DNA of 64,000 nt, from the NCBI GenBank assembly GCA_030683705.1, contig JAUXPP010000062.1, positions 1 to 64,000 on the forward strand, written 5' to 3'. A program made the translations under genes and the position numbers. A model generated the notes under the pieces. It was given only the letters and a program-made list of their open reading frames with translations, was not told the origin of the DNA and searched no databases. The stretch comes from Polaromonas sp. (GTDB lineage: Bacteria > Pseudomonadota > Gammaproteobacteria > Burkholderiales > Burkholderiaceae_C). Positions 1 to 64,000 of this stretch are shown in pieces; positions within the stretch are counted from its first letter, which is position 1, and every line of letters begins with the position of its first letter.

Positions 1-1408
1 GGATGGAGCGCGCATTGGCCAGCGAGCAGAAGTCACCACCCGGGCAGGCAATCATGTCGGTCAGCAGGCGGATGTTGGGGCGTGCAAAGCCGGCCTTGCG
101 GGCGGCCCGCCAGAGCTCGGGCAGCTCATCGCAGCGCACCCAGGGCAGCAGCAGGTTCTGGTCGTGGGTCACGCGCACCTCACCGGCACTGAACTGGTCG
201 GCCAGGTCTGCGGCCGTGTCCAGCTGGTCGGCGGTCGCGTCACCGGGTGCCTGGCCCAGCCGTTTGAAAGACAGGGTCACGCAGCGCAGGTCGGGGTTCT
301 GGTGCGGCGCCACGTTTTGCTTGAGCCAGCGGCTGAACTCGATGTCGTCCTCGGCGGCAGCGCGCAGGATGTTGGCAATCTTCGCATCGGCGCTTTTGCG
401 GTCGCACTTGAGCGCGGGCGGCACAAAAGAGGCGGTGACACGGTCCAGCTCGGCCTGCGTGATGGTGTGCGGGCCACCGTCGTGATCCATGATCTGCTGG
501 TATTCGGCTTCCACATCGTCGATGTACTTCTGGCCCTCGGCCTTGACCAGAATCTTGATGCGCGCCTTGTACATGTTGTCGCGTCGACCGTAGCGGTTGT
601 AGACCCGCACGATGGCCTCGATGTAGTTCATGACCTGGTGCCACGGCAAAAACTCGCGGATCACAGTGCCGATGATGGGGGTGCGGCCCATGCCGCCGCC
701 GACCAGCACCTTGAAGCCCAGTTCACCCTCCTCGTTGCGGATCAGGTGAAGGCCCACGTCGTGCCAGGCCGTGGCTGCCCGGTCTTCTTTTGCGCCAGTG
801 ATGGCGATCTTGAACTTGCGCGGCAAAAAGGCGAACTCGGGGTGCAGCGTGCTCCATTGGCGCAGGATCTCGCCAAACGGCCGTGGGTCGGCTATTTCGT
901 CGACCGCGATGCCTGCGCGCTCATCGCTGGTGATGTTGCGTATGCAGTTGCCGCTGGTCTGGATGCCATGCATGCTGACGCTGGCCAGCAGGTCCATCAC
1001 GTCGGCGGACTTGTCCAGCGGAATCCAGTTGTACTGGATGTTCTGGCGCGTCGTGAAGTGGGCATAACCGGCGGTGAGTTTGGACGCCACCGACAGGCCG
1101 CTTTTGAGTTCGACCGGGCCGAGCTTGTCCTGGGCCGCCTGCGCCTGTTCGAACAGCGCGCTGTTCGGCTGGTCGTACTCGCGGGCGATTTTCGCCAGCA
1201 CGCGCACCTGCGCGCTTGACAGCTCGCCGTAGGGCACGGCGACGCGCAGCATGGGGGCGTAGCGCTGCACATACCAGCCGTTTTGCAGGCGCAGCGGGCG
1301 GAACTCGTCTTCTGGCAACTGGCCGGCCTGCCAGCGGCTCAGCTGGTCACGGTACTGGTCTGCTCTGGACTGAACAAACTGGCGGTCAAATTCTGTGTAT
1401 TGGTACAT
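1..1408 (-). CDS. cysI: Nitrite/sulfite reductase hemoprotein, partial (C-terminus outside window)
   Basis: This is the siroheme/4Fe-4S enzyme family that reduces sulfite to sulfide for cysteine synthesis (or nitrite to ammonia). About 469 codons are visible, starting from ATG at 1408 with protein MYQYTEFDRQFV, and the frame runs open off the left edge. The N-terminal half carries the ferredoxin-like repeat with the TTRQNIQYNW segment, followed by SGNCIRNITSDE. Near the edge lies CPGGDFC, a C-x5-C pair expected to bind the iron-sulfur cluster; the second Cys pair would be outside the window. It follows the TauE/SafE gene by 28 bases on the same strand, so the two probably form an operon. Sulfite rather than nitrite as substrate is inferred from that neighbour. 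Confidence 0.88.
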   Translation of the reverse strand, partial: MYQYTEFDRQFVQSRADQYRDQLSRWQAGQLPEDEFRPLRLQNGWYVQRYAPMLRVAVPYGELSSAQVRVLAKIAREYDQPNSALFEQAQAAQDKLGPVELKSGLSVASKLTAGYAHFTTRQNIQYNWIPLDKSADVMDLLASVSMHGIQTSGNCIRNITSDERAGIAVDEIADPRPFGEILRQWSTLHPEFAFLPRKFKIAITGAKEDRAATAWHDVGLHLIRNEEGELGFKVLVGGGMGRTPIIGTVIREFLPWHQVMNYIEAIVRVYNRYGRRDNMYKARIKILVKAEGQKYIDDVEAEYQQIMDHDGGPHTITQAELDRVTASFVPPALKCDRKSADAKIANILRAAAEDDIEFSRWLKQNVAPHQNPDLRCVTLSFKRLGQAPGDATADQLDTAADLADQFSAGEVRVTHDQNLLLPWVRCDELPELWRAARKAGFARPNIRLLTDMIACPGGDFCSLANARSI

Positions 1409-1436
1409 GGCTGTCGGGGGAGGGGCAAAAATGGAT

Positions 1437-2228
1437 TCAGATGACGATGAGCTTGACGCCGGCATAAGCCAGCAGCACGGAAAGCAGCGAACGTATCCAG
1501 CGGTCCGGCGTGCTGTTGACCAGCCGCGTGCCCAGCCAGATGCCGGGCAGCGAGCCAGCCAGCAACTTGGCCAGCAACACCCAGTCGACCGAGCCGATGG
1601 CCGCATGGCCCAGGCCCGCTACCAGCGTCAGCGGCACCGCATGAGCAATATCAGCAGCCACAATGCGCGGCAAGGGCAGGGCGGGGTAAAGCAGCATCAG
1701 CACAATGACGCCAATGGCGCCCGCGCCTACCGATGTCAGCGTGACCAGGCAACCGATGACCGCGCCAAACAGCACAGGCAGGGCCCAGTGCCGCGCCCGC
1801 GTGGCGACGGCCAGGTCTGCGGCAGAAATGGTGCGCGGTGCGGATTTGCCGTACACCGCCTTGTAAAGCATGGCGACGGCAGTCAGCAGCAGCGCCACAC
1901 CCAGGGTGGTCGTCATCACCGCATGTGTGGCCGGGCTGGCGGGGCCGGCCAGGTGCAGCACGTACAGCGTGGCCAGCGAGGCAGGCACGCTGCCCGCAGC
2001 GGTCTGCCCGACAATTTTCCAGTCCACTATCCGGGCCCGGGCCAGGCTCACGGTGCCGCCCATTTTGGTGAAGGCTGCAAACAGCAAGTCGGTGCCAATC
2101 GCCAAGTGCGGCTTGATGCCGAAAAAGAAGATCAGCAGCGGCGTCATCAGCGAGCCACCCCCCACACCCGTCAGGCCCACCACCAGGCCCACGGCAAATC
2201 CGGCAAATACGAAGGCGAAATCATGCAT
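1437..2228 (-). CDS. TauE/SafE family sulfite/anion exporter-like membrane protein
   Basis: This is a 263-residue integral membrane protein of the TauE/SafE (DUF81) family, whose members export sulfite, sulfoacetate or other organosulfur anions. The N-terminus has the family signature GLTGVGGGSLMTPLL, and a second glycine-rich half contains TSVGAGAIGVIVLMLLYP, giving the usual inverted two-repeat layout with about eight hydrophobic segments. It lies 28 bases upstream of the sulfite reductase gene on the same strand. Export of excess sulfite, or import of a sulfur source, would fit that pairing, but the direction is not visible in the sequence. A strong palindrome lies about 60 bases upstream of the start. 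Confidence 0.85.
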   Translation of the reverse strand: MHDFAFVFAGFAVGLVVGLTGVGGGSLMTPLLIFFFGIKPHLAIGTDLLFAAFTKMGGTVSLARARIVDWKIVGQTAAGSVPASLATLYVLHLAGPASPATHAVMTTTLGVALLLTAVAMLYKAVYGKSAPRTISAADLAVATRARHWALPVLFGAVIGCLVTLTSVGAGAIGVIVLMLLYPALPLPRIVAADIAHAVPLTLVAGLGHAAIGSVDWVLLAKLLAGSLPGIWLGTRLVNSTPDRWIRSLLSVLLAYAGVKLIVI

Positions 2229-2283
2229 AAGTCGCCCACTTTAGGGGGGGTACTTATAAAAACAAACTACAAATTAGTTCTTC

Positions 2284-2307
2284 GCTTATGCGAATAAGCT
2301 TATTCGC
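2284..2307. promoter_or_regulatory. Nested palindromes upstream of TauE-cysI operon, candidate regulator site
   Basis: Positions 2290-2307 form a perfect 18-base palindrome centred on AAGCTT. It overlaps a second dyad (GCTTAT, 4-base gap, ATAAGC) at 2284-2299, so three alternating half-sites are present. It lies about 60 bases before the exporter start, in an AT-rich stretch suited to a promoter. A LysR-type sulfur regulator such as CysB is the natural guess from the operon content, but that is inference. Confidence 0.5.
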
Positions 2308-2427
2308 GTGCGGTGAAGCGGCTTGAACCAGGCGCTGCGATTTCGTGTCATCTGGACAACGCTGAGCGCTACACCTTGAAACAAGCCCGCATAATGCACC
2401 GCAAATCAACATTCATCGCGGGGCACC

Positions 2428-3231
2428 TTGACTCGAATATTCGTCAAGTTTTACGGATTCAGTGACGCCGAGCGCCATGCCCTCGCCACCGTGTTTCGAC
2501 TGTCTGAATCGCACGAGGTGGCGTATTCGGCCTGGATGCCTCAGGCCACAGGCGAAACAGCCGAGCCCGACATCCTGCTGATTGACGGTGACAGCTGGGA
2601 GGCTGTGCTGGAGCTGGCCAAGCCCGAGCACGACGCGCTGAAACTGATCTGGGTCGGTGAGGCCCCACCCCTGCATGCCTGGCGCGTCTTCGCGGCCCCG
2701 GTGCGCTGGTCTGCGGTGCTGGAGGCGCTGGACGCCGAGTTTGCGCCGCTTACCTCGCAAGCGCTGTCGGCAGACCTGGCCCTGAGCGACGAGCATGACC
2801 TGGACGTCGTGCTGGACGAGGCCGATGACAACACCCAGCCAGCCGGGCTGGAGGGCGACGCCGAAATCACCCCGCCGCGCCGGGTGCTGTTGGTAGATGC
2901 CTCGCGCGATGACCGGCTTTATCTGCGCGCCAAGCTGGCTGCAGCTGGGCTTCATGAAGTGGACGAGGCGGCAACCGGCGCACAAGCGCTGGTTCTGCTG
3001 AACACCGATGCCTACCACCTGGTCACAGTGGATCTCGGGCTGACCGACATGGACCCCTGGCAACTGATCAAGGCGGTCGACAGCACCCGGCCCGCCATTG
3101 CCCACCTTTTTGTCACCGGCACCGCGCCGGGCTGGCAGACCGGACTTCGGGCCAGGTTCTCCGGCGCCGAGGTGTATCTGCGCAAGCCTCTGCATCCCGG
3201 CCAGCTCAAGGATTTGCTACAAAAAATATAG
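2428..3231 (+). CDS. Response regulator receiver-domain protein
   Basis: This is a 267-residue protein ending in a complete receiver domain (about residues 150-267). It shows the acidic start RRVLLVDASRDDR, the phospho-acceptor Asp in VTVDLGLTD, a Thr in LFVTGT and the conserved Lys in YLRKPLHP. Residues 1-110 look like a degenerate receiver (ILLIDGD, LIWVGE) lacking the full acidic pocket. No DNA-binding or enzymatic output domain is present, so it probably acts by protein contact. The start is TTG at 2428, because an in-frame stop lies at 2392. The last codons (LLQKI, stop) overlap the AT-rich end of a dispersed repeat. No cognate histidine kinase is adjacent. Confidence 0.75.
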   Translation: MTRIFVKFYGFSDAERHALATVFRLSESHEVAYSAWMPQATGETAEPDILLIDGDSWEAVLELAKPEHDALKLIWVGEAPPLHAWRVFAAPVRWSAVLEALDAEFAPLTSQALSADLALSDEHDLDVVLDEADDNTQPAGLEGDAEITPPRRVLLVDASRDDRLYLRAKLAAAGLHEVDEAATGAQALVLLNTDAYHLVTVDLGLTDMDPWQLIKAVDSTRPAIAHLFVTGTAPGWQTGLRARFSGAEVYLRKPLHPGQLKDLLQKI

Positions 3232-3275
3232 CTGCTTGCGACCGCGGGGTATGGGCTGGAGTCCGAAAAGACTCC
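3216..3275 (+). repeat. Dispersed Comamonadaceae-type repeat, copy 1
   Basis: The copy begins GCTAC, an A-rich spacer, then ATAGCTGCTTGCG, followed by a GGGCTGGA segment and a 6-base hairpin (GGAGTC/GACTCC at 3258-3275). Related copies occur at 17241, 21074, 31047, 45023, 58308 and 63365. This copy supplies the stop codon of the response regulator gene. It sits between two convergent genes. Confidence 0.65.
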
Positions 3276-3288
3276 GAATTTCGGAAAC

Positions 3289-5157
3289 TCAAGCCCGGAA
3301 GCGCTGCGGCGACAAGGCCTGAGCCAGGCGCTGTTCCACCGGCAAAGGTTCGCCATGCAAGCGCGCCGCCAGCAACTCCCCGCACAACACGGCAAAACTC
3401 AGGCCGCGCGAACCCATGGCGGTGCTGACCCACAATCCTGGCCAAGCGCTGGCCTCAACCTGGCCCACCAGCGGCAGGCGGTCCGGCGCAGCGCAGCGCA
3501 CACCGGCCCAGGCGCGTGCTGCGTTGCTTTGAAAGATTGGCGTCAGCGTTTGCGCCGCAGTTGGCAGCAGGGCTTGCAGGCGCGCAAGATTGGCCTGTTG
3601 ATTGGAGGGCCGGATTTCGGTACTGTCCTGGTCGCGCTCGAAGGTCGCGCCTGCGAACCAGGCCAGTCCCTCATCGGTCGGCACGGCGGGAATGAAACTG
3701 CCACTACCGTTCACTACAAAAGGCGGAAAGCCTGCCTGGGTGGGCAAGCCGTCGTGTAGGCCCCAGGACATCTGTCCGCGAATCGCCTGCAGCGGCAGGC
3801 CGCCCTCCATCAGCAGGCGGCTGGCATGGCCAGCGGCGAGCACCACCATGCTGGCTCGCACCAAGCAGCGTCCTTGCAGATCCAGCACTTGCCATTGGCC
3901 GGTCTCCAGGTCTCGCTGCAATCGTGCGGCATGTATGCCGCCGCGCCAGCGTATGCCCGGCTGCCTGAGCAAGGCAAGCACCAGCCTGGCCGGTTTGATC
4001 CAGCCCGCGCGGCGGTGCCAGCAGGCGGGCCCGTCCTTCGTGCTGAGCCCGGCCTGCGTCAATTGCGCCTCGGACGCGATGTCGCTCCAGTCGCGGCCGG
4101 CGTCGGGCCAGTCTGCGGGCACGCCGGCACTGCCGTCCAGTCGCCGCTCCAGCACGCCGCAGGCCTGCCAGTCCGTGCCTGCCTGCAGCAGCGCTTCAGC
4201 CTGCTGCCAGGTGGCGCGCACGCCGCAGCGCGACAGCCGAGACAGCAGGCTGTCGTCGGGCGAGATATGCGGAACCAGCACGCCCGCCGGCAACCCCGAG
4301 GCGCCGCCTGCCGGCGCTGTTTGGCTGTCCAGCACCTCCACCTGCCAGCCCCGCCGCGCCAGGCTGGCGGCCACCGACGCCCCCGCGAGGCCAGCGCCTA
4401 TCACCACGCAGCTTGAGGCGGCGGTTGGCGTGAAGTGTGGGGTCGACACCGCCTTGCGCGGCTCCCAGCGCGGGTCGAACTCGCCCTGCAGGTTGTCGCG
4501 CTTGGGCGGTTGGCCCGGTACTTTGCGCACGGTGAAGCCGCACTGGCTCAAGCCGTCGAGCACGCTGCGCGCAATCGTCCAGCTCGCGATGCGGGTGCCG
4601 CGCCGGCAGCAGCGCGCCACCGCCTTGAGCGTGTGTATGTTCCAGATGTCGGGGTTCTTTGAAGGGCTGAAGCCGTCGAGGTAAACAGAGTCGGCCTCGA
4701 ACTGCTGCTCGCGCAGCACGGCCTGGGTGTCACCGATGCACAGACTCAGCAACACCCGGCCTTCTTCAAACACCAGCCGGTGCACGCCCGGCAGCAGGCC
4801 CCAGCACTGCGCCTGCAGTTGCGTGGCCAAAGGCAACAGTTCAGGGTGTGCAGCAGCGGCGCGCAGCATGTCGGCGGCGCTGGCCGGAAAGGCCTCGGTG
4901 GACACGAAATGCAGCAGGCGCGGGCGCGCCGGGTCGGCCTTCCAGGCCTGCCAGGTGACGAGGAAGTTCAGGCCCAGGCCGAAGCCGGTTTCGAGCATCC
5001 GCCACTGCGGCAGGCCGGCCCACGCGGCAGGCAGACCGCAGCCGTGCAAAAAGACCTCACGCGACTGCGCCAGCCCGCCCAGCTCGCTGCGGTAGCGGTC
5101 ACCATAACGCGGGCTGTAGGGCGTGCCATCCGGCAACCACTCGATCAATTCAGCCAT
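3289..5157 (-). CDS. mnmC: Bifunctional tRNA 5-methylaminomethyl-2-thiouridine biosynthesis protein MnmC
   Basis: MnmC completes the mnm5s2U34 modification of wobble uridines in tRNA. Its C-terminal FAD oxidoreductase removes the carboxymethyl group, and its N-terminal methyltransferase adds the methyl group. The 622-residue protein starts at MAELIEWLPDGTPYSPRYGD (ATG at 5157), matching the family N-terminus. The upstream open extension is rejected because it reads through a repeat. Residues 1-240 contain the methyltransferase motifs LETGFGLGLNFLVTWQAW and YLDGFSPSKNP. From about residue 255, SCVVIGAGLAGASVAASLA is the dinucleotide-binding motif of the DAO-type oxidase. It converges with the response regulator gene. 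Confidence 0.93.
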   Translation of the reverse strand: MAELIEWLPDGTPYSPRYGDRYRSELGGLAQSREVFLHGCGLPAAWAGLPQWRMLETGFGLGLNFLVTWQAWKADPARPRLLHFVSTEAFPASAADMLRAAAAHPELLPLATQLQAQCWGLLPGVHRLVFEEGRVLLSLCIGDTQAVLREQQFEADSVYLDGFSPSKNPDIWNIHTLKAVARCCRRGTRIASWTIARSVLDGLSQCGFTVRKVPGQPPKRDNLQGEFDPRWEPRKAVSTPHFTPTAASSCVVIGAGLAGASVAASLARRGWQVEVLDSQTAPAGGASGLPAGVLVPHISPDDSLLSRLSRCGVRATWQQAEALLQAGTDWQACGVLERRLDGSAGVPADWPDAGRDWSDIASEAQLTQAGLSTKDGPACWHRRAGWIKPARLVLALLRQPGIRWRGGIHAARLQRDLETGQWQVLDLQGRCLVRASMVVLAAGHASRLLMEGGLPLQAIRGQMSWGLHDGLPTQAGFPPFVVNGSGSFIPAVPTDEGLAWFAGATFERDQDSTEIRPSNQQANLARLQALLPTAAQTLTPIFQSNAARAWAGVRCAAPDRLPLVGQVEASAWPGLWVSTAMGSRGLSFAVLCGELLAARLHGEPLPVEQRLAQALSPQRFRA

Positions 5158-5169
5158 GGCTGCTAAAAG

Positions 5170-5284
5170 GCGCGGCCTTCGGACCCAGGTAAGCCGGGGC
5201 CGCGGAACCGGCTTTGCCGGGCCGCAGGCGCAGCGGCCCCCTCGGGGGGCAGCGCAGTACACGCAGTGACAAGCGTGGGGGTCC
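5170..5284. repeat. Long GC-rich structured intergenic repeat
   Basis: The stretch between the mnmC start and the yggX stop is extremely GC-rich and made of short inverted repeats: CCGGC-TTT-GCCGG, then GGCCCCCTCGGGGGGC, then a segment ending GCGTGGGGG. From memory, sequence of this kind recurs between genes in Acidovorax/Variovorax-type genomes; only one copy is seen here. No gene is supported in it. Confidence 0.5.
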
Positions 5285-5556
5285 TATTGCGTGGGCGGAA
5301 CGTAACCCTGGACCTTGTCAGCGCCGCTCCCGAAGAAATGATTCTCCATTTGCCGCGCCAGGTATTGGCGGGCACGGGCATCGGCCAGGTTCAGGCGGTT
5401 CTCATTGACCAGCATGGTCTGCTGCTTCATCCAGTCGGCCCAGGCCTCTTTGCTGACCTCTTCCCACAGGCGTTTACCCAGCGGCCCCGGGTAGGGCGGG
5501 AAGTCCAGGCCTTCGGCCTCGCGGCCCAGTTTGATGCAATTGACAGTGCGTGCCAT
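5284..5556 (-). CDS. yggX: YggX-type iron/oxidative damage protection protein
   Basis: YggX family proteins are small cytoplasmic proteins that protect iron-sulfur clusters from oxidative damage and help iron trafficking. The 90-residue product has the family N-terminus [24 protein letters not shown], with the conserved Cys near residue 7, and the [27 protein letters not shown] core. Length and sequence match the family closely. It is on the same strand as mnmC and upstream of it, separated by the GC-rich repeat, so co-transcription is possible. Confidence 0.93.
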
Positions 5557-5898
5557 GTGGATTTCTTTCGTGAGATGTCGTTATAGATAATTTGGGTATT
5601 AGAAACTGGCTTTTTATTCGTCTCTGTTTTGGCCCGGCCATCCCGGAATCCGAAAGCAGACCATGATCCCACGGCCTTATTTTATGAATGTTTCCACCCG
5701 ACCGACATTGGCCGTTGTGCTGGCAGGGTCGGCCACCGGCGTACTGGACGTCCTTGCGGCAAACGGGGCGCAGGGCTGCTAAGCCGCCACAGCCCGATTT
5801 ATGGACGAAATGGGCCGTTAGCCCTTAATCAGCAACCGCTAGAAGCTATCAAAAACATAGCACTTGTTTTCTGCCGCCAGGCCCCCACGTTCAGAGGC
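5557..5898. other. Intergenic region with yggX promoter side and short repeat
   Basis: This stretch of about 340 bases separates divergent genes. It contains an AT-rich block next to yggX that could hold its promoter, and a minimal GCTAT...ATAGC repeat at 5845-5861. A 32-codon open frame starting at 5684 has no ribosome-binding site or recognisable similarity and is not called. Confidence 0.5.
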
Positions 5899-6252
5899 AT
5901 GAACACGACACAAACGTCTTCGCTTCCCTCCAGTCTGACTGTCACCCATGTGCTGGCTGAGCTGCTGGAGCGGCTTGAGCACAGCGCCGTGCCGGTGGGT
6001 GCGGATCAATATCGCTCGATCGTGAGCCGCCTGGCCAGCGCCCTGAAAGAGGCAGAGCCCGGGCGCGAATTGGGTGCTTTGCTTGACTCCCACCCGGCCG
6101 CGGCCGAAATGTACGAAAATACCCATTACCAGCACGCGGGCCTTTGCCGTTCGCCGCTGGATCCGGCGCTGGCTGCCGAACGGCAGGCCAGGCAAGCCAT
6201 AGAGCGCGCAATGCGCCAACCCAACCAAGGAACCACCCATGGCCAGAGCTGA
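5899..6252 (+). CDS. Hypothetical protein
   Basis: This is a 117-residue protein starting at ATG 5899 (MNTTQTSSLPSSL). It is mostly helical in appearance, with a leucine-rich segment (THVLAELLERLEHS) and a conserved-looking HYQHAGLCRSPLDPALAAERQ stretch near residue 85. No signal peptide, membrane segment or enzymatic motif is visible. It overlaps the next gene by 14 bases, which supports both being real and translationally coupled. I do not recognise the family. Confidence 0.65.
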   Translation: MNTTQTSSLPSSLTVTHVLAELLERLEHSAVPVGADQYRSIVSRLASALKEAEPGRELGALLDSHPAAAEMYENTHYQHAGLCRSPLDPALAAERQARQAIERAMRQPNQGTTHGQS

Positions 6253-6472
6253 TGCCAAAACCACCGTCCTTGCCGACGGACTGCGTTACAAATCCAAGGT
6301 GTCGGGCTCCCCGTTTGTAGCGTCTGCCTCTTTCGGCGCCGCCACCATGTCGTGCTTCATGTGCGGCAAACACCGTCCGCGCTCGCAAATGGGCACACGC
6401 AAGGTGCTGGGCAAGTCCCACGCCGTGTGTGCACCGTCGTGCAAGGCGCTGGACGAAGCCAACAACGGCTGA
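6239..6472 (+). CDS. Small hypothetical protein with CxxC motif
   Basis: This is a 77-residue protein with MSCFMCGKHRPRSQM at about residue 37 and a further Cys in HAVCAPSCKALDEA. The pattern C-x2-C...C-x3-C would suit binding a single zinc ion. It is basic and small, so a nucleic-acid-associated role is possible but not demonstrable. It overlaps the preceding hypothetical gene by 14 bases and lies 21 bases before trxC, so the three probably form one transcript. Confidence 0.65.
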   Translation: MARADAKTTVLADGLRYKSKVSGSPFVASASFGAATMSCFMCGKHRPRSQMGTRKVLGKSHAVCAPSCKALDEANNG

Positions 6473-6493
6473 TCCAGCCTGCGCCGGGGCCAG

Positions 6494-6931
6494 ATGACGC
6501 CATCCCTGCACATCGTATGCCCGCACTGCCACACGACCAACCGTGTCAGCAGTGCCGACCTGGCCAAGGCGCCGGACTGCGGTAGTTGCCACATGGCGCT
6601 GTTCACCGGCAAGCCGGTCAACCTCGATGAGGCGGCGTTTGACCGCCACATCGCGCGCAGCCAGATTCCGGTGCTGGTTGATTTCTGGGCGCCGTGGTGC
6701 GGCCCCTGTCTGCAGATGGCTCCCGCTTATGCACAGGCGGCTGCCGAGCTGGAGCCTCTGGTGCGTGTGGCCAAGGTCGATACCGAGCAGGCCCGCAATC
6801 TGGGCACTCGCCTGAACATTCGCAGCATTCCAACCCTGGCGCTGTTTGTGGGTGGCCGTGAGGTCGCGCGCCAGGCTGGCGCCATGGGTGCAGCAGACAT
6901 CGTCCGCTGGACGCGCGCCCAGCTGCGCTGA
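6494..6931 (+). CDS. trxC: Thioredoxin 2 (zinc-containing)
   Basis: Thioredoxin 2 is a cytoplasmic disulfide reductase distinguished by an N-terminal zinc-binding extension. The 145-residue protein shows both parts: CPHC and CGSC (the zinc site, residues 9-33), then the thioredoxin fold with the active site FWAPWCGPC near residue 63 and the cis-Pro segment IRSIPTLALF. Length matches TrxC of proteobacteria (about 140-145). It is the last gene of a three-gene run and is followed by a MITE-like element. TrxC genes are often oxidative-stress induced; no OxyR site was identified here. Confidence 0.93.
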   Translation: MTPSLHIVCPHCHTTNRVSSADLAKAPDCGSCHMALFTGKPVNLDEAAFDRHIARSQIPVLVDFWAPWCGPCLQMAPAYAQAAAELEPLVRVAKVDTEQARNLGTRLNIRSIPTLALFVGGREVARQAGAMGAADIVRWTRAQLR

Positions 6932-6942
6932 AGCAGGCTTGG

Positions 6943-7103
6943 GGAAGCGCTGAACAAGTCCCCTGCGGCGCGCGATCAACCGGTCTCGGGCGGTCTGCTG
7001 CGTTGAACTTCTTGCCAATAGGCAGCTATTGGCTGCGAAATCCGCCTTGCTTCCCATCCCGATCCGGCTGCCACGCCTCCGCAAGGACCTGTTCAGCGCT
7101 TCC
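6943..7103. mobile_element. MITE-like element with 19-bp terminal inverted repeats
   Basis: A 19-base sequence at 6943-6961 (GGAAGCGCTGAACAAGTCC) recurs inverted at 7085-7103 with one mismatch, bounding 161 bases with no coding frame. The termini resemble inverted repeats of IS5-like elements from memory. The interior has a 6-base palindrome (CCAATA/TATTGG). The right end abuts the stop codon of the next gene. No clear target-site duplication is visible. Confidence 0.6.
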
Positions 7104-7355
7104 TTAGGCCTGCAGTTCTGCCATCTGCACCGAAAGGTCGTGCAGCCTGATTTTGCCCAGGTAGTAGCGCTCCAGCCGCCAGTCCTTCATCACCTCGATA
7201 CAGATGTCAAAGCTGTCGTAGTCCAGTTTGTAGATCTGGCTGAGGTCAAACTTTTCGTTTGATTCCAGCGCGCGCACCAGGGTGGCCAGCGTTTTGGCGG
7301 CTTCCGAGTCGGGCTTGGCCTCAATGAGTTTGCGGGCTTTCTTGATGGCGTTCAT
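7104..7355 (-). CDS. Small conserved hypothetical protein
   Basis: This is an 83-residue, predominantly helical protein (MNAIKKARKLIEAKPDSEAAKTLATLVRAL by composition) with a DLSQIYKLDYDSFDICIEVMKDWRLERYYLGKI core. It has no signal peptide, membrane segment or catalytic motif. The well-defined start, normal composition and charged helical pattern support a real gene. Its stop codon lies directly against the right end of the MITE-like element. I do not recognise a function. Confidence 0.6.
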   Translation of the reverse strand: MNAIKKARKLIEAKPDSEAAKTLATLVRALESNEKFDLSQIYKLDYDSFDICIEVMKDWRLERYYLGKIRLHDLSVQMAELQA

Positions 7356-7626
7356 GCGGTCTTTCGAAAAAAATCAGGACGTCAGTTGGCTGACGGACAT
7401 CTGCGGCGCGAAGTCGGCGCACAAAAATTATGGCGGTGTCATGACCATCCTGTCTATCGTGCGTAATAAATTGCAGCAAAAAGAGCTGATCTATATCACT
7501 GCCGGCTACTGACTTCGGCGAGGTTGCTCTCGCCCTGACGGCTGGGGACTGCTCCGTGTCATGTGTTCGACACGGGTCAGGCCTAGCATTCACCTGTTCT
7601 TACAAAAAGTACACAGGGGCCATGAC
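7356..7626. other. Structured non-coding intergenic region
   Basis: This 271-base region lies between divergent genes. It contains several hairpins: GTCAG-TTGG-CTGAC near 7381, GGCGAG/CTCGCC at 7517-7534, and CCGTGTC/GACACGG at 7554-7575. A 23-codon open frame (7441-7512, MTILSIVRNKLQQ...) lies between them. It may hold an sRNA or a 5' leader for the gene at 7627; no known family was recognised. Confidence 0.35.
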
Positions 7627-8196
7627 ATGCAACTCCATAAATCGGACAAAGCCAGGCTGGAGCTCAGCTCCAAAGCGCGTGTGCTGAACCTGCGAGAACG
7701 CTCTGCGCTGTTTCTTGTTGATGGCCGCAAGACACGCCGCGAAGTGCAGGGCTTGTTGCAGGACGACGCGGGCATTTTGGACAAACTCATCAGTACCGGC
7801 TACCTGATTGTGGTGCCTGGCGCAACGCCTTCGCCCGTCGGCGTGAAAGCCAAAACGCCGCTAGCGCCTGAGCCTGTACCGGCGCCTGCGCGGTCCATTG
7901 AGCTGCCGGCGGCAAAGGCGCCGGTGACTTCAGCCCAAGGCGCAGACAACTTTGAAGGCAAACGCTCCCTGGCCACCACCCGGATGTTTCTGTTTGACAT
8001 CTGCGAGCGCATGTTTGTCAGAAAAATGCCCGAGCTGGCAAAACAATTCCGCGACCAGCTGCGCGAGGCGCGGGACCGTGCGTCGATGATGGTCATTGCA
8101 CGCGACATCATTGTCCATGTCGAAGAAATTGCCGGGGCTGAAAGGGCCGATGGACTGAGCGAGCGTATAGCCATGCTGCTGCCGTCGGAGCAATAG
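7627..8196 (+). CDS. Hypothetical protein with proline/alanine-rich linker
   Basis: This is a 189-residue protein starting at MQLHKSDKARLELSSKARVLN. Residues 1-65 form a compact domain (LRERSALFLVDGRKTRREVQGLLQ...LISTGYLIVV) resembling a small winged-helix or adaptor module. A Pro/Ala-rich linker (about 66-110) follows, then a helical C-terminal domain (FLFDICERMFVRKMPELAKQFRDQLREARD). No membrane or enzymatic motifs are visible. It stands alone behind a long structured intergenic region. The family is not recognised; the two-domain layout with a flexible linker suggests a regulatory adaptor, as inference only. Confidence 0.65.
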   Translation: MQLHKSDKARLELSSKARVLNLRERSALFLVDGRKTRREVQGLLQDDAGILDKLISTGYLIVVPGATPSPVGVKAKTPLAPEPVPAPARSIELPAAKAPVTSAQGADNFEGKRSLATTRMFLFDICERMFVRKMPELAKQFRDQLREARDRASMMVIARDIIVHVEEIAGAERADGLSERIAMLLPSEQ

Positions 8197-8284
8197 CCCC
8201 GGCTCGATTTTCCGCACTCGTTCTTCTTTTTTTCTTTGGTCGTTGCGCGGATACCATCGGACTTTCGCCGCACTGGGCTGCCGA

Positions 8285-8956
8285 TTGACCCCCGATCTTT
8301 TTAATGATGATTTGCCCTCCTGCGACCAGCCGCAGGCACTGGCGCCTGGCGCCATGTTGCTGCGCGGTTTTGCGCGTGCCGCAGATGTCGCCTTGCTGCA
8401 GGCGCTGGAAGGTGTCACTGCGCAGGCGCCGTTGCGCCACCTGGTGACGCCCGGTGGGCACACCATGTCGGTGGCCATGAGCAACTGCGGACCGCTCGGC
8501 TGGGTGTCGGATCGCAACGGGTACCGCTACAGCGCGCTGGACCCGCTGTCGGGGAAAAACTGGCCGGCCATGCCTGCCTGTTTTGTGGGGCTGGCCGCGC
8601 AGGCCGCCGCCCAGGCGGGGTTCAAGAATTTCCAGCCCGACGCCTGCCTGATCAACAGCTACCAGCCAGGCGCCAAACTTTCCGTGCATCAAGACAAAGA
8701 TGAGAAAGACTTTTCTGCGCCCATCGTGTCGGTATCTCTTGGCCTGCCCGCCGTGTTTTTATTCGGGTCTGCCAGCCGCGGCGACAAGCCGCAACGTTAT
8801 CGCCTGACCCATGGCGACGTGGTGGTATGGGGCGGCCCGTCACGCCTGGCGTTTCACGGCGTGGCGCCACTGGCCGACGGCGTGCATCAACTGCTGGGCC
8901 GACGCCGGATCAACCTGACTTTTCGCCGAGCGGGCCGCGCATCAGCGGCGACGTAA
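8285..8956 (+). CDS. alkB: AlkB family alkylated nucleic-acid repair dioxygenase
   Basis: AlkB is an Fe(II)/2-oxoglutarate dioxygenase that oxidatively removes methyl groups such as 1-methyladenine and 3-methylcytosine. The iron ligands are visible as H-x-D in SVHQDKDE and the distal His in LAFHGV, and the 2-oxoglutarate signature R-x-N-x-T-x-R appears exactly as RINLTFR near the C-terminus. The start is placed at TTG 8285 because the protein then begins MTPDLFNDDLP, matching the E. coli AlkB N-terminus (MLDLFAD). An alternative TTG lies at 8243, and neither has a strong ribosome-binding site. There is no adjacent ada gene. Family confidence is high; start confidence is moderate. Confidence 0.88.
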   Translation: MTPDLFNDDLPSCDQPQALAPGAMLLRGFARAADVALLQALEGVTAQAPLRHLVTPGGHTMSVAMSNCGPLGWVSDRNGYRYSALDPLSGKNWPAMPACFVGLAAQAAAQAGFKNFQPDACLINSYQPGAKLSVHQDKDEKDFSAPIVSVSLGLPAVFLFGSASRGDKPQRYRLTHGDVVVWGGPSRLAFHGVAPLADGVHQLLGRRRINLTFRRAGRASAAT

Positions 8957-8997
8957 GGGCTGCGCTTGCCGGCAGGGGTGGGCTTGAAACCCTGGCG

Positions 8998-9255
8998 TCA
9001 GAAGTCTTCTGCTTTCAGCACCAGGGGATTGTCCGGGGTGTAGCTCACGCCCGCGACGATCATGTCGGCTGCCCGCGCATGAATCATCTCCGCATCCAGT
9101 GTGTAGGCACTTTTTAATGCGTCTGGCCCTTTGTCTGCCCCGAAGTACTCCTCCATCGCGTCACGGGAAATTTTGACCGGAATGATGCTGCCGGCGTGCA
9201 ACATACCAAAGCTGAGCCAGTCACCGTGATCGATGACATCCAGAGACGATTCCAT
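8998..9255 (-). CDS. Small DUF1488-like protein
   Basis: This is an 85-residue cytoplasmic protein. The start at 9255 is chosen because an excellent ribosome-binding site (AGGAGGGCGCCC) directly precedes MESSLDVIDHGDW. The core VKISRDAMEEYFGAD...LDAEMIHARAADMI resembles the DUF1488 domain (ISREALxDxFG pattern), a family of unknown function. The gene is monocistronic, converging on alkB from the right and divergent from the SulP leader region. Assignment to DUF1488 is from memory of the motif and is tentative. Confidence 0.6.
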   Translation of the reverse strand: MESSLDVIDHGDWLSFGMLHAGSIIPVKISRDAMEEYFGADKGPDALKSAYTLDAEMIHARAADMIVAGVSYTPDNPLVLKAEDF

Positions 9256-9376
9256 GGGCGCCCTCCTGTAGTTGTCACGAGAATAGCTGACCGACCGCCG
9301 GACGTACAGATTGGGAGAAACCACTAAGCTGCCAGGAAACCTTCCAATCCGTGAGCCGGCCTCGGGATGGAGGGTG

Positions 9377-9409
9377 TTGACTCGCGCTCGCCAGCGCGAT
9401 CGTTAGAAT
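9377..9409 (+). promoter_or_regulatory. Possible promoter for the SulP leader
   Basis: TTGACT at 9377-9382 and TAGAAT at 9404-9409 resemble sigma-70 boxes, but the 21-base spacing is too long for a good promoter. If TAGAAT is the -10 box, transcription would start within a few bases of the upstream ORF's ATG at 9416, making that ORF nearly leaderless. Confidence 0.25.
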
Positions 9410-9415
9410 GTTGCA

Positions 9416-9511
9416 ATGCACAAGGGCCTTCTCACGCAGCTGTCTGCCCCGGTGGTTTATCCGGGCTGCGGGTTGCCGCGCGGTTACTTCTGCTCTGTGA
9501 CGCCGCCCTGA
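9416..9511 (+). CDS. Upstream small ORF / candidate leader peptide of SulP gene
   Basis: This is a 31-codon ORF starting at ATG 9416. It encodes a short peptide rich in Pro, Gly and Cys that ends [11 protein letters not shown] before TGA. It lies 125 bases upstream of the SulP start. Its stop codon is the first part of an 8-base-pair helix closing a three-way junction (9509-9562). A Pro-Pro end at a stop codon is a known cause of slow termination, and two Cys codons would allow sensing of cysteine supply, which would suit a sulfate transporter. It is too short for membrane insertion or enzymatic activity. Translation is inferred from position and structure, not demonstrated. Confidence 0.45.
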
Positions 9512-9562
9512 GTGTCACTTGAGGCGTGTGCAGCCTCTGAATCCGGCCGGATCCGACACTCG
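9509..9562 (+). ncRNA. Predicted three-way-junction RNA in the SulP 5' leader
   Basis: P1 pairs 9509-9516 (TGAGTGTC) with 9555-9562 (GACACTCG), eight pairs with one G-U. P2 pairs 9521-9525 with 9533-9537 (GAGGC/GCCTC) around a 7-base loop. P3 is the palindrome ATCCGGCCGGAT at 9541-9552. P1 includes the stop codon of the upstream ORF, so a ribosome terminating there would prevent P1 formation. Confidence 0.45.
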
Positions 9563-9636
9563 TCTGTCGCATCGATCCATTCCTCTTGTTTCTTGACTCC
9601 TGACAGCCAGGCACACCCTGGGCTGCGCCTATTCCA

Positions 9637-11121
9637 TTGAAAACACTGTACCCCTCCATCCGACAGGACTGGTTCTCCAACATCCGAGGCGACCTGCTCG
9701 CCGGCCTGGTGGTGGCATTGGCCTTGATTCCCGAGGCCATTGCCTTTTCCATCATTGCCGGTGTCGACCCCAGAGTTGGCCTGTACGCTTCGTTCAGCAT
9801 CGCCGTGATCATCGCCTTCACGGGTGGTCGACCGGGCATGATCTCGGCCGCCACCGGGGCCATGGCGCTGGTCATGGTCATGCTGGTCAAGGAACACGGC
9901 TTGCAGTACCTGTTGGCGGCGACCATCCTGACCGGCGTGCTGCAGATCATTGCCGGGGCGTTCAAATTAGGCGTCCTGATGCGTTTTGTCTCGCGTTCGG
10001 TGATCACCGGTTTTGTCAACGCGCTGGCCATCCTGATCTTTCTGGCGCAGTTGCCCGAACTCACCAATGTCAGCTGGGTGGTCTATGCCATGACGGCCGC
10101 CGGCCTGGCCATCATTTACGGCTTGCCCTACATCACCAGGGCCGTCCCGTCACCGCTGATCTGTATCGTGGTGCTCACCGCTGTGGCGATGGTCCTCAAG
10201 CTCGACATCCGCACCGTGGGCGACATGGGGCAACTGCCCGACAGCCTGCCGATTTTCCTGTTGCCCGATGTACCCTTGAGTCTTGAGACGCTGAAGATCA
10301 TCCTGCCGTACGCCGCGACGCTGGCCGTGGTCGGTTTGCTCGAATCCATGATGACCGCTTCGATTGTTGACGAACTGACCGACACCCCGAGCAACAAGAA
10401 CCGCGAGTGTGTGGGGCAGGGTGTGGCCAACATTGCCACCGGTTTCATGGGTGGCATGGCCGGTTGCGCCATGATCGGGCAGTCGGTGATCAATGTGAAA
10501 TCGGGCGGGCGCGGGCGCTTGTCCACTTTTGTTGCCGGCCTGTTCCTGTTGATCCTCATCGTCTTTCTTGGCCCCTGGGTCAAACAGATCCCCATGGCCG
10601 CGCTGGTGGCCGTCATGATCATGGTCAGCATTGGCACTTTCAGCTGGGACTCGATCCGCAAGCTGCGGGAGCACCCGCCGAGTTCGTCCCTGGTGATGAT
10701 TGCCACCGTGGTGGTTACCGTGGCCACCCACGACCTGGCCAAAGGCGTGTTTGTCGGCGTGCTGCTGTCCGGTCTCTTTTTTGCCCACAAGGTCGGGCGT
10801 GTGTTGCGCGTGGACCGCACGAGCGACGACGAGGGCCGGGTACGCAGCTACGCCGTGGTTGGCCAGGTATTTTTTGCCTCCTCGGAGACCTTTGTCGGCG
10901 CCTTCGACTTCAAGGAGGTGGTTGAGCAGGTGCGCATCGACGTGAGCCGCGCGCATTTCTGGGACATCACCGCCGTGAGTGCACTCGACAAGGTGGTGCT
11001 CAAGTTCAGGCGCGAGGGCACACCCGTCGAGGTTACCGGCCTGAACGAAGCCAGCGCCACGCTGATGGATCGTTTTGCGATACATGACAAACCCGGCGCG
11101 GTGGAACAACTCATGCACTGA
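9637..11121 (+). CDS. SulP family inorganic anion transporter with STAS domain
   Basis: SulP proteins move sulfate, bicarbonate or other anions across the inner membrane. The 494-residue product begins with the family segment [27 protein letters not shown], has about 10-12 membrane segments to residue 385, and ends in a cytoplasmic STAS domain ([17 protein letters not shown] near residue 440). The start is TTG at 9637 with no obvious ribosome-binding site; an in-frame stop at 9601 rules out a longer form. The weak start fits translational control by the structured leader upstream. The universal stress gene follows 16 bases downstream, probably in the same operon. Substrate is not resolvable from sequence. 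Confidence 0.88.
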
Positions 11122-11137
11122 ATCAGGAGACAAAAAA

Positions 11138-11995
11138 ATGAACAAGGTCTACGCCTGTATTGACGGGCTTGCAAACACCTCTGCCGTGATCGACTGCGCT
11201 GCCTGGTCGGCACTGCGGCTCGGCGTGCCCCTGGAGCTGTTGCATGTGCTGCAACGCAATATGGAGCGCCCCCAGGTCACCGACTACAGCGGCAGCATTG
11301 GCCTGGGCGCGCAGGAGGCTTTGCTTGCGCAACTGAGCGAACTGGACGAACAACGCGGCACGCTGGCGCAGGAAGCCGGCCGCCGGCTGCTGGCTGCAGC
11401 GCGCGAGCGGGCCGTTGCCCTCGGCGTCTCCCAACTCGATACCCGGCTGCGGCGCGGTGACCTGCTTGATACCGTGCTCGAGATGGAGCCGGATGCGCGC
11501 CTGTTTGTGCTCGGCGAGCATTACCACGCGAGCGCGGCCTCAAGAATCCATCTGGACCACCATGTCGAGCGTGTGATCCGCTCGGTCAAACGGCCGGTGC
11601 TGGTAGCCACGGGCGAGCAATTTGAGGCGCCCCGGCGCGTGGTTATCGCATTTGACGGCAGCCCGACCGCGCTCAAAACCGTGGAGACGGTGGCACGCAG
11701 CCCCTTGCTGACAGGTCTGCCAGTGCTGGTGGCCATGGCCGGTGTGGAAACCACGCTGGCACGCCAGCAGCTTGAAGACGCCCGCATGGTGTTGACGGCG
11801 GCGGGATTTGAGGCCGAGGTTGACCTCATTCTCGGTGAGCCGGAAGAGGTGCTGCCCGCACTTGTCAAGTCCCAGCACGCCGCCTTGCTGGTCATGGGGG
11901 CCTACGGGCACTCGCGTATCCGCCAGTTGATCGTGGGCAGCACGACCACCACGCTGCTGCGGCTGAGCGAAGTGCCCGTGCTTGTTCTGCGCTAA
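11138..11995 (+). CDS. Tandem universal stress protein (two UspA domains)
   Basis: This is a 285-residue protein with two UspA folds (about 1-145 and 150-285), starting at MNKVYACIDG behind AGGAGA. The C-terminal domain keeps the ATP-binding signature G-x2-G-x9-G-S (GAYGHSRIRQLIVGST). The N-terminal domain has a degenerate version (LGEHYHASAASRI), so only the second site probably binds nucleotide. Length matches UspE-type tandem proteins. It lies directly behind the SulP gene; SulP-Usp pairing is common in proteobacteria and suggests the stress protein modulates transport, as inference. Confidence 0.85.
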   Translation: MNKVYACIDGLANTSAVIDCAAWSALRLGVPLELLHVLQRNMERPQVTDYSGSIGLGAQEALLAQLSELDEQRGTLAQEAGRRLLAAARERAVALGVSQLDTRLRRGDLLDTVLEMEPDARLFVLGEHYHASAASRIHLDHHVERVIRSVKRPVLVATGEQFEAPRRVVIAFDGSPTALKTVETVARSPLLTGLPVLVAMAGVETTLARQQLEDARMVLTAAGFEAEVDLILGEPEEVLPALVKSQHAALLVMGAYGHSRIRQLIVGSTTTTLLRLSEVPVLVLR

Positions 11996-12020
11996 CCGGC
12001 CCGGCTGGCGTGCGCAGGGT

Positions 12021-12674
12021 TCAGGCTGCCAGTGCGGCCTGCGCTTCGTTGGCGGCCTTGATTTGGGCCGCTACCGCGATGTCAGCGTTGGCAGCAGCCA
12101 GGGCTGCGGCTTTGGCTGCGTCGCCCATGGCCAGGCCTTCGGCGCGCACAAAACGCACGTCGGTGATGCCGAAGAAGCCGAACACAGTCTTCAGGTAACT
12201 TTCCTGGTGCTCCATCGCATTGCCGGCATCGCTGGTTGAGTACATGCCGCCGCGAGTGGACGCGACGATCACAGTCTTGCCGCCAGCCAGGCCGACCGGG
12301 CCCTTGTCGGTGTAGCTGAAAGTGCGGCCAACTTGCGCCACGCGGTCAATCCAGGCTTTGAGCTGGGTCGGGGTGGAGAAGTTGTACAGCGGTGCGCCGA
12401 CCACTATCACGTCGGCAGCCAGAAACTGTGCTACCAACGCCTCTGACACCGCGTTTTCGCGTTTTTGCATATCGCTCAAGTCGCTGCCAGCGGGCATGCG
12501 AAAACCCAGGGATTCGGCGGACAGATGGCTGGGCGTGTCCACGGCCAGGTCCAGGTAGCTGACTTCGGTGGCGGGGTGGCTGGCGCGCCAGGAGGCGACG
12601 ATTTGTGCCGTGAGCTGGCGGGAAACCGAGTTGCCGCCAAGAATGCTGGAGTCGATGTGAAGAAGCTTGGTCAT
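12021..12674 (-). CDS. azoR: FMN-dependent NADH-azoreductase
   Basis: AzoR is a flavodoxin-fold homodimeric FMN enzyme that reduces quinones and azo compounds with NAD(P)H. The 217-residue protein starts at [22 protein letters not shown], where the SSxxxxxS segment forms the FMN phosphate site. [18 protein letters not shown] is the characteristic FMN ring-contact motif of the family, and STRGGMYS follows. The upstream open extension to 12863 is rejected because it runs into the divergent LysR gene. The divergent LysR regulator is the likely local regulator, probably responding to electrophiles or quinones. Confidence 0.92.
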
Positions 12675-12766
12675 GGTGAATTCCGTGAAAGTGAGTGAGT
12701 CGGGCTGGTGGCTGGTTTTTGTGTATCTCAGCCATGCATAGATTGTGTGGGCGAGTCGACTGCTTG

Positions 12767-12791
12767 ATAAGATGGCAAAATTACGACTTAT
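12767..12791. promoter_or_regulatory. Inverted repeat between azoR and lysR, candidate LysR site
   Basis: ATAAG at 12767-12771 and CTTAT at 12787-12791 form an inverted repeat with a 15-base spacer in the divergent azoR-lysR intergenic region. The spacing suits a LysR-type dimer, and the region is AT-rich relative to its surroundings. The position suggests autoregulation and azoR control. Confidence 0.4.
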
Positions 12792-12843
12792 TGTTCTATT
12801 GATGGGACAGTGTTTCGAACCATCAGCCATCAAGGAGCCGTCC

Positions 12844-13770
12844 ATGCAGGACCTCAACGACATGCTTTATTTCGCCGAAGTGGTCGAGCGCGGCGGTTTT
12901 GCCGCCGCCGGGCGCGCGCTCGGCTTGCCCAAGTCAAGGCTGTCGCGCCGCGTGGCTGAACTGGAGGCGCGGCTGGGTGCCCGGCTGCTACAGCGCACCA
13001 CCCGCAAGTTGTCCCTGACCGAGGTAGGTGCGATTTATCTGCGCCACTGCGCTGCCATGCGCGATGAGGCCCTGGCCGCCGACGAGGCCGTGGCGCAGTT
13101 GCAGGTAGAGCCGCGCGGTACCCTGCGCATCAGTTGTCCGGTCACGCTGGCACAGAGCACCCTGGGTTATCTGGTGCCGCGTTTCATGGCCCAGTACCCG
13201 CTGGTCAAAATCGACATGCGCGTGACCAACCGGGTGGTGGACCTGGTGGAAGACGGCATAGACATCGCGCTGCGGGTGCGTCCCACGCTGGACGACAGCG
13301 GCAGTCTGGTGGTGAAAAACCTGGGCACGTCCGGTGGCCAGTTGCTGGCCAACCCGGCGCTGCTGGCGCACCACGGCATGCCTGAAAAGCCCGAAGACCT
13401 GATGCGGCTGGACACCGTGGCCATGTCCTGGGTGGATGGCCGCTCATCCTGGACCCTGATCGGCCCCGAAGGGCAGGAGTACGTGTTGCAGCACCAGCCG
13501 CGTTATGTGGCCGACGATCTGCAGACCTTGAAGCTGGCGCTGCTGGCCGGCACCGGCATGGGCTTTTTGCCCGAGTCCATGAGCGCGGCAGAGCAGCAAG
13601 CCCGCCTGCTGGTGCCTGTGTTGCCAGGCTGGGCGCCCAGGCCGGGCGTGGCCCACGCCGTTTTTACGTCTCGCCGGGGCCAGGTGCCGGCCGTGCGCAG
13701 TTTTCTGGATTTCCTAGGCGAACACATGCGCGGCGAAGTGCTGATAGAGCCAGACACTTCCGGCGTCTGA
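12844..13770 (+). CDS. LysR family transcriptional regulator
   Basis: This is a 308-residue LysR-type regulator. The start [45 protein letters not shown] gives a full N-terminal winged helix-turn-helix (residues 1-60), preceded by AAGGAG. The C-terminal substrate-binding domain (about 90-300) is of the CrgA/AaeR subgroup type ([27 protein letters not shown]). It is divergent from azoR with an inverted repeat between them, so azoR is the probable target. The inducer is not predictable. Confidence 0.9.
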
Positions 13771-13990
13771 CGCGGCAGCTGCTGGCACAAGCCGCCTGTG
13801 GGGCCGGTTTTTTGGGGGGCCTCGAAACAAAAAACTGCCGACACCAAAGTAAGGCGCCGCCCTACAAACCAGACCGGCATCACGCCCCGAGAATTCATTC
13901 AAAGCTGCTTCATCAGGGCCATCCCACTGGTTCAGAGCCACGCAGACTTTTAATCCATCCATCCGCTTTATTTTTTACCCGGGAGTACCC

Positions 13991-14263
13991 ATGTTGAAAA
14001 CCACCCTTGCTTTCGCCCTCATTTCAGCCGGCGCTCTGGGCCTGACCGCCTGCGACGTCAAGAAAACGCAGGAAGGCAACATCACTGTGCCTAAAGTGGA
14101 AATCACCAAAACCCAGGAGGGCGATGTCACGCTGCCCAAGTACGACGTCAAGACCCCCGACGTCACAGTCGGTACCACCGAAAAAACGGTCGCTGTCCCA
14201 ACCGTCAAGGTGGAAGAGAAGAAAATCGAAGTGCCGACCGTGACGGTGACACCGGCCAAATAA
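13991..14263 (+). CDS. Small lipoprotein with Val/Lys/Pro repeat
   Basis: This is a 90-residue protein with a lipoprotein signal peptide (MLKTTLAFALISAGALGLTACDV; lipobox LTAC). After it comes a low-complexity region of alternating T-V-P-K/E units (ITVPKVEITKTQ, VTLPKYDVKTP, VAVPTVKVEEKK, IEVPTVTVTP). The alternating beta-prone repeat suggests an extended periplasmic segment. No function is recognised. The gene is free-standing, 220 bases downstream of the LysR gene, and is followed by a strong terminator. Confidence 0.7.
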   Translation: MLKTTLAFALISAGALGLTACDVKKTQEGNITVPKVEITKTQEGDVTLPKYDVKTPDVTVGTTEKTVAVPTVKVEEKKIEVPTVTVTPAK

Positions 14264-14289
14264 TTCTGCTCCTGCGTTTATCCCCATGC

Positions 14290-14322
14290 GCCGCGCGGAG
14301 TCCTCCGCAGCGGCTTTTTTTT
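14290..14322 (+). terminator. Rho-independent terminator after the small lipoprotein gene
   Basis: A long GC-rich stem (GCCGC-GCGGAG / CTCCGC-GCGGC with one bulged A, 2-base loop) is followed by eight T residues at 14315-14322. Confidence 0.85.
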
Positions 14323-14418
14323 GGTGTCAGCACCGCACCCGCAGCTGCGGGAACTTATCAGCGCCTGAACGCACGAACCAGCGGACAATTGGTGCGTGGA
14401 TATACAAAAAGGACCCTG

Positions 14419-14934
14419 ATGTTGCTGACGTATTTTGAAACCGCGCCGCGCCGCGTTCTGGCGCTGGTCTCGGTGGCCTGCGTGGCCATGCTGGCCTTTG
14501 GCTTGTACCTGCAGCATGTGGTCGGCCTGGAGCCTTGCCCCATGTGTATCGTGCAGCGGTATGCACTGGCGCTGGTGGCGATTGTTGCCGGTGTCACGGC
14601 ATTTTTCAGTACAAAGTGGCTGATCATGGCGGGTTCTGCCAAGACCATGCTGCTCGCTGATTTCGGCGCCTTTGTGGCGGCGCGCCAAAGCTGGCTGCAG
14701 TGGTATCCGCCTGAAGAGGCTTCCTGCGGGCGTGACTTTTACGGAATGATCGAGACCTTTCCGCTGCAGCGTGTCATCCCGATGATTTTCAAGGGCAGTG
14801 GTGACTGCACAAAAATTGACTGGACCTTTCTGGGCCTGTCGATTGCCAACTGGTCCTTTCTCTGCTTTTCGGCGATTGTCCTGGTGATGCTGGCGCTGCT
14901 GGTGTTGCGCGGACGCACAGCAGCAGCGCGCTGA
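14419..14934 (+). CDS. dsbB: Disulfide bond formation protein DsbB
   Basis: DsbB is the inner-membrane enzyme that reoxidises DsbA and passes electrons to quinones. The 171-residue protein has four membrane segments and both required Cys pairs: C-x2-C in EPCPMCIVQR after the first segment, and the periplasmic pair in EEASCGRDF and GSGDCTKID. The start at MLLTYFETAPRR is behind AAGGA. Length matches the family (about 165-180). It converges with the next lipoprotein gene. Confidence 0.93.
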   Translation: MLLTYFETAPRRVLALVSVACVAMLAFGLYLQHVVGLEPCPMCIVQRYALALVAIVAGVTAFFSTKWLIMAGSAKTMLLADFGAFVAARQSWLQWYPPEEASCGRDFYGMIETFPLQRVIPMIFKGSGDCTKIDWTFLGLSIANWSFLCFSAIVLVMLALLVLRGRTAAAR

Positions 14935-14943
14935 ACCGCCAGC

Positions 14944-15363
14944 TCAGGGCGCCAGCGGCGCGCTTTTTGCCGGGACCATGGCGATCTCCACGCTGCCGCC
15001 CGGGTGCTTGCTGCGTATCCTGAATTCCTCGTTGCTCAGGCTCAGGATGTCGACCGGGTATTCCTGCCCGTCCTCGACCATCGTGAGCCCGCCGTCCTGG
15101 TAAGTCCAGGCGCCTAAGGAAGCCTGGCTGTCCCTGGACGTCATCACCAGCGTGCCGTCGGACAGAAACACATACAGCATGCCCGGCGCCACGCCGGTGG
15201 ACAGGCTGACCTCCCAGACCTTGTTGACAAAGCCCGGCTTGCCGGCGGCCGCAGCCTGCTGCGCGGCGGGCGGCAGCTTGTCGGCCGTGTCGGAGGTTTC
15301 CGAGCAGGCCGCGACCAGCACCAGGGCCAGCACACAGGCGGCCCGCTGCAACAAAGATTTCAT
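14944..15363 (-). CDS. Putative lipoprotein
   Basis: This is a 139-residue protein starting at MKSLLQRAACVLALVLVAACSETSD, with a clear signal peptide and lipobox VAAC. The mature part has an Ala/Gln-rich linker and then a small beta-rich domain (VWEVSLSTGVAPGMLYVFLSDGTLVMTSRDSQASLGAWTYQDGGLTMVEDG) of lipocalin/MliC-like appearance. The longer open frame to 15549 is rejected because it overlaps the imuA promoter and LexA box. It is divergent from the SOS cassette. Function is unknown. Confidence 0.72.
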   Translation of the reverse strand: MKSLLQRAACVLALVLVAACSETSDTADKLPPAAQQAAAAGKPGFVNKVWEVSLSTGVAPGMLYVFLSDGTLVMTSRDSQASLGAWTYQDGGLTMVEDGQEYPVDILSLSNEEFRIRSKHPGGSVEIAMVPAKSAPLAP

Positions 15364-15415
15364 GGGCGTGATTCCAAAAAACTGATTCTCCCCTGCGCTT
15401 GCAAAAGCAGTCATA

Positions 15416-15431
15416 CTGTATATATTAACAG
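15416..15431. promoter_or_regulatory. LexA box (SOS operator) of the imuA-imuB-dnaE2 operon
   Basis: CTGT-ATATATTA-ACAG fits the CTGT-N8-ACAG LexA consensus of beta/gammaproteobacteria exactly. It lies 39 bases before the imuA start, where it would block the promoter, and within about 55 bases of the divergent lipoprotein start. Confidence 0.88.
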
Positions 15432-15469
15432 TTATTTTCTGCCACTTTGCTATCGTACCGCCGCTCCCC

Positions 15470-16246
15470 ATGCCCACCCCCTTGCCTGTTTTTGCCGATG
15501 TCTGGCGCGCCGATGCCGTGGACCAGGCGGTGGCCCACACCCTGGACACCGGTTACGCCGCCCTGAATGCGGTGTTGCCCGGCGGCGGCTGGCCGCAGGG
15601 CGCGCTGGTCGAGGTGCTGCAGCCGCAGGCCGGCCAGCACGAGTGGGGCCTGGTGGCGCCGGCGCTGGCCGGCCTGCAGGCGGCGTCCCCGGGCAAGCTG
15701 CTGGTGCTCGCAGGCGCGCCTTGCCAGCCCTTTGGCGCGGCGCTGGCGGCGCGCCAGCTCGACATGAACCGGCTGCTGTGTGTGCGGGCTGCGCGTGGCG
15801 ACGGCCCGGCGCTGCTCTGGGCCACGCGCGAGGCGCTGCAGTGTGCCGACGTGGCCGCCGTGCTGGCCTGGCTGCCGGATGTGCGCAGTACCCATTTGCG
15901 CCGCCTGCAGATGGCCGCCCAGGCGCACAACAAGCTGCTGTTCGTGTTCCGCACGCCGCGCGCGCAACACGAATCCTCGCCCGCGCCGCTGCGCCTGCTG
16001 GTCGAAGGCGCGGCCAGCGAGGCCGGCACGCTGAGTGTTCACGTCTTGAAGCGCCGCGGCCCGCCGCTGGATGCGCCCTTGCTGCTGGACAGCCTGCCGC
16101 CGCGGCTGGCGGCGCTGCTGGCGGCCAGCCGCGAACGCGTGCGCCGCCGGCGCGACGAACTGGCGCCTTTGCCGCTGCCCCTGCACTCACCGGACCACCC
16201 CGTTCATGCGCTGCTGGATCGCATTGCACACCTCGATCACCATTGA
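15470..16246 (+). CDS. imuA: ImuA, translesion synthesis-associated RecA/SulA-like protein
   Basis: ImuA is the RecA-like accessory protein of the damage-inducible mutasome, acting with ImuB and DnaE2 (ImuC). The 258-residue protein has the family start with LNAVLPGGGWPQGALVEVLQPQ and the core LRRLQMAAQAHNKLLFVFRTPRA...PLRLL; it lacks a convincing Walker A motif, as is usual for ImuA. A consensus LexA box lies upstream. The C-terminal coding region overlaps imuB by 41 bases. Expression should be SOS-induced. Confidence 0.88.
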   Translation: MPTPLPVFADVWRADAVDQAVAHTLDTGYAALNAVLPGGGWPQGALVEVLQPQAGQHEWGLVAPALAGLQAASPGKLLVLAGAPCQPFGAALAARQLDMNRLLCVRAARGDGPALLWATREALQCADVAAVLAWLPDVRSTHLRRLQMAAQAHNKLLFVFRTPRAQHESSPAPLRLLVEGAASEAGTLSVHVLKRRGPPLDAPLLLDSLPPRLAALLAASRERVRRRRDELAPLPLPLHSPDHPVHALLDRIAHLDHH

Positions 16247-17654
16247 GCCCGGCGCCGGGTGCATGGACGAGGCCGACGCGCAGCGCGCGGTCGCCAGCAT
16301 GGCGCTGGGCTTCACGCCGCGCGTGGCCTTGCTCGATGAAGCCGTGTTGATGGACGTCACCGGCAGCCTGCGCCTGTTCGGCGGCCTGGCGCGGCTGATG
16401 GATCAGCTGGAGCAGCGCCTGTTTGCCTTTTTTGAATCCAATCAGTGCCTGGCCCAGCTGCGGCGTGCGCAAGGTGCTACATCCTTGATAGCACTGGGGC
16501 GGCTGCGCATGAAGGCCGGACAGGGCGCCGGGCCACCGCAGCGGGTGGCCGAACTGCCCATGCACACCCTGAGCGCGGCGCGCCCGCACCTGGGCGTGCT
16601 CGAGCGCACCGGCTGCCGCCACTGGGACGACCTGCTGCGCCTGCCGCGGGACGGCGTGGCCAGGCGCTTCGGCGCAGAGCTGCTGGAGGCGCTGGACCGC
16701 GCCCGTGGCAGCGTCGCCGACGAGTACGAATGGCGGGTGCTGCCCGAACACTTTGAGGAAAAAATCGAGCTCGATGCGCTGGTCACCCACGCGCCGGCGC
16801 TGATGGCCGGCGCCGAACGCCTGCTGGCCCGGCTGCAGGCCTGGCTGCTGGGCCGGCAAAGCGGCCTGAGTGCGCTGCGGCTCACCTGGCACCTCGACAA
16901 ACGCCGGGACGTGCCGCCCACCGGCGAGATCGAGGTGCGCACCGCCCAGCCCGCGCAGGACCTGCGCCACGTGGCGCGGCTGCTGGCCGAACAGCTGGCG
17001 CAGCACAAGCTGCCGGCGCCGGTCCATTCGCTGAGCCTGCGCTCGCTGGTGACCGAGCCGCTGGCCGATGCGGCCGCCGCCACCACCAGCCTCCTGATGA
17101 GCGAGCGCAAGCAGGGCGACAGCGCGGTCGAGCTGATCGAGCGCCTGAGCGCGCGCCTGGGCGAGGCGCAGGTGCTGGCCTGGCAGCCCCGGGCCGACCA
17201 CCGGCCCGAGCAGATGCAGCGCTGGGTGCCGGCCCAGCATGCTCTCAAATCGATAGCTGCTGGCGCACGTCCGGCAAGGGCCAGAGGCCAAAAAGGCTTG
17301 AAGCTTGGGGCCGCACCTGCGGTGCGCAGCGACGCCCTGTACCCGGGCTGGCTGCTGCCCGAACCGCTGAAGCTGGCGGTGTCCGGCAACAGTCCGGTCT
17401 ACCAGGGCCGGCTGCAGCGCCTGGCCGGGCCGCAGCGGCTGGAGGCCACCGGCTGGCTGGCGCCCAGCGAAGGCGCTTACCAGGCGCATGCCGAACGCCA
17501 GGTGCCGCCGACCATGCGCGACTACTACATCTATCGCAGCGCGCAGGGCGGCCTGCTGTGGATTTACAGCGTGCGCCTGGCCCTGCCTGTTGCGCCGGCC
17601 CGGCCGGTGCTGGCGCAACGGCACGACTGGTATCTGCACGGTTTTTTTGCCTGA
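16206..17654 (+). CDS. imuB: ImuB, Y-family polymerase-like mutasome protein
   Basis: ImuB is a catalytically inactive Y-family polymerase homologue that scaffolds ImuA, DnaE2 and the beta clamp. The start ATG at 16206 (MRCWIALHTSITIEPG) is chosen because related ImuB proteins begin MHWIALL; it overlaps imuA by 41 bases. The palm region MALGFTPRVALLDEAVLMDVTGSLRLFGG is typical, followed by a helix-hairpin-helix (HLGVLERTGCRHWDDLLRL) and the C-terminal domain. The 482-residue length is usual. Residues about 345-365 (SIAAGARPARARGQKGLKL) are encoded by a dispersed repeat inserted in frame. A minimal repeat core lies at about residue 90. Confidence 0.9.
   Translation: MRCWIALHTSITIEPGAGCMDEADAQRAVASMALGFTPRVALLDEAVLMDVTGSLRLFGGLARLMDQLEQRLFAFFESNQCLAQLRRAQGATSLIALGRLRMKAGQGAGPPQRVAELPMHTLSAARPHLGVLERTGCRHWDDLLRLPRDGVARRFGAELLEALDRARGSVADEYEWRVLPEHFEEKIELDALVTHAPALMAGAERLLARLQAWLLGRQSGLSALRLTWHLDKRRDVPPTGEIEVRTAQPAQDLRHVARLLAEQLAQHKLPAPVHSLSLRSLVTEPLADAAAATTSLLMSERKQGDSAVELIERLSARLGEAQVLAWQPRADHRPEQMQRWVPAQHALKSIAAGARPARARGQKGLKLGAAPAVRSDALYPGWLLPEPLKLAVSGNSPVYQGRLQRLAGPQRLEATGWLAPSEGAYQAHAERQVPPTMRDYYIYRSAQGGLLWIYSVRLALPVAPARPVLAQRHDWYLHGFFA
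16476..16492 (+). repeat. Minimal GCTA...TAGC repeat inside imuB
   Basis: GCTACATCCTTGATAGC at 16476-16492 has the ends of the dispersed repeat but not the downstream GCGC-rich part. It lies in frame within imuB and may be a remnant or chance match. Confidence 0.35.
17241..17298 (+). repeat. Dispersed Comamonadaceae-type repeat inside imuB
   Basis: GCTCTCAAATCGATAGC, then TGCTGGCGCACG, then CAAGGGCCAGAGGCC match the extended consensus seen in intergenic copies at 31047 and 45023. Here the repeat is inside the coding region of imuB and is translated in frame. Confidence 0.7.
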
Positions 17655-17662
17655 GGCGCCGC

Positions 17663-20600
17663 ATGTTTCCCGACGCCCCGCTGCAAGCCCTGCAACTGCC
17701 CGACTATGCGGAGTTGCACGCGCTGTCCAACTTCAGTTTCCAGCGCGGCGCCTCGCATGCGCACGAGCTGGTGCTGCGGGCGGCCGAGCTCGGCTACCGC
17801 GCGATCGCCATCACCGACGAATGTTCGGTGGCCGGTGTGGTGAAAGCACATGAAGCCGTCAAACAACTGGCGAAAGAGGAGGTCCGGATCCAGCTGCTGC
17901 CGGGCGCGGAATTCCTGGTGAAGGCCCGGGACGCCAAGCCCACCTTCCGGCTGGTGGTGCTGCCGCACAACGCGGCCGGCTGGGGCAATCTCTGCGAGTT
18001 CATCACCACGGCGCGGCAACTGGACGACAGCACGGACAAGGGCAGCTACCGCGTGGCGCTGGGCGAGACCGATTTTTCGGTGCTGGCCGATTGCGAGATC
18101 CTGCTTTCGCCCCTGCCGGATGCTATCGATATGGAAGCGCTCTGCGCGCATTCCATCTGGGTTGTGGGCCTGTTTGGCATACATGCCTGGCTGGCGGTCG
18201 AGCTGCTGCAGGGCCTGGACGACGCCCTGCGGCTGGCGCAGCTGCGCGAGGTCGCCCGGCGCAGCGGCATCGCGCTGGTGGCCGCCGGCAACGTGCTGAT
18301 GCATGTCCGTTCGCGCAAGCCGCTGCACGATGTGTTGACCGCGATCCGCCTGGGCTGCACCGTGCATGAATGCGGCTTTGAACTGCAGGCCAATGCTGAG
18401 GCGCATTTGCGCCAGCGCATGCGCCTGGCCGAAATCTACCCGCGCGACCTGCTGCGCGCCACGGGGGTGGTGGCCGGCCGCTGCCGCTTTACTCTCGATG
18501 AAATCCGCACCTTGTACCGCTACCCGGCGGACGACATCGTGCCGCGCAGCGAAACGCCGTCGCACTGCCTGCGGCGGCTGGCCTGGCAGGGCGCGCACAA
18601 GCGTTACCCGGGCGGCATCCCGCGAAAGATCCGTCGGCAGGTGGGCAAGGAGCTGGCCCTGATCGAGGAGCTCGGCTACGAGATGTACTTCATCACCGTG
18701 CATGACATCGTGCGTTTTGCGCGCAGCCGGGAAATTCTTTGCCAGGGGCGCGGTTCGGCCGCCAACTCGGCGGTGTGTTATTGCCTCGAGGTCACGGCCA
18801 TCGACCCGTCGGAAAGCAATCTGCTGTTCGAACGTTTTATCAGCCGAGAACGCAGCGAGCCGCCCGACATCGACGTCGACTTCGAGCACCAGCGGCGCGA
18901 GGAGGTGATCCAGTACATCTATGGGAAATACGGCCACGACCGTGCCGCGATTGCCGCCACCGTCATCAGCTACCGCTCGCGCAGCGCGGTGCGCGATGTG
19001 GGCAAGGCGCTCGGCATCCACGATGAAACGGTGGAGCTCTACGCCAAGGAACATTTCTGGTTCGACGGCAGCCGCGTGCTGGAAGAAAAAATCCGCGAGG
19101 CCGAGGCGCAGGACCAGATCGGCCCGGTGCTGCAGTGGCTGCAACTCGCGCGCCTGCTGATGGCCGTCTATCCGGACAAGGAAGACGAGATTGCCGAAGC
19201 CGACGACCGCAAAAAACGCGAGAAGGAACGCCCGGCCTTCCCGCGCCACCTGAGCCAGCATGTGGGCGGCTTTGTGCTGACCCAGGGCAAACTGACGCGG
19301 CTGGTGCCGGTGCAGCCGGCTTCCATGGCGGACAGGCGCATCATCCAGTGGGACAAGGACGACCTCGAAACCGTGGGCCTGATGAAGGTCGATGTGCTGG
19401 CGCTGGGCATGCTCTCGGCCATCCGGCGCTGCCTGGCCATGGTCAACAGCACCCGCGGCAGCACTCTCGAAATGCACACGCTCCCGCTGGAAGACGAAGC
19501 CACCTACGACATGATTTGCGCGGCCGACACGGTGGGCGTGTTCCAGATCGAAAGCCGCGCCCAGATGTCCATGCTGCCGCGCTTGCAGCCGCGCTGTTAT
19601 TACGACCTGGTGGTGGAAGTCGCGATCGTGCGGCCCGGGCCCATCCAGGGTGGCATGGTGCACCCCTACCTGAAGGCGCGCGAGATCGAACGCGGCGGCG
19701 GCCAGGTCGTGCCCGACTACCCGGCGCTCAACCCGGCGCTGGAACGCACCCTGGGCATCCCGATCTTCCAGGAACAGGTGATGCAGGTCGCGATGATCGC
19801 GGCCGACTTCACGCCGGGCGAAGCCGATGAATTACGCCGCGCCATGGCGGCCTGGAAGCGCAAGGGCGGGGTGGACCGCTTCCGGGGCCGCCTGATCAAT
19901 GCGATGGTGAACAAGGGCTACACGCTGGCGTTTGCCGAGCGCATCTTCAGCCAGATCCTCGGCTTCGGCGACTACGGTTTTCCCGAAAGCCACGCCGCCA
20001 GTTTTGCCAAGCTGGTGTATGTGAGCTGCTGGCTCAAGTGCCACGAACCGGCCTGTTTCCTGGCGGCTTTGCTCAATTCCCAGCCCATGGGTTTTTATGC
20101 GCCCTCGCAGTTGGTGCAGGATGCGCGCCGGCATGGCGTCGTGGTGAGGGCGGTGGACGTGATGCACAGCCACTGGGACTGCACGCTGGAGATCGATTCT
20201 GGTTCCGGTACACACCCCGTTCGCCCTGAGCTTGTCGAAGGGCAGCAAGGCTTCGACAGGCTCAGCCCGAACGGTAAAAATCAGCGTTTTCCGGGCATCC
20301 ATACAAACCAGCCCGCGGTTCGCCTGGGCCTGCGCCTGGTGGCCGGCCTGCCCGAAGCCGCAGCCTCGCGGCTGGTGCAGGCGCGGGAAGAAGCGCCTTT
20401 CACGTCCACCGAAGACCTGGTGTCACGTGCCCGTCTCGGCACGCTGGAGATCAACGCGCTGGCCGCTGCCGACGCCCTGTTGCCGCTGGCCGGCCACCGG
20501 CGCCAGCAGGTCTGGGAGGCCGCCGCGATCAAGTCTGCGCCCGGCCTGCTCAAGGCCGTGCCCATCCACGAAGCGCCTTTGCTGCTGGCCGGCACGCCCG

Positions 20601-21043
20601 AAGGCGAAAACATCCTGTTCGACTACAAGGCCACCGGCCTGACCCTGCGCCGCCACCCGCTGGCGCTGCTGCGGCCGCGGCTGGCCGGGCGCGGCCTGCT
20701 GAGCGCCAGCGAACTCAACGCCTTGCCCAACGGCCGGCAGGTCGCCGGCTGCGGCATCGTCACCGTGCGCCAGCAGCCGCAAACCGCCAACGGCACGATT
20801 TTTGTGACGCTGGAAGACGAGACCGGCCCGGTCAACGTGATTGTCTGGAAGTCGCTGCGCGAATCGCAGCGCGCCGAGCTGCTGCACGCGCGGCTGCTGG
20901 CGGTGTTTGGCGTGTGGCAGCGCAGCGAGGAAAGCGGCACCGCGCCGGGGTTTGGCGCGGTGCGCAACCTGGTGGCGCAGCGGCTGGAGGATTTGACGCC
21001 GCTGCTCGGGAGGCTGGGCACCGCCAGCCGGGATTTTCATTAA
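17663..21043 (+). CDS. dnaE2: Error-prone DNA polymerase DnaE2 (ImuC)
   Basis: DnaE2 is the C-family polymerase that performs SOS mutagenic lesion bypass with ImuA and ImuB. The start at MFPDAPLQALQLPDYAELHALSNFSF lies 8 bases after the imuB stop. The order is an N-terminal PHP domain (NFSFQRGASHAHELV; YRAIAITDECSVAG), the polymerase core with CQGRGSAANSAVCYCL and PPDIDVDFEHQRREE (catalytic Asp residues), a helix-hairpin-helix region, and an OB fold near the C-terminus (GIVTVRQQPQTANGTIFVTLEDETG). At 1126 residues it is somewhat longer than typical, partly because a palindromic repeat encoding VRPELVEG is inserted in frame near residue 852. Confidence 0.95.
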   Translation: MFPDAPLQALQLPDYAELHALSNFSFQRGASHAHELVLRAAELGYRAIAITDECSVAGVVKAHEAVKQLAKEEVRIQLLPGAEFLVKARDAKPTFRLVVLPHNAAGWGNLCEFITTARQLDDSTDKGSYRVALGETDFSVLADCEILLSPLPDAIDMEALCAHSIWVVGLFGIHAWLAVELLQGLDDALRLAQLREVARRSGIALVAAGNVLMHVRSRKPLHDVLTAIRLGCTVHECGFELQANAEAHLRQRMRLAEIYPRDLLRATGVVAGRCRFTLDEIRTLYRYPADDIVPRSETPSHCLRRLAWQGAHKRYPGGIPRKIRRQVGKELALIEELGYEMYFITVHDIVRFARSREILCQGRGSAANSAVCYCLEVTAIDPSESNLLFERFISRERSEPPDIDVDFEHQRREEVIQYIYGKYGHDRAAIAATVISYRSRSAVRDVGKALGIHDETVELYAKEHFWFDGSRVLEEKIREAEAQDQIGPVLQWLQLARLLMAVYPDKEDEIAEADDRKKREKERPAFPRHLSQHVGGFVLTQGKLTRLVPVQPASMADRRIIQWDKDDLETVGLMKVDVLALGMLSAIRRCLAMVNSTRGSTLEMHTLPLEDEATYDMICAADTVGVFQIESRAQMSMLPRLQPRCYYDLVVEVAIVRPGPIQGGMVHPYLKAREIERGGGQVVPDYPALNPALERTLGIPIFQEQVMQVAMIAADFTPGEADELRRAMAAWKRKGGVDRFRGRLINAMVNKGYTLAFAERIFSQILGFGDYGFPESHAASFAKLVYVSCWLKCHEPACFLAALLNSQPMGFYAPSQLVQDARRHGVVVRAVDVMHSHWDCTLEIDSGSGTHPVRPELVEGQQGFDRLSPNGKNQRFPGIHTNQPAVRLGLRLVAGLPEAAASRLVQAREEAPFTSTEDLVSRARLGTLEINALAAADALLPLAGHRRQQVWEAAAIKSAPGLLKAVPIHEAPLLLAGTPEGENILFDYKATGLTLRRHPLALLRPRLAGRGLLSASELNALPNGRQVAGCGIVTVRQQPQTANGTIFVTLEDETGPVNVIVWKSLRESQRAELLHARLLAVFGVWQRSEESGTAPGFGAVRNLVAQRLEDLTPLLGRLGTASRDFH
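20217..20274. repeat. Palindromic repeat inserted in frame in dnaE2
   Basis: Left arm CCGTTCGCCCTGAGCTTGTCG and right arm CGACAGGCTCAGCCCGAACGG form an imperfect inverted repeat of about 25 bases each around a short loop. It has the appearance of a palindromic repeat known to me from many proteobacterial genomes. Here it is translated as PVRPELVEGQQGFDRLSPNG without breaking the frame. Confidence 0.8.
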
Positions 21044-21073
21044 GCCCGCCGTGTTTCGGTTTGAGCATCAAAC

Positions 21074-21123
21074 TGGCCTCCAGCCCATGATTGGCAAGCG
21101 TAGGCAGCTATCAAAAAAATAGC
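21074..21123 (-). repeat. Dispersed Comamonadaceae-type repeat (minus orientation)
   Basis: Read on the minus strand, GCTATTTTTTTGATAGCTGCC is followed by TACGCTTGCC and GGGCTGGAGGCC, matching the extended consensus. It sits between the convergent dnaE2 and kinase genes. Confidence 0.7.
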
Positions 21124-21124
21124 G

Positions 21125-23287
21125 TCAGGGCAGCTTTTGCGTGGCCGCGAGAAATTTCTCGCGATCGGCCGCGCGGTCGATTTCACCAGCCAGCGCCTCG
21201 CGCAAGGCTTCCAGCGAGGTGTGCCGGGCGACCTGCTTTTTGACCAGCATCCTGGCCAGCGGGCCTATCACCTGGCTCAGTGCGCGCTCCAGCTGGGTCA
21301 GTTGCGCCGCCGTGAACCAGGGCGAAGACACCGGGACCGATCGCCCGCTGATGCTGCCGCTGATGGTGCCGCTGTGGGGCCGGCTGACCGGGTGGCTCTG
21401 CTCCGGGCGCGAGTGCCGGGCCGGATCGGGCCGGCTGCCGGATGCCGTCGCCGGCATGCCCACGGGTTGGGTTTTCTGGCTTTTCGGGTGGACAAAAGCC
21501 TCGCGCGCCCGCGGGTCCGGAATCGATACCGCCAGCAACTCACGCAAGCCCTGGGCGCCGACGCTGCGCGGCAACGCTTTTTTCAGCAGCACCTTGGCCA
21601 GCGGCCCGATGCTGCGCGCCAGCTCGGACTCGATGTCGGCCAGCACCTCGGGCGTCAGCGAAGACAGCGTGGCAAACGAAGCGGTATTGGCAAATTCGCT
21701 GTTGTGGGCAGGGGCCTGCGCCGGCCGCGCCTGCGGCTCCACCACGGCATAGATGTCGTGCGAGCGCAGGTGTTTGTCCAGGTGCGGGCCCATCGCACTG
21801 AACAGGCCATTGGCGTTGTCGGTGATGCGCGAGATCACGTCGTAGTAGGCGCGCGAGACCACGATCTGGTTGGGCTGCGCAAAGTCCATGATGCGCTGGG
21901 CCACATTGATGCCGTCACCGACCACGTTGACCCGCTGGTTGGCGTCGAACACGATGCGGATAGGCCCCAGGTGCACGCCGATGCGCAGCGACAGCATCTG
22001 GCCGTATTTCTGCATCAGCAGGCTGCGCAGCAGCAGCGCCGACTGCAGCGCCTCCTCGGGATCGCCGAGGAAGCAGGTGGCGGCGCCGTCACCGGTATCG
22101 ATCACGATGCGCGAGGCCTGCGGCACCCCCTTGAGCGCCTTGGTGATGAGTTCGTTGAACCTTTCCTTGAGCGCCACCTGCTGCTCGACCGGGTGCCGCG
22201 AGTAGGCCACCAGGTTCAGGAACATCACGGTGCCCAGGATGTTCTTGCGCACATTGTCGGCGCTGCTTCCCGGCACGGCCTGGGCGCTGGCGGCAAAAGC
22301 CAGCACGTCGCTGTCGGGGCCGGGCCGGGTGTCACCGGGCGGGCGCCTGCCTTGCGCCGCCAGGCCGGTGGTGGCCTGTTCGGCCGCCACCAGTGCGGCG
22401 CGCAACTCGGCGACACTTTGCGGACGGCGGTTTTCGTCGGGACACAGGGCCCAGTCGATGGCGCGCAGCAGCCCCGCGCCGAACACCGCGGCGTCACCGA
22501 TGGCCAGTGCGGCCGGCAGGCTGTCGTCCTGCACGCGAGCGGCCGACTCCACCGGTTTTTCGCCGGTGGCCATCCAGTACATCACCGCGCCCAGCGAATA
22601 GATGTCGCTCCACGGGCCTTGCCTGCCCTTGCTGTGGTACTGCTCGAAGGGCGCAAAGCCCGGGCTCACGATGTTGGTCAGGTCGCGTCCGCCGGTGGTG
22701 CGGCGAGCCGCGCCGAAATCGAGCAGCACCGGCGAGCCGTCGGCGCGGATGTAGATGTTGTCGGGCTTGATGTCGCGGTGCAGGAAGTCCAGCTTGTGCA
22801 CGGCTTCCAGGCCATCGAGCAGCGGGTAGACCACTTTCAGCAGGCTGGCCTGGTCGATTGCCGGCTGGCGTGCCAGCCAGCGTTTGAGCGGGTCGCCCGA
22901 TTCGTATTCCATGACGATGTAGGCGGTGCCGTTGTCCCGGAAATAACGCAGAACGCGCGCGATGTTGGGGTGGCGAAACGAGGCCAGCGCGCGCGCCTCG
23001 TCGAGAAAACGTTCCAGCCCCCAGTTGAACTGCTGCTCGGCATCCGGCGCGCGCACACGCACGGTGTGGTCGGCGGCCCTGACCGTGAGCTCGCCGGGGA
23101 AATACTCCTTGATTGCGACCGGCAGCTCGAGGTTGATGTCGCGGGCCAGGTAGGTGATGCCAAAGCCGCCGCCGCCCAGCGGCTTTTCAATGCGGTATTC
23201 GAACACCTTGTGCCCGGCGGGCAGGGCGGCCTCGTCCACGCCGGGTGCGACAGGCGGGCTGCCGGGGACCGCTGGCCCGTGGCTCAT
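21125..23287 (-). CDS. Ser/Thr protein kinase fused to adenylate/guanylate cyclase-like domain
   Basis: This is a 720-residue signalling protein. Residues about 30-290 are a Hanks-type kinase with glycine loop GGGGFGITYLA, catalytic Lys in PVAIKEYFPGE, HRDIKPDN and DFGAAR, so it should be active. Residues about 340-510 are a class III cyclase fold (GTVMFLNLVAYSRH; IDTGDGAATCF; VVGDGINVAQRI). The first metal-binding Asp is Asn here (FLNL), while the second Asp and the Asn/Arg of the active site remain, so cyclase activity is doubtful. The C-terminus has two similar blocks of about 60 residues (IGPLAKVLLKKA and IGPLARMLVKKQ). It begins 13 bases after the sensor gene and is probably co-transcribed with it. 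Confidence 0.88.
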   Translation of the reverse strand: MSHGPAVPGSPPVAPGVDEAALPAGHKVFEYRIEKPLGGGGFGITYLARDINLELPVAIKEYFPGELTVRAADHTVRVRAPDAEQQFNWGLERFLDEARALASFRHPNIARVLRYFRDNGTAYIVMEYESGDPLKRWLARQPAIDQASLLKVVYPLLDGLEAVHKLDFLHRDIKPDNIYIRADGSPVLLDFGAARRTTGGRDLTNIVSPGFAPFEQYHSKGRQGPWSDIYSLGAVMYWMATGEKPVESAARVQDDSLPAALAIGDAAVFGAGLLRAIDWALCPDENRRPQSVAELRAALVAAEQATTGLAAQGRRPPGDTRPGPDSDVLAFAASAQAVPGSSADNVRKNILGTVMFLNLVAYSRHPVEQQVALKERFNELITKALKGVPQASRIVIDTGDGAATCFLGDPEEALQSALLLRSLLMQKYGQMLSLRIGVHLGPIRIVFDANQRVNVVGDGINVAQRIMDFAQPNQIVVSRAYYDVISRITDNANGLFSAMGPHLDKHLRSHDIYAVVEPQARPAQAPAHNSEFANTASFATLSSLTPEVLADIESELARSIGPLAKVLLKKALPRSVGAQGLRELLAVSIPDPRAREAFVHPKSQKTQPVGMPATASGSRPDPARHSRPEQSHPVSRPHSGTISGSISGRSVPVSSPWFTAAQLTQLERALSQVIGPLARMLVKKQVARHTSLEALREALAGEIDRAADREKFLAATQKLP

Positions 23288-23300
23288 GGCGCTGCCACGT

Positions 23301-24182
23301 TCAGCTTCCGTCCCGCTCTATCATCTGCATGGCTTTTTCCAGGCTGCGGCGCATGCGGTTGAAGGAGCTGCCAAGCACCGAGACTTCATCGCGGCCGCCA
23401 TCGGAAAATTCCGGCACGTCGAAGTCGCCGGTGCTGACCTTGTCGGCCGCCTGCGACATGCGCCGGATCGGCCGCACGATCAGCCAGCTCAGCATCAGGT
23501 TCAGCGCAATGAAGACCGCAGCGAACACGCCGGCCAGCGAGGCCATGAAGGTCCTGAAAGCGCGGTCGGCGTTCAGGATGGGTATATCCATGGGCACGGT
23601 CACCACCTGCGCGCCTATGATCTCGTTGTGTTTCCAGCCGAAGCCGTTGGCCTCGCCGTAGATTTTGATCATGCTGGCCGGCGCGGCAGCCGGCACGCTG
23701 TGGCATTGCAGGCAGGCGGCATTGGTGATCTGGATCGGCTTGGCGATGTAGAGGATGCGGCCGGTGCCGCCGTTGCGCTCGGACACCAGCTCCTTCGATT
23801 CGGCGTTATGCCGGAACTGCTGGACGATGTCGGCTTCCCAGTCGGTGGCGCGGTCGCGCGGGTTGGTCGGGTTGAGCGTGGCTTCCTTGTAGCCGTAGTC
23901 GCGGTATTTTTTCTGGATGTGGTTCAGGGTTTCGGTGGCGGCGTAGGCCGGCACGGTCTGCGGCAGGAACACCTCTTCAAGCTGCTTGTCCAGGTGCGGC
24001 TTGACCTGGTCCACGGTATAGGCGCGCACCGCCAGCGCGGTGTCCATCATCAGGCGCGCATTGCGCAGCACTTCTTCACGGGCGTTGTCCAGAAGCAGTT
24101 GCCGCGAGATAAAGCCCGCGGCCGCAAAGCCGGCCATGAACACGATGACCAGCACCAGATTGAATTTGAGCCGCAGTCCCAT
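23301..24182 (-). CDS. Tll0287-like haem-domain (DUF3365) HAMP membrane sensor
   Basis: This is a 293-residue membrane sensor with one membrane segment at residues 8-27 and another at about 213-235. The periplasmic domain between them is of the Tll0287/DUF3365 type, containing a c-type haem motif C-x2-C-H (AACLQCHSVP, residues 157-161). A HAMP domain follows (RPIRRMSQAADKVSTGDFDVP) and then a short coiled end. It has no kinase or methyl-accepting domain of its own. It lies upstream of the kinase-cyclase gene with a 13-base gap, so it may feed redox or ligand signals to that kinase, as inference. Confidence 0.82.
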   Translation of the reverse strand: MGLRLKFNLVLVIVFMAGFAAAGFISRQLLLDNAREEVLRNARLMMDTALAVRAYTVDQVKPHLDKQLEEVFLPQTVPAYAATETLNHIQKKYRDYGYKEATLNPTNPRDRATDWEADIVQQFRHNAESKELVSERNGGTGRILYIAKPIQITNAACLQCHSVPAAAPASMIKIYGEANGFGWKHNEIIGAQVVTVPMDIPILNADRAFRTFMASLAGVFAAVFIALNLMLSWLIVRPIRRMSQAADKVSTGDFDVPEFSDGGRDEVSVLGSSFNRMRRSLEKAMQMIERDGS

Positions 24183-24301
24183 GCGATCGCCCCCGTAAAC
24201 GTCTGGTTACCATTTTAAGGCGGTGGCCTTGCCGCTTGTCCTGCGCCTGCCTCCAGCTGTCAGTTCAGGGTAAGGGCCGGCCAGCAGTGATAATCCCTGC
24301 C

Positions 24302-25054
24302 ATGTCCTCCTCTCCCAAAGTCCTGTTCGGCTTCCATGCCGTGGGTGTGCGTATCAAGACCGCGCCCCAATCTGTTTTCGAGGTGTTTTTCGATGCCTCA
24401 CGCCGTGACGCACGCATGCGCCAGTTTATGGACCGGGCCCGGGAGGCCGGCATCCGCCTGATCGAATCCGATGGCCTGCGCCTGGCCAAGATGTGCGGCA
24501 GCCACGGCCACCAGGGGGTGGTCGCGCGTGTCGACCCGCTGGCGCAGGTGAAATCCCTGGATGAACTGCTGGAGCAGCTGGAAGCGGCGTCGGACGATCC
24601 GCCGTTGCTGCTGGTGCTGGACGGCGTGACCGATCCGCACAACCTGGGCGCCTGCCTGCGTGTGGCCGATGGCGCGGGTGCCCATGCGGTGATTGCGCCC
24701 AAGGACCATGCGGCCGGCATCAATGCGACGGTGGCCAAGGTGGCCAGCGGCGCGGCCGATACCAAGCCCTATTTCATGGTGACGAATCTGGCGCGCACGC
24801 TGGGCGAACTCAAGGAGCGCAACATCTGGTGCATAGGCACCAGCGACGATGCGCCCCGTACGATTTACGACGTCAAGCTGACCGGGCCGGTGGCCCTGGT
24901 GCTGGGCGCCGAAGGCGAGGGCATGCGCCAGCTCACGCGCAAGACCTGCGATGAACTGGTCAGCATCCCGATGCGCGGCGCGGTCGAAAGCCTGAACGTT
25001 TCGGTGGCCAGCGGGGTGTGCCTGTACGAGGCCTTGCGGCAGCGAACGGCCTGA
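24302..25054 (+). CDS. rlmB: 23S rRNA (guanosine-2'-O)-methyltransferase RlmB
   Basis: RlmB methylates the ribose of G2251 in 23S rRNA using S-adenosylmethionine and a SPOUT trefoil-knot fold. The 250-residue protein starts at MSSSPKVLFGFHAVGVRIKTAPQSV, with the N-terminal substrate-binding domain to about residue 85. The SpoU motifs follow: LDGVTDPHNLGACLRVADGAGAHAVIAPK, LVLGAEGEGMRQL and IPMRGAVESLNVSVASGVCLYE. Length matches the family. It is free-standing and converges with the Bug-protein gene. Confidence 0.94.
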   Translation: MSSSPKVLFGFHAVGVRIKTAPQSVFEVFFDASRRDARMRQFMDRAREAGIRLIESDGLRLAKMCGSHGHQGVVARVDPLAQVKSLDELLEQLEAASDDPPLLLVLDGVTDPHNLGACLRVADGAGAHAVIAPKDHAAGINATVAKVASGAADTKPYFMVTNLARTLGELKERNIWCIGTSDDAPRTIYDVKLTGPVALVLGAEGEGMRQLTRKTCDELVSIPMRGAVESLNVSVASGVCLYEALRQRTA

Positions 25055-25072
25055 GCCGCTCGCGTTTCACAC

Positions 25073-26071
25073 TCAGTCGGCCTTGAAGCCGGTGGCCGCG
25101 ACGGCCTTGCCCCAGGTCACGGTGTCGGCGCGGATGATGCGCGCAAACTCCTCCCCGGTGGTGCCGGTGACGCGAAAGCCGGCGTCTTCCATTTTCTGCT
25201 TGCCTTCGGGCGAGCGCACCGCCTTCTGGATGTCGGCGCTCAGGCGGGCCACGATGTCGGCCGGCGTTTTTGCCGGTGCCACGATGCCGAACCAGGAGCT
25301 GAACTCGAGCGTGCTGAAACCCTGCTCCTTGATGGTGGGCACATCGGGCAGCAGGCCGGCACGCACCGGCCCGGTGGTGCCCAGCGCGGCCAGCTTGCCG
25401 GCCTTGACCTGGGGCGCGGCCAGCCCGACGCTGGCAAACACACCCTGCACATCCCCGCTGAACAGCCCGCCCAGGGCGTCGCCAGTGCTTTTGTAGTGAA
25501 CCGGTTCCGGCTTGATGCCGATCGCCTCGCCGAACATGAAGGCGCCGAAATGGCCCGGTGTGCCGGCGCCGAAGGTGGCCATGAACAGGCCTTTTTGCTG
25601 CCGGGTCCAGTCCACGAATTCCTTGACGTTTTTGGCCGGCACTTTTTGCGGGTTCACCAGCAGCGCAAAGTCGGCGCTGACCACCTGGCTGACCGGGACG
25701 AAGTCCTTGACCGGGTCGTAGGGCAGCTTGTTGTAGCTGCTGGGCGCAATGCTGAGCTGGCCGGTTTCACCCAGCATCAGGGTGTAGCCGTCCGGCGCGG
25801 CGCGCGCGGCCTCCGAGGCCGCGATCAGTCCGCCGGCGCCTGGCTTGTTGTCGACGATCACGCCCATGCCGCCCCAGCTTTCCGACAGCTTCTGTGCCAG
25901 CAGGCGTGCCACGATGTCCGGTCCGGTGCCGGCCGGAAAACCGACGATCATGCGAACCGGCCGGGACGGGTAGCCGGCTTGCGCCTGGGCCGCGGCCCAG
26001 GGCAGCAGTCCTGCGGCGAGCAGGCCGATGGCGAGGGCACGGCGGGCGGTGGACGGTTGCGGTTTTTTCAT
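25073..26071 (-). CDS. Bug family (TctC-like) periplasmic substrate-binding protein
   Basis: Bug proteins are periplasmic solute-binding proteins of tripartite tricarboxylate transport systems, heavily expanded in Burkholderiales. The 332-residue product has a Sec signal peptide ending AAAQAQA and then YPSRPVRMIVGFPAGTGPDIVARLLAQKL, the family signature. DNKPGAGGLIAASEAARAAPDGYTLMLG follows. No tctA or tctB genes are adjacent, as is common for orphan Bug genes. It lies 38 bases downstream of a DUF3237 gene on the same strand, so the two are likely co-transcribed. The ligand is unknown, probably a carboxylate. Confidence 0.9.
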   Translation of the reverse strand: MKKPQPSTARRALAIGLLAAGLLPWAAAQAQAGYPSRPVRMIVGFPAGTGPDIVARLLAQKLSESWGGMGVIVDNKPGAGGLIAASEAARAAPDGYTLMLGETGQLSIAPSSYNKLPYDPVKDFVPVSQVVSADFALLVNPQKVPAKNVKEFVDWTRQQKGLFMATFGAGTPGHFGAFMFGEAIGIKPEPVHYKSTGDALGGLFSGDVQGVFASVGLAAPQVKAGKLAALGTTGPVRAGLLPDVPTIKEQGFSTLEFSSWFGIVAPAKTPADIVARLSADIQKAVRSPEGKQKMEDAGFRVTGTTGEEFARIIRADTVTWGKAVAATGFKAD

Positions 26072-26109
26072 GGTGTGTCTCCTGGTTGGAATGATGGAAA
26101 AGGGGTGGG

Positions 26110-26577
26110 TCAGGCCAGCTCGTAGAACTGCATCACCACGCGGTCCGGGTGGCGGGCGCCGCTGCCGGCAAACATGCGTTCGGTGATCCAGCTCAGGGCC
26201 GGTGACGCGGTTTCAAAGCTGGGCGAGCAGCGAAAGTAGATCAGCGCCGGGTCGACCGGCTCACCCCGCACCAGCCTGGCCATCAGGTCGGCCGGGCCGG
26301 ATCGGATGGCGCGGTTTTGCACGTAAATCATGTCGCCGCCATCGGTCTCCATGACGTAGCGCGCATCGAGTTCGGCGAGCCGGTCATTGACCAGCAACTG
26401 GAAATCGGCGCCGCCCGGCAGCACGCGGGCGGTCCAGCCATGTCCGGTGGCTTCGCCGCCCAGGATGGGGATCAGCCGGCGCAGGCCGCGCACGGTCTGG
26501 CCGACCTCCTGCGGCTGGCCGACCTGCACGGAAACATCAGCGAAATAGACGAGTTGGGGCGCGGCAGGTGAGTTCAT
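26110..26577 (-). CDS. DUF3237 domain protein
   Basis: This is a 155-residue cytoplasmic protein of the DUF3237 family. The start MNSPAAPQLVYFADVSV is at 26577. The barrel-like core contains LRRLIPILGGEATGHGWTARVLPGGADFQLLV, VMETDGGDMIYVQNRAIR and the C-terminal IYFRCSPSFETASPALSWITERMFAGSGARHPDRVVMQFYEL, matching the family. DUF3237 genes are often found near catabolic genes and Bug proteins; the reaction is unknown. It is divergent from the LuxR regulator at 26668. Confidence 0.82.
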   Translation of the reverse strand: MNSPAAPQLVYFADVSVQVGQPQEVGQTVRGLRRLIPILGGEATGHGWTARVLPGGADFQLLVNDRLAELDARYVMETDGGDMIYVQNRAIRSGPADLMARLVRGEPVDPALIYFRCSPSFETASPALSWITERMFAGSGARHPDRVVMQFYELA

Positions 26578-26667
26578 GCGTCTAGCGTAATCCCCGAGAG
26601 CGGGGCCTGCTGTCATCCGCGAAGATGACAGCCTTCGCGCGCCGCCGGCGTGCCCCCAGGAAAATCA

Positions 26668-27474
26668 ATGAGACAGTGGAACCTCACCCAGGCGCCCGGG
26701 CCGGACACCGGCCAGGCGCTGGCGGGCATGATCACGCGGCTGGGCCTGCCGCATTTCGACAAGGACCTGCTGGACGGTCTGTACCCCCTGTTTCCCGCGG
26801 GCTCCTGGTCGGTGTACCGCACCGGCCCGCATTGCCAGCCGGCGATTTTCATGTCGGCCAGCCATGGCATTCCCGACACCACCCGCGACTGCTGGCGCGC
26901 CTACCTGTCCGGCCCCTACCTCAGCGACCGCTCGCTGGTGCGGGAGCAGGCCGGCCCGGCCCGGGAGTCGACACTGCTGTGCCACATCAGCGCGCAGGAA
27001 GTGGCGGCCGAACACCGGGCCCGCGTGTACGAGGCGCACGGCGTGGCCGAGCGGGTGTCCATCGTGCGCCAGCAGGCCGATGACACGGTGTTTGCGATCA
27101 ATTTCTACCGGCATGTGCACCAGCGCGCCTTCAGCGACGGCCAGGTGGCGGCGCTGGAAGGCCTGGCGCCGGCCTTGCTGGCCCTGACCCAGAAACACCT
27201 GGCGCTCGCGCAATTGCCGGCCTGCGCGCCGGCGTCAGGTTCGCTGCAGTCGCTGGCGCAACGGCTGAAACGGATCAATGACCGGCTCACGGCGCGCGAA
27301 CTCGATGTCTGCGCGCGCCTGCTGCAGGGCATGACGCAGGAAGGGGTGGCGGCCGATCTGGGCCTGAGCCTGCCGACGGTCAGGACTTACCGCAACCGCG
27401 CGTTTGCCCGCCTGGGCATCCACTTTCGCAACGAGTTGTTTGCCCTGGTGCTGCGGGCACCGGACCTGCACTAG
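26668..27474 (+). CDS. LuxR family transcriptional regulator
   Basis: This is a 268-residue regulator starting at MRQWNLTQAPGPDTGQ (ATG behind CCAGGA). The C-terminal LuxR-type helix-turn-helix is clear (residues about 210-265: LTARELDVCARLLQGMTQEGVAADLGLSLPTVRTYRNRAFARLGI). The N-terminal 190 residues form a possible GAF-like sensory domain with no phosphorylatable receiver. It is divergent from the DUF3237-Bug operon and 90 bases away, so it is the probable regulator of those genes. The inducer is not known. Confidence 0.85.
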   Translation: MRQWNLTQAPGPDTGQALAGMITRLGLPHFDKDLLDGLYPLFPAGSWSVYRTGPHCQPAIFMSASHGIPDTTRDCWRAYLSGPYLSDRSLVREQAGPARESTLLCHISAQEVAAEHRARVYEAHGVAERVSIVRQQADDTVFAINFYRHVHQRAFSDGQVAALEGLAPALLALTQKHLALAQLPACAPASGSLQSLAQRLKRINDRLTARELDVCARLLQGMTQEGVAADLGLSLPTVRTYRNRAFARLGIHFRNELFALVLRAPDLH

Positions 27475-27495
27475 CGCCTGAACCGACCCGGGCGG

Positions 27496-29691
27496 CTAGA
27501 ACAGGTAGCCGCCGACGCGCTGCAGCATTGATTCGGCTTCGGCATAACGTCCCAGCCCCTGCAGTACCCGGGCCATCGCCAGGTCGCTGCGGACGATCAG
27601 GTCCGTATTGACGGCGTCGCTTTCAGCCGGGCTCAGCCCGGCGGTGGACTGGGCCTGGCGGCGGTATTTGTCGGCCCTGGCCGGCAGTCCTCCATTGGCG
27701 TAGAGCAAGGAAAGCTGGCTCAGCGCTTTTGCCTTTTCAAGGCCTGATTTGCTTTCGAGTTGTGATTCCAGAGTCGCTATCGCGGCTTCCAGCTGTTCCT
27801 GCGCGGCTGCGTCGCCAAGTTGCGCGATGCTGCGCAGCCACGTCGCCCGCTCGGCCAGGTTGCTGTTCTTGCCGGCAAGTGCCAGCGCGGTGTCAAGACT
27901 CTTTCGAGCCTTGTCGTTCTGGCCCAGCTGCAACTGGACCTGGTGGTCCAGGGCATGAAGCCGCAGTTGGGTCGACGGGTCGGGTGCCTGCTTGATCAGG
28001 CCTTCAATCTGGGCGGCGCTGGCTTGCGCTTTCGACCATGAACCGGCGCGGGCCCGGGCGCTGGTTTCGTTTGCGAAAACTTCACCCATGGATACAGCCA
28101 GATCGCCCAGCGTCTGCACCTGGGCGGCCTCAGGCACTGTCTTGAGTGAATCGGCCGCCAGCGACAGGAAAACGCGCGGCAAGTCTGCCGACAATTGCCC
28201 GCCCCGACTCAGGATGACAGCCGACTGGGCCAGCAATTGCGTGCGTTCCACCGGATTGGTCACCGCGAGAATTTTGGTCTTCAGTTCTTCGGCGGCCTTG
28301 CCTGCCGGCACTTCCCGGCGCTGGATGGCCCACGCCTGGGATTTGAACTCGGCGCTTCGCAAGGCCACTGCCGCCTCGGGCTGTGCGACGGGGTCCACCG
28401 CAGCCAGGGAGGGCTTCAACACACCTTTGGCACGGCCAGACTGCCCCAGTTCAGCCAGCGTCCTGGCGAATTCTGCTGTCAGCACCAGTTTGGTCTGCTT
28501 GGGCACCGCGGAAGTGCCCGCCTCGGCACCAGCGGCGTTGCCGCCGTTAAAGGCGATACCGCTGGGCGCCTTGCTACCGCCCCCCTGGCTGGGTCCACTC
28601 GCAGTCCCGCCGACACCGGTGCTGGCGCCAGAACCAGCCGAACCGGAGGGGTTGTCAATCGCGCTGTCAATGGCATCGTTGGCGGCCTGGCTGGCTGCAC
28701 TGCCAGGCTTGCCCCCTACAGCGCCGCCAGCCGCCGCGCGGTCGGCCGTTGTGTTGCCGACGGATTTTGCGAGCGTTTTCGAGGCAGCCAGGGCTTGTTC
28801 AAGCGTCAGTTGCTTGCCCCCTGTGGGTTTGCCGGCTACGGCCTGAATCAAAGGGTCATCGACGTCGGGATCCCCGGTGATGCCCGGGGCGCTGGTCGCG
28901 CCTCCTGCTGCGCTGTCCGGATCTGCTCCGGCGGCCTGCGCTGCCGTTTCAAGGCTTTGTGCCGTCATCGCCGCGGGGGTGCCTTCCTTGGCTTTGGCGC
29001 TTGAGCCCACAAAGGGCAAGCCTTCCGTCGAGAAACCCCGGCCCCCCATAAAAGCCACCGCCAGCAGGCCGACCAGTCCGACGCCCTTGAACAGGCGTGC
29101 CGACCCCGGAAAGAGGCCGGGCTTTTCTTCCTTGATGCCGTATTCCTTCTCCAGCTCTGCGCGGACCTTGGCGCGCACCGACGCCTCCATCAGTTCGCGC
29201 GCGCGCTTGTCGCTGTCTTTGGCCGATTTGGCCTGGGCGAACTCGATCTTGCCGCGCTCCTGCTCCAGCAGCTTGCGCCTGAGCAGGAATTCGTCGGTGA
29301 CCTTGTCCACAAAGATGCCGCAGGACGGGCACTGGCGGTTCTCGGGAAGCACCACCCGTTTCTCGCAGGCCGGACAGACAAAAGTGCCGTCGTAGCTTCC
29401 GGCTGTCGCGGCCTGAATCGTCAGCAGGGGCGTGACGGTCACCAGCAGGCCGGCCTTGGTGAACTGTTCCTTGGCCAGGTCGGCCTTTTCGCGGGTGACG
29501 CCGGCGCCAATCTTGGCCTGGGGCGAGCCCTGGAGCACCTGCATCAGGCGTTCGACCCGGTCGGGCGCAATCCCCGCCACATCGCGCGCCAGCCGCTCGA
29601 TTTCAACCAGCCGCCCCCCGGGCGGCACATTGATCACCACGTCAAAAAGCGGGATGCTGGATTCAGGCGCGCTGTCGGCAGGTTCAGACAT
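27496..29691 (-). CDS. Zinc-ribbon membrane protein with TPR-like C-terminal region
   Basis: This is a 731-residue protein of unknown function. Residues about 15-90 (FDVVINVPPGG...GVTREKADLAKEQFTKAGLLVTV) resemble the ribosomal L7/L12 C-terminal fold. A zinc ribbon follows (CPAC at 106-109, CPSC at 121-124), then a charged coiled coil (135-185) and one membrane segment (about 203-217). A long Ala/Gly/Ser-rich stretch (225-400) precedes a C-terminal helical region with TPR-like repeats (about 440-730). It is a single-gene unit on the minus strand. The layout suggests a membrane-anchored scaffold; the domain reading is mine and unverified. Confidence 0.7.
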   Translation of the reverse strand: MSEPADSAPESSIPLFDVVINVPPGGRLVEIERLARDVAGIAPDRVERLMQVLQGSPQAKIGAGVTREKADLAKEQFTKAGLLVTVTPLLTIQAATAGSYDGTFVCPACEKRVVLPENRQCPSCGIFVDKVTDEFLLRRKLLEQERGKIEFAQAKSAKDSDKRARELMEASVRAKVRAELEKEYGIKEEKPGLFPGSARLFKGVGLVGLLAVAFMGGRGFSTEGLPFVGSSAKAKEGTPAAMTAQSLETAAQAAGADPDSAAGGATSAPGITGDPDVDDPLIQAVAGKPTGGKQLTLEQALAASKTLAKSVGNTTADRAAAGGAVGGKPGSAASQAANDAIDSAIDNPSGSAGSGASTGVGGTASGPSQGGGSKAPSGIAFNGGNAAGAEAGTSAVPKQTKLVLTAEFARTLAELGQSGRAKGVLKPSLAAVDPVAQPEAAVALRSAEFKSQAWAIQRREVPAGKAAEELKTKILAVTNPVERTQLLAQSAVILSRGGQLSADLPRVFLSLAADSLKTVPEAAQVQTLGDLAVSMGEVFANETSARARAGSWSKAQASAAQIEGLIKQAPDPSTQLRLHALDHQVQLQLGQNDKARKSLDTALALAGKNSNLAERATWLRSIAQLGDAAAQEQLEAAIATLESQLESKSGLEKAKALSQLSLLYANGGLPARADKYRRQAQSTAGLSPAESDAVNTDLIVRSDLAMARVLQGLGRYAEAESMLQRVGGYLF

Positions 29692-29835
29692 TCCGGATTC
29701 TCATATGAGTAAGGCTAAAGTTATTGTATCTAGGTGTATCTGAATGTGCGAAAAGGAGCTGTGATGTTTTACCCACTTGCCAGCGTGCGGCGCTGGGGGT
29801 AGTGCGGCAAGGTGACAACACGCCGCCCGGGGCGG

Positions 29836-30408
29836 TCAAACCAGGCCGAACCAGCCGAGCAGCGCGCCCGCGCCCAGCAGCCACAACAGGTGCAGCCGGG
29901 TACGCCAGACAATCGCCGCAGTGACCGCAGCCAGCAAGGGCACCTGCCAGTCGCTTAGGCTGCGGAAGTTGGCGCTGGCGAGAATCCAGCCGGTGGCGAT
30001 CAGCAGGGCGATCACGATGGGCGCCATGCCCTGTTTGAAGGCGCGCACCCAGCGCAGGTTGCGGTTGCGGTGGCCCCAGCTCGCCGCCAGGTAGGTCAGG
30101 GTGGTGCTGGGCAGCATGATGCCCAGCATGGTGACAAACACACCGAACAGGCCCAGCATCGGGCCCCCGGCATTCAGGCCGACATGCCAGCCCATCAGTG
30201 CGACAAACAGCACGTTGGGCCCGGGCGCGGCCTGCGCAATCGCGACCGAGGCGTTGAACTGGGGGTCGGTCAGCCAGTGCTGGCCATCCACCAGGTAGCG
30301 GTGCATGTCGGGCGCGGTGGTGATGGCGCCGCCCACCGACAACAGCGACAGGACCATGAAATGGCCGAACAGTGCCAGCCAGTCGCTCCATTGCAGCTCG
30401 AGCATCAT
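29836..30408 (-). CDS. chrA: Chromate transporter half (ChrA C-terminal type)
   Basis: This is a 190-residue membrane protein, the second of a pair of short-chain chromate transporter (CHR) genes. The start is at MMLELQWSDW (30408), overlapping the stop of the upstream half by 4 bases. The CHR signature is present: SVGGAITTAPDMHRYLVDGQHWLTD and AQAAPGPNVLFVALMGW. Short CHR pairs are thought to work together as one exporter of chromate or a similar oxyanion. Actual chromate resistance is not provable from sequence. Confidence 0.85.
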   Translation of the reverse strand: MMLELQWSDWLALFGHFMVLSLLSVGGAITTAPDMHRYLVDGQHWLTDPQFNASVAIAQAAPGPNVLFVALMGWHVGLNAGGPMLGLFGVFVTMLGIMLPSTTLTYLAASWGHRNRNLRWVRAFKQGMAPIVIALLIATGWILASANFRSLSDWQVPLLAAVTAAIVWRTRLHLLWLLGAGALLGWFGLV

Positions 30409-30989
30409 CGGTCCAGCTTCCTGTAGGTCAGCGTGCAGGCGGTCGCGCCCAGCCCGAGCAGCACATAGACCAGCGGCAGGCGCAGCAGGGCAATGCCGGT
30501 GAAACACAGCAGCGCCAGTGCGATACACAGCGGCAGGCCCAGCGGGTGCTTTTTGAGGGCGCTCATCAGCTTCAGGCCGGTGGCGGCGATCAGCCCGGCG
30601 GCCACGGCGCCCATGCCGCGCAGCGCGCCCGCGACACCGGGATGACTTGCAAACTGCGCATACACCAGCGCCAGCAGCAGCACCACCAGCAGGGGCACGG
30701 CCAGCATGCCGGCCAGTGCGGCCATGGCGCCGCGAAAACCAAAATAGCGGTGACCGATCATGAGGGAGAGGTTGATCACGTTGGGCCCGGGCATGATCTG
30801 CGCCACGGCCCATTCCTCGACAAATTCCTCGCGCGTCATCCAGCGTTTTTTCTCGACCAGCTCACGCTGCACCACGGCCAGCACGCCGCCGAAACCCTGC
30901 AGCGCCAGCAGGGTGAAGGAGACAAACAGGTCGGTCAGCGATTGGGGTTGCGGATGGGCTTCGTCCTCATCCGTGGGCGCGGCGGTCAT
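30405..30989 (-). CDS. chrA: Chromate transporter half (ChrA N-terminal type)
   Basis: This is a 194-residue membrane protein, the first of the pair of short CHR genes. The domain carries the motif LQGFGGVLAVVQRELVEKKRWMTREEFVEEWAVAQIMPGPNVINLSLMIG. It overlaps the following half by 4 bases, implying translational coupling and a heteromeric transporter. It contains about six hydrophobic segments. No ChrB-type regulator is adjacent. Confidence 0.85.
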   Translation of the reverse strand: MTAAPTDEDEAHPQPQSLTDLFVSFTLLALQGFGGVLAVVQRELVEKKRWMTREEFVEEWAVAQIMPGPNVINLSLMIGHRYFGFRGAMAALAGMLAVPLLVVLLLALVYAQFASHPGVAGALRGMGAVAAGLIAATGLKLMSALKKHPLGLPLCIALALLCFTGIALLRLPLVYVLLGLGATACTLTYRKLDR

Positions 30990-31046
30990 GGGGGCATTAT
31001 CGCCGCGCCGGCGCGGTCTCCAGGGCGCGCCGCCCGCGCCGCCGGT

Positions 31047-31095
31047 GCTATAAAAACAGTAGCTGCTCGCGCACGCCGATCAAGGGCTGGAAGGC
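31047..31095 (+). repeat. Dispersed Comamonadaceae-type repeat
   Basis: TGCTATAAAAACAGTAGCTGC followed by TCGCGCACGCCGATCAAGGGCTGGAAGGC matches the extended repeat consensus. It sits between the chromate transporter start and the GNAT-fusion stop. Confidence 0.7.
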
Positions 31096-31138
31096 TGAAT
31101 GATCCCGAAAGCAGAGGCGTCAGGGCGGCGCCTGCCGC

Positions 31139-32080
31139 TCAAAGCCTGAGCGCCCAGGTTTCACCGACCAGGTCCTTGCCGAAGCCGGTATAGGGTTCGC
31201 TTTTGACCAGCTTGAATCCGCGCCTGGCATAGATCTCCCGCGCGCTGCCGAGGCAGCTGTTGGTCCAGAGCACCATCTTCCGGTAGCCCTTGCTGCGCGC
31301 AAAGGCGATGGCCTCGTCGGTCAGCAGTGCCCCCAGGCCCTGGCCGCGTGCCTGCGGCGTCAGGATCAGCATGCGCAACTGGGCCACGGTTGGCGACTTG
31401 CGGACCACGAACACCGAGCCCACGCGCTGTCCGTCCAGTTCGGCGATCCAGCAGCGTTCCCAGGCCGGCTGGTGCTTGCGCAGGTAGTCGGCCACGATGT
31501 CCGCCACCAGCGCCTCGAATTCGCTGTTCCAGCCGTACTCGCGCGCGTAAATTTCGCCGTGTTGTTGCACCACCCAGCCCATGTCGCCGGGCTGCGGGTC
31601 ACGCAGCACCACGCCGGATCTCGCCCCGGCTGTGGCTGGGTCAAGCAGGCGCTGCACCGTGGCCAGCGCATCGGTCAGCGCGTGCCGCGCGGGTGGGGCC
31701 AGCGGCGCGAGCAGGGCTGCGGCCTCGTCGCGCGAGCGCTGCTGCAGCGGCGCGAACACCTGGTAGCCGGCTTCGGTCAGGCGCAGCAGGCTCTGCCGGG
31801 CGTCGGCCGGTGAGGCTGTCCGGGTCATCCAGCCCTGGGTTTCGAAGCGGCGGAGGATGCGGCTCAGGTAGCCCGCATCCAGTGCCAGTGCATGCCCCAG
31901 TTCGGTTGCCGTCGGCTGGTCCCGGTGGGCCAGTTCATACAGCACCCGCACCTCGGTCAGCGAAAACGGGCTGCCCAGGTAGGGGGACAGCACACCGATG
32001 CGCTGGGTGTAAAAGCGGTTGAAGCCGCGCACGGCCTTGATATGGACCTTGGAGACGGGGGGCGATGGCGAAACGGTCAT
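31139..32080 (-). CDS. MarR-GNAT fusion: HTH regulator with N-acetyltransferase domain
   Basis: This is a 313-residue bifunctional protein. The N-terminal MarR winged helix (about 10-145) shows SLTEVRVLYELAHRDQPTATELGHALALDAGYLSRILRRFETQGWMTR. The C-terminal GNAT domain (about 160-313) contains ILTPQARGQGLGALLTDEAIAFARSKGYRKMVLWT, the acetyl-CoA binding motif. The combination occurs in many proteobacteria and plants with unknown targets. It starts 32 bases downstream of another MarR gene's stop, with a dyad between them. Confidence 0.88.
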   Translation of the reverse strand: MTVSPSPPVSKVHIKAVRGFNRFYTQRIGVLSPYLGSPFSLTEVRVLYELAHRDQPTATELGHALALDAGYLSRILRRFETQGWMTRTASPADARQSLLRLTEAGYQVFAPLQQRSRDEAAALLAPLAPPARHALTDALATVQRLLDPATAGARSGVVLRDPQPGDMGWVVQQHGEIYAREYGWNSEFEALVADIVADYLRKHQPAWERCWIAELDGQRVGSVFVVRKSPTVAQLRMLILTPQARGQGLGALLTDEAIAFARSKGYRKMVLWTNSCLGSAREIYARRGFKLVKSEPYTGFGKDLVGETWALRL

Positions 32081-32102
32081 GAAGCCATCATCGCGGGATT
32101 GG

Positions 32103-32115
32103 TTGACCTAGTCAA
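32103..32115. promoter_or_regulatory. Palindrome between the two MarR genes
   Basis: TTGAC-CTA-GTCAA is a perfect inverted repeat upstream of the MarR-GNAT start. It overlaps the stop codon of the upstream MarR gene. MarR-type proteins bind such dyads, so it is a candidate autoregulatory operator for the fusion gene. Confidence 0.5.
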
Positions 32116-32597
32116 GTAATTGGGGTGCCGCCGCTGCCGTCGCCGCGGCCGATCAGCGCGCGAAGGATTTTTTTCAGCGCCGTGACATCACGCTCGCTGA
32201 AGCCTTCGAGCAGGGTGTCCTCGTGCGCTTTTGCTTGGGCCAGCAGGGCAGCCACCGTGGCTTGGCCCTGCGGGGTCTGGAAGACCAGCGTACGCCGTGC
32301 ATCGGCCGGATCCGCGCCGCGCCGGACCCAGCCGGCTTTTTCCATGCGCTGCACCAGCTTGGTCAGGGTCGGTTGCTGCGCCAGTATTTCGCGCGCCAGG
32401 TCGCCGATGGTCAGGCCGTCACCGTCCGACAGCGTGGCCAGCAGGCGCCATTCAAGAGAACTCAGCCCGGCGGCTTGCACTTGGGCGTGAAACTCGCGGT
32501 AGACGGTGTGGCTGGCGCGCGCCAGCAGGTAAGACAGGTAGCCGTCGATAAACCTGCCGGGCGGGGCAGGGCAGTCGGTCGCGGGTTTGCGGCTCAC
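32112..32597 (-). CDS. MarR family transcriptional regulator
   Basis: This is a 161-residue MarR-type regulator beginning at GTG 32597 (VSRKPATDCPAPPGRF). The core has GLSSLEWRLLATLSDGDGLTIGDLAREILAQQPTLTKLVQRMEKAGWVRRGADPADARRTLVFQTPQGQ, the typical winged helix with recognition helix and D-x-R wing. It is divergent from the flavin reductase gene, and an ATGAATATTCAT palindrome lies between the starts. It is therefore the likely controller of the catabolic cluster, with an aromatic or CoA-type ligand as the probable inducer. The longer open frame is rejected because it overlaps the flavin reductase gene. Confidence 0.85.
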   Translation of the reverse strand: MSRKPATDCPAPPGRFIDGYLSYLLARASHTVYREFHAQVQAAGLSSLEWRLLATLSDGDGLTIGDLAREILAQQPTLTKLVQRMEKAGWVRRGADPADARRTLVFQTPQGQATVAALLAQAKAHEDTLLEGFSERDVTALKKILRALIGRGDGSGGTPIT

Positions 32598-32635
32598 GGT
32601 AGGCCTTGGATGGGGCGGGTCTGCTTGCGGGTTAC

Positions 32636-32647
32636 ATGAATATTCAT
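32636..32647. promoter_or_regulatory. MarR-type operator upstream of the flavin reductase gene
   Basis: ATGAATATTCAT is a perfect 12-base palindrome in the 63-base divergent intergenic region, 13 bases before the flavin reductase ATG. An 8-base match (ATATTCAT) recurs at 41214-41221, between the thiolase and acyl-CoA dehydrogenase starts. Confidence 0.6.
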
Positions 32648-32660
32648 ATATTATCGGCAG

Positions 32661-33179
32661 ATGAATGCGCACTTGCAAGCCATCCCGCAGATTGCCTCGC
32701 CCGTGGACAGCCGGGCGCTGCGCACGGCGCTGGGCCAGTTCGCCACCGGCATCACCGTGGTCACGACCCGCGCAGCGGAGGGGGCGCTGGTCGGTCTGAC
32801 GGTCAATTCGTTTTCGGCGTTGTCGCTCGAGCCGCCGCTGATCCTCTGGTCGCTGCGTGGCAGTTCGCCCAGCCTTCCGGTGTTCGAAAGCGCAGAACGG
32901 TTTGTGGTGAATGTGCTGGCCGAGGCGCAGGTCGAGGTGTCGCGCCGGTTTGCGCTGCAGGTGGCCGACAAGTTCGACGGCGTCGCGCACGCGGAAAACG
33001 CCTGGGGCCAGCCGCTGTTGCATGGCGCCGCTGCCTGGTTCGAATGCCGCACCGTGTCGCGGCAAGCGGCCGGTGACCATTGCCTGTTCATCGCCGAGGT
33101 CGAGCGCTTCACCTTGTCGGAAGCAGCGCCGCTGCTGTTTCATTCAGGCGGCTACTTCGCCCTCGGTTCACGCCTTTAA
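32661..33179 (+). CDS. Flavin reductase family protein (HpaC/RutF-type)
   Basis: This is a 172-residue flavin reductase of the FMN-binding split-barrel type, which supplies reduced flavin to a partner monooxygenase. It has RALRTALGQFATGITVVTT, LVGLTVNSFSALSLEPPLILWSL and ERFVVNVLAE, all hallmark segments. It is the first gene of a five-gene plus-strand run, with 14 bases to the next gene. The ACAD-fold enzyme downstream, whose catalytic Glu position is not conserved, is a reasonable candidate partner. The NADH or NADPH preference is not visible. Confidence 0.9.
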   Translation: MNAHLQAIPQIASPVDSRALRTALGQFATGITVVTTRAAEGALVGLTVNSFSALSLEPPLILWSLRGSSPSLPVFESAERFVVNVLAEAQVEVSRRFALQVADKFDGVAHAENAWGQPLLHGAAAWFECRTVSRQAAGDHCLFIAEVERFTLSEAAPLLFHSGGYFALGSRL

Positions 33180-33193
33180 ACAGGGAAGCATTC

Positions 33194-34240
33194 ATGTTGC
33201 AGGAACGCATCGAAGCCCGCTGGATAGACTGTTTTGCCGAGGCCTTTGGCCTGTGCGGCGTCAAGCCCGGCGACACGGCCGCCATCCTGTCCGAGACGCA
33301 GTCGCGCACGGTCAATGTGCAGCTCGCCGAGCTGGCGCTGGCCAGGCTGGGGGCGCGGGCCTTCCATCTGGTGCTGGCCTCGCCGCGGCTGGCTGCACCG
33401 GTGCCGGTGCGTTCCACCGGCGCGTCGGATGCCATAGACCAGCTCGCTCCGGTTGTGCAGGCGCTGGCCGCCTGCACCTTTGTGGCCGATCTCACGGTCG
33501 AGGGCCTGTTGCACGCCGCCGAACTGCCCGACATTTTGAAGGGCGGGGCGCGTGTGCTGATGGTCTCCAACGAACACCCGGAAATCCTCGAGCGCTGCGT
33601 GCCCGATCCGGCGCTCGAACCCAAAGTCAAGGCCGGCATCAAGCGGCTGCGCAGCGCCACAAGCATGCGTGTGACTTCGCCGGCGGGCACCGACCTGGCC
33701 ATTTCGCTGGTGGGTGCGCAGGCCGGCGGCGGCTGGGGCTACACCGCCCGACCCGGCACCATTTCGCACTGGCCGGGTGGCCTGTGCCTGGCTTTTCCGG
33801 CCAAAGGCAGCGTCAACGGCAGGCTGGTGCTGGCACCGGGCGACGTCAACCTGACCTTCAAGCGTTATCTGGAGCAGCCCGTGGTGCTGACGATAGAAAA
33901 TGACTTCGTGACCGACATCGCCGGCCAGCACCTCGATGCCGACCTGATGCGCAGCTACTGGGCCGCCTGGGGTGACCGCGAGGCCTATGCCGTGTCGCAT
34001 GTGGGCTGGGGCATGAACCCGAAGGCGCGCTGGGATGCCATGGCCATGTACGACAAGAAGGATTTCAACGGCACCGAACTGCGCGCCTTTGCCGGCAACT
34101 TCCTGTATTCAACCGGCGCCAACGAAGTGGCCGGCCGCCACACCCTGGGGCATTTCGACCTGCCGCTGCGCGGCTGCACCGTGGCGCTGGACGGCCAGGT
34201 GGTGGTGGACGCCGGGCAACTGTGCGGCGAACTGGGCTGA
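33194..34240 (+). CDS. NicX-like 2,5-dihydroxypyridine 5,6-dioxygenase (M29 family fold)
   Basis: This 348-residue protein (NicX is about 350) resembles 2,5-dihydroxypyridine dioxygenase, an Fe(II) ring-cleaving enzyme of nicotinate degradation related to M29 aminopeptidases. The residues expected for the iron site are visible in SHVGWGMNPKARW (His) and RHTLGHFD (His-x-Asp), and a YSTGANEV segment follows the family pattern. It starts at MLQERIEARWIDCF behind a short gap after the flavin reductase. No nicA/nicB hydroxylase, maleamate amidase or maleate isomerase gene is visible, so the ring substrate may differ. The dihydroxypyridine label is therefore family-level only. Confidence 0.8.
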   Translation: MLQERIEARWIDCFAEAFGLCGVKPGDTAAILSETQSRTVNVQLAELALARLGARAFHLVLASPRLAAPVPVRSTGASDAIDQLAPVVQALAACTFVADLTVEGLLHAAELPDILKGGARVLMVSNEHPEILERCVPDPALEPKVKAGIKRLRSATSMRVTSPAGTDLAISLVGAQAGGGWGYTARPGTISHWPGGLCLAFPAKGSVNGRLVLAPGDVNLTFKRYLEQPVVLTIENDFVTDIAGQHLDADLMRSYWAAWGDREAYAVSHVGWGMNPKARWDAMAMYDKKDFNGTELRAFAGNFLYSTGANEVAGRHTLGHFDLPLRGCTVALDGQVVVDAGQLCGELG

Positions 34241-34243
34241 AGC

Positions 34244-35026
34244 ATGTTGCTGCCGGCGTTTATCGAGCAGGGCGAAGGCGACACCGCGGTTTTTCTGCTG
34301 CATGGTGTGGGTGGCAGCAAGGAGGCGTGGGTCCACAACCAGCCCGTGCTGGCCACGGCCGGTTTCAGGACGATGGCCTGGGACATGCCGGGCTATGGCG
34401 CATCAGCGCCCCTGTCGCCTTGCACCAATGCGCTGCTGGCCGATGCCTTGAAAACGTTGATAGCCCACGTGGGCGCGAGGCGCAACGTGCTGCTGGGCCA
34501 CAGCATGGGCGGCATGATCGCGCAGGAACTGGCGGCGCTACATCCCGAACTGGTGCATGGCCTGGTGCTGTACAGCACGTCGCCGGCTTTCGGCAAGGCT
34601 GACGGCAGCTGGCAACAGCAGTTCCTGCAAAGCCGTTTCGCACCGCTGGACCAGGGGGTGGGCATGGAAGGATTGGCCAGAAAAATAGTCCCGGGCATGT
34701 TCGCGCCCGACGCCGATCCGGCGCGGCTGGCTGAAGCCGCTGCGCTGATGTCCCGCGTGCCCGCGGAAAGTTACCGCGCCGCGCTGTCGGCCATCGTGTC
34801 TTTCAACCGGCTGGCCGAGCTCGCAGCCGTTCGCGTCCCGACCCTGTGTCTGGCCGGTGCCCTGGATATCAACGCGCCGCCCGCGGTGGTCGAAAAAATG
34901 GCCAGCCGCATTTTGGGCGCGCACTACGAATGCCTTCCTGGTGTGGGCCATATCGCCAACATCGAGCAGCCCGCGTTGTTCAACCGCGCGGTGCTGGCCT
35001 TCCTGAAACACCACTTCCCGACCTAA
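34244..35026 (+). CDS. Alpha/beta hydrolase, position of N-formylmaleamate deformylase (NicD-like)
   Basis: This is a 260-residue alpha/beta hydrolase: FLLHGVGGSKEAW (oxyanion region), GHSMGG (Ser nucleophile, residue about 87), an Asp in AGALDINAPP and the catalytic His in GVGHIANIEQP. It lies 3 bases after the dioxygenase gene, so they are translationally coupled. In nicotinate pathways the NicX product is deformylated by an alpha/beta hydrolase (NicD), and this gene occupies that place. The exact substrate is unproven. Confidence 0.85.
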   Translation: MLLPAFIEQGEGDTAVFLLHGVGGSKEAWVHNQPVLATAGFRTMAWDMPGYGASAPLSPCTNALLADALKTLIAHVGARRNVLLGHSMGGMIAQELAALHPELVHGLVLYSTSPAFGKADGSWQQQFLQSRFAPLDQGVGMEGLARKIVPGMFAPDADPARLAEAAALMSRVPAESYRAALSAIVSFNRLAELAAVRVPTLCLAGALDINAPPAVVEKMASRILGAHYECLPGVGHIANIEQPALFNRAVLAFLKHHFPT

Positions 35027-35040
35027 ACCGAGGACCTGCC

Positions 35041-36327
35041 ATGTCTGCCCTGCCTGTTGCTTCACCCCCGGCCGTCCGCTACCTGCCGCCCTCGATTGCT
35101 GGCGACTACAGCGCGCTCACGCCCAAACAAACCGAGTTGCTGGCGATCGCCGCGCGGCTGGGTCGCGAAAAATTTGCGCCGCGCGCGCAGCAGATCGACC
35201 GCGACGCGGTATTTCCCTTCGAGAACTATGCCGACCTGCGGGAGGCCGGCCTGCTCGGGATCTGCGTGCCTGAAGAACACGGCGGCTGGGGCGCCGATTT
35301 CGCCACTTATGTGATGACGGCAGCGGAGATCGGCCGCCATTGCGGCGCGACCGCACTGACGCTGAACATGCATGTGAGCTCGACCATGTGGACCGGCTTC
35401 ATCGCCGACGACCTGGACATGACGCCCGAGCAGCGCGCCAACCACGAGGCGCATCGCAAGGTGCATTACGAGCGCGTGGTGAAGCAGGGCAAGGTCTACT
35501 CGCAGCCGTTTTCCGAGGGCGGTGCCGCGGCCGCCGGCAAGGCGCCTTTTGGAACCCTGGCCAAAAAGGTCGAAGGCGGATACCTCGTCAACGGCAAGAA
35601 AATTTTTGCCTCACTGGCCGGCGCGGCCGACTACTACGGCATTTTGTGCACGCTGGACAAGCCGGGCGCGACCCAGCGCGATTCGCTCTACCTGGCGGTG
35701 GACAAAAACCTCGAGGGTGTCAGCGTCACCGGCGACTGGGACCCGCTGGGCATGCGCGGCACGGTCTCGCGCACGCTGATCTTCAAGGACGTGTTTGTGC
35801 CCGAGATCGAGCGCCTGATTCCCGAGGGGGTGTATGCCCAGGCCGCGCTGCGCTGGCCGCACATGTTCGCCACCCTGTCGCCGACCTATATGGGCATTGC
35901 GCAGGCGGCCTACGACTTCACGGTGCAGTACCTGCGCGGCGAGGTGCCGGGCACGCCGCCGGTCAAGCGCCGCATGTACCCGACCAAGCAGATTGCGGTG
36001 GCGGAAATGAAGGTCCGGCTCGAGCAGACCCGGGCCATCTTTTTGCAGAATGCCCGCGCCGCCCGCGTTGATCCTTCGAAGGAAATCCGCCTGGGGCTGT
36101 ACGCCGCCCACTACACCATCATGGAAAACGCCAACGAGATCTGCCGCCTGGCGGTGCGCACCTGCGGCGGCCAGTCCATGCTCAAGACCCTGCCGCTGGA
36201 GCGCATGTACCGCGATTCACGCTGCGGCTCGCTGATGCTGCCGTGGACCGCCGAACTCTGCATCGACCGGCTCGGCCGCGAATGCCTGTACGAGCCGGGC
36301 GAGCAGGACGAGCAGGCCGTGCTCTAG
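35041..36327 (+). CDS. Acyl-CoA dehydrogenase-fold flavoenzyme, atypical active site
   Basis: This is a 428-residue protein with the acyl-CoA dehydrogenase fold: N-terminal helical domain (REKFAPRAQQIDRD, LLGICVPEEHGGWGADFATYVM), a beta domain (FSEGGAAAAGKAP replacing the usual SEPxAGSD; GYLVNGKKIFASLAGAADYYGIL) and the C-terminal helical domain (RMYRDSRCGSLMLPWTAEL). In the last segment the normal YEGTxEI catalytic-Glu motif is LPWTAEL, so the usual base is not in place. Proteins of this fold without it include flavin-dependent monooxygenases (HpaB/DszC-like). With a flavin reductase at the head of the operon, a monooxygenase role is plausible but unproven. Confidence 0.78.
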   Translation: MSALPVASPPAVRYLPPSIAGDYSALTPKQTELLAIAARLGREKFAPRAQQIDRDAVFPFENYADLREAGLLGICVPEEHGGWGADFATYVMTAAEIGRHCGATALTLNMHVSSTMWTGFIADDLDMTPEQRANHEAHRKVHYERVVKQGKVYSQPFSEGGAAAAGKAPFGTLAKKVEGGYLVNGKKIFASLAGAADYYGILCTLDKPGATQRDSLYLAVDKNLEGVSVTGDWDPLGMRGTVSRTLIFKDVFVPEIERLIPEGVYAQAALRWPHMFATLSPTYMGIAQAAYDFTVQYLRGEVPGTPPVKRRMYPTKQIAVAEMKVRLEQTRAIFLQNARAARVDPSKEIRLGLYAAHYTIMENANEICRLAVRTCGGQSMLKTLPLERMYRDSRCGSLMLPWTAELCIDRLGRECLYEPGEQDEQAVL

Positions 36328-36338
36328 CGGAATCAGCC

Positions 36339-37817
36339 ATGACGGATCTCGCTTCGCTTATCGAGCGGCACGCGCAGCTTTCACCTGACAAGCTGGCGCT
36401 GCACCACGAAGGCCGCGACATCCCTTATGCGCAGCTCTGGCAGCGCATCGAAGCGGCCACCGCCGTGCTGCACGCGGCCGGCGTCCAGCCGGGCGACCGC
36501 GTCGCCTGGCTGGGCCTTAACCATCCCGATGTGCTGGTGTTGCTGTTTGCGCTGGCGCGTCTGGGCGCCATCCTGCTGCCGCTGAACTACCGCCTTGCCA
36601 CGCCCGAACACACGGCCATCCTCGCCCATGCGGGCGTTGGCCTGCTGGTGGTCGACCCGACGCACGCGGACGCCGCCTCAGCCCTGGCGGCGCAGGCCGG
36701 CTGCAACTTTCTGCCGGCAGGTGAACTGGCCGGCCGCGCCTCGGGCGGCGGCGCTCCTGCGCTGGGCGGCAGCGCAGATGCACCAGTGCTGCTGGTCTAT
36801 ACCTCGGGAACCAGCGGCCAGCCCAAGGGTGTGTTGCACAGCCAGTCCGGGCTGGTCTGGAACTGCGTGATCTCCACCCATGCGCACGACCTCGTCCCCG
36901 GTGACCATGTGCTCAGCACGCTGCCCATGTTTCATGTGGGCGGGCTGTGTATCCAGACGCTGCCCGCGCTGCATGCTGGCGCATCAGTCACCTTGCACAG
37001 CCGCTTCGATGCAGGCGCCTGGCTGGCCGATGTAGCGGCGCGGCGGCCGGACTTGTCGCTGCTGGTGCCAGCCACGCTGCGCGCGGTGATCGAACATCCC
37101 GCGTTTGCCGCGGCCGACCTGTCCTCGCTGAGGATGCTGGCCACCGGTTCCTCGGCGATTCCTTCCTCCATGATTGCTGCGTTTCACGCACGCGGCGTGC
37201 CGGTGGGGCAGGTGTATGGCGCCACCGAGACCGGGCCGGTGTCCATCTACTTGCGCCGTGAAGATGCCGTGCAGCGCGCCGGTTCGGCGGGCCGCGCCGG
37301 GCTGCATATCGAGATATGCCTGATGGACGAGCAGGGACGGCCGGTGGCGCCTGGCCAGGTCGGCGAAGTGTGGGTGCGGGGCCCGAATTTGTTGTGCGGC
37401 TACTGGAGAGATCCCGAGAATCCGGCCTTTGCCGACGGCTGGTTCCATACCGGGGACCTGGCGCGTTGCGACGATGCGGGGTTTTACGAGATCGTCGGAC
37501 GCTCCAAGGACATGATCATCTCGGGCGGCGAAAACGTGTACCCGGCGGAGATCGAAAACCTGCTGGCCGACTGTCCGGCGGTTCTCGAAGCGGCCGTGGT
37601 CGGTGAACCCGATGCGCGCTGGGGCGAGGTGGTGGTGGCGGTGGTGGTGCGCAAGCCCGGCGCCGAACTCGATGCGGCACAGGTGATGCAGTTGTTCGAC
37701 GGCCGGCTCGCGCGCTTCAAACACCCGAAACGCATCGTGTTTTGTGATGCCTTGCCCAAAACCGCATTGGGCAAGGTGCAGAAAGCCGGCCTGCTGGCCA
37801 GCCTGGCAAGTCAATAA
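36339..37817 (+). CDS. AMP-binding acyl-CoA synthetase/ligase
   Basis: This is a 492-residue adenylate-forming enzyme that activates a carboxylic acid to an acyl-CoA. It has the P-loop LVYTSGTSGQPKGV, GATETG, GWFHTGDLARCDDAGFYEIVGRSKDMIISGGENVYPAEIE and the C-terminal catalytic Lys in PKTALGKVQK. It is the fifth gene of the flavin reductase operon. Activation of an acid, probably a ring-opened product, would feed the following thiolase and FadJ-type enzymes. It overlaps the convergent FadJ gene by 7 bases. Confidence 0.9.
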   Translation: MTDLASLIERHAQLSPDKLALHHEGRDIPYAQLWQRIEAATAVLHAAGVQPGDRVAWLGLNHPDVLVLLFALARLGAILLPLNYRLATPEHTAILAHAGVGLLVVDPTHADAASALAAQAGCNFLPAGELAGRASGGGAPALGGSADAPVLLVYTSGTSGQPKGVLHSQSGLVWNCVISTHAHDLVPGDHVLSTLPMFHVGGLCIQTLPALHAGASVTLHSRFDAGAWLADVAARRPDLSLLVPATLRAVIEHPAFAAADLSSLRMLATGSSAIPSSMIAAFHARGVPVGQVYGATETGPVSIYLRREDAVQRAGSAGRAGLHIEICLMDEQGRPVAPGQVGEVWVRGPNLLCGYWRDPENPAFADGWFHTGDLARCDDAGFYEIVGRSKDMIISGGENVYPAEIENLLADCPAVLEAAVVGEPDARWGEVVVAVVVRKPGAELDAAQVMQLFDGRLARFKHPKRIVFCDALPKTALGKVQKAGLLASLASQ

Positions 37818-39970
37818 ACCGGCTGGTGCTTGCGGATGGCCGACTTGACGGCATCGCTGAGCACAAAACCCGGACCGTACTTCGCGGCCAGTTCGGCGGC
37901 GCGCTGCTCGAAAGCGTCCATGCCCATGCCATAGATGAACTGCATCGCGCCGCCGGTCCAGGCCGGGAAGCCGATGCCAAAAATCGAGCCGATGTTGGCG
38001 TCGTGCACGCTGGTCAGCACGTTTTCACTGAGGCAGCGCGCGGTTTCCACGGCCTGCCGGTACAGCAGGCGGTCCTTGATGTCGGTGATGTCCCATGTGG
38101 CGCCCGGTTTTTCGAACAGGGTTTTGAGTTCAGGCCACAGTGATTTTTTCGCGCCTTTTTCCTCGGGGTAGTCGTAAAAACCGGCGCCGGCGACACGGCC
38201 ATTGCGGTCGAATTCCTTGACCATGCGTTCCACAATCAATTCACCGGGCGTCGCGATATAGGTTTTGCCTTCGGCGACGTAGTCGGCGCGGGTCTGGTCC
38301 AGCACGTGCACGCTGAGTGACAGCGCGGTTTCGTCCAGCACGGCGAGCGGGCCGACAGGCATGCCGCACTGGATGCCGGCGTTTTCGATGGCGGCCGCCG
38401 GAATGCCTTCGCCCAGCATGGCCGCGCCTTCCATCACAAAGGTGCCGAAGGTGCGGCTGGTGTAGAAGCCGCGCGAGTCATTGACCACAATCGGGATCTT
38501 GCCCAGCGCCTGCACATAGTCGAAGGCGCGCGCCACGGTTTCCTCGTCGGTCTGCTTGCCGCGGATGATCTCGACCAGCTTCATCTTGTCGACCGGGCTG
38601 AAGAAATGGATGCCCAGGAATTTTTCGGGATGCGCGCTCGCCGTGGCCAGGCCGCTGATCGGCAGGGTCGAGGTGTTGGATGCAAAAAATCCGCCGGGTG
38701 CCAGCAAAGGCTCGGCTTGCTGCGTGACCTTGGCCTTGAGGTCGCGGCGCTCGAACACCGCTTCGATGATCAGGTCGCAACCTGCCAGGTCCGTCACCTG
38801 GTCGGTGGCCTGGATGCGCGAGAGCAGGGCGCCCTGCTCGGTCGGGCTCATGCGGCCCTTGTCCACACGCGCCTGCGCGAGTCTGGCGCTGTAGGCCTTG
38901 CCGGCATCGGCCTTGTCCTGGCTCACGTCCCTGAGCACGGTGCTGATGCCGCGGCTGGCCTGGGCCCAGGCAATGCCCGCGCCCATCATGCCGGCCCCCA
39001 GCAGCCCGACTTTCTGCGGCTTGTAACGCGGGACATCTTTCGGGCGCGAGCGGCCCGACTTGATCGCGTTCATGTTGAAGAAAAAGGTGTTGATCATGTT
39101 CTTGGCCACAGGGCTCACGATCAGCCTGGCCAGGTAACGCGACTCGATGCGCAGTGCGGTGTCGAAGTCGACCTGCGCGCCTTCGACCATGGCGGCCAGC
39201 GCGTATTCAGGCGCCGGGTACAGGCCGCGGGTTTTCTGCTTGAGCACGGCCGGGGCCACCGCCAGCATGCCGGCGATTTTCGGGTTGGCCGGTGTGCCGC
39301 CGGGCATCCTGTAGTTCTTGTCGTCCCAGGGGTGGTGGGCCGGCGCGGCTGCGCCGTCATGCCTGGCTATCCAGGCCAGCGCTGCGGGGCGCAGTGCAGC
39401 CGCGTCGGGCACCAGCTCGTGCACCAGGCCCAGTTCCAGCGCTTCATGCGGGTTGAACAGCTTGCTCTCCAGGATGTAAGGCTGGGCACCCATCAGGCCC
39501 AGCAAACGTGTCATCTTGGTGATGCCGCTGGCGCCGGGAATCAGGCCCAGCGTGATTTCGGGCAGGCCAAACTGGATCTTGTCGTCGCCCACCGCCACGC
39601 GGTAGTGGCCAACCAGTGCCACCTCCCAGCCGCCGCCCAGTGCCGTGCCGTTGAGGCAACTGACCACCGGTTTGCCCAGGGCCTCCAGCGTGCGGAAGTT
39701 CTTTTTGGTCTGCTCGATTTCCTGAAACACCTGCGCAGCATCGGAGGTCTGCAAGCGCATGGTCGCCTTGAGGTCGGCGCCGGCAAAAAAAGTGGACTTG
39801 TTTGACGCCAGCACGATGCCGCGAATGGCGTCCTTGTCCTTGACCACCTGCGCGGTGGCTTCGCTCAGGTCTTTCTGCCACTGGGCACACATGGTGTTGA
39901 CGGGTGAACCCTCCTCGTCGAAGGTGAGGGTGGCGATGCCATCGCTGAGTTCGTACTTGATCGTCTTCAT
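37811..39970 (-). CDS. FadB/FadJ-type enoyl-CoA hydratase / 3-hydroxyacyl-CoA dehydrogenase
   Basis: This is a 719-residue bifunctional beta-oxidation enzyme. The N-terminal crotonase domain (about 1-200) shows FFAGADLKATMRLQ and LNGTALGGGWEVALVGHYRV. The NAD-binding domain starts with VGLLGAGMMGAGIAWAQASRGI, and CDLIIEAVFE, HFFSPVDKMKLVEII and the C-terminal dehydrogenase domain follow. The start at [20 protein letters not shown] fuses to the thiolase stop (TGATG), so the two genes are translationally coupled. It supplies the hydration and dehydrogenation steps of the proposed pathway. Confidence 0.93.
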   Translation of the reverse strand: MKTIKYELSDGIATLTFDEEGSPVNTMCAQWQKDLSEATAQVVKDKDAIRGIVLASNKSTFFAGADLKATMRLQTSDAAQVFQEIEQTKKNFRTLEALGKPVVSCLNGTALGGGWEVALVGHYRVAVGDDKIQFGLPEITLGLIPGASGITKMTRLLGLMGAQPYILESKLFNPHEALELGLVHELVPDAAALRPAALAWIARHDGAAAPAHHPWDDKNYRMPGGTPANPKIAGMLAVAPAVLKQKTRGLYPAPEYALAAMVEGAQVDFDTALRIESRYLARLIVSPVAKNMINTFFFNMNAIKSGRSRPKDVPRYKPQKVGLLGAGMMGAGIAWAQASRGISTVLRDVSQDKADAGKAYSARLAQARVDKGRMSPTEQGALLSRIQATDQVTDLAGCDLIIEAVFERRDLKAKVTQQAEPLLAPGGFFASNTSTLPISGLATASAHPEKFLGIHFFSPVDKMKLVEIIRGKQTDEETVARAFDYVQALGKIPIVVNDSRGFYTSRTFGTFVMEGAAMLGEGIPAAAIENAGIQCGMPVGPLAVLDETALSLSVHVLDQTRADYVAEGKTYIATPGELIVERMVKEFDRNGRVAGAGFYDYPEEKGAKKSLWPELKTLFEKPGATWDITDIKDRLLYRQAVETARCLSENVLTSVHDANIGSIFGIGFPAWTGGAMQFIYGMGMDAFEQRAAELAAKYGPGFVLSDAVKSAIRKHQPVY

Positions 39971-41175
39971 CACACTCTTTCCACAATCGTTGCAATGCCC
40001 ATGCCGCCGCCCACACACAGCGTGGCCAGGCCGTAACGCAGCTTGCGCCGGTGCAGCTCGTCGATCAGGGTGCCGAGAATCATGGCGCCGGTCGCGCCCA
40101 GCGGGTGGCCCATGGCGATGGCGCCGCCATTGACATTGACCTTGTCGTGCGGCACTTTCATTTCCTTCATGAAACGCATCACGACCGCGGCAAACGCCTC
40201 GTTGACCTCGAACAGGTCGATCTGGTCTATCGTCAATCCGGCCTTGGCCAGTGCCTTGCGCGCCGCCGGCATCGGGCCGGTCAGCATGATGGTCGGGTCG
40301 GCGCCGCTCAGCGCGGTCGCGACAATGCGGGCGCGCGGCGTGAGGCCGTGGGTTTTTCCGGCGGCTTCCGACCCGACCAGCACGGCCGCCGCGCCGTCCA
40401 CGATGCCCGAGGAGTTGCCGGCGTGGTGCACATGGTGGATGCGCTCGACCTGTGGGTAGCGAGTCAACGCGACCTGGTCGAAGCCCATGCCACCCATCTG
40501 TTCAAACGCGGGCCGGAGCGAGGCCAGGCCTTCCAGTGTGGTGTGCGGCTTGATGAATTCGTCCTGCGCCAGGATGGTCTGGTCGAGAAAGTCCTTCACC
40601 GGCACCATCGACCCGTCGAAATAACCGGCTTCGCGTGCCCTGGCCGCGCGCTTCTGGCTTTCCATCGCGAAGCTGTCCACATCGGCGCGGCTGAAGCCCT
40701 CGAGGGTGGCGATCAGGTCGGCGCCTATGCCCTGCGGCACAAAGCCGGTGGCGCTGTTGGTCTCCGGGTCCTGCGCCCAGGCGCCGCCGTCCGAACCGAT
40801 GGGTACGCGGCTCATGCTTTCGACGCCGCCCGCCACCACCAGGTCTTCCCAGCCGGAGCGCACTTTTTGCGCCGCCATGTTGACGGCTTCCAGGCCGGAG
40901 GCGCAAAAGCGGTTGACCTGCACGCCCGACGCGCGGAAGTCCCAGCCGGCCTTCAGCGCTGCGACCTTGGCAATCACCGATCCCTGCTCGCCGATGGGCG
41001 ACACCACACCCATGACCACGTCGTCCACTTGCGCCGTGTCGAAGCCGTTGCGGCGCTGCAACTCGGTCAGCACGCCGGCCAGCAGGTTGACCGGTTTGAC
41101 CTCGTGCAGGCTGCCGTCTTTTTTGCCCTTGCCGCGCGGCGTACGGATGGCGTCGTAGATGAATGCTTCGGTCAT
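39970..41175 (-). CDS. Acetyl-CoA C-acetyltransferase family thiolase
   Basis: This is a 401-residue thiolase with the nucleophilic Cys in [14 protein letters not shown] (near residue 91), the catalytic His in [15 protein letters not shown] and the second Cys in [13 protein letters not shown]. It is the first gene of a two-gene operon with FadB/J and is divergent from the acyl-CoA dehydrogenase at 41281. It could cleave a 3-ketoacyl-CoA in fatty acid or aromatic-acid degradation; which is not decided by the sequence. Confidence 0.93.
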
Positions 41176-41204
41176 GGGAGGCTCCTGCTGGAAAAGAGGG
41201 TGCA

Positions 41205-41225
41205 GGAACGAGTATATTCATTTCA
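41205..41225. promoter_or_regulatory. Half-site resembling the MarR operator between thiolase and ACAD
   Basis: ATATTCAT at 41214-41221 matches half of the ATGAATATTCAT palindrome at 32636. It lies in the 105-base divergent intergenic region. The left half is not conserved, so shared regulation is only a suggestion. Confidence 0.25.
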
Positions 41226-41280
41226 CCAAGCAACTGCTTTTCATAAATATGGCCCCGGCCTTCAACGCGACAGGTGACCC

Positions 41281-42444
41281 ATGATTGACCGCACCCTTTT
41301 TACCAGCGACCACGAAGCTTTTCGGGATGCCTTCCGCAAGTTCTGCGACAAGGAAATTGCGCCTTTTCATGAGGCATGGGAAGAGCAGGGTTATGTGGAC
41401 CGCGCGGTCTGGAACAAGGCCGGCGAGAACGGCTTTTTGTGCATGACCATGCCGGAAGCTTACGGCGGATCGGGTGCCGACAAGCTGTATTCGGTGGTGC
41501 AGATGGAGGAACTGGCGCGCGGCGGTTACAGCGGCATCGGCTACAGCCTGCACAGCGAAATTGTGGCGCCCTACCTGCTGCACTACGGCACCGAAGCGCA
41601 AAAACTCAAGTACCTGCCCAAACTCGCCAGCGGCGAGATGGTGGGCGCGATTGCGATGAGCGAACCCGCTGCCGGCTCGGATTTGCAGGGCGTCAAGACC
41701 ACCGCCATCCAACAGGCCGACGGCAGTTACCTGCTCAATGGCGGCAAGACCTTCATTACCAACGGCTGGCATGCCGACCTGGTGGTGGTGGTGGCCAAGA
41801 CCAATCCGGCGGCCGGCGCCAAGGGCACCAGTCTGTTGCTGGTCGAGCGTGGCATGCCCGGTTTTTCGGTGGGCAAGCGCCTGAAAAAACTGGGCCTCAA
41901 GGCGCAGGACACGTCAGAGCTGTTTTTCTCCGACGTGAGCGTCCCGGCCGCCAACCTGTTGGGCGGCCAGGCGCATGAAAACCGCGGCTTTATCTGCCTG
42001 ATGGAGCAACTGCCCTGGGAGCGGCTGCAGATCGCCATCACGGCGGAGGCCTCGGCGCAGGCGGCCATCGACTGGACCGTGGACTATGTGAAGGAACGCA
42101 AGGTGTTCGGCCAGCCCGTGGCCAGCTACCAGAACACGCGTTACGCCCTGGCCGAGTTGCAGACGCAGGTGCAGGTGGCGCGCGTCTTCATCGACAAATG
42201 CACCGAACTCCTCGCGGGCGACAAGCTCGACACGGCAACTGCCAGCATGGCCAAGTACTGGACCACCGACCTGCAGTGCAAGGTGATGGACGAGTGTGTG
42301 CAGCTGTTCGGCGGTTACGGCTACATGTGGGAATACCCGATCACGCGCGCTTATGCTGACGCGCGTGTGCAGCGGATTTACGGCGGCACCAACGAGATCA
42401 TGAAGGAAGTTATCTCGCGCGCGATGGGGTTGGCCGCCAGGTAG
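41281..42444 (+). CDS. Acyl-CoA dehydrogenase
   Basis: This is a 387-residue acyl-CoA dehydrogenase of ordinary type: FLCMTMPEAYGGSGADKLYSV, MSEPAAGSDLQGVKTTA, LNGGKTFITNGWHAD, QLPWERLQIAITAEASAQAAIDW and the C-terminal RIYGGTNEIMKEVISRAMG. This resembles the long-chain/isovaleryl type, in which the base Glu lies on helix G; the assignment of that residue here is inference. It lies divergent to the thiolase-FadJ operon and should supply the first oxidation step. It is followed by a minus-oriented terminator. Confidence 0.92.
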   Translation: MIDRTLFTSDHEAFRDAFRKFCDKEIAPFHEAWEEQGYVDRAVWNKAGENGFLCMTMPEAYGGSGADKLYSVVQMEELARGGYSGIGYSLHSEIVAPYLLHYGTEAQKLKYLPKLASGEMVGAIAMSEPAAGSDLQGVKTTAIQQADGSYLLNGGKTFITNGWHADLVVVVAKTNPAAGAKGTSLLLVERGMPGFSVGKRLKKLGLKAQDTSELFFSDVSVPAANLLGGQAHENRGFICLMEQLPWERLQIAITAEASAQAAIDWTVDYVKERKVFGQPVASYQNTRYALAELQTQVQVARVFIDKCTELLAGDKLDTATASMAKYWTTDLQCKVMDECVQLFGGYGYMWEYPITRAYADARVQRIYGGTNEIMKEVISRAMGLAAR

Positions 42445-42458
42445 CCCGGTTCCAGCAT

Positions 42459-42492
42459 GAAAAAGCCCCGTTGCCCTAGAGCAGCGGGGCTT
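42459..42492 (-). terminator. Terminator, minus strand
   Basis: AAGCCCCGTTGC and GCAGCGGGGCTT form a 12-base stem with one mismatch. On the minus strand it is followed by TTTTT, so it terminates the small membrane gene at 42534. It may also weakly end the acyl-CoA dehydrogenase transcript. Confidence 0.7.
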
Positions 42493-42533
42493 GGTCCGAA
42501 CCGGCGCCTGCATGGCAGGCACTGGCGGATCGA

Positions 42534-42704
42534 TCAGGAAGGGTCTTTGCTGCGCGTGCGGCTGACGGCGCTGAAGATGCCTATACCCAGAAAAATCAGT
42601 GCACCGATGCCGATGTACAGGTGCGGCACGCCTGCCACCACAGCGGCCCAGATGACGCCGCCCAGAAAAATCACAAACCCGATCATGTATAGCGCAAAAG
42701 ACAT
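42534..42704 (-). CDS. Small two-segment membrane protein
   Basis: This is a 56-residue protein starting at MSFALYMIGFVIFLGGVIW behind GGAGGAAGCC, an excellent ribosome-binding site. It has two hydrophobic segments (about 3-24 and 28-46) and a charged C-terminus (SRTRSKDPS). Tiny inner-membrane proteins of this sort are common and often function-unknown. It is monocistronic with its own terminator. Confidence 0.65.
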   Translation of the reverse strand: MSFALYMIGFVIFLGGVIWAAVVAGVPHLYIGIGALIFLGIGIFSAVSRTRSKDPS

Positions 42705-43058
42705 GGCTTCCTCCAGAAGTTGATGTCGCAAGTGTGGCGACCCGCCGCCATGCCGCCTATCGGTTGCCAGCTTCTGACGCTGTGGGAGCCGGCCTACTGT
42801 GCGCTAACCCACAGACGCCTGTCTGGGAAAGTTCTAAACAACAGAAGTGTCCTGTGGTCTAAAGCTTTACGTCTTGCGCACGGGGAGAAATTCATCACAA
42901 AACCACGGTTCAGAATGCCTGTATCAGAACGTGACAGCCTGTAATGAAAAGAATACGATGAGACACAAAGGGGCGATGTCTCTGAACCCCACATAACTCG
43001 AATGACGTTTTGCAAGGAGGTCCGCAGACCTCACCACAACCCCACAACCGATACCGTC
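42705..43058. other. Intergenic region with strong unpaired ribosome-binding site
   Basis: This is a 354-base stretch between divergent genes. It includes the hairpin CTGTGGG/CCCACAG (42780-42786 with 42808-42814) and the perfect Shine-Dalgarno AAGGAGGT at 43014-43021, which overlaps a small GGTC-CGCA-GACC hairpin. No start codon lies at the usual distance from it. No coding frame is supported, other than a weak in-frame extension from 43002. Confidence 0.4.
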
Positions 43059-43688
43059 ATGTCATTCTTTCAAAGTCTTTTTTCCTCGTCGCAAGGCGGT
43101 GCCCGCGAAAGCGGCGGCGGGCCCGAGACCGGGCCCGTCAAGATGAACCTCGACGAACGCATGGCGTTCCGGCGGGAGATGCTTTTTGATTCCGTCAAAA
43201 GCACCATGGAGAGCCGGGGCATCCTGAGTGCCAGCTACCGCTTCAAGGTGGTGCGTGCCGACAAACGGGGTCACAGCTTTGTCGTGATGGTCGATCTGTC
43301 CACCGACTTCATGGATGGTGAACAGGGCCAGCAGCGGCCCCTGATGGCGCTGGGTGATGCGATCCGGAAAAACGCACTGTCACGTTACGGCATCGGTGTG
43401 CCCGCCGTTTACTGGCGCGTCAATGAAGAGATCAAGGGCTTCGATCCGCAGCGTGGCGAGGACACCAACCCCGGCACTGCCACGCCTGAAGCCATCCGTT
43501 CATCCAACTTGCGCAAGTACGAACGCGCCACGGCACAGGAACTGGCGGCATTCGAATCTGCCTGGCAAAAAAGCAGCGAGCTGTCCATCGGCGACCGTAC
43601 CTACTCGTCCGATCTCGCGCCTTTGGGCAGTGACAGCAAGGACGGTGTCCGGGACAGCGACGCCGACAGCAGCCGCGACAGCCGCTAG
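43059..43688 (+). CDS. Hypothetical protein with charged C-terminal tail
   Basis: This is a 209-residue protein starting at MSFFQSLFSSSQGGARESGGG. The core (about 28-130: MNLDERMAFRREMLFDSVKSTMESRGILSASYRFKVVRADKRGHSFVVMVDLSTDFM) is a compact alpha/beta domain, and the last 20 residues are a Ser/Asp/Arg-rich tail. A start at 43002 is possible but less likely. No membrane or signal sequence is seen. I do not recognise the family. Confidence 0.65.
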   Translation: MSFFQSLFSSSQGGARESGGGPETGPVKMNLDERMAFRREMLFDSVKSTMESRGILSASYRFKVVRADKRGHSFVVMVDLSTDFMDGEQGQQRPLMALGDAIRKNALSRYGIGVPAVYWRVNEEIKGFDPQRGEDTNPGTATPEAIRSSNLRKYERATAQELAAFESAWQKSSELSIGDRTYSSDLAPLGSDSKDGVRDSDADSSRDSR

Positions 43689-43842
43689 GCGCCAGCCGGC
43701 GTCCCTTTCGCGCGCTGAACGGCGCGTCCCGGCCTGCGCCCGATAATGGCGCTTTGTTCACCGACCGGGTTCCCGTCATGCTTTTTCCTCCTTCCTGCCG
43801 GCACCTGCCCGGCATTTCCGGTCCCTTCCCGAAAGTCCCTGC

Positions 43843-45018
43843 GTGAGCGGGCCCGCCACCATCGCCTGGAGCGAAGCCGGTGAGGCGCGGTCTGCGCGCT
43901 GGCGCTCGGAAAGCGGCGCGCCGCCGCCCCGACGCGTGGTGCTTGCCGATGACACGCTGAGCGCCGATGCGGCTTTCCGGCTGGCCAGCGAGGGCACGGG
44001 CATGTTGTGGCGCGGTGACTTCCAGAACGCACGCCTTCTGCTCCAGGCACTGGCACGCCGTATCGACAAACCGCGCAAAACCAGGAAGGCCAAAGCGGAC
44101 GCGCCGCCGCCATCCCCCATTGACGCCTTCAACCACTACCGCCAGGCCCAATCGCAGCGCGCACGCACCCTGGCCATGCTGCTGATCGAGTTCGATGGCG
44201 AGCACAGGATCGCCCTGCGGCGCGCGCCCGATGTGGTTCAGGCCTGTACGGCGGTTTATGGGGCCGGCGATGCCGCCCAGGGCCACTACGTGGCCCCGCT
44301 GCGCGAACTGCAGGGCCTGATAGGCGCCCACGAGTGGCGAAAAAAGGGCGTGGCCATCGCAGCCCTGGGCGGGGAACGCATCTACCCGCATTACGGCGTG
44401 TTTGCGCCGGTGCGCGGGGACTACATGGAATTGCTGGCCCAGGCGCCGCTGCCGCCCGCCCTGTCCTCGGGCGGTGTGGCCTTCGATATCGGCACCGGCA
44501 CCGGGGTGCTGGCGGCGCTGCTGGTGCGCCGCGGCGTCAGCCGCGTGGTGGCGACCGACACTGATCCGCGCGCGCTCGCCTGTGCGCGCGAGAACCTCGC
44601 CAGGCTGGTGCCGGACGGGCGAGTCGAACTGCTACAGGCCGACCTGTTTCCCGCAGGCGTCGCGCCACTGATCATCTGCAACCCGCCCTGGGTGCCGGTG
44701 CGCCCGAGTTCACCCATCGAACACGCGGTCTATGACCCCGACAGCCGCATGCTGCGTGGATTTCTGGACGGCCTGGCAGCCCACCTGGCGCCGGGCGGCG
44801 AAGGCTGGCTGATCCTGTCGGACCTGGCCGAACACCTGGGCTTGCGCTCGCGCACGCAGCTCCTTGACTGGATCGCCGCAGCCGGCCTGCAAGCGCTGCA
44901 CCGGCTGGATGTGCAGCCCATCCACCCCAAGGCGGAAGATCCTGACGATCCGCTGCATGCGGCGCGGGCTGCCGAAATCACCTCGCTATGGCGCCTGGTG
45001 GTCAAGCCGTTGCCCTGA
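43843..45018 (+). CDS. Class I SAM-dependent methyltransferase (PrmC/HemK-like)
   Basis: This is a 391-residue methyltransferase starting at GTG 43843. The C-terminal domain has the SAM-binding DIGTGTGVLAALLVRRG, an acidic loop TDTDPRAL and the signature CNPPWVP, which in PrmC/RlmG-type enzymes positions an amide or exocyclic amine. The N-terminal 190 residues (helical, AFNHYRQAQSQRARTLAMLLIEF) are a separate domain. Substrate (protein Gln or nucleic acid) is undetermined. It is followed directly by a dispersed repeat. Confidence 0.85.
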   Translation: MSGPATIAWSEAGEARSARWRSESGAPPPRRVVLADDTLSADAAFRLASEGTGMLWRGDFQNARLLLQALARRIDKPRKTRKAKADAPPPSPIDAFNHYRQAQSQRARTLAMLLIEFDGEHRIALRRAPDVVQACTAVYGAGDAAQGHYVAPLRELQGLIGAHEWRKKGVAIAALGGERIYPHYGVFAPVRGDYMELLAQAPLPPALSSGGVAFDIGTGTGVLAALLVRRGVSRVVATDTDPRALACARENLARLVPDGRVELLQADLFPAGVAPLIICNPPWVPVRPSSPIEHAVYDPDSRMLRGFLDGLAAHLAPGGEGWLILSDLAEHLGLRSRTQLLDWIAAAGLQALHRLDVQPIHPKAEDPDDPLHAARAAEITSLWRLVVKPLP

Positions 45019-45022
45019 AATT

Positions 45023-45070
45023 GCTATGAAGTTGATAGCTGCCTGCGCACGGCTGACAAGGGTTGAGACC
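45023..45070 (+). repeat. Dispersed Comamonadaceae-type repeat
   Basis: GCTATGAAGTTGATAGCTGC followed by CTGCGCACGGCTGACAAGGGTTGAGACC matches the extended consensus. It lies immediately after the methyltransferase stop. Confidence 0.7.
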
Positions 45071-45145
45071 TGTTTTTGTCTGGGATGTTGACCCGGTGCC
45101 GTGGCTGCCCGGCTGTCATCCCGATTTCTCCGAAAGGACACTCCC

Positions 45146-45871
45146 ATGGCGTATGAACTGCATTATTGGCCGACCATCCAGGGCCGCGGAGAATTTGTCC
45201 GGCTCGCCCTGGAGGCTGCTGGCGCGGATTATGTGGACGTGGCGCGTGGCAGGGGCAAAGGGCAGGGCGTGACTGCCAGCTTGCGGCGCATGGCCGCGAA
45301 GGACCTGGTGCAGCCGCCGTTCGCGCCGCCCTTTCTGGTCCACGGCGCACGCACCATCGGCCAGACCGCCGCCATCCTGCTGTACCTCGGCCCGCGCCTG
45401 GGCCTGGTCGGCAAAAGCGAGGCGGCGCGGATCTGGACGCACCAGCTGCAGCTGACGGTGGCCGACGTGGTGGCGGAAGTGCATGAGACGCATCACCCGA
45501 TCGCGACCGGTCTCTACTACGAAGAGCAGAAGAAGGAAGCGGTCCAACGCGCGAAAGCGTTTCGCGAGCAGCGCATTCCCAAGTTCTTGGACTGGTTCAA
45601 CACCGTGCTGGCACGCAATCCTGCCGGCAGCCGCTGGCTGGTGGGCGCGCGCCTTGGTTACGCCGACCTGTCGCTGTTCCAGCTCGTCGACGGCCTGCTT
45701 TATGCCTTTCCCAAAGCCACGCAACGCGCGCTCGAGACAAGGCCGCTGGTGGCGGCTTTGCACTTGCGCGTGGCAGGCCACCGACGTGTTGCGCACTATC
45801 TGGCCAGCGAGCGCCGCATTGCCTTCAACGAGGACGGCATTTTCCGCCGTTACCCCGAGCTGGACGGCTAG
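45146..45871 (+). CDS. Glutathione S-transferase-like protein
   Basis: This is a 241-residue protein starting at MAYELHYWPTIQGRGEFVRLALEAAG, a thioredoxin-fold N-terminus of the GST superfamily with the Tyr/catalytic region near residue 7. Other segments are APPFLVHGARTIGQTAAILLYLGPRLGL (binding-site region) and a helical C-terminal domain (VADVVAEVHETHHPI, WLVGARLGYADLSLFQLVDGLLYAFP). Length is typical for sigma/alpha-like bacterial GSTs. The physiological substrate is unknown. Confidence 0.87.
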   Translation: MAYELHYWPTIQGRGEFVRLALEAAGADYVDVARGRGKGQGVTASLRRMAAKDLVQPPFAPPFLVHGARTIGQTAAILLYLGPRLGLVGKSEAARIWTHQLQLTVADVVAEVHETHHPIATGLYYEEQKKEAVQRAKAFREQRIPKFLDWFNTVLARNPAGSRWLVGARLGYADLSLFQLVDGLLYAFPKATQRALETRPLVAALHLRVAGHRRVAHYLASERRIAFNEDGIFRRYPELDG

Positions 45872-46063
45872 ATCGCTGCCGTTCCCGGTACCGTTTTGCC
45901 GGCGCCGGCATACGGCGCGTTCTCCTACACCTGCCCATGTCCCTGCCTGACCACAGGCCGCTGGATGCCGATTGAGGATGAATTTCTGGCTGCGAAAAAT
46001 GGCGTTTTGGACGCTGTACCTGAAGCGGTCATTCATCCCAATCATCATCCAAGGAGCATCAGC

Positions 46064-47026
46064 ATGGCACTCGATTACAAAGACAAGGACAACCTCAACC
46101 TCGACCCGATCACGGACGCCCCTGGCGCACATCCCGTCGGCACCGGCCTGGGTGCAGCCGCAGGCGGCGCAGCGGCAGGTGCCGCGGCTGGCGCCTTGGG
46201 CGGACCGGTCGGCGCGCTGGCCGGTGCAGTGGTCGGCGCCGTTGCCGGCGGCCTGGGCGGCAAGGCGGTGGCAGAAGCCATCAACCCGACCGCCGAAGAG
46301 GCTTACTGGCGCGACAACTACAGCCGCGAGCCGTATTACCAGAGCAACCGCAGCTACGAAGACTATGCGCCGGCGTACCGCCTGGGGGTGTACGGCCGCA
46401 GCAACTACAGCGGCACGTTCGAGGAAGCACAAAGCGACATGTCGGTCTACTGGGACAGTCGCAAGGAAAACTCCCGCCTGTCCTGGCCCGAGGCAGAAGC
46501 CGCCAGCCGGGCCGCCTGGACCCGTGTGGACCAGCAGCTGGCGGGCAGCCGCACCAGCGCCGGCGAGCTCGCTGACAACGATGACGTGATCGACACCCTC
46601 AATGACTTGCTGGAATCCAGCCGCGACGGTGAGTACGGTTTCACCGAGTGTGCTGAACACGTCAAGGCCCAGGACATCAAGACCCTGCTGCTGCGCCATG
46701 CCGACGAATGCCGCGGCGCGGCTGCCGAGCTGGCTGCACAGATCCGCCAGTTGGGCGGGGAGCCGGACGAAGGCGGAACCGCCAGCGGCGCGATGCATCG
46801 CGGCTGGGTTTCGGTGCGCGGCGCGCTCAGTGGTTACACCGACCTGGCCATGCTGGAAGAGTGCGAGCGCGGCGAAGACGCGGCGCTGGCCCGGTACCGC
46901 AAGGCGCTCAAGGAAGACGATCTGCCTTCCGGCGTGCGCACGCTGATCGAGCGCCAGGCGCAGGGCGCGCAGCGCAACCATGACCAGGTCAAGGCCATGC
47001 GCGATGCCCTCAAGGCCGCGTCGTGA
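46064..47026 (+). CDS. Glycine-zipper protein with PA2169/DUF2383-type four-helix domain
   Basis: This is a 320-residue protein starting at MALDYKDKDNLNLDPIT behind AAGGAGC. It has an N-terminal glycine-zipper segment (residues about 25-75, GLGAAAGGAAAGAAAGALGG...), suggesting membrane association, and a tyrosine/arginine-rich linker (AYWRDNYSREPYY). The C-terminal domain is a predicted four-helix bundle of the DUF2383 type (DDVIDTLNDLLESSRDGEYGFTECAEHV). Related genes are often stress-induced; the function is unknown. It ends at a strong terminator. Confidence 0.75.
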   Translation: MALDYKDKDNLNLDPITDAPGAHPVGTGLGAAAGGAAAGAAAGALGGPVGALAGAVVGAVAGGLGGKAVAEAINPTAEEAYWRDNYSREPYYQSNRSYEDYAPAYRLGVYGRSNYSGTFEEAQSDMSVYWDSRKENSRLSWPEAEAASRAAWTRVDQQLAGSRTSAGELADNDDVIDTLNDLLESSRDGEYGFTECAEHVKAQDIKTLLLRHADECRGAAAELAAQIRQLGGEPDEGGTASGAMHRGWVSVRGALSGYTDLAMLEECERGEDAALARYRKALKEDDLPSGVRTLIERQAQGAQRNHDQVKAMRDALKAAS

Positions 47027-47044
47027 TGCGTTCGTGACAGAAAC

Positions 47045-47074
47045 AAAAAAGCTGGCCTCGGCCAGCTTTTTTTT
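47045..47074. terminator. Bidirectional terminator
   Basis: GCTGGCC-TC-GGCCAGC (47051-47066) is a perfect 7-base stem flanked by six A residues on the left and eight T residues on the right. It serves both the glycine-zipper gene and the convergent lipoprotein genes. Confidence 0.9.
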
Positions 47075-47107
47075 GTCCGCGCTTTGCGTCCGGTTCCGGC
47101 TTTCGGT

Positions 47108-47437
47108 CTAGTTCTTCAGCCTGCTGCCGCAATCCACCTGTGCGCTGAGCACCGCCCCCTGCTGGCCGAAGCTGCTGTCGGTCACCTTGCAGCCGGAGGC
47201 CTTCTCGATGGCCTGGACCAGACTGGCGGGCTTGGGCTGGTGACCCGACAGGCCAGCCGGCGCTGTCGCGGTCCAGGTGCTGGCCGTGAGCTGTTCGACC
47301 CGGTAGGCCAGGCCGTCGAGCTGGACCTGTTGGGACGCTGCGGGTTGTGGATTGACCAGTCCGCTGCAAGCCGTCAGGCCCCAGGCCATGACGACCGCGG
47401 CCAGGGTGGCGACCGGCCTGACCGGATGGGCGTTCAA
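47108..47437 (-). CDS. Small putative lipoprotein (TTG start)
   Basis: This is a 109-residue protein starting at TTG 47437 (NAHPVRPVATLAAVVMAWGLTACSG), with a lipoprotein signal peptide and lipobox LTAC. The start codon overlaps the stop of the upstream small lipoprotein gene as TTGA, which supports the TTG. The mature part (LVNPQPAASQQVQLDGLAYRVEQLTASTWTATAP) and a Cys pair (SGCKV, VDCGSR) suggest a small beta-rich periplasmic domain. Function is unknown. Confidence 0.65.
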   Translation of the reverse strand: MNAHPVRPVATLAAVVMAWGLTACSGLVNPQPAASQQVQLDGLAYRVEQLTASTWTATAPAGLSGHQPKPASLVQAIEKASGCKVTDSSFGQQGAVLSAQVDCGSRLKN

Positions 47438-47571
47438 AAAAGCCCCGTCAGGCTCAGTGTGGCTTTCGGTTGGGGAACCAGCGGCGGCGTATCCGGCGTT
47501 TTGGACTGGGGACAACCGGTCAGGAAAACCACGGCAAGCAGCACAGGCAGGGTGGGGTAGATAAATTTCAT
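47434..47571 (-). CDS. Tiny lipoprotein
   Basis: This is a 45-residue lipoprotein: MKFIYPTLPVLLAVVFLTGCPQSKTPDTPP, with lipobox LTGC and a Pro/Thr-rich mature end (PPLVPQPKATLSLTGLF). It has a ribosome-binding site (GGGAG) and overlaps the following lipoprotein gene by 4 bases. Such a short product would be a membrane-anchored tail; it may couple translation of its neighbour. Function is unknown. Confidence 0.6.
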   Translation of the reverse strand: MKFIYPTLPVLLAVVFLTGCPQSKTPDTPPLVPQPKATLSLTGLF

Positions 47572-47734
47572 GACAGGCTCCCGGCGGGATGATCGGCGTC
47601 GTTGATGGGCCACCGGCCGCAGGACTGCGCCGGTGATGAAAGAACGATACACGGGAGATGACAGCTTTTCAACAAGCGCGGGGCTGCACGGGTGTCGGCG
47701 GATAACGCGTTCGCCTGTGATGGCCGGCCTACAT

Positions 47735-50368
47735 TCATGGCTTGCGGGCGCGCACCCTGGCGGCCGCCGCCGGTTTGAAACCCATGGCCTTCATGGCGGT
47801 GGACAGGGTGACCCGCGATGATTCGTAGCTGTCCCAGGGCGAATTGCCAATCGCCAGGCGTTCTCCGATATTGCGTGCATTCCAGTGTGCGGCGCCCGTA
47901 AGGCCGTCGAGTTCTTCCCAGGCGACCGGCACGGACACGCCCATGCCGGGCCGCGCGCGTACCGACCAGGCGCAAACCGTGGTGGCGCCGAAGCCGTTGC
48001 GCAGGTAGTCGGGGAAGATCTTGCCGACCCGGTTGCGGGGGCCGCTTTTGGCGACAAAACGGTCGGGGATGACGCTGGACAGGTGCTGCACGATGGCCTG
48101 GGAAAAATCCTTCACCGTGTCCCAGCCCTGCGCGGGCTTGAGCGGCACCACCACATGCAGGCCCTTGCCGCCGCTGGTTTTCAGGAAGCAGGGCAGCCCC
48201 AATTCCTTGAGGAAGGCCTGCACCAGCTGCGCCGATTCCTGCACCTGCGACCATGACACGCCCTCGCCGGGGTCGAGGTCGAAGGTCATGCGGTCGGGCT
48301 TGCCGATGGCGCGGGTGGTGGCGTTCCAGGTGTGGAATTCCATGACGTTGAGTTGCGCCGCCGCCAGCAGGGTCTCCGCAGTCGCGATGGCCAGCAGCGG
48401 GGCATGACCGGGGTCGAACTTTGGGTCCAGCTGCCTGATGCCGGGAATGCTGGTGCTGTCGGCGTGTTTCTGGAAAAACAGCTCGCCAGTGATCCCGTCC
48501 GGCGCGCGCACCAGCGCCACCGGTCTGGCCTTGAGATGCGGCAGGATGAGCGGCGCCACGCGCGCGTAGTGCTCGATCAGCTCCAGCTTGGTGAAACCAG
48601 TGCCGGGATCGATGATGCGTTCCGGGTGGGTGACGCGCAGCTTGCCGGTGCTGACCGGTGGCAAGCTTGCTGCGGCCTTATTCGGCGCAGTCTTTTTTGC
48701 CGCGGGTTTTTTTGCGGCGGCGGGTCTTTTAGAGGCCATGATTGTCTCCACAGCTAAGGCAGATTCACGCACCACCTTGCGCGCAGGTTTGTCGCTGCGC
48801 AAGCCCTGGAACACGGCATGGCGGATATTTCCGGCGCGTGTCCATTGTGCAAAAACGACCTCGGCCACCAGTGTGGGCTGGACCCAGTGGCCCTTGACAG
48901 ATGAGGGCAGGCCGGCAAACGGCGCGCGGGAGATGGCCAGCGGCGTCAGCGCAGCCAGCAGGCTGTGGAGGGTCTTCTCGTCAAAGCCCGTGCCCACATT
49001 GCCGACATGTTTGAGTTCGCCCCGGTCGTTGTAGACGCCGAGCAGCAGCGCGCCCAGGCCGGTGCGTGAACCCTGGGGCGCGGTGTAGCCGCCGATCACA
49101 AACTCCTGGCGAAGTTGCGTCTTGACCTTGATCCAGTCGCTCGATCGGCGCGAGACATAGGCCGATGCGGCGCGTTTGCCGATCACGCCTTCGAGGCCGA
49201 GTCGCGCCGCCGAAGCTAGCAGGTCCTGCGCGTCGCCCTCCAGGGTCTCGCTGAAGCGCAGCTGAGCTAGCCCGGCGTCGCTGACCAGACCGCGCAGCAC
49301 TTCGCGCCGCTGGACCAGCGGCAGCTGGCGCAGGTCATGCCCATTGCAAAACGGCAGGTCGAACACGTAATACACAATCTGCGCGGTGCTGGCGCTGTCG
49401 AAGGCGTTTTGCAGCGCGCCGAAGTCGGGCACACCGTCCTGCCCATGCACCACAATCTCCCCGTCCAGCCAGCCCGAGGCCAGGCCGAGCTGCGACAGCG
49501 TCCTGACCAGCGGCTGGAGCTTGGCCGACCAGTCGTGGCCGTTGCGCGTGAAACACTGGATGGTCTTGCCGGCGATGCGTGTCAGCAGGCGGTAGCCGTC
49601 GAACTTGATTTCATACAGCCAGTCGCCCTCGTCTTCGGGCACGGCCGAAACCAGTGTCGCCAGCTCCGGCGCCAGGGTGGCCGGCAGGGCTGCCTTGACG
49701 GCATCTGTCGGCAGTGATGCGCGGGTTTTGGCTGCGGATTTTGCAGCGGGCTTTTTTGCGGCCGCAGATTTGGCGGTCGCCCTCTTTTTCGGGGCCAGCG
49801 GCTGGCCGGTCAGCACGCTGTTCGGCAGGGCCTCCAGCACATCGTAGTCGGTCGCTGCCCGCGCCTGGTCGTCTTTTTCCTTGATCAGCAGCCAGGGCGG
49901 CTGGCGTTCCTCGCCCTTGCCGTGCATGCGCACCAGCGTCCAGTGGCCCTTGAGCTTGTCGCCCTGCAGCTCGAACTTGAGCTTGCCGCTTTTGAGCGTT
50001 TCAGATGCATCGCCGGCAGGCAGCCAGATGCCCCGGTCCCAGACGATGACCTTGCCGGCGCCGTATTGTTTGTCGGGGATGTTGCCCTCGAAATCAGCGT
50101 AGGAGATCGGGTGGTCCTCCACCTGCACCGCCATGCGTTTGACCTTGGGGTCCAGGCTGGGGCCCTTGGGCACAGCCCAGCTTTTCAGCGTGCCGTCGAG
50201 CTCGAGCCGGAAGTCGTAGTGGAGACGGCTGGCATCGTGTTTCTGGACCACGAACCTCAGGATTTTCGAGCGGCGACCACCGGCAGCAGGTTCCGGTGTG
50301 CGGTCGAAATCCCGCTTGCTGCGGTAACTCTCCAGCGGGTCGGCGGCGGCCGCGGCGCGTGGGGCCAT
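47735..50368 (-). CDS. ligD: DNA ligase D (non-homologous end joining)
   Basis: LigD repairs double-strand breaks with Ku. The 877-residue protein is in the order phosphoesterase-ligase-polymerase. The N-terminal 3'-phosphoesterase segment is RFVVQKHDASRLHYDFRLELDGTLKSW...QYGAGKVIVWD. The ATP-dependent ligase follows, with the adenylated Lys in LYEIKFDGYRLLTRI and the conserved TGLGALLLGVYN. The primase-polymerase is at the C-terminus (LRVTHPERIID, GITGELFFQKH, MTFDLDPGEGVSW with the metal Asp pair). Lys/Ala-rich linkers separate the domains. It lies 6 bases after Ku in the same operon. Confidence 0.95.
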   Translation of the reverse strand: MAPRAAAAADPLESYRSKRDFDRTPEPAAGGRRSKILRFVVQKHDASRLHYDFRLELDGTLKSWAVPKGPSLDPKVKRMAVQVEDHPISYADFEGNIPDKQYGAGKVIVWDRGIWLPAGDASETLKSGKLKFELQGDKLKGHWTLVRMHGKGEERQPPWLLIKEKDDQARAATDYDVLEALPNSVLTGQPLAPKKRATAKSAAAKKPAAKSAAKTRASLPTDAVKAALPATLAPELATLVSAVPEDEGDWLYEIKFDGYRLLTRIAGKTIQCFTRNGHDWSAKLQPLVRTLSQLGLASGWLDGEIVVHGQDGVPDFGALQNAFDSASTAQIVYYVFDLPFCNGHDLRQLPLVQRREVLRGLVSDAGLAQLRFSETLEGDAQDLLASAARLGLEGVIGKRAASAYVSRRSSDWIKVKTQLRQEFVIGGYTAPQGSRTGLGALLLGVYNDRGELKHVGNVGTGFDEKTLHSLLAALTPLAISRAPFAGLPSSVKGHWVQPTLVAEVVFAQWTRAGNIRHAVFQGLRSDKPARKVVRESALAVETIMASKRPAAAKKPAAKKTAPNKAAASLPPVSTGKLRVTHPERIIDPGTGFTKLELIEHYARVAPLILPHLKARPVALVRAPDGITGELFFQKHADSTSIPGIRQLDPKFDPGHAPLLAIATAETLLAAAQLNVMEFHTWNATTRAIGKPDRMTFDLDPGEGVSWSQVQESAQLVQAFLKELGLPCFLKTSGGKGLHVVVPLKPAQGWDTVKDFSQAIVQHLSSVIPDRFVAKSGPRNRVGKIFPDYLRNGFGATTVCAWSVRARPGMGVSVPVAWEELDGLTGAAHWNARNIGERLAIGNSPWDSYESSRVTLSTAMKAMGFKPAAAARVRARKP

Positions 50369-50374
50369 GCCGCG

Positions 50375-51295
50375 TCAGGCCGCCTTGCGCCGGGCCGGCG
50401 CGGCCTTGGCCGCAGGTTTGCGCGTGGTTTTGGCAGCTGCCTTTTTGGCCGGCGCTTTGGTCGCTGCGCTGTCCGGCTTGTTGGCTCCGCCCTTGTTGCG
50501 CAGGCTGCGCTGCAGCAATTCGGTCAGGTCGATGATCTTCGCGCCGGAGCGGCCTGCGCTGTCCTCGTCCGCTTCCGGCTGCTCCACGGTTTCGACCTTG
50601 CCTTCCTTCACCTTCTGCTCGACCAGCGCCATGATGTCGTCCTTGAAGGAGTCGCTGAACTGCTCGGGCTGCCACTTGCCGGTCATGTCGTCCACCAGTT
50701 GTTTGGCCATGGACAGCTCCTTGTCGGTCAGGCCGGCAGCTTTGGCGCCTTCGGCCGGCAGGTCCAGGTCTTCCCAGCTGCGGATGTCGGCGCCCCAGCG
50801 CAGCAGGTTGAGGATCAGCCCGGGGCCGGAAGGCACCAGCACGGCCAGGTGCTGCTTGGTCTGGATCACCACCCGGGCGATGCCCACACGCTGGGTTTTC
50901 AGCAGCGTGTCGCGCAACAGCGCATAGACTTTTTTCCCCTTGTTGATGGGCGCAATGTAATAGGGCCGCTCCAGGTAGATAAAGGGGATGTCCGTGTTCG
51001 GCACAAAACTCTCGATCTCTATGGTCTGCGTGGTTTTGGGGTAAGCCGCGGCGATTTCCTCCGGCGACAGCACCACATACTGGCCGTCTTCCCAGGCGAT
51101 GCCCTTGACGATATTTTCCTTGGTGATGTCCTTGCCGGTTTTCTTGTTGATGCGTTTGTAGCCGACCGGGTCCATGCTGCGTTTGTCCAGCCAGTCGAAA
51201 TCGATGCCGCTTTCGGTGGTGGCCGAATGCAGCGACACCGGAATATGCACCAGCCCGAAGCTGATGGCGCCTTTCCACAATGCGCGTGAGGCCAT
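50375..51295 (-). CDS. ku: Non-homologous end-joining protein Ku
   Basis: Bacterial Ku is a homodimer that binds DNA ends and recruits LigD. The 306-residue protein starts at MASRALWKGAISFGLVHIPVSLHSA, the classical Ku N-terminus, with the core GIAWEDGQYVVLSPEEI, VPNTDIPFIYLERPYYIAPI and RVVIQTKQHLAVLVPSGPGLILNLLRWGADIR. The C-terminal tail is Lys/Ala-rich (AKKAAAKTTRKPAAKAAPARRKAA), which fits a DNA-binding extension. It is transcribed with ligD. The upstream region is shared with the divergent CHRD gene. Confidence 0.94.
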   Translation of the reverse strand: MASRALWKGAISFGLVHIPVSLHSATTESGIDFDWLDKRSMDPVGYKRINKKTGKDITKENIVKGIAWEDGQYVVLSPEEIAAAYPKTTQTIEIESFVPNTDIPFIYLERPYYIAPINKGKKVYALLRDTLLKTQRVGIARVVIQTKQHLAVLVPSGPGLILNLLRWGADIRSWEDLDLPAEGAKAAGLTDKELSMAKQLVDDMTGKWQPEQFSDSFKDDIMALVEQKVKEGKVETVEQPEADEDSAGRSGAKIIDLTELLQRSLRNKGGANKPDSAATKAPAKKAAAKTTRKPAAKAAPARRKAA

Positions 51296-51460
51296 GCTCA
51301 AGCCCCTCCGTGCTGGAGAGTGGGGCGCTTGGTCGGGCAGGAAAAAGTGGTTCGCATCGGCAGGTCCCGTCAATGGATGGCAACGATGGCAGCGCGTGCC
51401 AGAAACCGCAATTTAGGGTCAGAGCCTGCTGGAGAGTGTCGGCAGGCGGCCAGCACCACC

Positions 51461-51482
51461 GTAGGACGGCAGACTGTCCTAC
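51461..51482. promoter_or_regulatory. GTAGGAC-8-GTCCTAC inverted repeat upstream of the CHRD gene
   Basis: GTAGGAC at 51461-51467 and GTCCTAC at 51476-51482 form a perfect 7-base inverted repeat with an 8-base spacer. A third half-site GTCCTA is at 51501. It lies about 60 bases before the lipoprotein start in the region divergent to Ku. No regulator was identified. Confidence 0.4.
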
Positions 51483-51542
51483 ATGCCGGAGCCGCCGCAC
51501 GTCCTAAGATGGCTTGACCCTATTCATCACCGGAGACACACC

Positions 51543-51992
51543 ATGACTTCCCGCCACACCCTGCGCGCTGCGCTCGCCCTTGCCGCCGTTGTCCTGATTG
51601 CCGGTTGCGGCATGATGACGCCGCAGTCCAACACCGTTGCCCTCACCACCCAGCTGCGCGGTGCCAATGAGGTTCCACCCGTTGCCAGCAACGGCGGCGG
51701 CCAGGTCGATGCCATGCTCGACAAGAGCACCGGCGTCTTCAAATGGCAGCTGTCCTATTCAGGTTTGAGCGGCCCGGCCACGGCCGGCCACTTTCACGGA
51801 CCGGCCATGGTCGGTGCCAACGCCGGTGTCGCGTTGCCCTTCACCGGCGCGGTGACCAGCCCGATGTCCGGCCAGGCCACACTGACCGCCGCCCAGATGG
51901 CCGACCTGCTGGCCGGCAAGTGGTACGCCAACATCCATACCGCGCGTTATCCCGGCGGCGAGATCCGCGGGCAAATGACGGTTCGCAACTAA
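51543..51992 (+). CDS. CHRD domain lipoprotein
   Basis: This is a 149-residue protein with a lipoprotein signal (MTSRHTLRAALALAAVVLIAGCGMM; lipobox IAGC), followed by a CHRD domain: LRGANEVPPVASNGGGQVDAML, WQLSYSGLSGPATAGHFHGPAMVGANAGVALPF, KWYANIHTARYPGGEIRGQM. CHRD domains are found in extracytoplasmic proteins of unknown role, some linked to stress. It is 15 bases upstream of the next secreted protein, and the two probably form a small operon. Confidence 0.85.
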   Translation: MTSRHTLRAALALAAVVLIAGCGMMTPQSNTVALTTQLRGANEVPPVASNGGGQVDAMLDKSTGVFKWQLSYSGLSGPATAGHFHGPAMVGANAGVALPFTGAVTSPMSGQATLTAAQMADLLAGKWYANIHTARYPGGEIRGQMTVRN

Positions 51993-52007
51993 TTCCAAGG
52001 ACCTTCC

Positions 52008-52301
52008 ATGAACAAGACATTCTCAGCCTTTTTCGCATCGGCCATCCTGGCTCTCTCTGCCTCGGCGGCCTTGGCGCAGCCTGTGGCCCAGGAAGAGCGG
52101 CTGCTCGAGCGCGGTGCCGTTGCGGACGTGACGCCGCAGCAGCGTTACCGCACGGCCATCAACGAAGCCGGCGGCGGCTACAAGCTGTGGCTTGCCGAAT
52201 GTGCCGCCATGGCCGCTTCCGAGCGCACCGCCTGCCGGCGCGAAGCCAAGGTCGCGTATGACCGCGACATGGCCGCTGCCCGCGCCATCCTGCGCAAGTA
52301 A
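52008..52301 (+). CDS. Small secreted protein
   Basis: This is a 97-residue protein with a Sec signal peptide (MNKTFSAFFASAILALSASAALAQ). The mature part is short and helical with two Cys residues (LAECAAMAASERTACRREAKVAYDRDMAAARAIL). It lies downstream of the CHRD gene and is followed by a Rho-independent terminator. I do not recognise the family. Confidence 0.7.
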   Translation: MNKTFSAFFASAILALSASAALAQPVAQEERLLERGAVADVTPQQRYRTAINEAGGGYKLWLAECAAMAASERTACRREAKVAYDRDMAAARAILRK

Positions 52302-52323
52302 CAGGCCACCGTCTCCTCCGTTT

Positions 52324-52351
52324 GGCCCCGCCTTTGAGCGGGGCCTTTTTT
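52324..52351 (+). terminator. Rho-independent terminator
   Basis: GGCCCCG / CGGGGCC with an 8-base loop is followed by TTTTTT at 52346-52351, after the small secreted protein gene. Confidence 0.88.
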
Positions 52352-52394
52352 CGTCCGGGCCCTGTGCTTGCACGCGCAACCAGTACGGTATATA

Positions 52395-52408
52395 GTTGCG
52401 GGCGCAAC
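52395..52408. promoter_or_regulatory. Dyad upstream of the FAD monooxygenase operon, candidate MarR site
   Basis: GTTGC-GGGC-GCAAC is a perfect inverted repeat directly preceded by TATATA (a possible -10 box) and followed 12 bases later by the monooxygenase ATG. A direct half-site (GCGCAACCA) lies about 30 bases upstream. The MarR protein at the end of the operon is the expected binder. Confidence 0.5.
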
Positions 52409-52420
52409 CAAATCCATGTC

Positions 52421-54004
52421 ATGACCAATGCCTCTTCCCCGCTGCCCGCCCGTGTGCCCGTCCTGATCGCCGGCGGCGGGCCAGTCGGCCTGACGCTGGC
52501 TGCCTTGTTGTCGAGGCTGGGCATTGCCAGCCTGGTGATCGAGGCCGATGACGGCTACTGCAGCGGCAGCCGTGCCATCTGCATGTCGCGCCGTTCGCAG
52601 GAGATCCTCGGCTGGGTCGGCGCTGACAAGCCGCTGGTCGGCAAGGGTCTGTCCTGGGTGGGCGGGCGCAGTTACTGGCGCGACGCCGAGGTGCTGCATT
52701 TCCGTATGCCCAGCGAGCCCAGCCAGCGTTTTGCGCCCATGGTGAATATCCAGCAGTTCTACGTGGAAGAGTTCGCGCATCGCGCGGGAGGCGTGGGCAT
52801 GGATGTGCGCTGGTCCAGCCGCGTGGCGGCCGTGCGTCCGCAGGCCGACGGCGTTGATGTCGATGTGCAGGACGCCTCGGGTGTACACACGGTGCGCGCC
52901 GGTTGGGTGGTCGCCTGCGACGGCGGTCGCAGCACGGTGCGCGAGCAGCTCGGCCTGCAGCTTCAGGGTACGCAGTACGACGGCAAATACGTCATTGTCG
53001 ATGTGGTGCAGAAGACAAAACGCGCGGTCGAGCGCCTGGCCTGGTTCGACCCGCCGTCCAACCCCGGCTCCACCATCCTGATGCACCGCCAGCCCGATGA
53101 CATCTGGCGCATCGACTACCAGATCCGTGACGACGAAGATCCGGTCGAGGCGGTCAAACCCGAAAACGTCTTGCCGCGCGTGTCCAGCCATTTGCGCATG
53201 ATCGGCGAAGACGAACCCTGGGAGCCGCTGTGGATCTCGATCTACAACGCCAAGTGCCTGAGTCTGGACAGCTACCGCCACGGCCGCGTGTTCTTCGCCG
53301 GTGATGCGGCGCACCTGGTGCCCATCTTCGGCGTGCGCGGGCTCAATTCAGGCCTGGATGACGCGGGAAACCTGGCCTGGAAGCTGGCCGCCGTCATCGA
53401 GGGCAGGGCGGCCGACAGCCTGCTCGACTCCTATTCCACCGAGCGTGTTCACGCCGCGCGCGAAAACATCGCTTACGGCGCGAAAAGCACCGAGTTCATG
53501 GCGCCGCCCGACTTTGCCTTCAAGCTGATGCGTGAAGCCACCTTGCGGCTGGCGCTCAGCGACGACAAGGTGCGCCCGCTGATCAACCCGCGCCAGTCAT
53601 CGCCCATCACCTATGTCGATTCACCACTCAATGCGGCACAAGCCGGTGCGTGGGCCAGCGATCTGGCTGCACCCGGCGCGCCCGCGCCCGAGGCCCTGCT
53701 GGCCGGCCCGCACGGCCCGCTGCACCTGACGCAATGTTTCGGCCGCGACATGCTGTGCCTGGTGTTCGCCGGCGGCGCCATGCCCGACGCGCTACGGGAC
53801 TTGCCGGAGCGTGGCGTGGCGGTGCTGGAGATAGAACCCGAGGCCGACACGCTGGGCCAGGCACGCCAGCGTTACGGCCTGCCCGATGCCAGCGCCGAGG
53901 CCCTGGTGCTGGTGCGCCCCGATGGTTACGTGATGGGCCGCTGGCGCGGCCTGGACCCGGCGCCGCTGTTGGCCGCCCTCGAAGAGAAAGGATTCCCGGT
54001 ATGA
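52421..54004 (+). CDS. FAD-dependent aromatic monooxygenase (PheA/MhpA family)
   Basis: This is a 527-residue single-component flavin monooxygenase of the PHBH superfamily. It has the FAD motif VLIAGGGPVGLTLAALLSRLGI, the NAD-contact DG motif VVACDGGRSTVREQLG, and the GD motif VFFAGDAAHLVPIFGVRGLNSGLDDAGNLAWKL. The C-terminal thioredoxin-like domain ends MGRWRGLDPAPLL. It probably hydroxylates an aromatic or heteroaromatic substrate. The stop overlaps the start of the DUF2783 gene (ATGA), and a MarR gene follows. The dyad upstream suggests it is repressed without substrate. Confidence 0.88.
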   Translation: MTNASSPLPARVPVLIAGGGPVGLTLAALLSRLGIASLVIEADDGYCSGSRAICMSRRSQEILGWVGADKPLVGKGLSWVGGRSYWRDAEVLHFRMPSEPSQRFAPMVNIQQFYVEEFAHRAGGVGMDVRWSSRVAAVRPQADGVDVDVQDASGVHTVRAGWVVACDGGRSTVREQLGLQLQGTQYDGKYVIVDVVQKTKRAVERLAWFDPPSNPGSTILMHRQPDDIWRIDYQIRDDEDPVEAVKPENVLPRVSSHLRMIGEDEPWEPLWISIYNAKCLSLDSYRHGRVFFAGDAAHLVPIFGVRGLNSGLDDAGNLAWKLAAVIEGRAADSLLDSYSTERVHAARENIAYGAKSTEFMAPPDFAFKLMREATLRLALSDDKVRPLINPRQSSPITYVDSPLNAAQAGAWASDLAAPGAPAPEALLAGPHGPLHLTQCFGRDMLCLVFAGGAMPDALRDLPERGVAVLEIEPEADTLGQARQRYGLPDASAEALVLVRPDGYVMGRWRGLDPAPLLAALEEKGFPV

Positions 54005-54198
54005 CCGATGCTGACCTGGACCGCAGTTACACCGCGCTCTGCGAGGCGCTGGCAGCCGTGGGCGAGGCGCAAGCGCCGCTGCTGCTGTCCATGCTGAGCC
54101 TGTCGCTGATGAGCCGCTTCGAGCGTGCCGACGAGGTCTTGCCCCTGATTGCCAATGCGCACAGGCAATGCGGCGCGGGAGCTGGCGATGCCGCGTAA
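54001..54198 (+). CDS. DUF2783-like small protein
   Basis: This is a 65-residue protein starting at MTDADLDRSYTALCEALAAVGEAQAPLLLSMLSLSLM, overlapping the monooxygenase stop by 4 bases. It resembles DUF2783 proteins, which from memory occur adjacent to flavin monooxygenases. It is helical and has no catalytic motif; it may be an effector or stabiliser. It overlaps the MarR gene by 11 bases. Confidence 0.7.
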   Translation: MTDADLDRSYTALCEALAAVGEAQAPLLLSMLSLSLMSRFERADEVLPLIANAHRQCGAGAGDAA

Positions 54199-54637
54199 AC
54201 CGGCCGCCCGGCTGCCGCTGGACCGTTTCCTGACTTACCGGCTGCACCTGGTCAACAAGCTGACCGACAAGTTCAGCAGCGACGCCTATGCCGACGAGTT
54301 CGGCCTGCCGGTGGGCGAGGCACGCTGTCTCGCAGCCATCGGCAACTTCGCGCCGCTGTCGGTGGTCGAACTGGCGGCCAAAGCCAACCTCGACAAGGGC
54401 CAGGCGAGCCGCGCGGCCCAGGCACTGGCCGAGCGCGGCCTGGTCAGCAAACACGCGAGCCCGACGGATGGCCGCGGCGTGGTGCTGGCACCGACGGCGG
54501 CCGGAAGGGCGCTCTGGAACCGGGTGATGGCGCTGATCGCACGCCGCAATGACGAGATCTTCGCTTGCCTGTCCGCCGCAGAACGGCAGCAGCTGGGCGC
54601 CATGCTGGACCGCCTGATCAGCCATGCGCGGACATAA
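54188..54637 (+). CDS. MarR family transcriptional regulator
   Basis: This is a 149-residue MarR protein with the winged helix VGEARCLAAIGNFAPLSVVELAAKANLDKGQASRAAQALAERGLVSKHASPTDGRGVVLAPTAAGR. It starts at MPRKPAARLPLDRF, overlapping the DUF2783 gene by 11 bases. It is the third gene of the monooxygenase operon and probably autoregulates through the dyad at 52395. An aromatic inducer is expected. Confidence 0.88.
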   Translation: MPRKPAARLPLDRFLTYRLHLVNKLTDKFSSDAYADEFGLPVGEARCLAAIGNFAPLSVVELAAKANLDKGQASRAAQALAERGLVSKHASPTDGRGVVLAPTAAGRALWNRVMALIARRNDEIFACLSAAERQQLGAMLDRLISHART

Positions 54638-54745
54638 ATCGTTCATTTAAACGTCGAATCCGCCTGATTCAGGGCGCGAAGTACCCCTCCGGGGCGCACA
54701 AACGGGCGTAAAACCTTAAAATCAAAGGTTGCCTCTTCAAGCCCC

Positions 54746-57115
<2,370 letters not shown>

Positions 57116-57234
57116 CCCTTCCCAGGCTTTTCAAGGCTCTTCCTGCCGTCGCGCCGGTGACAAGCTGCGGGTTTATACCGGCTGGCTGTTTTTCGCATGG
57201 TGTTGCTAAATCTCGCGACCAACCGGAGATTCCC

Positions 57235-58245
57235 ATGCCCAAACCCTTGAACCGTCGCGAATTGTTTGCCCACGCTGGCATTGCCGGCCTTCCCCTTTAC
57301 CTTGGCGGCGTTAGCTCCCTGGCGATGGCCCAGCAGGGTTATCCCAACAAACCCATCCGTATCGTCGTGCCGTTCAATGCCGGCGGCGCCACCGATGTCC
57401 TGACCCGGTTGATTGGTGACAAGCTCAGCGCCCGCCTGTGGCAACCGGTGATCGTCGAAAACAGGGGTGGGGCGGGCGGCATTGTCGGCACCGATACCAT
57501 CGCCAAGGCGCCAGCGGACGGCTACAACTTCGTGGTTTCGCTGAATTCTTCGCTCCTGACCAACCAGTTCCTGTACGACAGGCTGCCGTACAACCCCCAG
57601 CGCGACTTGACCCTGGTTTCGCAGTTCGTCAATTCGCCGGTGACCCTGGTGGTGCATCCCGGCGTACCCGCGAAAAATGGCCCCGAGTTGTTGAAGTACA
57701 TCGCGGCCAACAAAGGCAAACTGTCCTATGGCTCGTGGGGCGTTGGCTCCTACGCCCATCTGGCTGGCTACTCCATGAGCGCGAGCCAGAAGGCAGACAT
57801 GGTGCATGCGCCGTACAAGGGCGAGGCGCCCATGCTGCAGGAGTTGATTGGCGGCCAGATCCAGATGTCTTACGCCAGCGCGCTGGCGGCCAAGCCGCAC
57901 ATCGAGGCAGGCAAGCTCAAGCTGATTGGCGTCACCGGCCTCAAACGCATGGCCGTGTTGCCGAATGCGCCGACGCTGGCCGAGCAGGGGCTGACCGACG
58001 AGTTCTACCGCATTGCCGGGTGGATAGGCATGGCCGCGCCCGCCAAAACGCCCAAAGACATCATTGCCCGCGTGTCCAGCGAGATACAGCGCATCTGCGT
58101 GATGCCCGAGATTGTCGAAAAGATCTCCAGCATGGGTTTCACGGTGGCCGCCAGCACACCCGAGGCATTTGCCGCCGCCTACAGAAAGGACTACCCGGTG
58201 TGGGAGCGCCTGGTCAAGACTTCCGGCGCACGGCTGGATTCCTGA
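57235..58245 (+). CDS. Bug family (TctC-like) substrate-binding protein, Tat-like signal
   Basis: This is a 336-residue periplasmic binding protein of the Bug family. The start [25 protein letters not shown] lies behind CGGAG; the RRELF segment followed by a hydrophobic core resembles a twin-arginine signal. The mature portion has [54 protein letters not shown] and [24 protein letters not shown]. There are no adjacent membrane components. The ligand is unknown. Confidence 0.88.
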
Positions 58246-58307
58246 GCGGGATGCCTTCACGGCGGTGTTCGCAAGGGGCCTGGCCACACTCACAAGTTAA
58301 ATCGGCC

Positions 58308-58352
58308 GCCAGCCCTTGCAGGGTGAGCGTGGCCAGCTATTAAAAATATAGC
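58308..58352 (-). repeat. Dispersed Comamonadaceae-type repeat (minus orientation)
   Basis: On the minus strand GCTATATTTTTAATAGCTGGCC is followed by CTGCAAGGGCTGGCGGCC, matching the extended consensus. It lies downstream of the Bug-protein stop. Confidence 0.68.
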
Positions 58353-58448
58353 ATTCCGGCGCTTGGGAGGCATGTCCCCAAGCCGCCCTTGATCTTGCAC
58401 AAGGCCGGGCCGGCTTGCGCAGGCCAGAATCCAGGCTTTGTATTGCCC

Positions 58449-59366
58449 ATGTCCGGACTTCTGCCTCCTTTTCTTCGCGGCGCGACGGCGCTGTGTCTGC
58501 TGGTCGTCAACACGCTGTTCTGGTGCGCGCTGCTGTTTGCTGCGTCGCTGGTCAAGCTGGTGCTGCCTTTCACGGCGGTGCGTGTGCGCATCGACCCGCT
58601 GCTCAACGCGATTGCCACCGCGTGGATAAGCTGCAACAGCGGCTGGATGCGGCTCACGCAAGCTACCGTGTGGGACGTGGCCGGCGTGGACGCGCTGCGT
58701 TACCAGGGCTGGTACCTGGTCAATGCCAACCACCAGTCCTGGGTCGACATCTTCGTGCTGCAGCATGTGCTGAACCGGCGCATTCCAATGCTGAAGTTTT
58801 TCCTCAAGCAGCAGCTGATCTGGGTGCCGGTCATCGGCCTGGCGTGGTGGGCGCTGGACTTTCCCTTCATGAAGCGCCACTCCAAGGCCGACTTGCGCAA
58901 GCACCCCGAGCGCCGCCTGCAGGACCGTGAAGCCACCAAACGTGCCTGCGAGAAGTTTGCGCTGGTGCCCACCAGCGTGATGAACTTTGCCGAGGGCACA
59001 CGTTTCACGCCTGCGAAACATGCGTCGCAGGCCTCGCCCTACCGGCACCTGCTCAAACCCAAGGCCGGTGCGCTGGCCCTGGCCGTCAACGCCATGGGTG
59101 AGAAATTCCACTCGCTGATCGACATGACCATCGTCTACCCCGCCGGCGCGCCGTCCTTCTGGCAGTTCCTCTGTGGCCAGGCGCCGCGCATCATCGTGCG
59201 CGCGCAGCAACTGCCGATTCCTGCCGAGTTCAGCGAAGGCGACTACGCCGCCGATCCGGCGTTTCGCATGTCTTTCCAGCAGTGGCTGGGCGACCTGTGG
59301 CAGCGCAAGGACCAGCAGATCGACAAGCTGCTCCAGCAGGGACGGGATTCCCGGCTTGGGCTTTGA
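58449..59366 (+). CDS. PlsC/YihG family acyltransferase
   Basis: This is a 305-residue membrane-associated acyltransferase starting at MSGLLPPFLRGATALC. Two N-terminal hydrophobic segments are followed by the catalytic H-x4-D motif in NANHQSWVDIF and the EGT motif in FAEGTRF, hallmarks of lysophosphatidic acid acyltransferases. The length suits the YihG/YhaO type. It is expected to acylate a phospholipid precursor in the inner membrane. It converges with the histidine kinase gene. Confidence 0.9.
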   Translation: MSGLLPPFLRGATALCLLVVNTLFWCALLFAASLVKLVLPFTAVRVRIDPLLNAIATAWISCNSGWMRLTQATVWDVAGVDALRYQGWYLVNANHQSWVDIFVLQHVLNRRIPMLKFFLKQQLIWVPVIGLAWWALDFPFMKRHSKADLRKHPERRLQDREATKRACEKFALVPTSVMNFAEGTRFTPAKHASQASPYRHLLKPKAGALALAVNAMGEKFHSLIDMTIVYPAGAPSFWQFLCGQAPRIIVRAQQLPIPAEFSEGDYAADPAFRMSFQQWLGDLWQRKDQQIDKLLQQGRDSRLGL

Positions 59367-59429
59367 ATTGAATGGAGCAACGGCCTCCGGCCCTTGTCTG
59401 GCGGGCGTGGGCAGCGATCCATTCAGGCG

Positions 59430-62249
59430 TCAGGACTCAGGCTGCTGCGCCTCGGCAAGTACCCGCTGCAGCGTCCGCAGCAGTTCGGTGTTCGAGGTCT
59501 GGGCCTTGAGCAGCACCGCGGCGAAGCGGGCAGCTTCGGCCGCCTTCAGCGCGGTGGCCGAGAACACCACCACGGGCGGCGCAGGGTCCAGCGCGGCGAT
59601 GTCTGCCAACACCTCCCAGCCCGATCCGTCCCGCAAGGCCAGGTCCAGCAACACCAGGTCAAAGCGCTGCTCGCGCAGACGCTCGCGCGCCTCGCCGGGA
59701 GAAATCGCAAACTCGAAGACGGCGAAGTCCTGCGCGATGGCGGCCGTGACGCGTTGTGTGTCGAAGTCGTCCTCGATATGCAGGATGCGCGGCTTTCCCA
59801 GGTTCATGAGACCGATGGCGCGGCGCAGCGTGCGGATCATCTGGTTCTCGTCAATCGGTTTGTCCAGCCAGTCCGAGATGTTCAGCGGCAGGTTGTTGCA
59901 CTGGATCTGGCCTTCGCTGGCCGAGGCCGAGACCACCACAATCGGCAGGTCGCGCGTGTGGGCCTGCCGGCGCAGGGTGTGCATCAGCGCTATGCCATCC
60001 TGATCGGGCAGGTCCAGGTCGACCGTCATCGCCGCATACCGGTTTGCCTCGAGCAAGGCCAGTGCCGCGGCGGCGGTGTAGGCCTGGTCTACGTCGAAGC
60101 CGCCCTTGTTCAGCATCAGGCCGATCAGGTGGGCGATGTCGCGGTCGTCTTCGCATACGAGAATGCGCGGGCGCACGCCCGCAGGCGCTGCCAGTGGCGG
60201 CTCATGCCGCCCTGCAAACAGCGGCAGTTCAAAAAAGAAGGTGGTTCCGGCGCCGGCCTCGCTCTCGAAACCGATCTGGCCGCCCAGCCGCTCGACAATG
60301 GCCCGCGAGATGCTCAGGCCCAGTCCGGTGCCTGCCACCTGGCGCGTGTCGGACGAGTCGGCTTGCGAAAACTTCTGGAAGATGCGCTTGCGGAACGCCT
60401 CGGGGATGCCGGGGCCACGGTCGCGCACCTCGACCCGCACGCCCATGCCGGCCTGCGACACGTGCACCTCCACGGTTTCATTGGGCGGGGAAAACTTCAT
60501 CGCGTTGGACAGCAGGTTGGTCACGACCTGGGTCAGCCGGTCGCTGTCGGCAAGTACCTGCAGGGACTCGTCGGGGCAGTCCAGGCGCAGGCTCAGGTTT
60601 TTCGCGGCGCCAAAACCTTCGTTGGCCGCCAGCGCCTGCTCCAGCAGCGGCTTCAGGGCGGTCTCGCGCAGCTCGAGCTGCATCTTGCCGGACTCGATTT
60701 TTTCGATGTCCAGGATGTCGTTGATCAGGCGGATCAGGCGTTCACAGTTGTTCTTGGCGATCTCCACCAGTTTTTTCACGGCGTCTGGCAACGGGCCGCC
60801 TACACCGCCCGCGATCAGCCCGAGCGAGCCGCGAATCGAGGTCAGCGGCGTGCGCAACTCATGGCTGACGGTGGAGACAAACTCGCTCTTGATGCGGTCC
60901 ACGTGTTTGAGTGCGGTGACGTCGGTGGCCAGCACGTAAAAGCCGACGACCTTGCCCGCGTCGGCGTCGTCCCCGTAGCGCGGGAAATAATGGACGACAT
61001 AGTCCCGCACGTCGCCGCGGGGGTTTTTCCGGGTGCGTTCGTAGACCACCGGGTACCCGGCCAGCACCTCCTGAACGGCAGCGATGTTGCTCTGGTAGAT
61101 CTCCTCGCCCAGCACGTCCCGCATGTGCCGGCCGTCAATCTGCGCCGCGCTCAGGCCCAGGGATTCCTCATAGGCCAGGTTGTGAAAGCGGAAGTGCTGG
61201 TCGGCGTCGATGTAGGACAGCAGGGCGGGCAGGGTGTCGATGATGTCGCGCAACTGCGTTTCGCTGGCGCGCAGCAGGTCGCTGGCATCGCGGGCGTCTT
61301 TCTCGGACCGAAGCAGCTTGCGCACCAGCGGCGTGACCAAAATGCCCAGCAGCAGCATGCCGGCGACCACCAGGCCGGCCAGCAGCGGCAGGATGAATTT
61401 CAGCTGGGCAAGAATGGGCGCGTACAGCTCTTTCTGGTCGATCTTGAGCACCATGCCGAAGCCGGCGGGCGCCACCGGGACGTAGGCTGCCATCACCTGT
61501 TCGCCGCGGTAATCCCGGGCGGCGATGATGCCGGTGTTTCCCAGCAGTGCGTGGTGCATGGGCAGGGCCGTGCCCGCGATCACGCGCTCAACACGCCTGA
61601 ACGTGGTGCCGGACAGGCGGCCCAGGAAGCAGTCCATGGCCTTGCCGCCGTCGTCCAGCGCTGCGCAGACCGCGAACTCGGCGCTTTCGCCGAGCGCGCT
61701 CACCTCGCCAAACACGCGTGTCAGCAGCGGCAGGGTGGCTTCCGTCAGCACCGCGCCCACGCGCGAGCCTTTGGCGTCGAGGATGTCCAGCCGGGTCTGT
61801 ACCGTGAATTTTCCGTTCCAGAGCAGGATGGCCTGGTCTGTCCTGCTCAGCGCGACGTGTTTTTCATCGCTGCGGGAAAAGCTGCCGGCGCGCGCCACTT
61901 CACGGCCCCCTGCATCGGTAAAAGACATGCCCTGAAAGCCCGTCGGAAGAAACGAGGTGGCGGCACGCTGCATGGCCAGCAGGGCGGCGGCATCGTCCGG
62001 CGCGGACGCGAGCACCTGCAGGGTTTGCGCCAGAAAAGGGCGGGTGGCCACGGTACGCGCGTCGGTCAGGGCCTGGTTGATCTGGCTTTCAAACAAGCGG
62101 GCGTTGCTTTGCAGGGCCGCCTGCAGGCTGCGGCTGAGAACGGCCTGCGTCTGTTGCTGCATGACGACATAAACGGCGATGCCTGCCGCCATGCTGGTCA
62201 CCAGAAGAATGAGGCCGCCCACCAGCGCGATCCAGCGGTCTTGTCGCAT
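59430..62249 (-). CDS. Hybrid sensor histidine kinase with two receiver domains
   Basis: This is a 939-residue protein starting at MRQDRWIALVGGLILLVTSMAAG, with a membrane segment at the start. A large periplasmic sensory region (about 30-285) and a second membrane segment follow. A PAS domain comes next (LRDIIDTLPALLSYIDADQHFRF), then HisKA (FVSTVSHELRTPLTSIRGSLG, His phosphorylated) and HATPase (VVTNLLSNAMKFSP; DRGPGIPEAFRKRIFQKFSQ; GTGLGLSISRAIVERLGG). Two receivers close the protein, with Asp in TVDLDLPDQDG and in LVLLDLALRDGSG; the second receiver keeps a Lys (VLLKAQ). No output regulator is adjacent. The alternative Met at 62297 is less likely. Confidence 0.9.
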   Translation of the reverse strand: MRQDRWIALVGGLILLVTSMAAGIAVYVVMQQQTQAVLSRSLQAALQSNARLFESQINQALTDARTVATRPFLAQTLQVLASAPDDAAALLAMQRAATSFLPTGFQGMSFTDAGGREVARAGSFSRSDEKHVALSRTDQAILLWNGKFTVQTRLDILDAKGSRVGAVLTEATLPLLTRVFGEVSALGESAEFAVCAALDDGGKAMDCFLGRLSGTTFRRVERVIAGTALPMHHALLGNTGIIAARDYRGEQVMAAYVPVAPAGFGMVLKIDQKELYAPILAQLKFILPLLAGLVVAGMLLLGILVTPLVRKLLRSEKDARDASDLLRASETQLRDIIDTLPALLSYIDADQHFRFHNLAYEESLGLSAAQIDGRHMRDVLGEEIYQSNIAAVQEVLAGYPVVYERTRKNPRGDVRDYVVHYFPRYGDDADAGKVVGFYVLATDVTALKHVDRIKSEFVSTVSHELRTPLTSIRGSLGLIAGGVGGPLPDAVKKLVEIAKNNCERLIRLINDILDIEKIESGKMQLELRETALKPLLEQALAANEGFGAAKNLSLRLDCPDESLQVLADSDRLTQVVTNLLSNAMKFSPPNETVEVHVSQAGMGVRVEVRDRGPGIPEAFRKRIFQKFSQADSSDTRQVAGTGLGLSISRAIVERLGGQIGFESEAGAGTTFFFELPLFAGRHEPPLAAPAGVRPRILVCEDDRDIAHLIGLMLNKGGFDVDQAYTAAAALALLEANRYAAMTVDLDLPDQDGIALMHTLRRQAHTRDLPIVVVSASASEGQIQCNNLPLNISDWLDKPIDENQMIRTLRRAIGLMNLGKPRILHIEDDFDTQRVTAAIAQDFAVFEFAISPGEARERLREQRFDLVLLDLALRDGSGWEVLADIAALDPAPPVVVFSATALKAAEAARFAAVLLKAQTSNTELLRTLQRVLAEAQQPES

Positions 62250-62703
62250 TGAAAACAAAGGTTCCCTTTTCTTGTCGGGCGCAGCCTTTCCGCGCATGGA
62301 GTCGGGTCAAGAATAGCGCCGTTTCCCGGTTTCCTGCGTGTTCTGCAGCGACGGTTGTTGTGATATTTGCGCTGGTGCGGCGATGGCATGGCTTGTCGTG
62401 CTTGGCCGAACTCGTGCTTCAATTTGCCTGCGCGGTATAAACCAGGTCATGCAAACCGAAGCGCGACAAACACTTGTGCCGCCGGCTCCGAAATGAAAAC
62501 TGTCATGAAAACGCTCAACCGGCGCCGTGCCGATTTTTGGGCAACATTTCTTGAATGGGCGGCGTTCGTCAATCGGCGCCGCGTCAAGCAAGCCGAGCCC
62601 GCTTGCTCAGCCTGTCGGCGTATGCGCAGCTTGGGTTTCCGGCTCAACAGTTTTCCGAAGATGGACAGCCGCGGCGTTGTTTGGCTTCAGGGTTAGCCGC
62701 AAG
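62250..62703. other. Intergenic region, no supported gene
   Basis: This is a 454-base region between divergent genes. An open frame from 62493 (MKTVMKTLNRRRADFW..., 67 codons) runs towards the LysE gene, but it has no convincing ribosome-binding site or recognised similarity. Promoters for the divergent genes must lie here. Confidence 0.4.
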
Positions 62704-63336
62704 ATGCTGCCCTCCCTCGTCGCCATCGCGCTGCTCCACTGGGCCGTGCTCCTGGTGCCCGGCTTCAATGTCGTCTTGCTCGCGCAACTCGCAGGCGGTC
62801 AAAGTCGCGCCACTGCGCTCGCCGCCGTCGCGGGAATGACCAGCGCCACCCTTTCCTGGGCCTTGCTCGCGGTTTTGGGGGTTGGCATCGTGTTTTCCAC
62901 CCTGCCGGTGTTGCGCCAGGGCGCGCAGATCGCCGGTGGGCTGTATTTGCTCTACCTCGCGTACCAGCTTTGGCGTTCGGGTGCTTCGGCGGCCTCGGTG
63001 CCGGCGCAGACCTTGAGCCGGGCGGCGGCGTTCCGGGTCGGTTTCATGACCAGTGCGCTCAATCCGAAAATCGCCCTGTTTTATGGAAGCGTGTTCGCCA
63101 CGGCCTTGCCGCCGTCGCCCTCCTGGCTGCATGTGGCCAGCGCCGTCGCCGTGGTGTACCTCAACTCCGTGGTCTGGCACACCAGCCTGGCGCTGGCGTT
63201 TTCGCAAAAGGCGGTGCAGCAGGCCTGGCTGCAGAACTTCGCCCGCCTGACGAAGGTGTCGGGGGCCGTGGTCGGCGCCTTCGGCCTGAAGCTGATCGTC
63301 GGCACGCTGCAGGAACTGCGCGCCCGTCTGTCCTGA
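62704..63336 (+). CDS. LysE family amino acid exporter
   Basis: This is a 210-residue inner-membrane protein of the LysE/RhtB family, which exports amino acids. The start MLPSLVAIALLHWAVLLVPGFNVVLLAQLAGGQSRATALAAVAGM has the family PG signature. LYLLYLAYQLWRS and FRVGFMTSALNPKIALFYGSVFATALPP are the hallmark segments. About six membrane segments are seen. The substrate is undetermined. A dispersed repeat follows its stop. Confidence 0.88.
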   Translation: MLPSLVAIALLHWAVLLVPGFNVVLLAQLAGGQSRATALAAVAGMTSATLSWALLAVLGVGIVFSTLPVLRQGAQIAGGLYLLYLAYQLWRSGASAASVPAQTLSRAAAFRVGFMTSALNPKIALFYGSVFATALPPSPSWLHVASAVAVVYLNSVVWHTSLALAFSQKAVQQAWLQNFARLTKVSGAVVGAFGLKLIVGTLQELRARLS

Positions 63337-63364
63337 CGATCGGCCAGACGTACCAAGCCAAACC

Positions 63365-63413
63365 GGCCGTCGGCCCATATCCGACAAGCGCAAGCAGCTA
63401 TCAAACTCATAGC
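63365..63413 (-). repeat. Dispersed Comamonadaceae-type repeat (minus orientation)
   Basis: On the minus strand GCTATGAGTTTGATAGCTGC is followed by TTGCGCTTGTCGGATATGGGCCGACGGCC, matching the consensus. It lies between the convergent LysE and VOC genes. Confidence 0.68.
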
Positions 63414-63426
63414 ATCCGGAGAACGC

Positions 63427-63855
63427 TCAGGCCGCCGGCAGGGCAGAAGCCGCGTACTGCGCCACAAACTCACCGCTGGGCGGGATCGGTTTGATGATGT
63501 CGATCAGCACGCCGTTGGGGTCGCTGGTGATGAAGTGGCGCTGGCCAAATGCCTCGTCGCGCAGCGGCAGCAGGATGGGCAGGCCGGCGGCCTGGAGGCG
63601 ATCATGCACGGCGTCGGGGTCTTCCACCTCGAAGTTCAGCAACAGGCCGGACACGCGGCCGCGGCCCGCCGCAGGAATCGTGCTGTGCTGGCCGTCGAGC
63701 ACCGCCAGGTTGACCGAGGCATCGCTTTGAAGCTGCAGGTGCACATACCAGTCGGCGCTGAACAGCGGCACGAAGCCGAAGTGCGCCTGCCAGAAAGCGG
63801 CGGTGCCGGCCACGTCGGCAGTCATGATCGCGGGGTAATAACTGGTGACTTTCAC
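63427..63855 (-). CDS. VOC superfamily (glyoxalase/bleomycin resistance-like) protein
   Basis: This is a 142-residue single VOC fold: [81 protein letters not shown]. The pattern of His/Glu metal ligands is partly visible ([10 protein letters not shown]). Such proteins are glyoxalases, dioxygenases or resistance proteins. It is divergent from the TetR gene at 63921, with two operator-like palindromes between, so it is the likely regulated target. Confidence 0.82.
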
Positions 63856-63874
63856 GAAGGACTCCTTTGAATTA

Positions 63875-63891
63875 ACATACAGTCTGTATGT
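63875..63891. promoter_or_regulatory. TetR-type operator 1
   Basis: ACATACAG-T-CTGTATGT is a perfect 17-base palindrome between the VOC gene start and the TetR gene start. Confidence 0.75.
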
Positions 63892-63903
63892 GAAATCGAT
63901 AAT

Positions 63904-63920
63904 AACCTACAGACTGTATG
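63904..63920. promoter_or_regulatory. TetR-type operator 2
   Basis: ACCTACAG-A-CTGTATGT differs from operator 1 at two positions and ends directly before the TetR ATG at 63921. The pair is spaced 29 bases centre to centre. Both VOC and TetR transcription are likely controlled here. Confidence 0.7.
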
Positions 63921-64000
63921 TATGCAAGAAGCCAAACCTTCCCGCACCAACCGTGAGCGCACGGAAACCACCCGTCAGGCCTTGCTGGACGCGGCCCGCG
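63921..64000 (+). CDS. TetR family transcriptional regulator, partial (C-terminus outside window)
   Basis: Only the first 26 codons are visible: MQEAKPSRTNRERTETTRQALLDAAR, the classical N-terminal start of a TetR helix-turn-helix (TTRQALLDAA leading into helix 1). The frame is open to the window end. It follows two near-identical palindromes that are likely its operators and is divergent from a VOC gene, its probable target. Confidence 0.8.

Follow-up and report, generated by a model that had tools for sequence, protein, structure and literature searches.

How is a SulP transporter gene controlled that begins at a TTG codon with no Shine–Dalgarno (SD) sequence, and does the short open reading frame (ORF) ahead of it take part? 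The window in which this question arises, a 64,000-nt stretch of a Polaromonas sp. contig, had been the subject of an original prediction made from the letters alone. It described a 31-codon upstream ORF (uORF) with a Cys/Pro-rich end, whose stop codon lies in the P1 helix of a three-way-junction RNA, ahead of a transporter with a TTG start and no ribosome-binding site. Both the ORF, read directly, and the SD-less TTG start were confirmed (Table 1). Judging from homologous leaders, the best explanation, to which we assign a probability of roughly 0.58, would be ribosome arrest at the Pro-Pro-stop of a leaderless uORF that controls the downstream gene.

Table 1. Features of the SulP leader region and the adjoining genes in the window
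Feature	Positions	Strand	Basis
-10 element TAGAAT, 6 nt ahead of the uORF ATG	9404..9409	+	Hexamer position statistics
Probable leaderless leader-peptide uORF, 31 codons	9416..9511	+	Translation, alignment, codon statistics
Conserved C-terminal end of the uORF, presumed arrest motif; stop TGA at 9509-9511	9473..9511	+	Alignment and codon test
Hairpin H1, GAGGC/GCCTC, from the 10th base past the uORF stop onward	9521..9537	+	80% paired; recovered by RNAalifold
Hairpin II, just 5' of the SulP start	9604..9625	+	Sliding folds; RNAalifold pairs in alignment A3
SulP/SLC26-family anion transporter, TTG start, no SD	9637..11121	+	Pfam Sulfate_transp 2.1e-59, STAS 2.6e-9
Universal stress protein gene, next after SulP	11138..11995	+	Pfam Usp 4.4e-23

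The uORF, its conserved end and its start

SulP orthologs were collected from 61 genomes (that of the window included) and from 399 genomes of the family, 70 matching at E ≤ 1e-100. A matching uORF was detected upstream in 18 of the 39 orthologs whose 5' DNA was read, a count that omits L001 (which duplicates L002) and L010 (close to the limit of 45% identity) and includes the fragment L013. One of the 18, L009, has an ORF that is out of frame with its own -10 element and ATG, and the same apparently holds for the uORF of L151. The uORF was not found in the other 21 loci read, among them the fragment L013 and L035, which ends in SVTPP without RG-F. Two loci outside the 39-locus set, L077 and L097 (85% identical at the N-terminus), either lack the uORF or have an ORF that continues beyond the motif.

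Across 17 aligned peptides, M1 (GTG starts being written as M), R22, G23, F25, P30 and P31 are invariant and L20 and V28 nearly so, while the N-terminal half is variable, and the family signature reads ..L-P-R-G-[YFH]-F-x-x-V-T-P-P-stop. The length is 31 codons in 13 of the 16 SulP-anchored uORFs with a start. The 17 SulP-anchored uORFs were picked with a regular expression that already prescribed some of the motif; their differing codon pairs comprise 523 synonymous and 329 non-synonymous ones, and the differences at codon positions 1, 2 and 3 number 253, 157 and 690, respectively. Both the synonymous excess and the bias towards the third position support selection at the peptide level.

A wider set was obtained by scanning genome contigs for codons that spell G[YFHL]F[CF][SA]VTPP-stop, and 80 of the 81 resulting stretches were analysed. 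Seventy-eight of these loci were taken as genuine uORFs, and L146 (Thalassospira) and L152 were judged chance matches to the codon pattern. At codons -18 to -12, which lie beyond the search pattern, the contig-scan set yields 5186 synonymous against 9059 non-synonymous pairs, with L212 (which contains a run of N), L174 (truncated at the locus end) and ends of identical sequence omitted from the test; L at -13 and P at -12 are well kept. Since the changes in codons -18 to -12 are mostly non-synonymous, the conservation of the uORF is concentrated at its end.

A short upstream ORF with a conserved amino-acid sequence, as expected of a leader peptide, is thus present, and the end of this ORF is kept among homologous upstream regions. 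The proposal of a regulatory leader with a proline-rich end is therefore strongly backed by conservation; the role that had been given to cysteine at this end is not, since codon 26 encodes C in 12, F in 3 and R in 2 of the 17 SulP-anchored uORFs. The uORF of L055 has His in place of Cys. Conserved Cys codons, the mark of a cysteine-responsive leader, were not found in these 17 uORFs.

The -10 box in front of the uORF was absent from the original prediction. A -10-like box lies 6 nt before the start in 15 of the 17 SulP-anchored uORFs and 5 nt before it in one (L049), and none precedes the uORF start of L009. In 45 of the 78 contig-scan uORFs a start codon stands exactly 31 codons before the stop (ATG in 29, GTG in 16), and in 39 of the 44 unique 31-codon uORFs the -10 hexamer is found at -12, i.e., with the box 6 nt before the start, compared with at most 4 of 44 at each of 33 other offsets. 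Of the remaining 33 uORFs, 26 belong to a longer type, in which the in-frame ATG and the stop are 44-49 codons apart; here 22 of 25 unique loci have a -10-like hexamer 6-9 nt ahead of the ATG (12 of them at 8 nt), and a second hexamer peak is seen 20 nt ahead of the ATG (9 of 25). A -10 box was also recognised by eye in two plasmid copies of the uORF. The TTGACT located 21 nt ahead of the -10 element of the window is too distant to be a standard -35, and the column statistics of the 31-codon uORFs show no prominent -35. With transcription expected to start 6-8 nt past a -10 element, the start site would be at or adjoining the uORF start codon, and the fixed -10 spacing, which is well supported, indicates that the uORF mRNA of the window is probably leaderless.

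A leaderless uORF that terminates poorly at Pro-Pro-stop could also act as a permanent brake or ramp, setting a low and unregulated level of SulP. In E. coli, Pro-Pro at the C-terminus is by itself stated to interfere with termination (PMC2998420), and the variable N-terminal half of the peptide, together with the fact that no signal is identifiable, would agree with such a brake. Yet R22, G23, F25 and V28 are conserved well beyond Pro-Pro and the length is recurrent, which suggests specific contacts in the exit tunnel, so that we regard an unregulated brake as quite improbable.

Distribution and downstream genes

Nearly all contig-scan loci derive from Betaproteobacteria by record title. The genera include Polaromonas, Variovorax, Hydrogenophaga, Acidovorax, Rhodoferax, Ramlibacter, Massilia, Duganella, Herbaspirillum, Noviherbaspirillum, Zoogloea, Denitromonas and others. 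Apart from the chance match in Thalassospira, the exceptions are a Sphingobium MAG (L190), whose leader is identical to that of a Zoogloea locus (L193), and a Gammaproteobacteria MAG (L198).

With a profile of the uORF, 17 of the 399 family genomes yielded a total of 19 strong matches (E ≤ 1.3e-7), followed by a gap to 1e-3. Fourteen of the 19 are the SulP-linked copies that mostly make up the profile, and five are new and not located before the collected SulP genes (L130, two in L131, L132 and L133), the copy in L133 preceding an acyltransferase-3 gene. The order-wide search produced matches in 4 of 399 genomes, two of which were new (G693 and G721), both ahead of SulP. In the phylum-wide search, which scored up to 20 candidates per genome and may thus have missed copies, 3 of 398 genomes gave matches, namely G000 and G102 again and one marginal. 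The uORF codon pattern had no match in viral contigs. Among plasmids, tblastn at E up to 10 returned seven records; in the two that were examined, H21 and H23, the uORF precedes SulP. The feature tables of these two plasmid copies, which are incomplete, list no gene at the uORF.

SulP is located downstream of the motif in 69 of the 80 contig-scan loci. Other loci have an MBOAT gene (L203, by Pfam; L213, by 93% identity over 69 residues), an acyltransferase-3 gene (L189 and L191) or a gene for a Bax1-I-like protein (L145) at this position, L163 and L178 have genes for membrane-like proteins without a Pfam match, and in L181 the downstream sequence is too short. The good 31-codon, leaderless-looking uORF of Polaromonas sp. 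CG9_12 (L170) has no recognised sense gene downstream and is perhaps a remnant. On one contig of Comamonadaceae bacterium ALPHA2B two uORF copies lie about 7.3 kb apart, L163 ahead of a small membrane-like protein and L191 ahead of an acyltransferase-3.

The occurrence of the same peptide before MBOAT and acyltransferase-3 genes supports a module rather than a sulfate-specific leader. The link to sulfate is further weakened by the nearest solved relative of the transporter, 5da0 (E 1.2e-189), SLC26Dg of Deinococcus. The use ahead of acyltransferase genes suggests that the uORF senses something other than sulfate, and considering also the replaceable cysteine, we conclude that the signal is not simply cysteine or sulfate. 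The partners identified by Pfam belong to known multi-pass membrane families, and this shared property may or may not be a clue to the signal.

The universal stress protein gene that follows SulP in the window adjoins SulP also in Comamonas sp. C11. A query with the SulP-Usp pair matched 1,717 plasmid records, 1,716 of them at 60-80% identity and many from Klebsiella, Enterobacter and Acinetobacter; in the best 20 of the 1,717, the DNA similarity starts at or just past the SulP start and not at the uORF.

RNA structure between the uORF and SulP

The letters of the window permit the helices of the predicted three-way junction: P1 can arise from T9509-C9516 and G9555-G9562 (seven Watson-Crick pairs and one wobble), 9521-9525 can pair with 9533-9537 in the GAGGC/GCCTC hairpin (H1), and the palindrome ATCCGGCCGGAT claimed as the second inner hairpin is present. 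Folding of 9400-9650 and of 9500-9600 is no better than that of shuffles (z of 0.27 and -0.08, respectively), and P1 is found in neither of the two minimum free energy folds. In ten window-like loci chosen by eye (alignment A3), in which TTGAAAA at the SulP start is invariant, standard pairing occurs in 62% of cells for P1, 70% for H2 (ATCC/GGAT) and 80% for H1, with a compensatory change in one of the five H1 pairs. The whole structure is paired in 69.3% of cells, compared with 32-52% for slid versions and 66.2% for shuffles (13 of 500 as high); 5 of 500 shuffles attain its covariation score, and 480 of 500 its further pair types. H1, as the best-paired helix, carries most of the support for the structure.

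A junction in which a ribosome at the uORF stop opens P1 could account for the pairing above the slid versions and for the retention of H1 in near relatives. P1 itself, however, is poorly kept in relatives and was rejected as a conserved helix, and the sequence past the stop differs widely across uORF-bearing loci. Pairing upstream of the homologues is thus mostly not conserved, there is poor support for a three-way junction with the stop codon in its P1, and we hold control by such a junction to be very improbable.

Two other structural features recur over 67 loci, from which two near-identical leaders had been dropped and in which the SulP start was set by hand for L141, L169 and L192 (for L141 and L192 alone in one other analysis). 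The region of hairpin II, at -42 to -7 of SulP, has a mean z of -1.62, with 70% of loci below -1; in 19 orthologs without a uORF it is weaker (mean z of -0.69, 47% below -1), and 32 loci of the SulP group of 60% identity have their best mean z, -1.21, at -48 to -13. Hairpin II is thus partly present without the uORF and not specific to uORF leaders. A weaker hairpin is located at +20 to +61 past the uORF stop (mean z of about -0.9). Between the two lies an open, pyrimidine-rich stretch: windows from -66 to -19 fold no better than shuffles, and positions -50 to -41 contain 14% G and 73% pyrimidines, with a C/G ratio of 2.40.

This open stretch allows for a different output, in which a ribosome paused at the uORF stop shields the pyrimidine-rich, G-poor and unstructured RNA, and its release leads to Rho termination before SulP. 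Termination of this kind would suit the members without an SD and has a proposed precedent in CruR of Bordetella (PMC9426467). Nevertheless, the base composition is a weak argument for a rut site, and the anti-SD pairing in the Massilia-type clade argues for translational control there; we consider Rho termination as the main explanation unlikely.

In 13 Massilia-type leaders with an SD, the anti-SD in question, a CCTTCTC-like sequence, begins 4 nt past the uORF stop and is able to pair with the SD of SulP. Alignment A4 comprises these 13 of the 16 Massilia-type loci, with L186 and L204 (poor pairing, z of 0.6 and -0.2) and L201 (nearly identical to L185) omitted, and its rows are related and were chosen after the general pairing test. 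Standard pairs make up 88.6% of its cells, compared with 52-66% in slid controls and 85.4% in shuffles (16 of 500 as high). Four of the seven pairs changed on both sides, a number reached by 6 of 500 shuffles and also by one slid control. The general test, which used automatic SulP start codons, gave a mean z of -1.25 for pairing between the post-stop sequence and the start region in 20 SD-bearing loci (6 at p ≤ 0.05), whereas the 49 SD-less loci, the kind to which the window belongs, had no excess of pairing (mean z of -0.15; 4 of 49 at p ≤ 0.05). The pairing is thus supported in one clade and was rejected as a general rule.

Proposed mechanism and relation to known systems

In the arrest mechanism that we favour, the 5' end of the mRNA would be the uORF start codon or lie within a base or two of it, and ribosomes would read the leaderless leader of 31 codons. 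Once LPRG-Y-F-x-x-V-T-P-P occupies the exit tunnel and the A site contains the stop codon, termination would be slow or arrested, perhaps conditionally, and the parked ribosome would cover the first ~10-12 bases past the stop. The effect stated for Pro-Pro at the C-terminus in E. coli (PMC2998420) and the arrest proposed for CruR both speak for this reading. In the Massilia-type leaders with an SD, parking would cover the anti-SD, so that the SD is free and SulP is translated, and SulP would be silent when no ribosome is parked; from this geometry we infer the direction of control, i.e., that parking switches the gene on. In the window and its relatives without an SD, the ribosome would stand against H1 and cover the pyrimidine-rich spacer, thereby acting on the start region or on Rho. 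The output in the clade of the window might thus be translational, via H1 and hairpin II, or Rho-dependent as proposed for CruR.

Bordetella, the host of CruR, belongs to the same order, Burkholderiales. According to PMC9426467, the CruR/DUF2946 uORF (B. pertussis bp2923) has Pro-Pro near its C-terminus, and arrest on RAPP, with Rho control, is proposed to govern the downstream genes; CruR differs from the peptide family described here in its 145 residues, predicted export, CXXC and RAPP motifs and copper sensing. The window peptide, read directly, has 31 residues, neither CXXC nor RAPP, and its Pro-Pro directly before the stop. TnaC is a leader peptide that arrests the ribosome with a stop codon in the A site. 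The C-terminal arrest presumed here would also resemble that of C. difficile CliM, for which PMC13183943 reports a stop codon in the A site and a transmembrane segment, the uORF peptide having none. By eye, TnaC and CliM have no sequence in common with the uORF peptide, which is characterised by the conserved RGxFxxVTPP and a leaderless form. In ErmC-type attenuation, the ribosome parks on an anti-SD, so that the SD of the following gene becomes free, comparable to the masking proposed for the Massilia-type clade only; here, unlike in that system, the uORF is probably leaderless, and the clade of the window has no SD. Poly-cysteine uORFs occur in mycobacteria. Leaderless small ORFs upstream of genes are reported for mycobacteria (PMC4633059), whereas the present uORFs occur in Betaproteobacteria, form one conserved peptide family and are not cysteine-based.

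The uORF peptide has no Pfam or NCBIfam match at E ≤ 1, and no description of the uORF was found among the matches listed in a search of open-licence papers. Leader-peptide attenuators are a known kind, and it is the peptide family, the leaderless form of recurrent length and the modular use that appear undescribed. Tentatively, we propose as a possibility that these betaproteobacterial uORFs constitute a class of their own, a new and modular kind of leaderless arrest peptide. In it, a ruler of 31 or ~44-49 codons ending in RGxFxxVTPP-stop would park the ribosome at the stop and switch on the genes of multi-pass membrane proteins (SulP, MBOAT, acyltransferase-3, Bax1-I-like); what it reads might be the insertion of membrane proteins or some shared metabolite instead of sulfate. 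An unrelated uORF ending in SG(C/R)(S/T)R(L/P)(T/A)PP-stop would have arisen separately before a sister SulP group. A widespread leader whose promoter puts the start codon at the 5' end of the mRNA, with a recurrent length, a small motif and a clear downstream gene, would provide an unusually clean Gram-negative system for studying termination arrest and leaderless translation.

The uORF joins other leaders as one of several alternative controls of a single SulP subfamily. In L058 and L059, Rfam sul1 RNA (RF03058), a structured RNA and not a peptide, takes the place of the uORF ahead of the same SulP subfamily; in positions 8500-10500 of the window no sul1 RNA was found at E ≤ 1, the only Rfam match being mir-4654 at E 0.15. 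The second uORF type, unrelated to the first and likewise leaderless-looking, was observed in L062, L063, L064, L072 and L082 upstream of a SulP of ~60% identity; it has 23-48 codons and lies 7-8 nt past TACAAT or TAGAAT. A profile built from these five uORFs recovered the same five as the only strong matches in 339 genomes, together with two marginal ones. In L040, L043, L053 and L054, a conserved element, CGGAGTTYC..ACC.GTGTAAGCCTC..GCTCGCRCGA.GC..TYCGA, is located ~200 nt before SulP; it has no Rfam match at E ≤ 0.5, and by eye GCCTC/GAGGC and CGGA/TCCG stems are possible. Lithium-sensing riboswitch classes are reported in PMC9646797, and an nhaA-I RNA (RF03057) was detected downstream of SulP in L005, at 3148-3205.
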